From an uncultured Lachnospiraceae bacterium (GTDB lineage Bacteria; Bacillota; Clostridia; Lachnospirales; Lachnospiraceae): a stretch of 43,088 nt of DNA. The notes under the pieces were generated by a model. It saw nothing but the letters and a program-made list of their open reading frames with translations, searched no databases and had not been told where the DNA came from. Positions 1-43,088 of the stretch are shown piece after piece. The DNA lies in NCBI GenBank assembly GCA_947626915.1, contig CANQUA010000021.1, forward strand, positions 1 through 43,088, given 5' to 3'. Positions within the stretch are counted from its first letter, which is position 1. Each line of letters begins with the position of its first letter. A program made the position numbers and the translations under genes.

Positions 1-2
1 TT

Positions 3-32
3 TTGTATAGCATCCATAACTCCCGATATGAT
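3..32 (+). promoter_or_regulatory. weak candidate promoter of the GH31 operon
   Basis: TTGTAT at 3-8, an 18-base spacer and TATGAT at 27-32 lie 72 bases before the GH31 start codon. The -35 match is poor and the window begins here, so a better promoter or an operator may lie further upstream. No regulator gene for the operon is visible. Confidence 0.25.
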
Positions 33-103
33 CAACGTTTTTTCAGGTTAAGATTATTCTTCATGAAACAACCCTGGCAAACAGAAGAAAAGGGAAGCTA
101 ATC

Positions 104-2575
104 ATGGAGCAAATCAACAAAATGCCGGAACAATTCAGACTAAATTTGAAAGGAGAGGCAAATCCGCAGTGTGTGGTTCAGGGCAGGAATTACCGGTTTA
201 CAGTTCTCACGGAGCAGATGCTCCGGATGGAATACTCTGCGGACGGCGAGTTTGAGGACCGGGCGACGCAGGTGGTTTGGAACAGAAACTTCGCTCTGCC
301 CGCCTTTACCGTGAAAGATCAGCCGGACTGCCTGGAAATAGATACCAGCTGTTTCCATATGGTATATGACAAAAAGGGGTTTACGAAGAATCATCTTTAT
401 ATTGATGTGAAGTATGATTTTACAAATTATGGCGGAAGATGGTATTACGGCACCACCTGCTACGGAAACCCTCCCAGAAACCATAATTTAAAGGGAACGG
501 CCAGAACCCTGGACCGCTGCGACGGAGACACGTTTATAGATTATCATTCGGAGCTGTGCGGCAAAGGCAAAGTGGATCTGGGCTTCGGACTCTGCGATTT
601 CAGCGGCAGAACTTTTTTTGAAGATGGAAAATCCCTGATTATTACGGAGGACGGCTGGTTTTCTCCCAGGAAGGACGGCTGTATCGATACTTACTTTTTG
701 GGATACGGACATGATTATTTTAAGGCCGTTCACGATTTCTATCAGCTGTCCGGGCCGATCCCTCTGCTGCCCCGGTATGTGCTGGGAAATTGGTGGAGCA
801 GGTACTGGAAATACACGGAAGAAAGCTATAAGGCGCTGCTGATGCATTTTGAAGAGCGCAGGATTCCGTTTTCCGTGGCGGTTTTGGACATGGACTGGCA
901 TTTAGTTAATATTCCGGCCCGTTACGGGATAGGCTGGACCGGCTATACATGGAATAGGGATTATTTCCCGGATCCGGACCGCTTCCTGAAATGGCTGCAT
1001 GAACATCACTACCGCGTCGCGCTGAACCTCCATCCGGCGGATGGCGTGAGAGCGTTCGAGGAACCGTATCCGGAGATGGCGTCGGCTATGAACCTGGATC
1101 CGGAATCGGAATTTCCGATACGCTTTGATTTTACGAACAGGGAATTTGTCAAGGCTTATTTTAAGTATCTTCACCATCCGAATGAGGAAAGGGGCGTGGA
1201 TTTTTGGTGGATGGACTGGCAGCAGGGAAATATTGCCGCCGTTGAGGGTTTCGATCCGTTGTGGATGCTGAATCATTATCATCACTATGATCTGACGCGA
1301 AACGGAAAACGCGGGGTGATGGCGTCGCGGTACGCGGGGTTGGGTAGCCATCGCTATCCGGTCGGCTTTTCGGGAGATACGCTTATAACCTGGGCATCCC
1401 TGGAATATCAGCCGTATTTTACGGCCACGGCCGCCAATGTAGGGTATACCTGGTGGAGTCACGATATAGGCGGACATGCCTGCGGGATTAAGGATTGCGA
1501 ATTATATGTGCGCTGGCTTCAGCTGGGGGTCTTTTCCCCGATCAACCGGTTCCACAGCAGTTCCAGCCCGTTTGCGGGGAAGGAGCCGTGGAGATTTCCC
1601 AGCCCGTACTGTGAGGCCGCCGAGGAGCTTTTGAGGCTTCGTCATCGTATGCTGCCGTATCTCTATACCATGAACTATCAGTGTCATAATGAGTTAACGC
1701 CGGTGGTAGTTCCGGTATATTATCACTATCCGGCGGAGGCAGGCAGCTACCAGTACCGCAATGAATATTTCTTTGGGGATCAGCTGCTGGTACAGCCCAT
1801 GGTCCACCCGGCGGATAAGGAAACGGGACGCACCGCAGAAAAGACCTGGCTGCCGGGCGGAATCTGGACGGATGTATACAATGGGACCTGCTATCAGGGA
1901 GGGAAAAGCGGCAGGCACATGGTCCTCACGCGTCCCATCGAATATCAGGGCGTACTGGCAAAAGCCGGCGCAATCGTTCCTATGGCCGATATCTCGGAAA
2001 TGGGAAATGATACCGGCAATCCGGAACAGCTGGAAATCTATGTATTTCCGGGCGCGGATAACCGTTATGAGCTGTATGAGGACGCGGGGGAAGGGTTTGA
2101 TTTTGAAAACGGGGCGTTTCTGAAAACGGAAATCCGCCTGCAGTGGCAGGAGGAGAAAGCAGCGCTGTATATCCGCCCCAGCGGCGATCTTTCGGTCATT
2201 CCGGACAGGAGAAGGTATATCGTATCTTTCAGGGGTTTTGCGGATCCGGAACGGATCGCGGCGACGGAAGAATTTGAGAAACGGTACGATAAAAATACAA
2301 GGACCCTGACGTTGGCTCTGAAAGGCACGGACCCGTCAAGGGAAATCCGGATTGAGCTGCAGGGAACGGCGCTGTGCGGCGACAGCGGCCTGAAAGACAG
2401 AGTGTTTGCGGTGCTGGATTCTTTCCAGGGAAGCATAAAGATGAAAGAAAATATTTACAGATGCCTGCAGAAGGATTATTCCGGAACAGAGCTTCTGAGT
2501 GAGATCATGGCGTTGGAACCGCCGGAAAGCTGGAGACAGGTACTGACGGAACTGATCACATGCGGAAAGGGATGA
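104..2575 (+). CDS. GH31-family glycoside hydrolase
   Basis: This is an 823-aa retaining exo-alpha-glycosidase of the GH31 clan, with no signal peptide and probably cytosolic. An N-terminal beta domain is followed by a (beta/alpha)8 barrel from about residue 220 to 560 and C-terminal beta domains. The strand containing FWWMDWQQG puts the nucleophile at Asp371. FSGDT puts the likely acid/base at Asp425. The common alpha-glucosidase/xylosidase nucleophile motif is WIDMNE-like, so WMDWQQ points to a less usual GH31 subgroup. Some alpha-N-acetylgalactosaminidases and alpha-galactosidases of GH31 depart in this way, but I cannot assign the substrate. The gene leads an operon with a sugar importer: its stop is 4 bases from the next start. 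It therefore probably trims the imported oligosaccharide. The last 60 residues or so look like an extra helical tail. Confidence 0.9.
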   Translation: MEQINKMPEQFRLNLKGEANPQCVVQGRNYRFTVLTEQMLRMEYSADGEFEDRATQVVWNRNFALPAFTVKDQPDCLEIDTSCFHMVYDKKGFTKNHLYIDVKYDFTNYGGRWYYGTTCYGNPPRNHNLKGTARTLDRCDGDTFIDYHSELCGKGKVDLGFGLCDFSGRTFFEDGKSLIITEDGWFSPRKDGCIDTYFLGYGHDYFKAVHDFYQLSGPIPLLPRYVLGNWWSRYWKYTEESYKALLMHFEERRIPFSVAVLDMDWHLVNIPARYGIGWTGYTWNRDYFPDPDRFLKWLHEHHYRVALNLHPADGVRAFEEPYPEMASAMNLDPESEFPIRFDFTNREFVKAYFKYLHHPNEERGVDFWWMDWQQGNIAAVEGFDPLWMLNHYHHYDLTRNGKRGVMASRYAGLGSHRYPVGFSGDTLITWASLEYQPYFTATAANVGYTWWSHDIGGHACGIKDCELYVRWLQLGVFSPINRFHSSSSPFAGKEPWRFPSPYCEAAEELLRLRHRMLPYLYTMNYQCHNELTPVVVPVYYHYPAEAGSYQYRNEYFFGDQLLVQPMVHPADKETGRTAEKTWLPGGIWTDVYNGTCYQGGKSGRHMVLTRPIEYQGVLAKAGAIVPMADISEMGNDTGNPEQLEIYVFPGADNRYELYEDAGEGFDFENGAFLKTEIRLQWQEEKAALYIRPSGDLSVIPDRRRYIVSFRGFADPERIAATEEFEKRYDKNTRTLTLALKGTDPSREIRIELQGTALCGDSGLKDRVFAVLDSFQGSIKMKENIYRCLQKDYSGTELLSEIMALEPPESWRQVLTELITCGKG

Positions 2576-2579
2576 AAGG

Positions 2580-3491
2580 ATGAAAAAAAGAGCAGAATGG
2601 AGTAAAGAGCTCAAGCGAAGCTGGCAGCTGCTTCTATTGATGCTTCCGGCGCTGGTTTATGTTTTGATCTTCGAATACGGCCCGATGTACGGTTTGCAGA
2701 TCGCCTTTAAAAATTACCGCCCGAGTCTGGGAATCTGGGGGAGCGAGTGGGTCGGATTAAAGCATTTTATTCGTTTTGTGAAGAATCCGAACTTTTTGAA
2801 AATGCTGAGGAATACGCTTTCCATAACGGTGTATTCGCTGGCGACATTTCCGATCCCGATTCTGTTTGCGTTGATGCTGAACGAGATATATAACCAGAAG
2901 TTCAAAAAGGTAGCGCAGATGGTATCCTATATGCCGCACTTTTTGTCGGACGTAGTGGTATGTTCGCTGGTATTATTGTTTTTGTCCCGCTCGAACGGCG
3001 TGATCAACAATGTGATTGAAGCGCTGGGGGGAACCCGGCAGGCCTTTATCAATATACCGGAATATTTTTCCACGATTTACGTATGGTCAGGTTTGTGGCA
3101 GGGAATCGGCTGGTCTTCGATTCTGTATCTGTCGGCGCTGAGCGGAGTGTCGGCGGAGCTGTGCGAGAGCGCGAGGATAGACGGCGCGAACCGTCTGCAG
3201 ATTATCCGTTATGTCAATCTTCCGACCATTATGCCAACCATTGTAATTACTTTTATTATGAAGATCGGCAAGTTGTTATCGCTGGGACACTCCAAAATCT
3301 TTTTGCTGCAGACCGACTTAAACCTGCCGAGATCTTCCGTTATCTCTACGTATGTGTATAATGTGGGAATCATCGACGGACAGAGCAGCTATGCGTCGGC
3401 GATCGGATTGTTTAACAACATCATCAACATCCTGATTCTCATTGCGGCGAACAGGATTGTGAAAAAGATAACGGATACGAGTCTTTTTTAA
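2580..3491 (+). CDS. ABC sugar transporter permease, LplB type
   Basis: This 303-aa inner-membrane permease belongs to the binding-protein-dependent (MalF-like) family, subtype LplB/YteP. About six hydrophobic segments are visible. The cytoplasmic EAA loop reads ESARIDGANRLQIIRYVNLP at about residues 195-215 and is the contact site for the ATPase. The N-terminus is short and charged, as in LplB. The gene starts 4 bases after the GH31 stop and is followed by the partner permease. No ATP-binding subunit is encoded here; importers of this type commonly share a single MsmK/UgpC-like ATPase encoded elsewhere. The substrate is inferred to be an oligosaccharide that the adjacent GH31 enzyme can cleave. 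Confidence 0.93.
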   Translation: MKKRAEWSKELKRSWQLLLLMLPALVYVLIFEYGPMYGLQIAFKNYRPSLGIWGSEWVGLKHFIRFVKNPNFLKMLRNTLSITVYSLATFPIPILFALMLNEIYNQKFKKVAQMVSYMPHFLSDVVVCSLVLLFLSRSNGVINNVIEALGGTRQAFINIPEYFSTIYVWSGLWQGIGWSSILYLSALSGVSAELCESARIDGANRLQIIRYVNLPTIMPTIVITFIMKIGKLLSLGHSKIFLLQTDLNLPRSSVISTYVYNVGIIDGQSSYASAIGLFNNIINILILIAANRIVKKITDTSLF

Positions 3492-3503
3492 AGCGAGGTG
3501 CAA

Positions 3504-4433
3504 ATGAAAACAATGTCTAAAAACAGAACGATACAGCTTAACAGCAATACGGTGTTCGGCTTTATCAATACGTTGATTATGACGGTCCTGCTCTTTCTTT
3601 TCGCATATCCGCTGTATTATACGGTCATCGCTTCTTTTTCAGACGCGGAAGCGGTCATTACAGGAAAAGTGGGGCTGCTGCCCGTTGGATTTTCCCTGGA
3701 AGCGTATAAGGCGGTTCTGGCGAACAAGCAGGTTTGGCTCGGTTATCGCAATACCATTTTTTATACCTTTTTTGGAACGCTTTTTAATCTGTTTTTAACC
3801 ATACCGCTGGGATATGCCCTGAGTAAGAAATATTTGTTCTGCCGCAAAGCGTTCACCTGGTTTTTCATGATTACCATGTATTTCGGCGGCGGCATGATAC
3901 CGACCTATCTGCTGTATAAGAACATGGGCCTCATCAATAACCCGCTGATTATGATTATCAGCGGCGGCCTGAGCGTATACAATACCATCGTTACAAGGAC
4001 TTATTTTCAGAACAGCGTTCCGGAAAGTCTTTTTGAGGCGGCGCGGATAGACGGCTGCTCCGAGATAAAAGCGTTTATTCAGATCGCCCTGCCGTTGGCG
4101 AAGCCGATCATCGCGGTTATGGTACTGTACTATGCGGTAGGCCATTGGAACAGCTATTTCAATGCGATGATGTATCTTCCGAACACAGATTATCAGCCGT
4201 TGGGACTGGTCCTCAGAAGGATTTTGATTTTGAATCAGAGCGCGTTTGAGAATGCGCTTTCGGAAGGCGTGGTCAGCGCGGAGATGCTGAAAAATGCCAT
4301 TGCGCGGGAATATCTGGCGGAAGTTATGAAATATGCGTTGGTGTTTATTGCCAGCGCGCCGATGCTGATCATTTACCCCTTTGTGCAGAAATATTTTGTA
4401 AAAGGCGTAATGATCGGCGCAATCAAAGAGTAG
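3504..4433 (+). CDS. ABC sugar transporter permease, YtcP/LplC type
   Basis: This is the second membrane subunit of the importer (MalG-like, about 309 aa). Six transmembrane segments are apparent, and the EAA loop reads EAARIDGCSEIKAFIQIALP at about residues 178-200. The ending (PFVQKYFVKGVMIGAIKE) is typical of the YtcP/LplC group. The start is uncertain. A GTG at 3498 lies inside the ribosome site GAGGTG, so ATG 3504 or ATG 3513 is more likely; 3504 is used here. The gap to the first permease is 12 bases. It should pair with that permease and take substrate from the lipoprotein encoded next. Confidence 0.92.
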   Translation: MKTMSKNRTIQLNSNTVFGFINTLIMTVLLFLFAYPLYYTVIASFSDAEAVITGKVGLLPVGFSLEAYKAVLANKQVWLGYRNTIFYTFFGTLFNLFLTIPLGYALSKKYLFCRKAFTWFFMITMYFGGGMIPTYLLYKNMGLINNPLIMIISGGLSVYNTIVTRTYFQNSVPESLFEAARIDGCSEIKAFIQIALPLAKPIIAVMVLYYAVGHWNSYFNAMMYLPNTDYQPLGLVLRRILILNQSAFENALSEGVVSAEMLKNAIAREYLAEVMKYALVFIASAPMLIIYPFVQKYFVKGVMIGAIKE

Positions 4434-4440
4434 GTCGAAC

Positions 4441-4458
4441 CGGGAGCGGACGCTCCCG
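4441..4458 (+). terminator. intercistronic hairpin before the binding-protein gene
   Basis: CGGGAGC at 4441-4447 pairs perfectly with GCTCCCG at 4452-4458 around a 4-base loop. No T-run follows. It lies between the second permease and the strongly translated binding-protein gene. That position suggests an mRNA-stabilising or partial-attenuation hairpin that raises binding-protein expression, rather than a full terminator. Confidence 0.5.
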
Positions 4459-4500
4459 ATGAGATAGATGAAAACCATACCATAACAGGAGGAGGAAAAA

Positions 4501-6336
4501 ATGAGAGCGAAGTATTTGGGAGGAATGACAGCGATGCTGCTGTCAGCGACAATGCTGTTTACAGGATGCGGAGGCAACGGCGGGAGCGGCGCTTCTACAA
4601 CGGCTCCGAACAATACGGAGAAAGAGAGCGTTCAGACGAGCGCTGCGACAACGGCCGCGGAAAGTAAAACGGAAAGCGCCGCGGAAAGCACGGCCGATGA
4701 AAAGCCGGGCGATGTGGATATGAGCGAACGGATCACGCTGTCGGTTTTGACTACAAGAAATAATGCGGCGACGACAGACGTGACGGATCTGTGGTGGTTC
4801 CAGCATCTGAGCGATAAGTTCAATGTGGATTTTAAGCTGACGCAAACGGAGAACACAGGAGAGACGGTAGGACTTATGTTCTCTACCGCAGACATGTATG
4901 ATATCGTATGGGGGATCTCCCTCAGCTCAAAGGACGCCGTCAGATACGGCGACGGAGAGGGCCTGATCATGGACTGGACGGAATACCTGAATGAAGACAT
5001 GATGCCCAACGCGTATGCCGTCATGCAGGAGAATCCGGACGCATTTGTAGCGTGTACGACCCAAAGCGGAAAAATGTACGGATTGCCCTCTGTGTATATG
5101 CGCGGTGAGTACGCGGCCAGCGGAAGTCTGACAAATAACATGCGTATTTTTGTCAATGAAAAGGATATGCAGGCATGTAATCTGCAGATGCCGACGACCG
5201 TCGATGAGCTTCTGGATATGCTGCGCGCTTTCAAGAAGGCGGATCCGAACGGCATGGGAGAAAATTATGTACCGTTTTTGTCAATCGGCAAAAATGATAA
5301 GGCTTATTTTTGGGCCTCTCTTGGCTATATAGGTACGACCCTGGACAACTGGGGCACTTCCCCTGCAATCAAGGACGGCGAGATTTATCTGCCCTGCTAT
5401 ACGGACGACTACAAAAAATTTGTGGAGATCTGGCATACCATGTATGAAGAAGGGTTAATGTCACAGGACTATTTTGATTCAGGAATCAATACCAACGCGT
5501 GGCGTTCCCTGATGAGCCAGGGGCTGTGCAGCGTGATGGCAGACGGTACGACTACCCGCCTGAGCAAAGAGGATAATGCGGATTATTATAAAGAATGGAT
5601 CGCGCTGGCTCCCGTCAAAGCGTCGGAAGACGTTTCCGTTGCCGCCTCATTGAATCCGAACTACCAGGCGAACGTCGCGTATGTTTCCAGCAGTGCGGAG
5701 CATAAGGACCGGATCGCGAAGATGATGGATTACTGTTTCTCCGCGGAAGGATACAGCAATTATACGTACGGTCCCGAAAAAGGTTCTGAGTACTGCACGG
5801 ATACGGTAACCGGATGGTATTTTGATGAAAACGGCGCGATCGTATGCGGAAAGGATGCAGATGATACGGACTTTGTGAACCAGTATATCCGTCCCACGCT
5901 GTATGGGCCGGGATGCGCCACCGAAACATGGAAATATGTGTGTGAGATCGGTAATCAGCCGTACACGGAAAAGGAGCTTACAAAGACGGATGTGGTAACC
6001 GGCAAAGAGTTTACCGTAACAGATCAGGGAAAATATACAGATCCGGAAGCGGTGGATGCATGCTGGCGTTATGCGCTGACGGATGCGTGGAAGGACAGCC
6101 TGACGGTGGTTTCCCTGCCGGAGATGTATCTGGAGGAAGAGGATATGGCTACGGTTGCCGATCTGAAAACTGTCCTGGATGAATATGTTACGACCGAAAC
6201 AGCGGGATTTATCGTAGGGACAAGGAGCCTTGATACGGTCGATTCCTTTATCGACGAGCTTAAGAAATTAGGCGCGGACGAGCTGCTTGAACTGTATCGA
6301 AAAGGATATTCGAGTTACCTGAGCGCTTTAAAATAG
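4501..6336 (+). CDS. extracellular solute-binding lipoprotein of the sugar ABC importer
   Basis: This 611-aa secreted lipoprotein has a signal peptide with positive residues, a hydrophobic core and the lipobox LFTGC; Cys23 would be lipidated. A flexible linker of about 45 residues rich in Ser, Thr, Ala and Glu follows, and the large binding domain starts near residue 75. The length is typical of LplA/YtcQ-type proteins, which exceed the 400-450 aa of classical maltose-binding proteins. A very strong ribosome site (AGGAGGAGG) precedes ATG 4501, consistent with abundant synthesis. Its place after two LplB/YtcP permeases makes it their substrate receptor. The sugar cannot be read from sequence. 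Confidence 0.93.
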   Translation: MRAKYLGGMTAMLLSATMLFTGCGGNGGSGASTTAPNNTEKESVQTSAATTAAESKTESAAESTADEKPGDVDMSERITLSVLTTRNNAATTDVTDLWWFQHLSDKFNVDFKLTQTENTGETVGLMFSTADMYDIVWGISLSSKDAVRYGDGEGLIMDWTEYLNEDMMPNAYAVMQENPDAFVACTTQSGKMYGLPSVYMRGEYAASGSLTNNMRIFVNEKDMQACNLQMPTTVDELLDMLRAFKKADPNGMGENYVPFLSIGKNDKAYFWASLGYIGTTLDNWGTSPAIKDGEIYLPCYTDDYKKFVEIWHTMYEEGLMSQDYFDSGINTNAWRSLMSQGLCSVMADGTTTRLSKEDNADYYKEWIALAPVKASEDVSVAASLNPNYQANVAYVSSSAEHKDRIAKMMDYCFSAEGYSNYTYGPEKGSEYCTDTVTGWYFDENGAIVCGKDADDTDFVNQYIRPTLYGPGCATETWKYVCEIGNQPYTEKELTKTDVVTGKEFTVTDQGKYTDPEAVDACWRYALTDAWKDSLTVVSLPEMYLEEEDMATVADLKTVLDEYVTTETAGFIVGTRSLDTVDSFIDELKKLGADELLELYRKGYSSYLSALK

Positions 6337-6357
6337 TGTTAGGCCATGCAGCCGGCG

Positions 6358-6382
6358 AAAGGGGGACAGGCCGTCCCCCTTT
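6358..6382 (+). terminator. Rho-independent terminator after the binding-protein gene
   Basis: A 10-bp perfect stem (6358-6367 with 6373-6382; core GGGGGAC/GTCCCCC) has a 5-base loop and ends in TTTT, 22 bases after the binding-protein stop. It should end most transport-operon transcripts, leaving the next gene to read-through or its own promoter. Confidence 0.85.
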
Positions 6383-6443
6383 TGCTTAAAGGCGCGGATT
6401 AAGAATATGATTGTGTGAAATAAATTCAGAGAGGAAAAACAAT

Positions 6444-7337
6444 ATGAAACTGATGTCTTTTAATGTGCTAACATCCGAAAAAAAGAACGCGGAGATTTAC
6501 AACAGGATCCTTTTGCGGGAAGAAAGGCTGGAGCCGATGTTTGAGATGCTGCTGGATTGGCATCCGGATGTGATCGGATTGCAGGAGGTTTCCGACGTTC
6601 ATCGTGAACGTATCCGATGCAATGCCGATCTGGCGGATTATGAAATGGTGGGCTCGCCGGCCAAGCCGGTACTCCATGAGCAAGGCGTTTATGTCATGTA
6701 TGACAAGAGAAAGTTCCGGCTTTTGCATTGGGGGACCAAGTGGCTTTCCGAGAAGCCGGAGAAGGAGCATTCCTATATCCGGGAAGCGGCAGAAGAGAAT
6801 GAAACGAAGCTCGACCTGGCCAGGGGAATCATGCATCAGCCGCGGAAGGCCGTTTATGCAGTTTTGTGCGACCGGGAGAGCGGCAGAGCGTTTGGTTTCT
6901 GCGACACACATTTGGGACATACTCCGGTTGGTTCCGATCAGGAAGTGTCCGATCTCATTCGGTATAAGCAGGCCCAAATTCTGGTGGATTTGATTCAGGA
7001 AGGTAAAATGTTTGAAGGCGGAATCCCCTTTGCCATCGTCGGGGATATGAACAGCCAGCCGTATATGCTTCCGCACCGGGAGTTTGTCCGGATCGCGGAG
7101 GATGTGTGGGATTGTGCGGAAATAAAGCCGGACAGCCGTCAAAGGACGCTTCACCGCTATGAATATGACAACCGGAATAATCAGATCGATTATATTTTTG
7201 TCAGCAGAAATCAGTTCCGCTGCAGGAGATTTGATATTGTTACGAAATCATATTACAGTGAATTGTTAAAACAAGAGATTCTCCCGTCCGATCATTATCC
7301 TTTACTGGCGGAAGTGACATTGCTGCCGGAGCAGTAA
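6444..7337 (+). CDS. endonuclease/exonuclease/phosphatase-fold protein
   Basis: This 297-aa cytosolic protein has the metal-dependent EEP (DNase I-like) fold. Landmarks are the N-terminal MSFNV strand, LQEV (metal-binding Glu), CDTHLGH, VGDMN, NQIDYIF and the terminal SDHYPL containing the catalytic His. The start was set at ATG 6444, preceded by GAGAGG at about the right distance; a TTG 33 bases upstream has no ribosome site. EEP enzymes cleave phosphodiesters or phosphomonoesters of nucleic acids, inositol phosphates or sphingolipids. Small bacterial members of this shape are often found beside carbohydrate operons, and their substrate is mostly unknown. It follows the transporter operon beyond a terminator, so a functional link is plausible but not shown. 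Confidence 0.85.
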   Translation: MKLMSFNVLTSEKKNAEIYNRILLREERLEPMFEMLLDWHPDVIGLQEVSDVHRERIRCNADLADYEMVGSPAKPVLHEQGVYVMYDKRKFRLLHWGTKWLSEKPEKEHSYIREAAEENETKLDLARGIMHQPRKAVYAVLCDRESGRAFGFCDTHLGHTPVGSDQEVSDLIRYKQAQILVDLIQEGKMFEGGIPFAIVGDMNSQPYMLPHREFVRIAEDVWDCAEIKPDSRQRTLHRYEYDNRNNQIDYIFVSRNQFRCRRFDIVTKSYYSELLKQEILPSDHYPLLAEVTLLPEQ

Positions 7338-7481
7338 AGAGCGGCAGCTTCCGCGCCGCCATGAAGCCGCCGGTACGGGCGGTCTCATGACGATGGAAAG
7401 AAAAAGATAAAGTTTCTATAAAGCAAGCGGAACGCTGCCCGTGAGGTGGATGAGAGAAATCGGTTTCGAGTGCGGACAATT

Positions 7482-8180
7482 TCAATAATCCACCCCGCGG
7501 ATTTCAGCGCAGGGGATGTCCGGCAGGAGGATCTGACGGAATGTTTCCAGTTCTGCCCGTGAAAATGCTGAAAAGCCGGCTTGCAGTACATGGCCGGAGT
7601 CGACGAAGCCCTGCAGGAAATACCGCTGGCAGCCCCGCAGCCACGAAGCGATGTCCGTGAAATCTTCCGCAGTATGGAGCCCGCAGACCGTGGTGGTCCG
7701 AAATTCATAAGAGATCCGGCTTTCCATCAGCCGGGACGCGCTTTCTTCGATCCGTTCGATTCGCACCTCGTCGAGGCCGCAGGCCCCGGCATAATGGGGG
7801 CGTCCCGCTTTGATATCCATGGCGATATAGTCCGCCAGTCCCAGCTCGCAGATTTGTTTCAGCACGTCCGGCCGGTAGCCGTTGGTGTCCAGCTTCACCT
7901 GATATCCCAGATCTTTGATGGCGGCCATCAGCCGTTTCAGTTCTTCCGGCCACAGGGTGGGCTCGCCGCCGGTGATGCAGACGCCGTCCAGGATTCCTTT
8001 TCGCTTTTTTAAAAAGGCCAGCAGTTCCTCCTGAGTCAGCAGTTCGCCGGCCGTCTGCAGGACCAGATCCGCGTTGTGACAGAAGGGGCAGCGGAAATTA
8101 CAGCCGCCTGAAAAAACCGTGGCGGCTACCAGGCCGGGAAAGTCGAGAAGAGTTGTTTTCTGCAGTCCGCATAATTGCAT
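7482..8180 (-). CDS. nrdG: anaerobic ribonucleotide reductase activating protein (radical SAM)
   Basis: This 232-aa radical-SAM protein has the cluster motif Cys27-x3-Cys31-x2-Cys34 inside GGCNFRCPFCHNAD, a TGGEPT segment binding S-adenosylmethionine, and the N-terminal signature GLQKTTLLDFPG. That signature marks the NrdG2-like subfamily (TIGR02495 type). Such proteins install a glycyl radical on the class III ribonucleotide reductase NrdD, or act on other glycyl-radical enzymes. No nrdD lies in the window, so the partner is unidentified. AAAGGA precedes the ATG by about 11 bases. Downstream on the minus strand, 7338-7481 holds nothing recognisable. Confidence 0.9.
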   Translation of the reverse strand: MQLCGLQKTTLLDFPGLVAATVFSGGCNFRCPFCHNADLVLQTAGELLTQEELLAFLKKRKGILDGVCITGGEPTLWPEELKRLMAAIKDLGYQVKLDTNGYRPDVLKQICELGLADYIAMDIKAGRPHYAGACGLDEVRIERIEESASRLMESRISYEFRTTTVCGLHTAEDFTDIASWLRGCQRYFLQGFVDSGHVLQAGFSAFSRAELETFRQILLPDIPCAEIRGVDY

Positions 8181-8213
8181 AAGTGTGTTTATCCTTTCGT
8201 AAATTGCTCCGTA

Positions 8214-8536
8214 TCAGGAATAAAATCCAGGTTTCTGAACGAAGGTGCGCGGCGAGTCCGTCTCGAAGGTGCGGATATTCTGGCGCAGCTGCTCCAGCAG
8301 GTAAGGGACAATGCCGAACCCAGGATCCAGGCAGGCGTCTATGTTCATTTCGCACACATTGAGGCAGTCCCAGGCAGTGTCGTAATAATTGATGCCGTTT
8401 GACATGGCGTAATCCACCATTTCTTCCGCGGCCGGAACGTCGACCCGGCTGTCGTCATGGCCGATGACCGGCAGATTTCCGAGAAGAGATCCGGGCTGCG
8501 GTCTGTGTCTTTCAGATAGAAAATCCGTCCCTCCAT
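8214..8536 (-). pseudogene. decayed aldo/keto reductase remnant
   Basis: Minus-strand translation gives MVDYAMSNGINYYDTAW, a close match to the N-terminal helix-strand of iron-sulfur-linked aldo/keto reductases, which normally continue into YHGGxSE. Upstream in the same frame, LPVIG and DVPAAEE match the stretch before that motif. The initiating region (MEGRIFYLKDTDRSP) is in another frame, so a frameshift separates them. After DTAW the sequence jumps to an unrelated-looking tail (CLNVCEMNID...) and stops. About 80% of a usual 370-residue enzyme is missing. It lies directly upstream of nrdG on the same strand. Confidence 0.7.
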
Positions 8537-8645
8537 AGAAACGCTTTCCGCGTCAGCTGGTTTCATTATACATGTCTGCGCCTCTTTTTGCAAATAGTTA
8601 TAATTTATATCCTATTATTTTGCAACAGTCCAGCCGTCAATTCGC

Positions 8646-8684
8646 AAAGTCGCGCTTATGCGCTTTCCGTCGCTGCGCGACTTT
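8646..8684. repeat. intergenic inverted repeat, 10-bp perfect arms
   Basis: AAAGTCGCGC at 8646-8655 is exactly complementary to GCGCGACTTT at 8675-8684, with a 19-base loop that is also rich in GCGC and CGC. It lies in the 350-base gene-free stretch between the aldo/keto reductase remnant and tldD. It could be a dispersed intergenic palindrome or a weak terminator; no clear T-run follows on either strand. Confidence 0.6.
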
Positions 8685-8787
8685 ATTTGCTCATAAAACT
8701 GGCTGAACGGTTACATTATTTTATTTGGAAATATCACAGGGAAAGATACTGTCGGGCAGGCCGTGTGCGTCTTTTGAAAACACTGCC

Positions 8788-8816
8788 TTGCCCCGATTCG
8801 TCTTTTGTGGTACTAT
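8788..8816 (+). promoter_or_regulatory. candidate promoter of tldD-tldE
   Basis: TTGCCC at 8788-8793, a 17-base spacer and TACTAT at 8811-8816 give a plausible vegetative sigma-A promoter 74 bases before the tldD start codon. Confidence 0.55.
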
Positions 8817-8889
8817 AGAGGACAGAGCGGCCGCCGGCTCTTCCGGCAGGAGGGGACCGGGGCTGATTAAACGAGACAAGGAGGTTTAT

Positions 8890-10284
8890 ATGTCACAGAT
8901 TCCAGTATCTTCCAAAACCATGGAGCTGGTGTTGGCCAGGGCCATGTCTACCGGCGCAGATTACGCCGAGCTTTATCTGGAACATACCAACAGCAAAAAT
9001 ATTTCTCTGCTGGACGGGAAGGTTTACTCCATCGGGGATCAGCTGATCTCCGGGGCCAGCGTCCGCGTCTACAAGGGGCTTCGCAGCGTATTTGCCAGCA
9101 CCTCGGACATGAGCGAGAAAGGGCTTCTGGCCTGCGCGGAGAAAGTGGCGGGAGCTTTGGGAGAGGGCGACGCCCCGATCCACATTCATCTGCGGGAGCG
9201 CATTTTCGGGGATATCCACCCCATCCGCATCGTGCCGGCAACGGTGGCCAATCAGGACAAGATCGACCGGCTGCGGGAAGCGGACGCGGCGGCCAAGGCG
9301 TTTCATGAGAGCATTTCCCAGGTCCGGTGCAGCGACCTGGCCGTGGACCACTGCGTGACGATCGCCAACAGCGACGGTCTTCTGACTTCGGACCGCCAGA
9401 TCCGCAGCCGCATAAGCGTCCAGGCGGTGGCCAGCCGGAACGGAGAGATGCAGACCGGATCCTGCAGCCCGGGACACAGGGTGGGCTTTGAACTGTATGA
9501 TACGGTCGATCCCAGGACCTGCGGGACCGAGGCGGCGCAGCAGGCGGTTACGATGCTGAACGCGGGCTATTGTCCGGCAGGGACGATGCCGGTGGCTATC
9601 GGCAACGGTTTCGGCGGCGTGATCTTCCATGAGGCCTGCGGACATTCGCTGGAGGCGGCTTCCGTGGCCTATAATCAGTCGGAGTTCGCCGGAAAGCTGG
9701 GCCAGCAGGTAGCGGGACCCAAGGTGACGGCCATCGACGACGGCACGATTCCCAACGAATGGGGTTCCATCAACATAGACGACGAGGGCACGCCGGCCCG
9801 GAGGAACGTCCTGATCGAGAACGGCGTCCTGAAATCCTACATGATCGATAAATTTAACGCCCGCCGTATGGGCATGGCGGTGACCGGCAATTCCAGGAAG
9901 CAGAGCTACGCGTATGAGCCGACTTCCCGCATGACCAACACCTACATAGCGGCCGGCCCCGACAGCGAGGAGGATATCATTGCTTCCATCGAGTACGGCC
10001 TGTACGCAAAAAAAATGGGCGGCGGTTCCGTCAATCCTCTGACGGGCGAGTTCAATTTCGGCGTGGCCGAGGCCTATATGATCCGCGGCGGCAAGATCTG
10101 CGAGGCGGTCCGCGGGGCCAGCCTGGTGGGCAAGGGCTCGGAGGTGATCCGTAAGATCGATATGGTAAGTTCAAATCTGGAGCTGGCCGCCGGTATGTGC
10201 GGGGCCTCCAGCGGAAGCATTCCGACGACGGTGGGACAGCCGATGATCCGGGTGTCCAGCATCACGGTCGGCGGCAGGAATTAA
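8890..10284 (+). CDS. tldD: TldD metalloprotease subunit
   Basis: This 464-aa cytosolic protein is the catalytic subunit of the TldD/TldE heterodimeric zinc protease. The HExxxH zinc motif is seen as HEACGH at residues 247-252, followed by SLEAA. The conserved C-terminal region MCGASSGSIPTTVGQPMIRV is also present. ATG 8890 was chosen because AAGGAGG lies just before it; the longer reading frame from 8725 has no ribosome site and adds non-family residues. TldD/E degrades unfolded peptides and processes some ribosomally made peptides such as microcin B17, and affects CcdA/gyrase control in E. coli. No precursor peptide was seen nearby. tldE follows after 25 bases. Confidence 0.95.
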   Translation: MSQIPVSSKTMELVLARAMSTGADYAELYLEHTNSKNISLLDGKVYSIGDQLISGASVRVYKGLRSVFASTSDMSEKGLLACAEKVAGALGEGDAPIHIHLRERIFGDIHPIRIVPATVANQDKIDRLREADAAAKAFHESISQVRCSDLAVDHCVTIANSDGLLTSDRQIRSRISVQAVASRNGEMQTGSCSPGHRVGFELYDTVDPRTCGTEAAQQAVTMLNAGYCPAGTMPVAIGNGFGGVIFHEACGHSLEAASVAYNQSEFAGKLGQQVAGPKVTAIDDGTIPNEWGSINIDDEGTPARRNVLIENGVLKSYMIDKFNARRMGMAVTGNSRKQSYAYEPTSRMTNTYIAAGPDSEEDIIASIEYGLYAKKMGGGSVNPLTGEFNFGVAEAYMIRGGKICEAVRGASLVGKGSEVIRKIDMVSSNLELAAGMCGASSGSIPTTVGQPMIRVSSITVGGRN

Positions 10285-10309
10285 AATAAGGAAGCGAGGG
10301 AGGTCAGCC

Positions 10310-11647
10310 ATGAATTATCAGGAATTCAAGGACAAAGTGTTTGAAAAGGCGCGCGGGTGCGGCCTTACGGAATATGAACTGTATTACGAGCAGTCCCAGT
10401 CCACGGATGTGGATGCGTTTGGGGAAGAGATCCGGGGATTTTCCAGCTCCGACCGCGCCGGGGCCTGTTTCCGGTGCGTTTGCGACGGCCATATCGGATA
10501 TGCTTCCACCAGTCTGTTTACGGAGGAGGAAGCGGAACGTCTTGTGGATGCGACGGTAGAAAACGCCCGCTCCATGGAAAAGGAGGAGCCGGTCCTTTTC
10601 TGCGAGGGAGGACTGGAATACCGGCGGACAGAGCCGAGAGAGGTCCGGGATATACCGACTTCACGGATGGTGGAGCTGGCGAAGAAAAGTCTGGAGCTCT
10701 CCAGAAAAGTGGATGACAGGGTCAGCGACAGTTCCGAGGCGTCCCTGATGGTCAGCCATTCCGTGATCTGCCTGGATAATTCCAACGGCGTCCATCTGCA
10801 GGACACGGTTCATATGGGAGCGGTCGTGGAGCAGACGGTCGTGAAAGAAAACGGAGAGGTCAGCTTCGATGTGGATTTCCGTTTTGGCAATCCGGAAGAG
10901 ATCGATCTGGAAGAAATGGCTCACAAGACGGTGCAGAACGCCCTGGATAAGCTGGGCGCGGGCGTGCCGGACAGCGGCGTTTTCTCGCTGGTACTGGCTC
11001 CGGAGGCTATGACCAGTATGTTGTCCGCGTTTTCTCCGGCTTATTCGGGAGAGAACGCCCAGAATGGCCTGTCATTGATGAAAGGCAAGGAGAATACGAA
11101 GGTGGCGGCGGACTGCGTGACGATCATGGACGACCCGTTCTACGAAGAGAGTTTCTACCGGCCGTCCTTCGACGGCGAGGGGATGCCTTCCCGGTGCAAG
11201 GCGGTGATTGAGAACGGCGTGCTGAAAACGCTGCTGTACGACCTGGCGACCGCGGCCAAGGCGGGCGTGGAGTCTACGGGCAACGCGGCACGCGCGACTT
11301 TCAGTTCTCCGATTTCGGTGCGGCCGACCAATTTTTACATCAAACCCGGCACAATGACGCCGGAGGAGATGTACGCGCGGATCGGCGACGGGCTTTTGAT
11401 CACCGGCGTTCAGGGACTCCATGCGGGGGCCAGCGCCGTTACGGGAGATTTCTCGCTCCAGAGCAGCGGGTTCCTGATCCGCGGCGGCAAAAAGGACCGG
11501 CCGGTGAAATCCTTTACCATCGCCGGGAATTTCTACGAGATGCTGAAAAAGATCGCGGCGGTGGGGAACGATATGAAGTTTAACTGTATGCGCGGCATCG
11601 GCGCTCCCAGTGTGTTGGTAGAGGGGATCACCGTGAGCGGGAAATAA
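10310..11647 (+). CDS. tldE: TldE/PmbA subunit of the TldD/E protease
   Basis: This 445-aa paralogue of TldD lacks the HExxxH motif, as expected for the non-catalytic TldE/PmbA partner that shapes the substrate channel. Family landmarks include SVICLDNSNGV, the central APEAMTSMLSAFSPA segment, and the C-terminal GDFSLQSSGFLIRGG and GIGAPSVLVEGITVSG. GGGAGGT precedes the start. It is co-transcribed with tldD, matching the obligate heterodimer. Confidence 0.93.
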   Translation: MNYQEFKDKVFEKARGCGLTEYELYYEQSQSTDVDAFGEEIRGFSSSDRAGACFRCVCDGHIGYASTSLFTEEEAERLVDATVENARSMEKEEPVLFCEGGLEYRRTEPREVRDIPTSRMVELAKKSLELSRKVDDRVSDSSEASLMVSHSVICLDNSNGVHLQDTVHMGAVVEQTVVKENGEVSFDVDFRFGNPEEIDLEEMAHKTVQNALDKLGAGVPDSGVFSLVLAPEAMTSMLSAFSPAYSGENAQNGLSLMKGKENTKVAADCVTIMDDPFYEESFYRPSFDGEGMPSRCKAVIENGVLKTLLYDLATAAKAGVESTGNAARATFSSPISVRPTNFYIKPGTMTPEEMYARIGDGLLITGVQGLHAGASAVTGDFSLQSSGFLIRGGKKDRPVKSFTIAGNFYEMLKKIAAVGNDMKFNCMRGIGAPSVLVEGITVSGK

Positions 11648-11715
11648 TGTCCGGCGGCGCGGAGTTTGGGCGGCCGCGGCGAATGAGCCTATAAACCCAG
11701 AAAGGGATATTTTTC

Positions 11716-14700
11716 ATGGAACAGACTTCCGTAACTCCTCCGTCAAAACATATTTGCCTGGGGATTCTCGCCCATGTGGACGCGGGCAAGACAACCCTGT
11801 CCGAGGGGATCCTTTATCAGACGGGGACGATCCGCAGGCTGGGACGGGTGGACAACCGCGACGCATTCTTAGACACGTACGAGCTGGAACGCGCCAGGGG
11901 CATCACGATCTTTTCGAAACAGGCGGTCTTCGATCTGGGCCAGACGCGGGTGACGCTTCTGGATACGCCGGGGCACGTGGATTTTTCCGCGGAGATGGAG
12001 CGGACGCTGCAGGTATTGGACTGCGCGGTGCTGGTGGTCAGCGGGGCCGACGGCGTACAGGGACATACGGAGACGCTGTGGCGGCTGCTGGCGCATTACC
12101 GGGTTCCCACGTTTCTTTTTGTCAATAAAATGGACCAGAACGGAACGGACTGGAAATGGGTCCTGGCAGACATAAGGAAGCGGCTGGATGAGAACTGCGT
12201 GCCCTTTAACGGGCTGGAGACAAAAAACGGACGGGTCGCGGCGGGACGCGGCCCGGACAGCGGCGCGGCGGCGGGATGGAAAACGGTTTTGGCGGACATG
12301 GCCGCCCGCGGGGAGCAGTCGCTGGAAGAGCTGGCCATGTGCGGGGAAGCCGTGATGGAGGATTATCTGGAAAACGGAGATATCGGTGCTGAGGATATCC
12401 GCCGGATGATCGCCGGGCGGCAGGTGTTTCCGTGTTATTTCGGATCGGCGCTGAAGCTGTGGGGCGTCGGGGAGCTGCTGGCCGGAATCGAAGATTATGG
12501 TCCCGGCGTGACGGCTGCGGGCGTCAGCGGTGTGATGAAGCAGACAGCCCGGACCGGCGGAGCGGGAAATGCGGCTGCGGGCGTCTGCGGCGCGATGAAG
12601 CAGACAGCCCGGACAGGCGGAGCAGGAAATACGGACGCGGGCGGCGCGGCAGGGACCCCGGCCCCGGGCGGAGCGCCCGGCAGCTCAAGCGCGTCTTCCG
12701 CGTCTTTCGGGGCCAGAGTTTTCAAGATCTCCCGGGACGAGCAGGGAAACCGTCTGACCCACATGAAGATCACCGCCGGGACGCTGCGGGTCAGGGACAA
12801 TCTGCCGGTCGGGGAAGAGGAAGAAAAGGTCAATCAGATCCGCATTTATTCCGGCGCGAAATTTGAGACGGTCAATGAGGCCGGACCGGGCGCGGTCTGC
12901 GCGGTGACGGGACCGCTTCTGACCTTTGCGGGACAGAGACTGGGGGCCGAGGCGGAGCGGGAGAACCGCACGCCGGTGCTGGAGCCGGTCCTGACTTACC
13001 AGGTCCTTTTGCCGCCCGGGGCCGACGTACACGGCACGCTGCGGAAGCTTCGGCAGCTGGAGGAAGAGGAACCGATGCTGCAAATCGCCTGGGACGAGGC
13101 CCTGGGAGAGATCCAGGTCCGGGTCATGGGCGCGGTGCAGATCGAGATCCTGAAAAGCCTGATCCGGGAACGGTTCGGCCTCAGTGTGGAATTTGGCTCC
13201 GGGCGCATTGTGTATAAGGAGACGATCACCGCGCCGGTGGAAGGCGTGGGACATTTTGAACCGCTGCGTCATTATGCGGAGGTGCATCTTCTGATGGAAC
13301 CGGGCGCGCCCGGCAGCGGCCTGGTTTTCCGCTCGGTCTGCAGCACGGATTCGCTGGATCTGAACTGGCAGCGGCTGATCCTGACGCACCTGGAAGAAAA
13401 GCAGCATCCGGGCGTTTTGACGGGCGCTCCCATTACGGACATGAAGATCACGCTGATCGCCGGGCGGGCCCATCTGAAGCATACGGAGGGCGGAGATTTC
13501 CGGCAGGCGACCTACCGGGCTGTGCGCCAGGGACTGCGGGAGGCGCTGTCCCGGGGCGAATACCGTCTGCTGGAACCTTATTATCAGTTCCGCCTGGAGA
13601 TACCGCCGGATGCCGCGGGACGGGCTTTGTCGGATCTGGAGCGGATGCACGCAAGCTTTGAGGGGCCGGCGGCGGAGGGAGAGCGGTCGGTCATCACCGG
13701 AACCGCGCCGGTAGCGACAATAAGCAATTATCAGATAGAAGTAGCGGCTTATTCCAAAGGACAGGGAAAGCTTTTCTGCTGGGTGGAAGGGTATAAGCCA
13801 TGTCATAATGAGGAGGAAGCGGCAGCCGCTGCCGGATATGATCCCGATCTGGATCTGGATAATCCCTGCGGCTCCGTTTTCTGCGCCCACGGAGCCGGTT
13901 ATCTGGTGGAGTGGGACCGCGTGAAGCAGTATATGCATCTGGAAAGTCCCGTGGAGCTGGCTGTGCGCCGCCGGGAAACGAGCGGAACCGTGAGAAAGGA
14001 AACGCCGCCTTCGGCGGAAACGGCGGAGACGGCGGCTGTTGCGCCCGCAGATACGAAAAGCATTTCCGGCGGGAAGGGCAGTTCCGCGTGGGGCGCGGAG
14101 GACCGGGAGCTGGAGGCCATTTTTACCCGCACCTACGGCGAGCCGAAGCGCCGCCTGCCGGCCGGGACGGGGACGCGCCGCGTTTCCTACGATTCCCGCC
14201 GCCCTGACGTCCGTGAGCCGAAGGAGCCGGAAGAGGAATATCTCCTGGTGGACGGTTACAATATCATCTACGCCTGGGAGGATTTAAACGAACTGGCCCA
14301 GGTTACCATAGACGGGGCCAGGCACAGGCTGATGGACATGATGTGCAATTATCAGGGTTATACGGGCTGTATCCTGATCTTGGTGTTTGACGCTTATAAA
14401 GTAGAAGGAAATCTGGGCCAGGCCCTCCGCTATCACAATATTCACGTGGTTTATACGAAAGAGGCGGAGACGGCGGATCAGTATATTGAGAAGCTGGCGC
14501 ATCAGATGGGCCGCCGCCACCGGGTGACGGTGGCGACCTCGGACGGACTGGAACAGCTGATCATCCGCGGCGAGGGCTGCAGGCTTTTGTCGGCGCGGGA
14601 TCTCCGGGAAGCGGTGGAAACCGTCAACGAGGAGATTCGCGCGGGGCATCTGCAGAAATTTCCCGTGCGGAACGGAAATTATCTGCTGAACCATGCGGAC

Positions 14701-14781
14701 GGCGAGACCAGGGAGTATCTGGAAGAAATCAGGTTAGGGAAAGAGGGAGAGTATCATGGCGGAAAAACTGACAAAAAGTGA
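11716..14781 (+). CDS. Tet(M)/EF-G-like ribosomal GTPase fused to a YacP/Rae1-like NYN nuclease
   Basis: This 1021-aa protein has two parts. Residues 1-740 follow Tet(M)/Tet(W) ribosomal protection proteins: G1 AHVDAGKT (19-26), DTPGH (83-87), NKMD (137-140), then EF-G-like domains II to V. A Gly/Ala-rich insert of about 65 residues, containing a 20-residue tandem repeat, separates the G domain from domain II. A polar linker (about 745-840) leads to an NYN/PIN-type domain: VDGYN (Asp846), VFDAYK (Asp892), ETADQYIEKLA (Asp921) and VATSDG (Asp943). This closely matches B. subtilis YacP/Rae1 over its whole length. Ribosomal protection factors enter the A site and use GTP hydrolysis to dislodge tetracycline; Rae1 cuts mRNA in the A site. 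The fused role is inferred. Whether it confers drug resistance cannot be judged. GAAAGGG lies about 10 bases before the start. Confidence 0.92.
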   Translation: MEQTSVTPPSKHICLGILAHVDAGKTTLSEGILYQTGTIRRLGRVDNRDAFLDTYELERARGITIFSKQAVFDLGQTRVTLLDTPGHVDFSAEMERTLQVLDCAVLVVSGADGVQGHTETLWRLLAHYRVPTFLFVNKMDQNGTDWKWVLADIRKRLDENCVPFNGLETKNGRVAAGRGPDSGAAAGWKTVLADMAARGEQSLEELAMCGEAVMEDYLENGDIGAEDIRRMIAGRQVFPCYFGSALKLWGVGELLAGIEDYGPGVTAAGVSGVMKQTARTGGAGNAAAGVCGAMKQTARTGGAGNTDAGGAAGTPAPGGAPGSSSASSASFGARVFKISRDEQGNRLTHMKITAGTLRVRDNLPVGEEEEKVNQIRIYSGAKFETVNEAGPGAVCAVTGPLLTFAGQRLGAEAERENRTPVLEPVLTYQVLLPPGADVHGTLRKLRQLEEEEPMLQIAWDEALGEIQVRVMGAVQIEILKSLIRERFGLSVEFGSGRIVYKETITAPVEGVGHFEPLRHYAEVHLLMEPGAPGSGLVFRSVCSTDSLDLNWQRLILTHLEEKQHPGVLTGAPITDMKITLIAGRAHLKHTEGGDFRQATYRAVRQGLREALSRGEYRLLEPYYQFRLEIPPDAAGRALSDLERMHASFEGPAAEGERSVITGTAPVATISNYQIEVAAYSKGQGKLFCWVEGYKPCHNEEEAAAAAGYDPDLDLDNPCGSVFCAHGAGYLVEWDRVKQYMHLESPVELAVRRRETSGTVRKETPPSAETAETAAVAPADTKSISGGKGSSAWGAEDRELEAIFTRTYGEPKRRLPAGTGTRRVSYDSRRPDVREPKEPEEEYLLVDGYNIIYAWEDLNELAQVTIDGARHRLMDMMCNYQGYTGCILILVFDAYKVEGNLGQALRYHNIHVVYTKEAETADQYIEKLAHQMGRRHRVTVATSDGLEQLIIRGEGCRLLSARDLREAVETVNEEIRAGHLQKFPVRNGNYLLNHADGETREYLEEIRLGKEGEYHGGKTDKK
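12512..12631 (+). repeat. 60-bp in-frame tandem duplication inside the GTPase gene
   Basis: Two adjacent 60-base units (12512-12571 and 12572-12631) differ at only a few positions. They encode 20-residue repeats around MKQTARTGGAGN. They fall exactly between the G domain and domain II, where Tet(M) has no such insert. A Gly/Pro/Ser-rich stretch without clear repeats follows to about 12710. Confidence 0.85.
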
Positions 14782-15259
14782 TGTGAAAAAGATCGAAGAG
14801 GAGATCCAGTACCGAAAGCTTGTGGTCCGCCCGGCGGCGATCGAGGCGGTAAAGGAAGCCAGGGCGCATGGGGATCTGAGCGAGAATTTTGAGTATCACG
14901 CGGCAAAAAAGGATAAGAACCAGAACGACAGCCGCATCCGCTATCTGGAAAGAATGTTAAAAACGGCCCAGATCATTTCCGATGAATCCGGGGCAGATGA
15001 GGTCGGCCTCAACAATACGGTGGAGCTTTACATGGAGGATGACGACGAGGTGGAGACCTACCGCCTGGTGACTTCGATCCGCGGCAGTTCCCTGCACGGA
15101 CTGATCAGCACGGAATCTCCCCTTGGAAAAGCGATCCTGGGGAAAAAGGCGGGCGACCGCGTGTATGTGAAGGTCAACGAAACGGCCGGGTACTACGTGG
15201 AGATCCGCTCCATCGACAAGACGACGGACGACAGCCAGGACAAGATCCGCAGCTTCTGA
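14756..15259 (+). CDS. greA: transcription elongation factor GreA
   Basis: This 167-aa protein has an N-terminal coiled-coil finger and a C-terminal FKBP-like domain. The finger tip HGDLSENFEYHAAK carries acidic residues Asp40 and Glu43, which enter the RNA polymerase secondary channel and trigger cleavage of backtracked RNA. The start overlaps the last 26 bases of the GTPase-nuclease gene in another frame, with a GGGAGAG ribosome site inside that gene, so the two are probably translationally coupled. Length and ending are normal for GreA. Confidence 0.95.
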   Translation: MAEKLTKSDVKKIEEEIQYRKLVVRPAAIEAVKEARAHGDLSENFEYHAAKKDKNQNDSRIRYLERMLKTAQIISDESGADEVGLNNTVELYMEDDDEVETYRLVTSIRGSSLHGLISTESPLGKAILGKKAGDRVYVKVNETAGYYVEIRSIDKTTDDSQDKIRSF

Positions 15260-15305
15260 AACCGGGAGCAGGGAAAAACAGGGAAACGGGATTTGGGAAC
15301 ATAAA

Positions 15306-15337
15306 AAACGCGCCGTGACAAAAATCATGACGCGTTT
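15306..15337. terminator. bidirectional terminator between greA and the minus-strand wall-binding gene
   Basis: AAACGCG at 15306-15312 pairs with CGCGTTT at 15331-15337, and the inner bases pair further (CGTGA with TCATG, one wobble). On the minus strand it ends in six Ts. It therefore serves the minus-strand gene well and greA more weakly. Confidence 0.75.
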
Positions 15338-15367
15338 AAACGTACGATAAAACTCAGTAAGCCTGCT

Positions 15368-15688
15368 TCAGCGGATGTCTTTCAGTTTTCCCTCTTCGTT
15401 TACGTAATAATTGTCGATCCAGGTTTCCTTTGCCATAACGCCTTTTTCATCGAAATAGTACCAACAGCCTTTCAGCTTAAACCAACCGGTTTTTAAATGG
15501 CCTTCTTCGTCCAGATAGTAGGTCTTCTCTCCGTCTACGATCCATCCGGTCAGAGTCTCGCCCTCGTCGTTCACATAGGTCCACGTCTTATCTTCGTGGG
15601 AAGTCCATGTGCCGGCGTAAACGGGTACGGCCGATGAAAACATCATCAGAAAGGAAATCGCGACTGCCATCATTCTCTTACGGTTCAT
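15368..15688 (-). CDS. small secreted cell-wall-binding-repeat protein
   Basis: This 106-aa exported protein has a signal peptide (MNRKRMMAVAISFLMMF, ending near PVYA). The mature part consists almost entirely of three to four CW/choline-binding-type repeats, with the pattern W-x-Y-x2-D/E-x-G-x-x-x-x-GW (WTYVNDEG, YYLDEEGHLKTGW, WYYFDEKGVMAKETW). Such repeats bind choline, glucan or other wall polymers. There is no catalytic domain, so it may be an adaptor or a decoy surface protein. ATG 15688 was chosen over the upstream ATG at 15715 because GGAGG lies 9 bases before it. Confidence 0.8.
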   Translation of the reverse strand: MNRKRMMAVAISFLMMFSSAVPVYAGTWTSHEDKTWTYVNDEGETLTGWIVDGEKTYYLDEEGHLKTGWFKLKGCWYYFDEKGVMAKETWIDNYYVNEEGKLKDIR

Positions 15689-15747
15689 GCCGCACAGCCT
15701 CCGTTCCATAAACAAATTATCTGCAGGAAATATCTTTCAGTGCCTAT

Positions 15748-15776
15748 ATTATAGCACACTGTTTACCGGTTGACTA
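15748..15776 (-). promoter_or_regulatory. extended -10 promoter of the small wall-binding gene
   Basis: On the minus strand a perfect TATAAT (15753 to 15748) is preceded by TGC, giving the extended -10 pattern TGnTATAAT. The -35 region is poor. The -10 is about 60 bases before the start codon. Confidence 0.6.
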
Positions 15777-15833
15777 GAGGGGAGAAGCGTGATAAATCTT
15801 ACGATTTTCAAAAGGGATTCTTACTAAAAAAAT

Positions 15834-15985
15834 TTCGACAAGATTTGAAAAGGAAGCGTTCGGGCATATCCCAGACGTAGTAGATGACCGAAACGAATCC
15901 GCGCACATTTTGTGGTCGGGCCGTTTGGGCGCGGGATTTGAGTCGTCTCTTGTCGAATTGTGCGAATAAAACTTCTTTTCAAATC
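15834..15985 (+). ncRNA. candidate structured leader with crossed complementary arms
   Basis: Two pairs of complementary segments alternate. TTCGACAAG (15834-15842) matches CTTGTCGAA (15949-15957), and GATTTGAAAAGGAAG (15842-15856) matches CTTCTTTTCAAATC (15972-15985) with one extra base. The order A-B-A'-B' allows an H-type pseudoknot, or two mutually exclusive hairpins, in RNA. A further 6-bp hairpin (15995-16000 with 16010-16015) sits just before the ribosome site of the 47-aa gene. No known RNA family was recognised. Apart from this and a possible promoter (TTGACT at 15770-15775), the gap 15689-16033 is empty. Confidence 0.35.
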
Positions 15986-16033
15986 CGGAAAGATGGGATA
16001 TATTGGTTTTATCCCAAGAAGGAGGATTCCATT

Positions 16034-16177
16034 ATGGACGAGTCAAAGAGAATCGCCGCGCTTGAGGAAGAAAACCAGAGGCTGAAAGCTGACAACGATA
16101 AACTGCTGGAAATAGTGGCCCAAATGCGAGTAACGCTGAACAGACTGGTTTTTCGATATATTACGGATGAATCCTGA
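16034..16177 (+). CDS. 47-residue coiled-coil small protein
   Basis: A strong ribosome site (AGAAGGAGG, 16017-16024) precedes ATG 16034. The product is a charged helix with leucine/isoleucine heptads (IAALEEENQRLKADNDKLLE) ending VAQMRVTLNRLVFRY. No membrane segment or known domain is present. It converges with a minus-strand gene whose product has a very similar C-terminal coiled coil. Dimerisation, perhaps with that protein, is inferred; the function is unknown. Confidence 0.7.
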   Translation: MDESKRIAALEEENQRLKADNDKLLEIVAQMRVTLNRLVFRYITDES

Positions 16178-16239
16178 CGGAGAACATCCAGGGTCACAGC
16201 GAGACGGGGGACGAAGAACCAAAGAAGGTATGCGGAAAC

Positions 16240-16278
16240 GGAAGTTCTGAAACACGTTAATCGTGCTTCAGAACTTCC
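16240..16278. terminator. 17-bp hairpin between convergent small genes
   Basis: Bases 16240-16256 pair with 16262-16278 (one mismatch, 5-base loop TTAAT). The structure covers the stop codon of the minus-strand zinc-ribbon gene and lies 62 bases after the 47-aa gene. Neither strand shows a T-run, so it may act as a 3'-end stabiliser or a weak bidirectional terminator. Confidence 0.6.
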
Positions 16279-16652
16279 ATTTCCTGTTCCAGGGCTTTAT
16301 ATCTGCGGAGCTGTTCCCAGACCAGTTCGTGCATCCAGGCAACCGTGTGGTTCAGCTCTTCATTTTCTTTTTGGAGTTTCGTATATTCAGCGGTCAGTTT
16401 GCCGACCAATGCCCTTTGATTATACAGTTTTTCCGATGTGCAGATGCGGTGGATCAGCGAAGGCGCGGACGCGGCGATTTTGCTGATCAGCAGCCGGTCC
16501 CTTTCTTCATAATCCAGGTTCATAAAATCCTGGTAGCGCATGCCGAGGCCGACCAGTTCCGTGTGATCTTTGGGACATGTGGCGTTTTTGGAAAGCTGGA
16601 AGTATGCGTAATAACCGCAGGTTGGACAATAATAGACTGACAGTTCTCTCAT
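16257..16652 (-). CDS. zinc-ribbon and coiled-coil protein of unknown function
   Basis: This 131-aa protein has an N-terminal zinc-ribbon-like pattern (YYCPTCGYYAYF, Cys9 and Cys12, then CPKDH with Cys26 and a His). A middle helical part contains DYEERDRLLISKIA. The C-terminal coiled coil is EYTKLQKENEELNHTVAWMH. AGGGGAG precedes the start. No family I can name; similar short zinc-ribbon/coiled-coil proteins are common as hypotheticals in Clostridia. A role in protein-protein or nucleic-acid contact is only a guess. The coiled coil resembles that of the convergent 47-aa protein. Confidence 0.75.
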   Translation of the reverse strand: MRELSVYYCPTCGYYAYFQLSKNATCPKDHTELVGLGMRYQDFMNLDYEERDRLLISKIAASAPSLIHRICTSEKLYNQRALVGKLTAEYTKLQKENEELNHTVAWMHELVWEQLRRYKALEQEMEVLKHD

Positions 16653-16681
16653 CTTAGGTTCTCCCCTGTTGTAAAATGTTT

Positions 16682-16696
16682 TGCAATAAAATTGCA
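16682..16696 (-). promoter_or_regulatory. palindrome upstream of the zinc-ribbon gene
   Basis: TGCAAT-AAA-ATTGCA is a perfect 6-bp inverted repeat 30 bases upstream of the start codon, in an AT-rich stretch likely to hold the promoter. It is a candidate operator; the regulator is unknown. Confidence 0.35.
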
Positions 16697-16739
16697 GTAA
16701 TATAAACGCGCGAGATTCGAAAATATAACATTATATATG

Positions 16740-16776
16740 AAAAAACTGCCAAAATATTCCTATTTCGGCAGTTTTT
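16740..16776. terminator. terminator of the large wall-binding-repeat gene
   Basis: AAAAACTGCC at 16741-16750 pairs perfectly with GGCAGTTTTT at 16767-16776. On the minus strand the stem runs into six Ts (16745-16740), 60 bases after the stop of the gene at 16838-18214. The plus strand also ends in five Ts, so it can work both ways. Confidence 0.85.
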
Positions 16777-16837
16777 AAACGGGTAAACTTAATTTTTATA
16801 CGTTACAGTGCTGCGGTTACGGGGGGATAACGGCGGT

Positions 16838-18214
16838 TTACTGCTGTACGATGCCGTTTACGTCAACCACCCAGACAGTCTCGTTGGCGTCGCGGACGTC
16901 GCGGTAACCGCTGCCCAGTTCCGGGCGGAGGGAGGATTTGGACGTGGAGTTGGCTTTCTGGATCGTGCCGGAGGCATTGACCAGATATTTCTGCCCTTCA
17001 AATACAACCGGTTCGTATTTCAGATCGGCGGAAGCTTCCTTGCGCAGACCGTTCTCATAAATCACGTTGCTGCGGATGCCGTGGTAACCCTGGCCGCGCT
17101 GTGCGCCCTCGGTGTGGAAGTACCAGGTCTGATTCATATCGGAATCCTCGTCGTAGATCGTCTGTTTGCCGGTCTGCATTTCGCCCTGGGCGTTGAAGTA
17201 GAAGTTGGCGGCGGTTCCGTCCTCCAGTTGGATGGTCTGCAGGCCGGTCTGCATTTCACCTTTGTTGTTGAACGCGTAGCGGTCGGAGCCGATATTGAAA
17301 ATCTTCAGTCCTTCCATGGCGTGATGCGGCACGCCGTTCTTGAAGTAGAAGCGATAGGTTTCGTCCTCTTCGCTGACGCCGGGGATCCCCGTAATGGTCA
17401 TCCAGCCGGAAGCACGCTTTCCGCTTTCGTCATAATACTGATAGCCTGCGGCAGGGGAATGGTCGGCTGTGTCCGGAACGGTCCCGGTTTCGGCGGCCGC
17501 CTCTTCAGACTGGTCCGCCGCCGCTTCTGTTTCGGCTTCGGCCGGGGCCTGCGCCGGCAGCTTGTACCATCCGGTGATCATTTCGCCGTCTGCAAAGGTG
17601 TAGTAGCCGCCGTTGATCTTTTTGTCAAGCTGGTTTTCGATCCGTTTGCCGGTGCTGTCGAAATAGGACCATGCCATCTCGTCGCCGAATTCATCGTCGG
17701 CTGCGGGCAGTTCGACCCAGCCCTTTTTCATATGGCCGTTGATGCTGAAGTAATAGTTGGCGCCGTCGATCTCCACCAGTCCGACGGCCATGCGGCCTTC
17801 CTCGTCGAAGTAGTAGGTCTGTTCGTCGATGGTCTTGAATTTATCGGTGATCATTTTGCCGTTGGCCCCGTAGTAGTACCAGTACACATCCGGCATGTTC
17901 TCGTCCCATTCGTCGTCGGCTTCCAGAGCAACCCACTGGTTTGCGACCCGTTTGCCGGCGGCGTCTACATAGTATTCGTCTACCTGACTGTTCAGAGTGA
18001 GGTTCCCGTCCTCGTCCAGATAGAACCAGTTGTCATTGTATTTCTTCCAGGAATCCGTCAGGACATACCCGTCTGCGTCGTAATATTTCCAGGTTCCGTC
18101 TTCCTGGACCCAGCTCCCCGTCTGTGCCGTGGCCGGGAAGGCCGGGCCTGCGGACAGGAAGGTCATAGCTGCTGCTGCGGATAATGTGGCGGCCCACTGA
18201 ATGGATTTTCTCAT
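16838..18214 (-). CDS. large secreted cell-wall-binding-repeat protein
   Basis: This 458-aa exported protein has a signal peptide (MRKSIQWAATLSAAAAMTF, cleavage near PAFPA). About fifteen aromatic-glycine repeats follow, such as WKYYDADGYVLTDSW, WFYLDEDGNL, YYFDEEGRMAVGL and FYFNAQGEMQTGKQ. They are interrupted by an Ala/Glu-rich linker (about residues 215-245) that splits the protein into two repeat arrays. No enzymatic domain is visible. Proteins of this kind attach to wall teichoic or choline-bearing polymers or to glucans. The AAGGAGAG ribosome site is strong. It shares repeat type and strand with the small gene at 15368-15688. The C-terminal 100 residues diverge and may form a separate module. 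Confidence 0.88.
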   Translation of the reverse strand: MRKSIQWAATLSAAAAMTFLSAGPAFPATAQTGSWVQEDGTWKYYDADGYVLTDSWKKYNDNWFYLDEDGNLTLNSQVDEYYVDAAGKRVANQWVALEADDEWDENMPDVYWYYYGANGKMITDKFKTIDEQTYYFDEEGRMAVGLVEIDGANYYFSINGHMKKGWVELPAADDEFGDEMAWSYFDSTGKRIENQLDKKINGGYYTFADGEMITGWYKLPAQAPAEAETEAAADQSEEAAAETGTVPDTADHSPAAGYQYYDESGKRASGWMTITGIPGVSEEDETYRFYFKNGVPHHAMEGLKIFNIGSDRYAFNNKGEMQTGLQTIQLEDGTAANFYFNAQGEMQTGKQTIYDEDSDMNQTWYFHTEGAQRGQGYHGIRSNVIYENGLRKEASADLKYEPVVFEGQKYLVNASGTIQKANSTSKSSLRPELGSGYRDVRDANETVWVVDVNGIVQQ

Positions 18215-18269
18215 AAATGAATTCTCTCCTTTAATGTTGAGTGATAATCCGTTTCTGCATTACAGCCAG

Positions 18270-18299
18270 ATTATATACCATGGGACCCGCCCCTGAAAA
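18270..18299 (-). promoter_or_regulatory. promoter of the large wall-binding-repeat gene
   Basis: On the minus strand, TTTTCA (18299-18294), an 18-base spacer and a perfect TATAAT (18275-18270) lie 56 bases before the start codon. Confidence 0.65.
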
Positions 18300-18359
18300 G
18301 TGAAGGTTGATGGAAACAGAGGAAACGGCGGGCAGTTTATGCGGGAAATAGAAAAATGC

Positions 18360-18388
18360 TTTTATCTGGAGGAATTCTGTGGTATGAT
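18360..18388 (+). promoter_or_regulatory. candidate promoter of the polysaccharide block
   Basis: TATGAT at 18383-18388 is preceded by TGG, giving an extended -10. A weak -35 (TTTATC, 16-base spacer) is upstream. It lies about 100 bases before the TPP-enzyme start. Confidence 0.5.
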
Positions 18389-18490
18389 AGGATTTGAAGC
18401 TGACGAGACTGTACGCGGCCGGGACGGCGGACGATCAGGGGCCGGGCGGCGGGCGGTGATACTGTTTACGAAGAAAGAGAGAAAAACCGG

Positions 18491-20377
18491 ATGAAAATCA
18501 AAGTTTCCGATTACATTGCAAAACAGCTGGTGGCCCATGGGATCACGCAGGTTTTTACCGTGACCGGCGGCGGGGCCATGCATTTGAACGACGCATTAGG
18601 ACATGAGCCGGGCCTTCATTGTCTTTATCAGCACCATGAGCAGGCGTGCGCCATGGCGGCGGAGAGCTATGCCCGTATCCATAATACCATCGGCGCGCTC
18701 TGCGTGACGACAGGGCCGGGCGGCACGAACGCGATCACCGGCGTGGTGGGCGGCTGGCTGGATTCGATTCCCATGCTGGTTCTGTCCGGACAGGTACGTT
18801 ATGACACGACAGCCCGGTGGTCAGGAGTAGGGATCCGGGCCATGGGCGATCAGGAGTTTGACATTACGAAAGCCATCGGCTGCATGACCAAGTACAGCGA
18901 GATGGTCATCGATCCCAGGCGCATCCGGTATTGTCTGGAAAAGGCGATTTATCTGGCGTATTCCGGCAGACCCGGACCAACCTGGCTGGATATCCCGCTG
19001 GATGTGCAGGGGGCTTACGTGGAAGCGGAGGAGCTGGAGGGCTTCGACGCGGCGGCCTATGAAGCGGAAAACGGCGGCCAGGGACTGCCCGAGCGCGTGG
19101 CGGAGGAGACCGTGCGGGAGATCATCGCGAAGATCCGGGCCGCGAAACGGCCGGTTTTGAACGCCGGGAACGGGATCCGCATTGCCGGGGCCTATCCGGT
19201 ATTTGAGCGGGTCGTGAAGCTTCTGGGCATTCCGGTCGTTACCGGGTGGAACAGCCAGGACTGCATGTGTACGGACGATCCGCTGTACGTGGGCCGCGCC
19301 GGCAACATGGGCGACCGGCCGGGAAATTTTGCGGTACAGAACAGCGACCTGGTATTCTCGGTGGGCAGCCGATTGAGCATCCGCCAGGTAGGTTTTAATT
19401 ATACGACATGGGCCAGAGCGGCCTATGTCATTGTCAATGATATTGACCGGGAGGAACTGAAAAAGCCCAGCGTTCACGCGGATATGCGGGTCCACGCCGA
19501 CGCGAAGGATCTGCTGGAAGCGATGGAGCGCGTGCTTCTGACGGAGGAGACGCCGGTATTCGGCGGCGGAGAGGGCCTGCCAGGGATGAACTGGCTGGAG
19601 ACCTGCCGCATGTGGAAGGCGAAATATCCGGTGGTCCTGCCCAGGCATATGGCGCAGGACGACAGCCGGGAGGCCAATGTCTACGCGCTGGTGCAGGAGC
19701 TGAGCAGCCGCCTGCCGGAGGATCAGATCACGGTGGTGGGAAACGGTTCCGCCTGTGTGGCCGGCGGACATGCTTATATCATAAAGAAGGGACAGCGTTT
19801 TATTACCAATTCGGCCATCGCTTCCATGGGTTACGATCTGCCGGCGGCGATCGGGGCCTGTATGGCGGCTTATGATCCGCGTTTCCGCAAAAGCAGCGAT
19901 CCGGAGGATATCATTCTTCTGACCGGAGACGGCAGTATCCAGATGAACCTGCAGGAGCTGCAGACGATCATCCATCATCAGATGCCGATTAAGATTTTCC
20001 TGATCAATAACGGCGGCTATCATTCCATCCGCCAGAGCCAGAAGAATTTCTTCGCGGGCCCGCTGGTGGGGATCGGCGTGGACAGCGGGGACTTAAGCTT
20101 CCCGGATATGGAAAAGCTGGCGGCCGCCTATGGATATCCTTATGTAAAAGCCCGGCATAACAGCGAGCTGGGCGCGGCCATTGAGAAGACCCTGGCGATG
20201 AAGGGGCCGGTGATCTGTGAGGTCTTTGTGACGATCGATCAGAATTTTGAGCCGAAATCTTCCGGCAAGAAACTGCCGGACGGCACGATGACATCGCCGC
20301 CGCTGGAGGATCTTTCCCCGTTCCTGCCGGAGGAGGAGATGGACGCGATGATGATCATCCCCAGGATAAAGGAGTAG
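18491..20377 (+). CDS. thiamine-pyrophosphate-dependent enzyme (acetolactate-synthase fold)
   Basis: This 628-aa cytosolic enzyme has the three-domain TPP fold. The N-terminal pyrimidine-binding domain carries the catalytic glutamate Glu50 in QHHEQACAMAAE, a central Rossmann-like domain spans about 200-340, and a C-terminal pyrophosphate-binding domain has GDGS (479-482) through Asn507, with Asp480 as metal ligand. Acetolactate synthases are about 560 aa and sit in ilv operons. Here an SDR epimerase follows after 6 bases and glycosyltransferases come next. A branched-sugar or acyl-carbinol reaction on a nucleotide sugar, as done by the YerE-type flavin/TPP enzymes, is a reasonable inference, but the substrate cannot be read. 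The ribosome site (AAAGAGAG) is modest. The extra C-terminal residues (SSGKKLPDGTMTSPPLEDLS) resemble those of other sugar-cluster members. Confidence 0.85.
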   Translation: MKIKVSDYIAKQLVAHGITQVFTVTGGGAMHLNDALGHEPGLHCLYQHHEQACAMAAESYARIHNTIGALCVTTGPGGTNAITGVVGGWLDSIPMLVLSGQVRYDTTARWSGVGIRAMGDQEFDITKAIGCMTKYSEMVIDPRRIRYCLEKAIYLAYSGRPGPTWLDIPLDVQGAYVEAEELEGFDAAAYEAENGGQGLPERVAEETVREIIAKIRAAKRPVLNAGNGIRIAGAYPVFERVVKLLGIPVVTGWNSQDCMCTDDPLYVGRAGNMGDRPGNFAVQNSDLVFSVGSRLSIRQVGFNYTTWARAAYVIVNDIDREELKKPSVHADMRVHADAKDLLEAMERVLLTEETPVFGGGEGLPGMNWLETCRMWKAKYPVVLPRHMAQDDSREANVYALVQELSSRLPEDQITVVGNGSACVAGGHAYIIKKGQRFITNSAIASMGYDLPAAIGACMAAYDPRFRKSSDPEDIILLTGDGSIQMNLQELQTIIHHQMPIKIFLINNGGYHSIRQSQKNFFAGPLVGIGVDSGDLSFPDMEKLAAAYGYPYVKARHNSELGAAIEKTLAMKGPVICEVFVTIDQNFEPKSSGKKLPDGTMTSPPLEDLSPFLPEEEMDAMMIIPRIKE

Positions 20378-20383
20378 GCGGAG

Positions 20384-21421
20384 ATGGATCTGATCGTAAC
20401 GGGAGCGACCGGCTTTCTGGGACGGGCGCTGGTAAAACGGCTGCTGCGGAACGGCCATCGGGTGTGGGCGGTGGCGCGGCCCGGGTCGAAAAACCGGGAG
20501 CTGTTTGAGAAAGAAATGAAGGAGGCACAGGCGGAGCTGGCCGGGAGGCCGGTTTTGCGGCAAGAATCCGGGAAAGGAGTTTCCGCAGGGACGGGAAACG
20601 GCCGTCCGGAACTCCGTGTGCTGGAGCTGGGGATGGACGACTGCGATCATCTTGCGGAAGCGGTCGGGCGGCCCTGCCAGGTGTTTTTTCATCTGGGCTG
20701 GGATGGAGCGGGCAGTGAGAACCGGAAGAAAACCGAGCTTCAATGGAAAAATGTCCCGGATTCCATGAAAGCGCTGCAGGCGGCCAGGGAATTGGGCTGC
20801 GGGCGCTTCCTCTTCAGCGGTTCCCAGGCGGAGTACGGCGTATGCAGTGAGCTGATAACGGAAGAGACGGTCTGCAGGCCGGTATCGGAATATGGGAAGG
20901 CAAAGGCGGAATTCGGACGGCGCGGCGCGGCGCAGGTACGGGACTGGGCGGCCGCGGGCGTTTCGGATATGGATTTCATTCACGCCAGGATCTTCAGCGT
21001 TTATGGGCCGGGAGACCATCCGTGGTCGCTGGTTAATTCCTGTCTGCGGACATTCCGGGACGGCGGAGTCATGGAGCTGGGGGCCTGTACCCAGATGTGG
21101 AATTTCCTGTATATCGACGATCTGGCAGAGGGGCTGCTGGCGCTGGCGTTTAGTGAAAAGCGGGCAGGCGGCATATATAATCTGGCGGGGGACCGGGACG
21201 CCACAATGCCGCTGCGGAATTACGTGGAAACGATGTACCGGCTCTGCGGGGAAAAGGGCAGCATGATTTACGGGAAACTCCCGCCCAACGCCGAGGGACA
21301 GGCGCAGCTGATGCCGGACATTTCAAAGATCAAAAGAGAAACCGGCTGGCGGCCGCAGGTGAGCTTTGAACAGGGAATCGGCCGTATGCTGGCGCTTTCG
21401 GCGGCGGAGCAGTCGTGCTGA
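20384..21421 (+). CDS. NAD(P)-dependent sugar-nucleotide epimerase/dehydratase (extended SDR)
   Basis: This 345-aa extended short-chain dehydrogenase has a nucleotide-binding GATGFLG at residues 7-13, a catalytic Tyr170-x3-Lys174 in EYGKAK, and a preceding FSGSQAEYG strand. The ending (ISKIKRETGWRPQVSFEQGI) is typical of sugar-nucleotide 4-epimerases, dehydratases and 4-reductases. It sits 6 bases after the TPP enzyme, so the two probably modify the same sugar. A Gly/Arg-rich insertion around residues 50-75 is longer than usual for the family. The exact reaction is unknown. Confidence 0.88.
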   Translation: MDLIVTGATGFLGRALVKRLLRNGHRVWAVARPGSKNRELFEKEMKEAQAELAGRPVLRQESGKGVSAGTGNGRPELRVLELGMDDCDHLAEAVGRPCQVFFHLGWDGAGSENRKKTELQWKNVPDSMKALQAARELGCGRFLFSGSQAEYGVCSELITEETVCRPVSEYGKAKAEFGRRGAAQVRDWAAAGVSDMDFIHARIFSVYGPGDHPWSLVNSCLRTFRDGGVMELGACTQMWNFLYIDDLAEGLLALAFSEKRAGGIYNLAGDRDATMPLRNYVETMYRLCGEKGSMIYGKLPPNAEGQAQLMPDISKIKRETGWRPQVSFEQGIGRMLALSAAEQSC

Positions 21422-21425
21422 GGGC

Positions 21426-21454
21426 TTGACAAAATCGGAGAAGCGTTGTATTTA
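21426..21454 (+). promoter_or_regulatory. promoter upstream of the first glycosyltransferase
   Basis: A perfect TTGACA at 21426-21431, a 17-base spacer and TATTTA at 21449-21454 follow directly after the epimerase stop. This should start an independent transcript for the glycosyltransferases. Confidence 0.75.
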
Positions 21455-21512
21455 ATGAAGGATGAACCAGAGAATCTGAAAACAGCCATAACAGATGAAA
21501 AGTGAGGAACAG

Positions 21513-22616
21513 ATGAAGACGGTCAGTGTCGTAGTGCCCTGTTATAATGAAGAAGAGAACGTGAGAGCGATGGCGGACGCTTTGCGTGAGATGTTCGAGG
21601 AGGATCTGCCGAATTACCGTTATGAGATTATTTTTATCGACAATGATTCCAAAGACCGCACGCGGGAGATCATCCGCCAGCTTTGCGCGGAGGACCGGAA
21701 CATCCGCGGCATTTTCAACGCCAAGAATTTCGGCCAGTTCAATTCTCCGTACTACGGGATGCTGCAGAGCAGCGGAGACTGTACGGTCCTGGTGGCGGCG
21801 GATTTTCAGGATCCGGTGGAGATGGTTCCCAAATTCGTGCGGGAATGGGAAAACGGCTATAAGATCGTGATCGGCATCAAGAAGTCCAGCAAAGAAAACC
21901 GGATCATGTACTGGCTCCGGGGCTGCTATTACAAGGTCATCAAGAAATTATCGGATGTGGAGCAGATCGAGCAGTTCACGGGATTCGGACTTTACGACGC
22001 GAAGTTTATTCGGGTGCTGAGAGAGCTGGACGATCCGACGCCTTTTTTACGCGGCATCGTGGCGGAGCTGGGCTTCCGGCGCAAGGAGATTCCTTACGAA
22101 CAGCCCAGACGCAGGGCGGGCAAGACCAGCAACAATTTCTACCGGCTTTATGACGCGGCCATGCTGAGCGTTACCTCTTATACGAAAGCGGGTATCCGCC
22201 TGGCTACGCTGATCGGCGGGCTCAGCTGCATGGTCAGCCTGATTGTAGCGGTGGTTTATCTGGTGATGAAGCTGATCTGGTGGGATCGTTTCCAGGCAGG
22301 CATGACGCCGATGCTTCTCGGGATGCTGTTTCTGGGGTCGGTGCAGATCTTTTTCATCGGCATGATCGGCGAATATGTGCTGTCGATCAATCAGAGGGTG
22401 ATGAAGCGGCCTCTGGTGGTGGAGGAAGAGCGGATCAATTTCCCGAAGAAGAGGGAACGGGACGGCCGCGGCAGAGAAGAGAAGTACGATAAGGACGTCC
22501 GGAACGAGAAAAACGGGAAAAATGACGGGTATAAAAAGTCCCGCCGCCCGGACCGCCCGAATAAAAACGTGAAAGACGTGAAAATGACGGTGGACGATAA
22601 GACGCGGGAAAGCTGA
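21513..22616 (+). CDS. membrane GT2 glycosyltransferase, GtrB/DPM-like, with charged tail
   Basis: This 367-aa protein has a GT-A catalytic domain (VSVVVPCYNEEENV, FIDNDSKDRT, VAADFQDP), then two transmembrane helices at about residues 230-255 and 265-290. That is the layout of polyprenyl-phosphate glycosyltransferases such as GtrB and ArnC, which load a sugar onto undecaprenyl phosphate at the inner leaflet. ATG 21513 was chosen because GTGAGGA lies 5 bases before it; ATG 21495 is a weaker alternative. The last 55 residues are an unusual run of Lys, Arg, Asp and Asn, outside the family domain. Confidence 0.88.
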   Translation: MKTVSVVVPCYNEEENVRAMADALREMFEEDLPNYRYEIIFIDNDSKDRTREIIRQLCAEDRNIRGIFNAKNFGQFNSPYYGMLQSSGDCTVLVAADFQDPVEMVPKFVREWENGYKIVIGIKKSSKENRIMYWLRGCYYKVIKKLSDVEQIEQFTGFGLYDAKFIRVLRELDDPTPFLRGIVAELGFRRKEIPYEQPRRRAGKTSNNFYRLYDAAMLSVTSYTKAGIRLATLIGGLSCMVSLIVAVVYLVMKLIWWDRFQAGMTPMLLGMLFLGSVQIFFIGMIGEYVLSINQRVMKRPLVVEEERINFPKKRERDGRGREEKYDKDVRNEKNGKNDGYKKSRRPDRPNKNVKDVKMTVDDKTRES

Positions 22617-22683
22617 AAAGCGCTTCCGGCCGTTTGAAAACGTCCCCGGCGGGAAGAATACAGGAAAACGGAGTTTAAGGCGC

Positions 22684-24900
22684 ATGAAATTTAAGATCGA
22701 TGTGGTCCGGATCCGGGAAAATTCCATCCAGCTCAACGGCTGGGTCGTCGGAAAAACTCCCGAATCCAGGCCCGCTTTTCTGGTGCTGGATCAGAATCGC
22801 CGGAAGATGAAGATGAAATATGTCTCTACCAGGAGAGACGATGTAAGCCAGATTTATTATAAGAAGATCTATGACAGGGATTTTGGCTTCGACATCCAGT
22901 TCCCCTATGAGCGGGGCAGGGATTACTGGCTGCTGATCCGCTGCGACGGCCGTGTCCGGCGGATCAAATTCAATGAAAACCTGATCGCGAAGCGTTCCAG
23001 CGTAGCTTATAAAAGGCTTGAGAAGCTTCGGGATCTGATGAATATGGAGACCGTTCATGTGGCCGTGGAGTTCGGAAAGAAACACGGCCTGAAAGCGTTG
23101 TTTTTGAAATCCAGACATAAGCTGCAGGGCATTGACAACGATTATGAGTACGCGGAATGGTACGATCTGACGAAACCGTCCCGGGAGGAGCTGGACGCGC
23201 AGAGAGCGGAGAAATGGGAGAACGGTCCGCTTTTTTCCATCGTGATGCCGGTCTATCTGGCGCCCGCGGATTTTTTGAAGGTGATGCTGGATTCGATTCT
23301 GGCCCAGACTTATCCCGGCTGGGAGCTCTGCATCGCGGACGGAAGTCCCGCGGGGAAAACTTCTGAAGCCCTGGTGCGGCCCTACATGGAAAAGGATTCC
23401 CGCGTTCATTATCAGGCGCTGGGGGAAAACGGCGGCATCTCCGGGAACACCAACGCGGCCATCGCCATGGCGGGCGGGGATTATATCGTGCTGGCGGACC
23501 AGGACGACGCCATGCCGGAGCATGCGCTTTACGAGTGCGCGAAGATGATCCGGGAGCACCCGGACTGCGACGTGCTTTATTCCGACGAGGATAAGATGGA
23601 CATGGACGGCGGCGCGCTGTTTGATCCGCATTTTAAGCCGGATTTCAATCCGGATCTGCTGCGCAGCGTCAATTACATCTGTCATCAGTTTGTGGTTCGG
23701 AGAGATCTGCTGGAGCGGGTCGGCGGGTTCCGGAAAGAGTTCGACGGGGCGCAGGACTACGACCTGATCCTGCGCTGTACGGAGCGGGCGAAGAAAATCT
23801 GCCATATCCCGAAGGTGCTGTACCACTGGCGCTGCCACCAGGGTTCCACGGCCAGCAATCCCCAGAGCAAACTGTACGCGTTTGAGGCCGGCTCCCGGGC
23901 GGTCATGGAGCATTACCGGCGGCTGGGTATCCCGGCTCTGAAGGTGGAGAAAGGCGTGGACTACGGCATTTACCATACCACGTTTGAGATTGTGGGCAAA
24001 CCGCTGGTTTCCGTGATCATCCCGAATAAGGACCATCATAAGGACCTGGATCTCTGCGTGCGGTCGATCCTGACGAAATGCACCTATAAGAATCTGGAGT
24101 TCGTCGTGGTGGAGAACAACAGCCGGGAAGCGGAGACGTTCGCTTATTATGAAAAGATACAGAAAGAGTTCCCCCAGGTCCGGGTGGTCCGCTGGGAGAG
24201 GGAGTTCAATTATTCCGCGATCAATAATTTCGGGGTCCGTTATGCCAAAGGGGAATACCTGCTGTTTTTAAATAACGACACGGAACCCATCGCGCCTGAT
24301 TTCATCGAAGAAATGCTGGGGTTCTGCCAGCGGGAGGATGTGGGAGCCGTGGGAGCCCGGCTGCTCTATGAAGACGACACGATCCAGCATGCCGGCGTCG
24401 TGGTCGGCTTCGGCGGCATCGCGGGCCATACGTTCATCGGGCTCCACGAGGCGGAAAACAGTTATTTCCACCGGGCCATGTGCGCCCAGGATTACAGCGC
24501 CGTCACGGCGGCCTGCATGATGAGCAAGAAGTCCGTTTTTGAGGCGGCGGGAGGTTTCAGCGAGGAGCTGGCCGTGGCGTTCAACGATATCGATTACTGC
24601 ATGAAGGTGCGGGCGCAGGACAAACTGGTCGTCTACGCGCCCTACGCGGTCCTCCATCATTATGAATCCAAATCCCGGGGGCTGGAGGATACGCCGGAGA
24701 AGGTGGACCGTTTCAACCGCGAGGTAGCCAGATTTGCGAAGAAATGGCCGGATATCCTGCGGGACGGCGACCCTTACTACAATCCGAACCTGACGCTGCG
24801 CAAATCCAATTTTGCGCTCCGGGATCTGCTGAAAGAAAAGATCGGCGAACCCTATCCGCTGGATCCGGCGATCCGTAAACATATGGAAGAGGAGGAATAA
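22684..24900 (+). CDS. two-domain GT2 glycosyltransferase
   Basis: This 738-aa protein has an N-terminal beta-rich domain of about 150 residues and then two GT-A glycosyltransferase domains. The first begins FSIVMPVYLAPADFL with the acidic motif LADQDDAMPE; the second begins VSVIIPNKDHHKDL with LLFLNNDTEP. Both carry metal/sugar-nucleotide-binding acidic motifs, so both may be active and add two different residues. There is no transmembrane segment, so it likely acts at the cytosolic membrane face. Tandem GT2 enzymes of this build occur in rhamnan and other surface-polymer clusters. It sits 4 bases from the next glycosyltransferase. Confidence 0.9.
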   Translation: MKFKIDVVRIRENSIQLNGWVVGKTPESRPAFLVLDQNRRKMKMKYVSTRRDDVSQIYYKKIYDRDFGFDIQFPYERGRDYWLLIRCDGRVRRIKFNENLIAKRSSVAYKRLEKLRDLMNMETVHVAVEFGKKHGLKALFLKSRHKLQGIDNDYEYAEWYDLTKPSREELDAQRAEKWENGPLFSIVMPVYLAPADFLKVMLDSILAQTYPGWELCIADGSPAGKTSEALVRPYMEKDSRVHYQALGENGGISGNTNAAIAMAGGDYIVLADQDDAMPEHALYECAKMIREHPDCDVLYSDEDKMDMDGGALFDPHFKPDFNPDLLRSVNYICHQFVVRRDLLERVGGFRKEFDGAQDYDLILRCTERAKKICHIPKVLYHWRCHQGSTASNPQSKLYAFEAGSRAVMEHYRRLGIPALKVEKGVDYGIYHTTFEIVGKPLVSVIIPNKDHHKDLDLCVRSILTKCTYKNLEFVVVENNSREAETFAYYEKIQKEFPQVRVVRWEREFNYSAINNFGVRYAKGEYLLFLNNDTEPIAPDFIEEMLGFCQREDVGAVGARLLYEDDTIQHAGVVVGFGGIAGHTFIGLHEAENSYFHRAMCAQDYSAVTAACMMSKKSVFEAAGGFSEELAVAFNDIDYCMKVRAQDKLVVYAPYAVLHHYESKSRGLEDTPEKVDRFNREVARFAKKWPDILRDGDPYYNPNLTLRKSNFALRDLLKEKIGEPYPLDPAIRKHMEEEE

Positions 24901-24904
24901 GCCC

Positions 24905-25897
24905 ATGTCCGGGAAACAGGCGACGGTGATCATTCCGAATTATAACGGGCTCCAGTTTCTGGGCGTGTGCGTGGATGCGCTGGAGAGACAGACCTGCCGG
25001 GATTTTGAGATCCTGGTGGTGGACAACGGTTCCACGGACGGGAGCGTGGAATGGCTGAAAGCCCAGGGGATCCCGGCGATCTTTCTGGATCGCAACACCG
25101 GCTTTTCCGGGGCGGTCAACGCGGGCATCCGGGCGGTTTCGACGCCGTATGTGCTGCTTTTGAACAACGATACCGAGGCCGCGCCGGAGTTTGTGGAGGA
25201 ACTGCTGGCCTCGATCCGCCGTTCAAAGCGGATTTTTGCGGTTACCGCCAAGATGATCCAGATGTACCACAGGGAGCTGATGGACGACGCCGGGGATATG
25301 TTCTGCCTCATGGGCTGGGCCTATCAGCGGGGCGTGGGGCGCTCCAGCCGGGGCTACAACCGGGAGCGGGAGGTGTTTTCCGCCTGCGCCGGAGCGGCGA
25401 TCTACCGGCGTGAGGCGTTCGATGAGATCGGCCTTTTCGATGAGAAGCATTTTGCCTATCTGGAGGATATGGACGTCAGTTACCGGGCCAAAATCTACGG
25501 TTATCACATCCGCTACTGTCCCGGCGCGGTGGTTTACCATGTGGGCAGCGGCACCAGCGGCTCCAAGTACAACGCGTTCAAGGTCCGTCTGGCCGCCCGC
25601 AACAGTCTCTACGTGGACTATAAAAATATGCCCTGGCCCCAGCTTCTGGCAAACGCGCTGCCGATCGCGGCGGGCGTCGCGGTGAAATACGGATTTTTTA
25701 AGAAAATGGGCTACGAAAAAGAATTTCTGGCGGGCGTGAAGGAAGGGCTGTCCACCCTGTCTTCCTGCAGGCGGGTTGCGTACCGTCGGGAGCATCTGGG
25801 CAATTATTTGTCCATCCAGTGGGAGCTGACCGCGGGGGCGTTCCTGTATGTGTACGAATTTTTCAGGAGACAGTCAGGAAAAATTCTCAAAAATTAA
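24905..25897 (+). CDS. GT2 glycosyltransferase (rhamnosyltransferase-like)
   Basis: This 330-aa GT-A enzyme carries ATVIIPNYNGLQFLG, VVDNGSTDGS, a Dx(D)-type LLLNNDTEAAPEF, and SACAGAAIYRREAFDEIGLFDE. The AYLEDMDVSYRAKIYGY segment supplies the ED base and is characteristic of WcaA/RfbF-like transferases. The C-terminal part is amphipathic and probably membrane-associated. It ends the glycosyltransferase run; the next gene has its own promoter. Confidence 0.9.
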   Translation: MSGKQATVIIPNYNGLQFLGVCVDALERQTCRDFEILVVDNGSTDGSVEWLKAQGIPAIFLDRNTGFSGAVNAGIRAVSTPYVLLLNNDTEAAPEFVEELLASIRRSKRIFAVTAKMIQMYHRELMDDAGDMFCLMGWAYQRGVGRSSRGYNREREVFSACAGAAIYRREAFDEIGLFDEKHFAYLEDMDVSYRAKIYGYHIRYCPGAVVYHVGSGTSGSKYNAFKVRLAARNSLYVDYKNMPWPQLLANALPIAAGVAVKYGFFKKMGYEKEFLAGVKEGLSTLSSCRRVAYRREHLGNYLSIQWELTAGAFLYVYEFFRRQSGKILKN

Positions 25898-25917
25898 GAG
25901 AATTTTAATACCCCCTG

Positions 25918-25936
25918 CATGAAATTCATGTATAAT
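25918..25936 (+). promoter_or_regulatory. -10 element with adjoining palindromic operator candidate
   Basis: A perfect TATAAT at 25931-25936 lies 40 bases before the sugar-phosphate transferase start. Immediately upstream, CATGAA-A-TTCATG (25918-25930) is a perfect 13-base palindrome filling the spacer, while the -35 is poor. A bound factor there could repress or activate. The regulator is unknown. Confidence 0.55.
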
Positions 25937-25975
25937 GTATGGGACATGGCTCACATTATTTTTGGGTGAACGCTT

Positions 25976-27394
25976 ATGATAAAGAATAATCAGCAGATGC
26001 TGAACCGGCTGCATTTATTTTTGGACATACTGGTTCTGGTGGCTTCCTATGCGCTGGCATGGTGCTGCCTTGTCCTGAGAAATACGTTTGTGACGCCGGA
26101 GAGAGGTCTGCTTCCGCCTCAGTATTATTTTGCCGTACTGGTTGTCATTATTCCGCTGTATCTGATTTTATATACGTCCTTTCATTTGTATGAACCGAAG
26201 CGGATACAATCCAGACGATATGAATTTTTTAATATTTTCCGGTCCAATCTGTTAGGTCTTCTGGTCATGACGACCGTGCTGTTTTTGTTCCGGAAGAATC
26301 CATTCATCCAGGAGTTTTCTTCGCGGATGGTATTTTATTTCTTTGTCATCAATATTGTGGCAGAGACGGTGGAGCGCGCCGCGATCCGTGCGGTTCTGCG
26401 GACCCTGCGGTCCAGGGGCTATAACCAGAAGCATATTCTTCTGGTGGGACTGAGCCGGACGGCGGAGGGGTTCATCGACCGTGTGAAGACCAATCCGGAG
26501 TGGGGGTATCAGATCCTGGGGATCCTGGATGATACTGCGTCCCCGGGCAATGAATATAAGGGCGTGAAGGTGTTGGGGACCATTGACGAGCTGGAATCGA
26601 TCCTGGAGCTCAATACCCTGGACGAGATCGCGATCACGCTGGCCATCGGCGAGTACGGAAAACTGGAAGCGATCGTGGCCTCCTGCGAAAAATCGGGAGT
26701 CCACACCAAGTTTATCCCGGATTACAATAATCTGATCCCGACCAGACCCTATACGGAGGACCTGCAGGGGCTTCCGGTGATCAATATCCGCCATGTGCCG
26801 CTGACGCTGACTTACAATAAGCTGCTGAAACGGGCGGTGGATATCGTGGGTTCCCTGGTTGCGATCGTTTTGTTTTCTCCGGTCATGCTTCTGACCGCTG
26901 CCGCGATCAAGCTGACGTCGCCGGGACCGCTGATTTACAAGCAGGAGAGGGTCGGGCTCCATAACCAGCCCTTTCAGATGTATAAGTTCCGTTCTATGGA
27001 GGTACAGCCGCCGTCAGAGGAGAGATCCAGATGGACGACGCCGCATGATCCCCGCGTGACGCCGGTGGGCCGGGTGATCCGCAAGACCAGCATCGACGAG
27101 ATGCCGCAGTTTTTCAATGTGCTGAAAGGCGAGATGAGCCTGGTAGGCCCCAGGCCGGAGCGGCCGCTTTTTGTGGAACGGTTCAAGGAAGAGATACCCC
27201 GGTACATGATCAAGCATCAGGTGCGGCCGGGAATGACCGGCTGGGCCCAGATCAACGGCTACCGGGGCGACACTTCGATCACCAAGCGGATCGAGCACGA
27301 TCTCTATTATATCGAAAACTGGACGTTCGGACTGGATATTAAGATCCTGTTCCTGACGATCTTTAAAGGCTTTATCAATAAAAACGCATATTAA
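25976..27394 (+). CDS. polyprenyl-phosphate sugar-1-phosphate transferase (initiating enzyme)
   Basis: This 472-aa membrane protein has four N-terminal transmembrane helices (about residues 10-125), then a Rossmann-like CoA-binding-type domain (HILLVGLSRTAEGFI, GYQILGILDD). The C-terminal bacterial sugar transferase domain starts at about residue 285 (KRAVDIVGSLVAIVLFSPVM, YKQERVG, KFRSM, LPQFFNVLKGEMSLVGPRPE-like, RPGMTGWAQINGYRG). It is the WbaP/CpsE/EpsE type that starts glycan assembly by moving a hexose-1-phosphate to undecaprenyl phosphate. It is the expected entry point for the glycosyltransferases upstream and for the LCP enzyme downstream. Full length, no defects seen. Confidence 0.93.
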   Translation: MIKNNQQMLNRLHLFLDILVLVASYALAWCCLVLRNTFVTPERGLLPPQYYFAVLVVIIPLYLILYTSFHLYEPKRIQSRRYEFFNIFRSNLLGLLVMTTVLFLFRKNPFIQEFSSRMVFYFFVINIVAETVERAAIRAVLRTLRSRGYNQKHILLVGLSRTAEGFIDRVKTNPEWGYQILGILDDTASPGNEYKGVKVLGTIDELESILELNTLDEIAITLAIGEYGKLEAIVASCEKSGVHTKFIPDYNNLIPTRPYTEDLQGLPVINIRHVPLTLTYNKLLKRAVDIVGSLVAIVLFSPVMLLTAAAIKLTSPGPLIYKQERVGLHNQPFQMYKFRSMEVQPPSEERSRWTTPHDPRVTPVGRVIRKTSIDEMPQFFNVLKGEMSLVGPRPERPLFVERFKEEIPRYMIKHQVRPGMTGWAQINGYRGDTSITKRIEHDLYYIENWTFGLDIKILFLTIFKGFINKNAY

Positions 27395-27425
27395 AAGACT
27401 GAACGACAAGGATGAGGTTACGGAC

Positions 27426-29810
27426 ATGGAGAATGGACATGAGGATGGGCTGAAGGACCCCATTTATACGGGGGGCCAGCGAAGACCCCGCGAACATACC
27501 GCAGAGGGGGCGTCCGGCCAGGAGCAGGCGGCCCGGAGGACCCGTGAGAGCGGGACGGAAGGGGCAGCTGGCCAGGAGCAGGCGGTTCAGAGGGCCCGTG
27601 AGAGCGGGGCAGAGGGGACGTCCGGCCAGGAGCAGGCGGCCCGGAGGACCCGTGAGAATGGGGCGGAAGGGACAGCGGTCCAGGAGCAGGCGGTTCGGAG
27701 AGCCCGCGGGAGCAGGCCGGAGGGGACGCGCGCGCAGGAGCAGACAGCGGGCGGAACCGGGAGAGCCAGGCAGCGCGGAAGCCAGCCGGAGCAGGCTTCG
27801 GAACCGGAGTCTTTCAGCAGCAAGGTAGCGCAGATCCGTCTGGACCTGGATCGGAAAAAGAAACGCAGAAGGCGCATCATTATCATGGCAGTAGCAGAGT
27901 GCATCGTGCTGGCGTGTATTTTTTCTTACGCGTATGTGAGCCGCCTGTGGAATCTGATGCCCAGACCCAACGTGGACGAGCAAAATGTGGAGAATGCCAA
28001 TATTTCCGTGGAAACCATCAAAAAGATGCAGGGCTACTGGATGATCGCGATCTTCGGCGTGGACTCCGGCACGGGGACCTCCAGCGCCAGAGGAAACAAT
28101 TCGGACGTCAACATGATCGCCTGCATCAATCGCGATACGGGAGAGATCAAGCTGGTGTCCGTTTACCGCGATACCTATCTGAAGGTGAACGATAAAGGGG
28201 ATCTGCGGAAGTTCAATTATTCGTACGCCAGCGGCGGTCCGGAGCAGGCCCTGAAAATGCTCAATGAGAACCTGGATCTGAATATTACCGAATACATCGT
28301 GTTTAACTGGAAAGCGGTCGCGGACGGTATCAATTTCCTGGGCGGCGTGGATCTGGAAATCACGAATGCGGAGTTTAAATACATCAATTCGTTCATTACG
28401 GAAACCGTGCAGGAAACGGGCGTGCCGTCCGTACACCTGCAAAGCGCGGGCATGAACCATCTGGACGGCGTGCAGGCGGTGGCCTATGCCCGCCTGCGTC
28501 TGATGGACAGCGATTATCAGCGCGTGGAGCGCCAGAAAAAGGTCATTGCCCAGGCGTTTGAAAAAGCGAAACATTCGGATTACGCGGTGCTGAATCAGGT
28601 GCTGGTGGTCTGCCTGCAGGAAGTAATGACGAACCTGGATTTCGCGGATCTGACGAGCGTGGCCCTGAGCATTACCAAATACCATATCGGCGAGACGGGA
28701 GGATTCCCCTTCAACAGAGAAGGGAAGGTCATGGGAAAGATCGGCGACTGTATCATTCCGAAGACGCTGGAGAGCAACGTGAGTCAGCTGCACCAGTTCC
28801 TGTTCGGGGACGAGGCGTATGAGCCGACCGATGCCGTGAAGAAGATCAGCCAGAAGATATCCGAAAATACCGGCTTCTACGAAGCGGGGACGGCGCCTGC
28901 GGTGAATCCGGGCAGCGGGAGCGGTTCCGGCGGAGGAAGCAGCTCCGGCAGCGGAAGCGGCTCCAATAGCGGAAGCGGTTCCGGCAATGGAAACGGTTCG
29001 GGCAGCGGAGGCAGTTCGAGCGGAGAAAGCGGTTCGGGCGGCGGGAACAATTCCGGCGGCGGGAGCAGTAATTCCGGCAGCAGCGAAACCCAGGCCCCAA
29101 CGACGGAGGCCGCGGCGGAAACGGAGCAGACGACGGCAGCGGAAGAAACGACAGCGGCTCCGGAGGAAAGCAGTCCGTTTGAAACCGGTATTATCATAGA
29201 ACCGTCCGATATCATGGAAACGGATGCCCAGGGGCAGCTGGTCGGTGACAATACCGTGCCGCCTCCCGAAGGCGGCGTGCCGGGAGAAAGTACGCCGGCC
29301 GGTCAGTCCGGCGACGGAAGCGGGCAGAGCCAGCCGCAGGGATCGGAGGAGACGGCGCCGGGACAGCAGCCGGAAGGACCGGGAGAAACGACGCCGGGAC
29401 AGCAGCCGGAGGGTCCGGGAGACACGACGCCGGGACAGCAGCCGGAGGGTCCGGGAGAAACGACGCCGGGACAGCAGCCGGAAGGACCGGGAGAAACGAC
29501 GCCGGGACAGCAGCCGGAAGGACCCGGGGAAACAGGACCGGGAGAGCAGCCGGCGCAGGAGAGTTCTTCAGCTGCGGCCGGGGATAATCCGGGCGGCGAT
29601 ATCACGATCCCCGCAGGACCCGGCGAAACGGAGACCAATGGAAGCAGCGGAGGAGAAGCAGCGCCCGGTCCCGATCAAAGCGCGCCGGCCGTGCCGGATA
29701 GTCAGGCTGCGCCGGCTCCGTCAGATATGCCGGTTTCTTCGGACGGACAGGGCTCGGTTCAGGACGATACGTCGATAGTGATCCCGCCTTCTTTGGAGAT
29801 CGGGAACTAG
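27426..29810 (+). CDS. LytR-CpsA-Psr (LCP) glycopolymer ligase with low-complexity ends
   Basis: This 794-aa type II membrane protein has an N-terminal cytosolic arm (about 1-145) built from 18-residue Gln/Glu/Arg repeats, then a transmembrane helix at about 149-170. The extracellular LCP domain (about 195-470) shows RGNNSDVNM, SVYRDTYL, the pyrophosphate-binding arginines and YARLRLMDSDYQRVERQ. LCP enzymes move undecaprenyl-linked glycans onto peptidoglycan. A C-terminal extension of about 320 residues follows: a Gly/Ser/Asn-rich part, a Thr/Glu/Ala-rich part, then five copies of PGQQPEGPGETT. The extension could span the wall. It follows the initiating transferase by 31 bases. Only about 270 of the 794 residues are the conserved domain. 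Confidence 0.92.
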   Translation: MENGHEDGLKDPIYTGGQRRPREHTAEGASGQEQAARRTRESGTEGAAGQEQAVQRARESGAEGTSGQEQAARRTRENGAEGTAVQEQAVRRARGSRPEGTRAQEQTAGGTGRARQRGSQPEQASEPESFSSKVAQIRLDLDRKKKRRRRIIIMAVAECIVLACIFSYAYVSRLWNLMPRPNVDEQNVENANISVETIKKMQGYWMIAIFGVDSGTGTSSARGNNSDVNMIACINRDTGEIKLVSVYRDTYLKVNDKGDLRKFNYSYASGGPEQALKMLNENLDLNITEYIVFNWKAVADGINFLGGVDLEITNAEFKYINSFITETVQETGVPSVHLQSAGMNHLDGVQAVAYARLRLMDSDYQRVERQKKVIAQAFEKAKHSDYAVLNQVLVVCLQEVMTNLDFADLTSVALSITKYHIGETGGFPFNREGKVMGKIGDCIIPKTLESNVSQLHQFLFGDEAYEPTDAVKKISQKISENTGFYEAGTAPAVNPGSGSGSGGGSSSGSGSGSNSGSGSGNGNGSGSGGSSSGESGSGGGNNSGGGSSNSGSSETQAPTTEAAAETEQTTAAEETTAAPEESSPFETGIIIEPSDIMETDAQGQLVGDNTVPPPEGGVPGESTPAGQSGDGSGQSQPQGSEETAPGQQPEGPGETTPGQQPEGPGDTTPGQQPEGPGETTPGQQPEGPGETTPGQQPEGPGETGPGEQPAQESSSAAAGDNPGGDITIPAGPGETETNGSSGGEAAPGPDQSAPAVPDSQAAPAPSDMPVSSDGQGSVQDDTSIVIPPSLEIGN
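27516..27755 (+). repeat. 54-bp tandem repeats in the 5' part of the LCP gene
   Basis: Four full units and one partial unit encode 18-residue repeats beginning GQEQA or similar (27516, 27570, 27624, 27678, 27732). Units alternate between QEQAARRTRE and QEQAVxRARE forms, so the real period may be 108 bp. Confidence 0.85.
29355..29550 (+). repeat. 36-bp tandem repeats in the 3' part of the LCP gene
   Basis: Five near-identical 36-base units plus a degenerate sixth encode PGQQPEGPGETT. The array is likely to vary in copy number through slippage. Confidence 0.85.
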
Positions 29811-29828
29811 ATCGGGAAGAAAACCTCA

Positions 29829-29881
29829 TTTCACAGTTTTATTATGATTCTTTCACAATTTGGTCACAGAAGATTGATATA
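29829..29881 (+). promoter_or_regulatory. htrA promoter with three TCACA half-sites
   Basis: TCACA occurs at 29831-29835, 29853-29857 and 29864-29868, spaced 22 and 11 bases, so all three face one side of the helix. A possible promoter is TTCACA (29852-29857), an 18-base spacer and GATATA (29876-29881). The layout fits direct-repeat sites of OmpR-family response regulators; B. subtilis htrA is controlled by one such regulator, CssR. Confidence 0.5.
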
Positions 29882-29931
29882 GTTAAACCATCGAAAGAAA
29901 ACAAAGCATTGTTGGAAAGGGGTTGTTCTTT

Positions 29932-32067
29932 ATGTATGAGGAAGAAATGAATCAGATAAATGAAAATAACGAGACGGAGTACGCGGGAGCGGAGGACAGT
30001 CTCGACCTGGAGGACGCGCGGAAAGAGACGATCGGCATGGAAGGCAGTCAGAACCAGCCGGACGCCGCGGCGGATCCGATGAGAACGGCGGTTCAGAATA
30101 CGGTTTCCGAAACGGATGCCGGACAGAACCAGCCGGAGAAGCGTTATGACGGCGGTCAGCCTGAGAACGTCCGGAGCGACGGCGGCCAGTACGGGAACGT
30201 CCAGGGTTACGGCGCGCAGCCCGGAAACGGCGCAGACCAGTACGGAACCAGCCAGAGCTACGGCGGACAGACCGGGACCAGCGCGGGCCAGGGTTACGGC
30301 AGTCAATACGGCGGTCAGGCCCAGTATGGCGGAAACGGCAGTCAGAGCTATCAGAATCCGTACGGGTATGGCGCGAACGCTCAGAACCGTTCGGGTCAGT
30401 ACGGAGCAGACCAGGGTTACGGCGGCCAGACCGCAAACAACGCCGGTCAGTATGGAACCGTTCAGAGTTACGGCGGCCAGGCCGAAAACGGCGCAGGCCA
30501 GTACGGAACCAGCCAAGGCTACAGTGCCCAGTCCGGAAACGGAGCAGGCCAGTACGGAACCAGCCAGAGCTACGGCGGACAGACCGGGACCAGCGCGGGC
30601 CAGGGTTACGGCAGCCAGTACGGCGGCCAGGGCCAGTATAGCGGGAACAGCGGCCAGAATTATCAGAATCCGTACAGCGGGCAGACGTATCAGAACCAGT
30701 ACGGCGGCGCTGAGAACAGCCGGAACCAGTACGGCACCGGCGATTCCGGGAATTATCAGGGACAAACGCAGAATCCCAATTCTTCCTTCCAGATGACGAA
30801 TCAGGAACCGAAGAAGAAGAAAAAGAAAGCGCCCGGCAGAGTGAAGAAAGCCGCAGGTCTCGTGGCGGCGGCGCTGGTGTTCGGAGTGATAGCCGGCGGT
30901 ACGATGGTGGGGGTCAATATCCTGGCGGATTCCATGAAAGAGGAAGACGCGCCTCCGATCACCGTGAACCAGCCGACAGAGAAGTACAGCCTTTCGGACG
31001 ACGATATCAGCCGGATCGCCGGCAGCCTGAACCTGAATTCCGACGGGAGCCGTAACGTGGTCATGGACGTGTCGGACATCGTAGAGGATGTGATGCCGTC
31101 GGTGGTGGCGATCAACAACATGACCCGTTACGAGAATATTAATCCGTGGTTCGGCGGCAGCCAGACCTACGAGGTGCCCAGCGCCGGTTCCGGTATCATT
31201 GTCGGGCAGAACGAGACGGATCTGCTGATCGTGACGAACAATCATGTGGTCGAGGACGCGACGGAGACTTCGGTGGTATTTATTGACGATACAGAAGTGG
31301 AAGCGACGATCAAGGGGACCGATTCCGAGAGCGATCTGGCGGTCGTGGCGGTGCCGCTGAATACCATTCCCGCGGAGACGCTGGAGAAGATCTCCATCGC
31401 CGAGCTGGGAGATTCGGACGAGCTGAAGGTAGGCCAGGGCGTAATCGCCATCGGCAATGCTCTGGGATACGGCCAGGCCGTGACCGTAGGCTATATCAGC
31501 GCTTTGAACCGTGAGGTGACGGTAGACGGAAGCACCAGCCGGAACCTGCTTCAGACGGACGCGGCGATCAACCCCGGCAACAGCGGCGGCGCGCTGCTGA
31601 ACATGCAGGGACAGGTCATCGGTATCAACGAAGCGAAATATACGGATACGGATGTGGAAGGCATGGGCTACGCGATCCCGATCTCCCAGGCGCAGGGCGT
31701 CATTGATACGCTGATGGTGCGCCGCAGCGGAGAGCAGGTCGAGGAGGACCAGGCCGGATACCTGGGCATCCAGGGCATTACCGTAGACAGTACGATGGAG
31801 CAGCAGTTCGGCATCCCGGCGGGCGTCTATATCGTGCGCATCGTTGAGGGCGGAGCGGCTTCCAAGACCGATCTGCGGGAGAAAGACGTGCTCGTCAAAT
31901 TTGACGGACAGACCATCCGCACCTATTCCAGCCTGCAGGATCTGCTGAAATATTACAAGAAAGGCGAGACCGTGGAGATCGTAGTGAAATCCCTGGAGAA
32001 CGGTGAGTACGTGGAGCGCACGATCACGATCACGCTGGGCGGACGGGAAACAGTCAATAACGGATAA
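29932..32067 (+). CDS. htrA: membrane-anchored HtrA/DegP-type serine protease
   Basis: This 711-aa type II membrane protein has a cytosolic N-terminal arm of about 295 residues. From about residue 65 the arm is dominated by Gly, Tyr, Gln, Ser and Asn in GQYGTSQ and SYGGQ-like units. A lysine patch and a transmembrane helix (about 300-330) follow. The extracellular trypsin-like domain carries His438 (NNHVVED), Asp468 (ESDLAVV) and Ser551 (NPGNSGGALL), then one PDZ domain (about 605-700). It should degrade or refold damaged exported proteins. ATG 29932 follows AAAGGGG by 9 bases. The arm is several times longer than the cytosolic arm of B. subtilis HtrA and looks prion-like. Confidence 0.94.
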   Translation: MYEEEMNQINENNETEYAGAEDSLDLEDARKETIGMEGSQNQPDAAADPMRTAVQNTVSETDAGQNQPEKRYDGGQPENVRSDGGQYGNVQGYGAQPGNGADQYGTSQSYGGQTGTSAGQGYGSQYGGQAQYGGNGSQSYQNPYGYGANAQNRSGQYGADQGYGGQTANNAGQYGTVQSYGGQAENGAGQYGTSQGYSAQSGNGAGQYGTSQSYGGQTGTSAGQGYGSQYGGQGQYSGNSGQNYQNPYSGQTYQNQYGGAENSRNQYGTGDSGNYQGQTQNPNSSFQMTNQEPKKKKKKAPGRVKKAAGLVAAALVFGVIAGGTMVGVNILADSMKEEDAPPITVNQPTEKYSLSDDDISRIAGSLNLNSDGSRNVVMDVSDIVEDVMPSVVAINNMTRYENINPWFGGSQTYEVPSAGSGIIVGQNETDLLIVTNNHVVEDATETSVVFIDDTEVEATIKGTDSESDLAVVAVPLNTIPAETLEKISIAELGDSDELKVGQGVIAIGNALGYGQAVTVGYISALNREVTVDGSTSRNLLQTDAAINPGNSGGALLNMQGQVIGINEAKYTDTDVEGMGYAIPISQAQGVIDTLMVRRSGEQVEEDQAGYLGIQGITVDSTMEQQFGIPAGVYIVRIVEGGAASKTDLREKDVLVKFDGQTIRTYSSLQDLLKYYKKGETVEIVVKSLENGEYVERTITITLGGRETVNNG
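30238..30614 (+). repeat. 65-bp identical direct repeats in the htrA arm
   Basis: Bases 30238-30302 and 30550-30614 are identical over 65 positions, offset by 312 bases (104 codons). Shorter copies of the GQYGTSQ/YGGQ coding unit lie between. This points to recent in-frame duplication or recombination. Confidence 0.85.
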
Positions 32068-32090
32068 AGCGGCGCAGGCTGCGGCAGGCG

Positions 32091-32114
32091 CCGGACCGGC
32101 CGAATGCGGTCCGG
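32091..32114 (+). terminator. GC-rich hairpin after htrA
   Basis: CCGGACCG (32091-32098) pairs with CGGTCCGG (32107-32114) across an 8-base loop, 23 bases after the htrA stop. No T-run follows, so termination is uncertain. The rest of the 32068-32277 gap holds only the next ribosome site. Confidence 0.45.
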
Positions 32115-32277
32115 TATATAGACATATAAATCAGGGAGCGCTGTAAACAGGATCTGTTGTTTGCCCCCGGCGGCTTCTGCGGCTGCGGATTTTCTCAGAG
32201 AAAAGAGAGGATCGCGGCTGCGGGAACCGTCGGGGGCCGTCTGGGTTCTGCGGCGGCCCGGGAACAGGAGAGAGAAT

Positions 32278-33681
32278 TTGGACGAAAAAGACATAAACAA
32301 CACGGAAATCGAAAAGAAAGATACGGAAAGCAAAAATGATCCGTATGAAAAGATCTGCTATGTCTGCCGCCGTACCGAGAGCAAGGCGGGGCCGATGATT
32401 GATATGCCGGGCAATATGTGCCTCTGCCACGACTGTATGCAGAAAGCGTTCGATATGGTTATAAAGGGCGGCATCGATTTTTCGAAGATCCAGAATATGC
32501 CTTATATGAACCTGAATCTCAATGATTTTAAAGATCTGAATATTCCCCAGACGCCGATCCCGGAAAAGCAGAGGATCCGGAAAAAGACCGCGGAGAGCCG
32601 GCCTTCGTTCGATATCCGGGACGTTCCGCCGCCGCACAAGATCAAGGCGTCCCTGGATCAGTATGTCATCGGCCAGGAGCAGGCGAAAAAGGTCGTTTCG
32701 GTGGCGGTCTACAACCATTATAAGAGAGTGTTCGACCAGGAAAACCGTAAGGACGGCAGCGACGACGTGGTGATCGAGAAGTCCAATATCCTGATGATCG
32801 GCCCCACCGGCAGCGGCAAGACCTATCTGGTGAAGACGCTGGCCCGGATCCTGGACGTGCCGCTGGCCATTGCCGACGCTACGTCTCTGACGGAGGCGGG
32901 TTACATCGGCGATGATATCGAAAGCGTGATCTCGAAACTGCTGGCGGCCGCCGGCAACGATGTGGAGAAAGCGGAGCACGGCATCGTGTTCATTGACGAG
33001 ATCGACAAGATCGCGAAAAAGAAGGATACCAACACCCGGGACGTCAGCGGCGAGTCGGTGCAGCAGGAGCTTCTGAAGCTGCTGGAGGGGAGCCTGGTGG
33101 AGGTTCCCGTGGGCACCAACCAGAAAAACGCCCTGTCCCCGATGGCGACGGTCAATACGGACCAGATCCTCTTTATCTGCGGCGGAGCGTTCCCGGATCT
33201 GGAGCGCATCATCCGGGAGCGCCTGAACAAATCCGCTTCCATCGGCTACCGCGCTGAGCTGCGGGACCGTTATGACGAGGATGCCGATATCCTGCAGCAC
33301 GTTTCCAACAGCGATCTGAGGACATTCGGCATGATCCCGGAGTTTTTGGGCAGGCTTCCTATTGTCGTGACGCTGAAGAAACTGACGGAGCCCATGCTGG
33401 TGAAGATTCTGAAAGAGCCGAAGAACGCCATCGTGAAGCAGTACGTCAAACTGCTGGCCCTGGATGAGGTAAAGCTGGTCTTCGAGGACGACGCGCTGGA
33501 ATGGATCGCCGCCGAGGCTCTGAAGCGGGAGACGGGAGCGCGTGCCCTGCGGGCGATCCTGGAGGAAATCATGCTGGATATCATGTACGAGGTGCCGAAG
33601 GATCCGGGCATCGGCACAGTGGTTATTACCCGGAGTTATCTGGAAAAAAGCGGCGGGCCGCGGATCGAGATGCGCGGTTGA
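32278..33681 (+). CDS. clpX: ClpX-type AAA+ unfoldase, divergent
   Basis: This 467-aa protein has an N-terminal zinc-binding domain (Cys27-x2-Cys30 ... Cys50-x2-Cys53). The AAA+ module has Walker A GPTGSGKT (175-182), pore-1 loop GYIG (Tyr209), Walker B with Asp240-Glu241, and IPEFLGRLP. It feeds unfolded substrates to ClpP or remodels complexes. Two loops differ from classical ClpX: the RKH pore-entrance loop is replaced by GTNQKN (279-284), and the ClpP-docking IGF tripeptide reads IGY (322-324). TTG 32278 is taken as start because AGGAGAGA precedes it and the product then begins just before the zinc domain; upstream codons have no ribosome site. It is next to htrA rather than clpP, so it may be a second paralogue. 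Confidence 0.88.
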   Translation: MDEKDINNTEIEKKDTESKNDPYEKICYVCRRTESKAGPMIDMPGNMCLCHDCMQKAFDMVIKGGIDFSKIQNMPYMNLNLNDFKDLNIPQTPIPEKQRIRKKTAESRPSFDIRDVPPPHKIKASLDQYVIGQEQAKKVVSVAVYNHYKRVFDQENRKDGSDDVVIEKSNILMIGPTGSGKTYLVKTLARILDVPLAIADATSLTEAGYIGDDIESVISKLLAAAGNDVEKAEHGIVFIDEIDKIAKKKDTNTRDVSGESVQQELLKLLEGSLVEVPVGTNQKNALSPMATVNTDQILFICGGAFPDLERIIRERLNKSASIGYRAELRDRYDEDADILQHVSNSDLRTFGMIPEFLGRLPIVVTLKKLTEPMLVKILKEPKNAIVKQYVKLLALDEVKLVFEDDALEWIAAEALKRETGARALRAILEEIMLDIMYEVPKDPGIGTVVITRSYLEKSGGPRIEMRG

Positions 33682-33689
33682 CGGAACCG

Positions 33690-33719
33690 GAATCGGCGCG
33701 GCGTCAGGCGGACCGATTC
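33690..33719. terminator. hairpin between convergent clpX and subtilase genes
   Basis: GAATCGG (33690-33696) pairs with CCGATTC (33713-33719), loop 16 bases, inside the 73-base gap between the two stop codons. No T-run is present. It is a weak candidate terminator. Confidence 0.35.
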
Positions 33720-33754
33720 TGCCGGAAAGCGCTGCCGTTTCATTTCTGCGCGGC

Positions 33755-35491
33755 TCAGTTCCGCAGCGATAAGAAAGACTGATACAGATCCAGGGTACCG
33801 TATCCCCATTCGCGGTTGGGATACGTGTAGCTTGGATTTCTTTTTGCGCCGCGGGTCAGAAAAGCCTTCACGGTGTTGTTGTTGATGTAGGGGTCGTTGC
33901 CGCTTACGTATCCCCAGGAAAAAAGATCCGCGACCGCGCCCGCCGTGTGGGCCGCCGCCACGGACGAGCCGGTCATGCGTTCCATCGGGAAGACGCCGGG
34001 AACCGATGAAACGCCCGGGCCGTAGACGCCGACGCCCGGCGCGGTCAGATCGGGCTTGATCCGGCCGTCTCTGGTGTATCCCCGGCTGGAGTGGATGTAA
34101 AGGCTGTCGTTTAGGTGGTTGTAAGCGCCGGCTGTGATCGCGAAAGGAGAGTTGCCCGGCGAGGTGACCGTGGTGAAGGGATCCGCGCGCAGGAATACCG
34201 TGTCATCCCGGACAAAGCCGTGAATCGGCAGCCACATATGGTAGATGCCGGTGATCGTTACCGTAGGGTAGACCCGGATGCGCCAGATACCCGGGGACGG
34301 ATCGATGAACCGGAGGAAGGCCAGATAGCTGGTCTGCCCGCCGGTGACGGCCTCGTAGAATACGGTGACGGCGCTCTGGTCCAGGAGAAAACGGACGGTC
34401 GTATTCTCGCCGGTGCGCAGGGGGATCCGGTCGATGGATTCTCCTGTTGGCGAGACGAAGCCTACCGTATAGACTTCCGGCGGACTGGCCCACAGTTCCA
34501 CATCGAAGCCGCGTTCCTGTTCGCCCACCCGCAGTTCCACTTCGTCATAGGCGTCGGAATCCGAAATGCGGCCGATATAATGGTGCCGCCACCCCGCTTC
34601 GTTGCCGGCAGCGCAGACTACCGAAACGCCGGGAAAGATCTGCAGGCGGTTGATCACCTGCGACAGAGGGGAGGAACCGTCGTGTCCGCCCTGGTTGGAA
34701 CCGACCCCCAGGCAGATGACCAGGGGCATTTCGTAGCGGTAAGCCAGGCCCAGCAGCCAGGTGATCCCCATCATGATGTCGCTGCTCTGGAACGCCGCGG
34801 CATTTTCCGGGATCCGGTAAAAGCTGCGCAGGTATTCCTTGGCCGGTTTCAGTTTGACGACGCCCAGGTAGCAGGAAGGGGCCGCCCCGGTGAAACTCCC
34901 GTCCGCGGATTCTCCTCCGGCCGCGATTCCGGCCATGAACGTACCGTGTCCGACGCTGTCCACGGAAGGAACGGCGCTTAGGGGATCGCCGGAGCGCAGA
35001 GCTTCATTGATGGCGTCTTCCAGATATTCCCGGCCGTAAAGGAAGCGCAGAGGGAAATCGTTGGAGATGTAGACTTCGAAACCCTCCCCCTCCTGGGTCT
35101 GGTCCCAGAGGCCGAGGATGCGGGTGCTGCCGTCCGGATTGCGGAACAGGGGATTCTGATAATCAATGCCTGTGTCGATGAAGCCGATGATCGTTCCGGC
35201 TCCGCGGGTATTCAGCGACGGCTGCCGGAAAGTGTTCAGAACGCCGGATTCCTCCATGCTGCTGTTGTCCAGAAGACCGTAGAGAGCCGGTATGACGGAG
35301 TAGGGGAAATTGTCGGGCGTGATTGCCTGGAGTTCGCTCAGGGGCTCATGGAAAATGGCAAATTCCTGGTCCACATAACTGAAGCACCCGTTTCCTGCCA
35401 GCTTCTCCAGATCAGACAGGCTGCTGTTCCCATGCCGGTAAATGAAATCGCCGTAGTCCTGCCCGACCGCCATTTGTGCGCGTTCGATCAT
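33755..35491 (-). CDS. Csp-like subtilisin family (S8) protease
   Basis: This 578-aa serine protease has an N-terminal prodomain-like region (about 1-95) and no signal peptide. The catalytic triad is Asp106 (IGFIDTGID), His182 (SVGHGTFMAG) and Ser510 (TGSSVAAAHTAG), with oxyanion Asn in AAGNEAG. A large insertion between His and Ser is predicted to be beta-rich, as in the jellyroll of Clostridium Csp proteases that activate the spore-cortex hydrolase SleC. In GSSVAAAH the usual Pro of GTSMAAPH is Ala. ATG 35491 was chosen because GGGGGT precedes it; the extra 59 upstream codons look non-coding. A germination role is inferred from family resemblance only. Confidence 0.88.
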   Translation of the reverse strand: MIERAQMAVGQDYGDFIYRHGNSSLSDLEKLAGNGCFSYVDQEFAIFHEPLSELQAITPDNFPYSVIPALYGLLDNSSMEESGVLNTFRQPSLNTRGAGTIIGFIDTGIDYQNPLFRNPDGSTRILGLWDQTQEGEGFEVYISNDFPLRFLYGREYLEDAINEALRSGDPLSAVPSVDSVGHGTFMAGIAAGGESADGSFTGAAPSCYLGVVKLKPAKEYLRSFYRIPENAAAFQSSDIMMGITWLLGLAYRYEMPLVICLGVGSNQGGHDGSSPLSQVINRLQIFPGVSVVCAAGNEAGWRHHYIGRISDSDAYDEVELRVGEQERGFDVELWASPPEVYTVGFVSPTGESIDRIPLRTGENTTVRFLLDQSAVTVFYEAVTGGQTSYLAFLRFIDPSPGIWRIRVYPTVTITGIYHMWLPIHGFVRDDTVFLRADPFTTVTSPGNSPFAITAGAYNHLNDSLYIHSSRGYTRDGRIKPDLTAPGVGVYGPGVSSVPGVFPMERMTGSSVAAAHTAGAVADLFSWGYVSGNDPYINNNTVKAFLTRGAKRNPSYTYPNREWGYGTLDLYQSFLSLRN

Positions 35492-35559
35492 AGTACCCCC
35501 GTTTCTGCGTTCAAAAAATCCTCTGGAATTATTATATGCAAAAAGGAATGAAAACTGAC

Positions 35560-35588
35560 TGGACGGAAAAAGATATTTAGTGTATGAT
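35560..35588 (+). promoter_or_regulatory. candidate promoter of the lspA-like gene
   Basis: TGGACG (35560-35565), a 17-base spacer and TATGAT (35583-35588) lie 28 bases before ATG 35616. Confidence 0.5.
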
Positions 35589-35615
35589 GATAGGAGTAAG
35601 AAAGGAGGGGCAGCT

Positions 35616-36086
35616 ATGCTTTTTTTGGCTTTGATTGCCGCGATTCTGCTGATTGATCTGGGAATCAAGGATACGATCGAGAAAACAGAGAACGACGCGT
35701 TCCCGAAGGAGCTGGACGGTACGGGCGGCCGCGTGGTCCTTTATAAAGCGCACAATCCGGGCCTGCCGTTCGGACGGCTGGCGAACTATCCGGAACTGGT
35801 GAAGCAGCTTCCGCTGGCGGTGGCCGGCGCGGCTGCGGGGATTTTTCTGTGGCTCCTGCCCAAAAAGGGAGACAGGCTGCAGAAGCTGGGGCTGGCCTTC
35901 GTGCTGGGAGGCGCCGCCAGCAACCTTTACGACCGCTTTAAACGGGGATATGTAGTGGACTATCTGAATGTCCGCGTCAAAAAGATCCGGGAAATCATTT
36001 TCAATCTTGCGGACGTCTGCATCCTGATCGGCGCGGCCGTTTTCCTGATCGGAGAACTGATTGCGCCGTCTTCCGGAAAGCGCTGA
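35616..36086 (+). CDS. lspA: signal peptidase II family protein
   Basis: This 156-aa polytopic membrane protein (about four helices) matches the lipoprotein signal peptidase. Residues reported as essential in B. subtilis LspA have counterparts at the same spacing: Asp14, Asn103 and Asp106 (SNLYDR), Asn130, Ala132 and Asp133 (NLADV). The enzyme cuts prolipoproteins before the lipidated cysteine, so it could process the binding lipoprotein at 4501. The surrounding sequence is divergent and it is not linked to rluD or ileS as often seen, so it may be a second paralogue. ATG 35616 follows AAAGGAGGGG by 5 bases; the longer frame is rejected. Confidence 0.78.
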   Translation: MLFLALIAAILLIDLGIKDTIEKTENDAFPKELDGTGGRVVLYKAHNPGLPFGRLANYPELVKQLPLAVAGAAAGIFLWLLPKKGDRLQKLGLAFVLGGAASNLYDRFKRGYVVDYLNVRVKKIREIIFNLADVCILIGAAVFLIGELIAPSSGKR

Positions 36087-36113
36087 GCCGTGCGGAAAGA
36101 GCCGGGGCCGGGC

Positions 36114-36239
36114 GCCATATAACAGAAAAAATGGTACAGGCAGACGGCGGTTGAAAGAGCAGAACCGGGTCGCCGGTCAGCCGTGTGCCATATAACAGAG
36201 GAAACGGTACAGGCAGGCGGCGGTTGAAAGGATAGAACC
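36114..36239. repeat. 53-bp intergenic direct repeat, two copies
   Basis: 36114-36166 and 36187-36239 match at about 46 of 53 positions, both starting GCCATATAACAGA and sharing CGGCGGTTGAAAG. Copies are 73 bases apart in the 267-base gap between the lspA-like gene and glmM. The flanks also share GC-rich pieces. No coding capacity or known RNA was recognised. The rest of the gap holds the palindrome GAAGCGCTTC (36293-36302) and no convincing promoter. Confidence 0.8.
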
Positions 36240-36353
36240 ATGCGCACCGGCCGGGTCGCGCGTCATACGCAGGAACCCGGCACAGCCGGCCGGAAGCGCT
36301 TCAAGCGTCATTGGATCATAGAATAAAAAGAGTATCTGGAAAGGGAGGATAAT

Positions 36354-37709
36354 ATGGCAAAATATTTTGGAACGGACGGCTTCCGCGGGGAGGCCAACGT
36401 AGTGCTGAATGTGGAGCACGCTTATAAGACCGGCAGATTTCTGGGGTGGTATTACGGGCAGAAGAGAGCGAGCGGACCGGCCAAGGTAGTCATCGGCAAG
36501 GACACCCGCCGCTCTTCTTATATGTTTGAATACGCCCTGGCGGCGGGGCTGACGGCTTCCGGAGCGGACGCCTACCTGCTGCATGTTACAACGACGCCCA
36601 GCGTGTCCTATGTGGTGCGCACCGAGGATTTCGACGGCGGCATCATGATTTCCGCCAGCCACAACCCCTACTATGACAACGGGATCAAGCTGATTAATTA
36701 TTACGGGGAAAAAATGGATGAGGATACGATCATGAAGGTGGAGGCGTATCTGGACGGTTATTCCGGAGAGGTTCCTTTCGCGGAAAAGGAGAAGATCGGC
36801 CGCACTGTGGATTACGCCATCGGCAGGAACCGCTACATCGGCTATCTGATCTCCCTGGCGACCCGTTCCTACGCCGGCAAGCGGGTGGGGCTGGACTGCG
36901 CCAACGGCAGCGCCTGGATGATCGCCAAGAGCGTGTTTGACGCGCTGGGGGCCAAAACCTACGTGATCGGCAACGAGCCGGACGGCCTGAATATCAACGA
37001 GGGCTGCGGTTCCACCCATATTGAAAATCTGCAGAAATTTGTGAAGGAAAATCAGCTGGATATCGGGTTCGCCTTTGACGGCGACGCCGACCGCTGCCTG
37101 TGCGTGGATGAGAACGGGGACGTGGTGGACGGAGATAAAATTCTCTATATCTACGGCCTCTATATGAAGCAGCGCGGCAAGCTGGTGGGCAACAAGATCG
37201 TGACCACGGTCATGTCCAATTTCGGCCTTTACAAGGCGCTGGACGCGGTCGGCATCGAGTACGAAAAAACCGCGGTCGGCGACAAGTACGTTTATGAGAA
37301 CATGGTTTCCAACAATTACCGGATCGGCGGAGAGCAGTCCGGCCATATCATTTTCCGGAAATACGCGACCACCGGCGACGGGATTCTGACCGCGATCAAG
37401 ATGATGGAGGTTATGCTGGAGAAAAAGCAGCCCCTGAGCAAGCTGGCGGAGCCGGTGGTTACCTATCCGCAGGTCCTGAAGAATGTCCGCGTGAAAGACA
37501 AAAAAGCCGCCCGCGAGGACGCGGCCGTGCAGGCGGCGGTCAGCCGCGTAGCGGAGGCGCTGGGCGACGAAGGGCGCATCCTGGTCCGCGAGAGCGGCAC
37601 CGAGCCTGTGATCCGCGTCATGGTGGAGGCGGATACCCAGGAAAAATGCCGGGAATATGTGGACAGCGTGGTCCGTACCATTATCGAAAGAGGTCATCAG
37701 GAGGCGTAA
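36354..37709 (+). CDS. glmM: phosphoglucosamine mutase
   Basis: This 451-aa cytosolic enzyme interconverts glucosamine-6-phosphate and glucosamine-1-phosphate for UDP-GlcNAc synthesis. It has KYFGTDGFRGEAN at the N-terminus, the phosphoserine loop ISASHNP (Ser102), the metal-binding DGDADR (Asp242, 244, 246), GGEQSGH for sugar recognition, and RESGTEPVIRV for phosphate binding. Length and motifs are normal. A GGGAGGA ribosome site precedes it. glmS follows after 3 bases, giving a compact amino-sugar operon. Confidence 0.96.
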   Translation: MAKYFGTDGFRGEANVVLNVEHAYKTGRFLGWYYGQKRASGPAKVVIGKDTRRSSYMFEYALAAGLTASGADAYLLHVTTTPSVSYVVRTEDFDGGIMISASHNPYYDNGIKLINYYGEKMDEDTIMKVEAYLDGYSGEVPFAEKEKIGRTVDYAIGRNRYIGYLISLATRSYAGKRVGLDCANGSAWMIAKSVFDALGAKTYVIGNEPDGLNINEGCGSTHIENLQKFVKENQLDIGFAFDGDADRCLCVDENGDVVDGDKILYIYGLYMKQRGKLVGNKIVTTVMSNFGLYKALDAVGIEYEKTAVGDKYVYENMVSNNYRIGGEQSGHIIFRKYATTGDGILTAIKMMEVMLEKKQPLSKLAEPVVTYPQVLKNVRVKDKKAAREDAAVQAAVSRVAEALGDEGRILVRESGTEPVIRVMVEADTQEKCREYVDSVVRTIIERGHQEA

Positions 37710-37712
37710 AGA

Positions 37713-39554
<1,842 letters not shown>

Positions 39555-39571
39555 CCGCCGCGGGAAAAGAA

Positions 39572-39630
39572 AAACGCGCCGGGAGATGTTTGGGCGGGAT
39601 CATTCCGCAAAACGGCCTCCGGGCGCGTTT
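39572..39630. terminator. terminator between convergent glmS and phospholipase-like gene
   Basis: Bases 39572-39585 pair with 39617-39630 (14 bp, one mismatch, core AAACGCGCC). Minus-strand exit is TTTTTCTTTTC, a strong T-tract for the minus-strand operon; the plus-strand exit is weaker (TTTGTAAC). Confidence 0.75.
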
Positions 39631-39654
39631 GTAACAGCATGGTTTTTCCGTGGG

Positions 39655-40458
39655 TTACGTTTCTCCAAACGTATGGTCCAGGCGCGGGTCCAGGGGCGTG
39701 GTCCCTTCCGTGTAAGCCCGGAAATTCCCGATCAGTTCCACGGCGAAGGGAATGGCTGTCTCGTACAGACGGAGCAGTTCCGCGCAGACCGGCTCGCTCC
39801 CCGGCAGCGCGGCGGGCGTGATGACCATGTCGTGGATGCTTCTGGGACAATGGACCAGCCGCATGAGCGTCATCAGGCAGCGGCGGAGCAGTCTGCCCTT
39901 CGGGGCCAGAAGCTTCAGATCCCGGCGCTGGGAGCGGAGGGCGTGCAGAATCTGCTTCTGCGTGATGTCAGGGAAGAAATAGGCGATCACGCGGGCGTTC
40001 GCTCTGGTTGCTTTCAGGTGCCGGATGGGGCAGAAGCGGAGCGGGTCATAGCCGTCCTCCGTCATGAAGCGCCGGTCCAGCTCTGATTCGATGGCATTGT
40101 GGGAGAGGGGCGTTTCGCGGCTCGTGGCTCCGACGTAGGGGTGACAGGTGCTGTCCAGGGCAAAATGGCACATAAAGCCATAGAGATACGCCATGGACGG
40201 CCCGATTTCTTCCGTGGGAACATGGCCCAAAAGATCCTCGGCCCGTTCGAAAAATTCGAAGCCGGGGCGCGCGTGCATCCCGAATCCGGTCTCATTGACG
40301 AAATTTTTGCGCAGGGCCTTATAGTAAAACAGGATATCCGGTCCGTGAAGACCGATGCAGTAAAGCCCCAGGTAGGGTTTGATCTCCTCCCGCAGGCTGC
40401 GGGGGAGGTTTTTGTATACGTCGATTCCAAAACGGTAGTGAGTATATGTTGTAGGCAT
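39655..40458 (-). CDS. zinc-dependent phospholipase C family protein
   Basis: This 267-aa protein is rich in His and Asp positions typical of the PF00882-type zinc-dependent phospholipase C/S1-P1 nuclease fold: THYRFG near the N-terminus, LHGPDILFYYK, and YLYGFMCHFALDSTCHPYV. Clostridial cytosolic members of this type have no proven substrate. No signal peptide is present. ATG 40458 shares bases with the stop of the SDR gene (TGATG), and GGAGG lies 9 bases before it, so translation is coupled. A TTG three codons upstream is rejected. Confidence 0.82.
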   Translation of the reverse strand: MPTTYTHYRFGIDVYKNLPRSLREEIKPYLGLYCIGLHGPDILFYYKALRKNFVNETGFGMHARPGFEFFERAEDLLGHVPTEEIGPSMAYLYGFMCHFALDSTCHPYVGATSRETPLSHNAIESELDRRFMTEDGYDPLRFCPIRHLKATRANARVIAYFFPDITQKQILHALRSQRRDLKLLAPKGRLLRRCLMTLMRLVHCPRSIHDMVITPAALPGSEPVCAELLRLYETAIPFAVELIGNFRAYTEGTTPLDPRLDHTFGET

Positions 40459-41264
40459 CAGATCCAACCTCCATCCAGACCTATGACCTGTCCGGTCAGA
40501 TAGGCGTTTGCTTGTGAAAGCTGCCAGACCAGCTCCGCCGCCTCTTCCGCTGTCCCCAGGCGTCCGGCGGGGATCTGATCCGTCAGATCCTCCAGTTCCT
40601 CTTCATTCAGAAAATGATTCATCTCCGTGTCAATCGCGCCGCAGGCCACCGCGTTGACCTGGATCCCGCTGGGAGCCAGTTCTTTGGCCAGCGCTTTCGT
40701 AAACGCGTTCAGTCCGCCTTTGGATGCGGAATAGGCCGCTTCGCAGGACGCGCCCACACAGCCCCAGACCGAGGAGATATGGATGATCTTCCCTCTCTTC
40801 CGGGAAACCATGCCGGGGACCGCCAGCTTGCACAGATAAAACGCCGCGGTCAGGTTCGTGCGGATCACCCGGTCCCATTCTTCGCATGTCATGTCCTGCA
40901 GCAGGCCGATGTGGGAGACGCCGGCGTTGTGGACGAGTACGTCGATTTGGCCGAACCGCTCCGTGACCCGGTCGAAAAACTCCCGGCAGCAGGTCATGTC
41001 GCCCATGTCGCCGGTGTAAGCGAGACAGGCCGGGACCGTCTTTTCGCCGGACGCTGCAGAACCGCAGGCGGCGCCGGGAAACGGACCGGACGCCCGGCTT
41101 TCCTGCGCCCAGAGCGCCTCGATCTCCGCTTTCGTCTCTTCCAGCCGCCGTGTATTCCGGAGGCAGCTGATGGCTACGTTATAATGTTCTTTCGCAAATC
41201 GCAGGGCGATGGCTTTCCCGATTCCCCGGGAAGCGCCGGTCACCAGCACGGTCCCTTCCGCCAT
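40458..41264 (-). CDS. short-chain dehydrogenase/reductase (FabG-like)
   Basis: This 268-aa classical SDR has TGASRGIGKA at residues 9-18 for cofactor binding, NAG in VLVHNAGVSH, catalytic Tyr178 and Lys182 in AYSASKGG, and the usual ending YLTGQVIGLDGGWI. Between the second helix and DMGD it carries an insert of about 25 Gly/Ala/Ser-rich residues (around 57-80), absent from standard FabG. The substrate is unknown; fatty-acid gene context is lacking. It is the first gene of a two-gene minus-strand operon. Confidence 0.87.
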   Translation of the reverse strand: MAEGTVLVTGASRGIGKAIALRFAKEHYNVAISCLRNTRRLEETKAEIEALWAQESRASGPFPGAACGSAASGEKTVPACLAYTGDMGDMTCCREFFDRVTERFGQIDVLVHNAGVSHIGLLQDMTCEEWDRVIRTNLTAAFYLCKLAVPGMVSRKRGKIIHISSVWGCVGASCEAAYSASKGGLNAFTKALAKELAPSGIQVNAVACGAIDTEMNHFLNEEELEDLTDQIPAGRLGTAEEAAELVWQLSQANAYLTGQVIGLDGGWI

Positions 41265-41333
41265 AGCGCGGCGTCCTCCTGTCTGACGTTTTCTGCTCTG
41301 CCTTTCCCGGGATGTTTGAACGCGGCGGGCTTC

Positions 41334-41426
41334 GGATGTTTCCGGCAGTTCCCGCCTCCGGGCGATTCCGACAGTTCCCTCACCCGGACGTTCCTGACAT
41401 TTCCCTCACCCCGGCGTTTCCGCGCG
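41334..41426. repeat. degenerate 26-bp tandem repeat in a gene-free gap
   Basis: Units start at 41334, 41360, 41386 and (partial) 41413, with a core like GACAGTTCCCTCACC. Neighbours agree at roughly two-thirds of positions. The gap 41265-41785 otherwise holds no convincing gene; it contains the trxB promoter at its right end and should hold the SDR promoter at its left. Confidence 0.65.
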
Positions 41427-41694
41427 TCTTCGGTGATTCAGAGCATTATTATGATAGCACGCCGGGACGGAAAATGCAAGGCTTGGCGTCACGGTGCGCG
41501 GCATTGCCGGTTTCCTCAGAGCCTTCTGCAAATGGCGGGCGGGCGAAAACCCTTGGTCCCTCGGTTCCCTGTGCCTGCCGCCCGTCCGCTGCCGGCAGGC
41601 AAATCCCCGGATAGAGTTGTTTTCAGCAAATACGGAGCGGTATGCAAAGCTTCTTAAGGGAATTGCGGATGGCGGATCCGAGCGCGCCTGCCCC

Positions 41695-41728
41695 TTGCGC
41701 CGTCCGACGCTTTATGATAGAATCATAA
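41695..41728 (+). promoter_or_regulatory. trxB promoter overlapped by a palindromic operator candidate
   Basis: TTGCGC (41695-41700), a 17-base spacer and TAGAAT (41718-41723) form the promoter. TTATGAT-AGA-ATCATAA (41712-41728) is a perfect 7-bp inverted repeat covering the -10. A third ATGATTC half-site lies at 41742-41748. A repressor sensing redox or metal state is likely; the half-site is loosely Fur/PerR-like but the spacing does not match their consensus. Confidence 0.6.
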
Positions 41729-41785
41729 GCGATTCGGGACAATGATTCGTAAAAAGATGAAGTGAATGAGAAAAGGAGACAAACG

Positions 41786-42721
41786 ATGGACAAATTATAC
41801 GATCTGATCATCATCGGTTCCGGCCCCGCTGGTCTGGCGGCGGGCATTTACGCGGAGCGTGCCAGGCTGGATACGCTGGTCATTGAGAAAGAATATGTGA
41901 GCGGCGGCCAGGTGATCAATACCTACGAGGTGGACAATTATCCGGGGCTGCCGGGCATCAACGGCTTCGATCTGGCTGAAAAATTCCGGGAACACGCGGA
42001 GAAGCTGGGCGTGCGTTTCGTTGTGGACCGGGCGGTGCGCGTCGAGCGTCAGGCGGACCGGAACCTGGTGGTCTGTGAGGAACAGACCTACGCGGCAAAA
42101 GCATTGATCCTGGCGACCGGCGCGGCTCACAGGAAACTGGGAGTACCGGGAGAGGAGGAGCTGGCCGGCATGGGCGTGTCCTACTGCGCGACCTGCGACG
42201 GGGCTTTCTTCCGCCAGAAGGACGTGGCCGTGGTGGGCGGCGGCGATGTGGCGGTCGAGGACGCGATCTTCCTGGCCCGGATGTGCCGGAAGGTCTACGT
42301 GATCCACCGCCGGGACGAGCTGCGGGCGGCGAAGAGCCTGCAGGAGACGCTGCTTGGCCTGGAGAATGTGGAAATGGTCTGGGATACTGTCGCGGAGCAG
42401 ATCGAGGGGGACGGCCAGGTGGAGCGTCTGACCCTGAAAAACGTAAAGACCGGCGAACCCTCCGCGCTGGCGGTGCAGGGCGTTTTCATCGCCGTGGGGA
42501 TCGTGCCCAACAGTCAGATCTTTGAGGGGCTGGTGGAGCTGGAGCATGGCTATATCGCGGCCGGGGAAGACGGCAGGACCTCCGTGCCCGGTATCTACGC
42601 GGCCGGAGATGTGCGCACCAAGGCCCTGCGCCAGATCGTGACGGCCGTGGCGGACGGGGCCAACGCGGTGGCTTCGGCGGAGCGGTACCTGGCCGAAAAA
42701 GCTTCCCGGCAGAAAGGATGA
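41786..42721 (+). CDS. trxB: thioredoxin reductase
   Basis: This 311-aa flavoenzyme has FAD-binding GSGPAGLAAGIYAERA near the N-terminus, a redox-active Cys134-Ala-Thr-Cys137-Asp in YCATCDGAFF, NAD(P)H-binding VVGGGDVAVEDA, and a second FAD motif YAAGDVRTKALRQI. It keeps thioredoxin reduced. The NAD(P)H loop reads HRRDELRAAKS, with HRRDE and Arg typical for NADPH. ATG 41786 follows AAAGGAGA by 6 bases; the frame from 41762 is rejected. No thioredoxin gene is in view. Confidence 0.95.
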   Translation: MDKLYDLIIIGSGPAGLAAGIYAERARLDTLVIEKEYVSGGQVINTYEVDNYPGLPGINGFDLAEKFREHAEKLGVRFVVDRAVRVERQADRNLVVCEEQTYAAKALILATGAAHRKLGVPGEEELAGMGVSYCATCDGAFFRQKDVAVVGGGDVAVEDAIFLARMCRKVYVIHRRDELRAAKSLQETLLGLENVEMVWDTVAEQIEGDGQVERLTLKNVKTGEPSALAVQGVFIAVGIVPNSQIFEGLVELEHGYIAAGEDGRTSVPGIYAAGDVRTKALRQIVTAVADGANAVASAERYLAEKASRQKG

Positions 42722-42755
42722 CCGAACCCTGTATTGGTATAATTCCGCCGCTCAT

Positions 42756-42784
42756 AAAAAAGGGCGTTCCAAACCCATACGCCC
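42756..42784 (-). terminator. minus-strand Rho-independent terminator
   Basis: On the minus strand GGGCGT (42784-42779) pairs with ACGCCC (42767-42762) and is followed by six Ts (42761-42756). It implies a minus-strand transcript coming from the right edge. It may also end trxB, though without a good T-run on that strand. Confidence 0.65.
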
Positions 42785-43088
42785 GGTCATCGACGCGCCC
42801 GTCATAAAACGCTTCGAGGCCAAAAAAGCGAAAGATTTTGTCAAAGACAACCGCATCCCGCGAGGGGCTGAGAGCAAAGGAAATCGAGTTTACGGACGTC
42901 CGGGGCGGCGTGATCTGGAAATTCTCCCCACCCGAGGCGTCCGCACAGACTCCCGCATCAACCGAACCGCCCGGAGAGCAGGGGCGCCAGCGTGATGCCG
43001 ATATGAGGGCAGCGCCGCCGCCCGCCATGAGCTGTTTCATCCCCAATTAGGTGTAAAAACTCTGCTCGATGGCGGGCGGCGGCGTACA
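42785..43088. other. unresolved right edge
   Basis: About 300 bases without a convincing gene. A minus-strand frame (43046 to the left) contains FDKIFRFFGLEAFYDGRVDD, which looks protein-like. However, it runs through the minus-strand terminator and antisense into trxB, so any real gene must be shorter, shifted or broken. A plus-strand 70-codon frame at 42838 has no ribosome site. Confidence 0.4.
43013..43084. repeat. long GC-rich inverted repeat at the window edge
   Basis: CGCCGCCGCCCGCCAT (43013-43028) is exactly complementary to 43069-43084. GAGC/GCTC extends the stem to 20 bp with one bulged base; the loop is about 35 bases and AT-richer. It may be a hairpin of a cut-off element. Confidence 0.75.

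Follow-up and report, generated by a model that had tools for sequence, protein, structure and literature searches.

The window, i.e., the whole 43,088-nucleotide stretch of DNA from an uncultured Lachnospiraceae bacterium that was analysed in this study, carries a gene that joins a translational GTPase and a nuclease domain of the Rae1/YacP type in one chain. The fusion is real, and the gene is a single open frame of 1021 aa plus stop (Table 1). The G-domain motifs and five EF-G-like domains are present in the GTPase part, which belongs to the EF-G type of the translational GTPase superfamily; among them, domain III scored 25.3 against an EFG_III cut-off of 27. The Ala/Gly-rich insert was missing from most of the 29 aligned homologues, and its residues 266-327 had a pLDDT below 50 in the AlphaFold model.

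Table 1. Coordinates of the fused gene, its parts and the neighbouring greA in the window.
Feature	Position	Strand	Basis
Whole fused gene	11716..14781	+	ORF, Pfam domains, AlphaFold model (mean pLDDT 79.2)
G domain, aa 11-261 (AHVDAGKT, DTPGH, NKMD)	11746..12498	+	GTP_EFTU, E 1.6e-50; motif columns conserved
Ala/Gly-rich insert with internal repeat, about aa 264-330, at the G domain/domain 2 boundary	12505..12705	+	Alignment gap columns
Domains 2 and 3, aa 332-494	12709..13197	+	EF-G_D2; EFG_III just below cut-off
Domain IV, aa 496-610, tip loops GHFEPLRHYAEV and KHTEGGDF	13201..13545	+	EFG_IV; loops compared with RPP-type and EF-G rows
Domain V, aa 617-699	13564..13812	+	EFG_C
C-terminal extension, aa 700-741, ending SVFCAHGAGYLV..YMH	13813..13938	+	Homologue comparison
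Flexible linker, aa 742-840	13939..14235	+	pLDDT below 50 at 765-796 and 808-835
Linker motif ELEAIFTRTYGEPKR, aa 798-812	14107..14151	+	Pattern conservation; predicted helix
NYN_YacP (Rae1) nuclease domain, aa 843-1006 (D846, D892, D921, D943)	14242..14733	+	PF05991, 173 bits; fold; residues
greA, neighbour, 26-nt overlap with the fused gene	14756..15259	+	GreA models

The chains listed by fold searches with the full-length model were all of the EF-G, EF-2 or RF3 type; a separate model of the nuclease part was therefore made and used for a search of its own. This part shares the nuclease fold and 43% identity over 135 residues with Rae1/YacP of Bacillus subtilis (PDB 5mq8, 5mq9), including the conserved Asp residues, and the NYN_YacP domain scored 168-173 bits against a gathering score of 24.6. 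We do not count the neighbouring greA as a component of the machine. A conserved operon around the fused gene was sought and none was found; of 130 fused loci, 14 had a greA-like gene at a distance of at most three genes on the downstream side.

The active sites of both parts are conserved. The comparison drew on 131 fused entries, 128 of them distinct, as some represent one genome obtained through two collections. D846 and D892 were Asp in 130/130 fused entries, and D921 and D943 in 129/130, the exception being a gap in an entry with a partial domain match. All four Asp residues were also kept in 29/29 entries without the GTPase in frame. In the 128 long fused entries, the GTPase motifs were found in 114 (G1), 124 (G2), 127 (G3) and 127 (G4). 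The initial annotation had read GTPase motifs with EF-G-like domains and NYN motifs with acidic residues at 846, 921 and 943, and had counted poor conservation of these acidic residues among homologues as evidence against its reading. This was not observed: both modules turned out to be complete and conserved, and D892 can be added to the list. For L096/L100, the only pair with unsaturated dS, dN/dS was approximately 0.08 in the GTPase, 0.2 in the linker and 0.13 in the nuclease. In six other pairs, in which dS exceeded 1 or was undefined, dN of both domains was lower than dN of the linker. This shows that the fused gene is under purifying selection, i.e., selection against decay.

Distribution of the fusion and the rae1 locus

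A YacP domain was found in 137/150 genomes of the window's family (its own genome included). It was fused to the GTPase in one frame of at least 800 aa in 124 genomes, fused but in pieces in the assemblies of five (G033, G078, G081, G115 and G119), and free-standing in eight (G005, G017, G022, G043, G048, G054, G082 and G137). These frame lengths were read through stops, with internal stops in 16 matched rows; in the three of these that were fetched (G023, G079 and G136), the stop-bounded frame keeps both the GTPase and the nuclease. The fusion is thus near-core in the family. The GTPase subfamily was sought in the 13 YacP-less family genomes and found in 0/13; because these 13 of the 150 genomes lack both parts, the function is dispensable. 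In the class sample, 161/243 genomes had YacP above the cut-off, with one such copy apiece. The frames were at least 700 aa long in 83 cases and below 220 aa in 72, which were taken as free-standing; six were intermediate, owing to contig ends, stops or frame changes. In the phylum sample, a GTPase-only search (E 1e-150) found the subfamily in 18/249 genomes, 16 of them with frames of 857-1028 aa and two with frames of 651 and 657 aa. Among the best 80 of at least 585 matches, 76/80 named loci had the GTPase and the nuclease in one frame, and Lachnospiraceae is the name given in many of their titles.

The homologues that lie in pieces in five assemblies could suggest that the fusion is an assembly join, or that the nuclease is a remnant domain. 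However, the intact frame recurs in the great majority of the family genomes, long frames are present in further families and classes too, the active sites are conserved and the gene is under purifying selection. These results already contradict an artefactual or decaying fusion, and we rejected this explanation as having almost no chance of being correct.

The initial annotation had called for a survey of Clostridia for the fusion and for loss of free-standing yacP, and had regarded a separate intact yacP in the same genome, together with decay of the fused domain, as evidence against its reading. Genomes with the fusion turned out to be without free-standing yacP. A profile search of the window's genome found a single YacP and no other; likewise, six-frame searches for this domain gave only one copy above the cut-off in each of the 13 fused genomes whose rlmB locus is described below. 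G030 has another YacP fragment at a contig edge, which is doubtful.

Rae1 of B. subtilis is a separate small protein, and the genes of its free-standing relatives lie between rlmB and sigH, whereas the fused domain shares a chain with a GTPase and is encoded at another place in the genome. Among the 29 entries without the GTPase in frame, which include at least three that are pieces or contig-end cuts (L062, L090 and L140), rlmB lay directly before the gene in 20/29 and sigH directly after it in 18/29. The rlmB locus was then read in 13 fused genomes, and an NYN gene after rlmB was absent in 13/13. Here, sigH followed rlmB in 8/13 (with a gap of 0.2-0.6 kb in L229, L230 and L231), and in the other 5/13, the window's genome included, a different gene without NYN similarity did so. 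A putative mrnC preceded rlmB in 12 of these genomes, and cysS was visible in nine. The identities of rlmB, sigH and cysS were confirmed by model match. The gene before rlmB has an RNase III domain, an NCBIfam match was not found for it at 1e-20, and we take it to be mrnC. Since there is no second YacP and the rlmB locus is without an NYN gene, the domain seems to have left the operon instead of being duplicated, and the fusion stands in for free-standing rae1.

An early proposal, cited in Atkinson 2015 (PMC4342817), was that NYN domains mature rRNA or tRNA. Accordingly, the fused protein might be a BipA-like assembly GTPase with a nuclease for rRNA or tRNA. The free-standing gene does sit with rlmB and the putative mrnC, and the products of these genes are described as having 23S rRNA targets in B. 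subtilis. On the other hand, B. subtilis Rae1 is described as cutting translated mRNA, and the fused gene lies outside the rlmB locus in the 13 genomes read. We therefore give a role in the maturation of ribosomes or stable RNA only a slim chance.

Placement of the GTPase

The initial annotation had called the GTPase Tet(M)-like, which was not borne out. The best NCBIfam match was indeed the tet_protect equivalog; however, it reached 419.9 bits against a cut-off of 775. In a tree with an EF-G outgroup, made by a quick method without bootstrap and with a warning for long branches, 35 fused GTPases formed one clade (SH-aLRT 99; the very long, divergent fused rows L050 and L211 were excluded). 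Beside it stood 21 unfused GTPases (76), fused and unfused GTPases were held together at 99, and their joint clade adjoined, from outside, 11 rows of the tetracycline-protection (RPP) type (97), which had been picked by score and do not include a reference Tet sequence. The window's genome also has a separate EF-G-type gene on another contig (C73), and this gene groups with the EF-G rows.

The tip loops of domain IV point in the same direction. KHTxxxDF was found in 124/128 fused and in 21/21 long unfused entries (the latter include L062, a broken fusion), and SPxSTP in 0/128 fused and 0/21 unfused entries versus 5/11 RPP-type rows, some RPP-type rows thus also being without it. HTxPLDF occurred in 4/11 RPP-type rows and VDSSE in 4/4 EF-G rows, and the tip-loop patterns of the three groups (the subfamily, the RPP-type rows, EF-G) did not overlap. 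The window's protein has AHLKHTEGGDF in place of the Tet(M)-type YSPVST, which we take to be loop III of Tet(M) domain IV, and it does not share the EF-G tip loop SYHxVDSSEMAF. Tet(M)/Tet(O) and Otr(A) have EF-G-like domains in common with the fused GTPase and form its sister clade, whereas the tip loops and the C-terminal extension differ and the family cut-offs are not reached. As judged from sequence, then, the GTPase is a separate subfamily that is sister to the tetracycline-protection proteins and lies outside the Tet(M) family.

The unfused GTPases of the same subfamily are approximately 650 aa long and share the C-terminal extension; the complete ones end shortly past its YMH/MHC, without linker or nuclease. 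A relative of 639 aa on a Ligilactobacillus salivarius plasmid, labelled Tet, has the extension and lacks KHTxxxDF, and similar matches were found on further plasmids of this species.

The fusion has been in print since 2015. Atkinson 2015 (PMC4342817) described "Tet" proteins that carry a YacP-like NYN domain in ten Clostridiales, and proposed RNase-based resistance. These proteins have the same two domains and apparently belong to the same protein family as that of the window; there they are classed as Tet, whereas here they form a separate GTPase subfamily that is near-core in the window's family and replaces rae1. In the open-licence literature, we found neither a test of the fusion nor a later study of it. 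The kind itself is thus known but uncharacterised, and what this study adds is the placement of the GTPase in a subfamily, the near-core distribution, the replacement of rae1, the fused clade and the linker motif.

If the published proposal applied, the window's protein would be a tetracycline-protection protein with an acquired RNase. Besides the sister position of the RPP-type rows and the best NCBIfam match, some record labels speak for this: the closest NYN matches on plasmids are in two records, of which one is labelled as tetracycline resistance, as are several plasmid records with unfused relatives. However, the NCBIfam score is far under the cut-off, and the gene is near-core. The plasmid NYN matches have 57-60% identity and lie on two records only, of 252 and 518 kb. 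Moreover, the tip loops of Tet domain IV dislodge the drug, according to PMC4342817, and SPxSTP is absent from the subfamily, which carries KHTxxxDF instead. We consider antibiotic resistance an improbable function of the fused protein. This is a caution for resistance surveys, as some relatives are labelled as tetracycline resistance and the window's protein is under the family cut-off.

As to the origin of the fusion, one fusion event would be the simplest reading of the single fused GTPase clade (L050 and L211 excluded). In the NYN tree, the fused domains were not united as one group (three changes); this tree is of a short domain and has several long branches. A phage origin was rejected: 13 phage records had YacP matches, all below 60% identity, eight of them being Listeria or Staphylococcus phages, and two of the four faecal ones were at 57-60%. 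A role in anti-phage defence was also rejected, as there was no PADLOC match.

The linker and a proposed mechanism

In both length and sequence the linkers differ greatly from one another, yet they carry a conserved motif, ELxxIFxRTYG. They could be examined in 124 of the 131 fused entries. A strict ELxxIFxxTY-like pattern was present in 100/124 relatives and had 0 matches in 50 shuffles; the pattern was written post hoc on related sequences, and the shuffles are a control for composition only. In the 100 motif-bearing relatives, the linker was 75-171 aa long when counted from the W/Y in the C-terminal extension. Among the 24 linkers without the pattern, many resemble degenerate versions of it, and a few (e.g., L122) do not. 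E798, I802 and T806 were at least 90% conserved in 59 sequences, and a helix was predicted at the motif (residues 796-807) with low confidence (pLDDT approximately 58). Such a conserved helix, with a disordered spacer on either side, may be a docking element.

Translational GTPases of this shape bind the factor site of the ribosome and insert domain IV into the A site (PMC4342817 for the Tet and EF-G loops). B. subtilis Rae1 is described as an A-site endonuclease on translated mRNA that is proposed to enter stalled ribosomes, and S1025 and bmrCD are among its described targets. The initial annotation had suggested a GTP-driven factor that visits stalled ribosomes and cuts the mRNA there, which our results support in part. 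In this study, our best reading is that two formerly separate proteins have become one predicted ribosome-directed mRNA endonuclease. That the protein is a GTP-dependent factor delivering a Rae1-type mRNA endonuclease to stalled ribosomes is a prediction that we hold to be evenly balanced between true and false; we infer the ribosome binding, the delivery, the cutting, the order of events, the cut site and the docking role of the linker motif.

We propose the following course of events as the most likely one. By homology, the GTPase in its GTP form would bind the ribosomal factor site with domain IV reaching into the A site, and it would recognise ribosomes whose A site stays persistently empty, the decoding centre being probed by the tip loops GHFEPLRHYAEV and KHTEGGDF. 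GTP hydrolysis would then be followed by withdrawal of domain IV. Domain IV and Rae1 are both A-site occupants by homology, so they could not act there simultaneously, and a hand-over by the linker would be needed: once domain IV has left, the linker-held nuclease would move into the A site, or into the mRNA entry path next to it. Cutting of the message there would leave a truncated mRNA for tmRNA-SmpB rescue, and SmpB is present in the window's genome. Thus, the GTPase cycle on a stalled ribosome would gate the tethered Rae1 and combine stall sensing, A-site clearing and cutting in one protein, with the linker motif as a docking or timing element. We put this gated scheme forward tentatively, at somewhat below an even chance.

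The main rival is a weaker reading, namely tethering without gating. Here the GTPase would have its own job, for instance to reset paused ribosomes or to translocate them, and its fusion to Rae1 would merely keep the nuclease near ribosomes or fix its dose, with cutting ungated. A long, variable and disordered linker would suit such a tether, and both parts are found as separate genes in relatives, the unfused GTPase occurring without any YacP in 5/15 class genomes. However, free-standing rae1 was not found beside the fusion, apart from the doubtful fragment in G030, and a conserved linker motif is more than a passive tether needs. We regard mere tethering as rather unlikely, and we prefer the gated scheme.

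The cutting of mRNA on stalled ribosomes in bacteria is understood only in part, and according to a review (PMC12320835) the nucleases listed for this task are not yet the complete set. Since most sampled members of this gut family carry a GTPase and such a nuclease as a single chain, a GTPase-coupled cut is directly testable, and the fusion suggests a partner to seek where Rae1 is free-standing.

The GTPase and the nuclease occur apart in many genomes, an observation that speaks against our best explanation. So do the 13 family genomes that lack both, the mutual exclusion of domain IV and the nuclease from the A site, and the NYN tree in which the fused domains are not one group. Among the unfused genomes of the class, 10 had both parts, five the GTPase only, 62 the nuclease only and 77 neither (Fisher p = 0.17). 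Co-occurrence of the unfused parts as proof of a partnership was therefore rejected, and the two do not need each other in every case. In the window's family, six unfused genomes had both parts, none the GTPase only, two the nuclease only and 13 neither (p = 0.0005, from genomes that are related and so not independent); G054, whose GTPase falls among the RPP-type rows in the tree, was scored as nuclease only. As evidence of a partnership, this co-occurrence in the family is suggestive.

Surroundings of the fused gene and the insert in its GTPase half

The Ala/Gly-rich insert of the fused gene, which contains a repeated MKQTARTGGAGN unit, was predicted to be disordered, and the alignment showed that most of the aligned homologues did not carry it. 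Because greA starts 26 nt before the fused gene ends, translation of the two genes may be coupled. Of the 130 fused loci, 14 have a greA-like gene close to the fused gene. In four fused loci, proteins resembling the choline-binding-repeat protein by look were encoded two genes downstream. The likely surface-glycan cluster encodes a TPP enzyme, an epimerase, three glycosyltransferases, a sugar transferase and a LytR-CpsA-Psr protein.

Features in the window and in homologous loci (L numbers)
Feature	Position	Strand	Remark
TldD and PmbA protease pair	window 8725-11647		directly upstream of fused gene
Ala/Gly-rich insert	window 12505-12705		between G domain and domain 2
Overlap of greA start with fused-gene end	window 14756-14781		26 nt
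115-aa protein, choline-binding cell-wall repeats	window 15368-15715	-	adjoins greA
Surface-glycan cluster (likely)	window 18491-29810		gene content
Fused gene in two frames, genome G033	L062 5516-8201	-	
Highly divergent fused copy, genome G149	L050 6631-9423	+	
Free-standing YacP protein	L061 8950-9729	+	
Unfused GTPase relative, Ligilactobacillus salivarius plasmid	L256 1498-3417	+	labelled tetracycline-resistance protein

Split-frame and divergent fused copies

The fused gene of G033 was read as two overlapping frames of 712 and 214 aa, a state for which a frameshift, a sequencing error and a split gene are alternative explanations. The G149 copy sits on a very long branch of the tree (4.68), and its function is perhaps changing or being lost.

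Unfused relatives and matches in phage records

The resistance label of the plasmid relative looks doubtful from its sequence, because the protein has the C-terminal extension of the GTPase subfamily to which the fused protein belongs, but a variant tip loop. The free-standing YacP protein has a long, repeated tail rich in Lys and Ser. The nuclease domain was matched at 57-60% identity by MT835514.1 and MT835563.1, two unannotated faecal "phage" records, which may represent prophage flanks or bacterial contamination.
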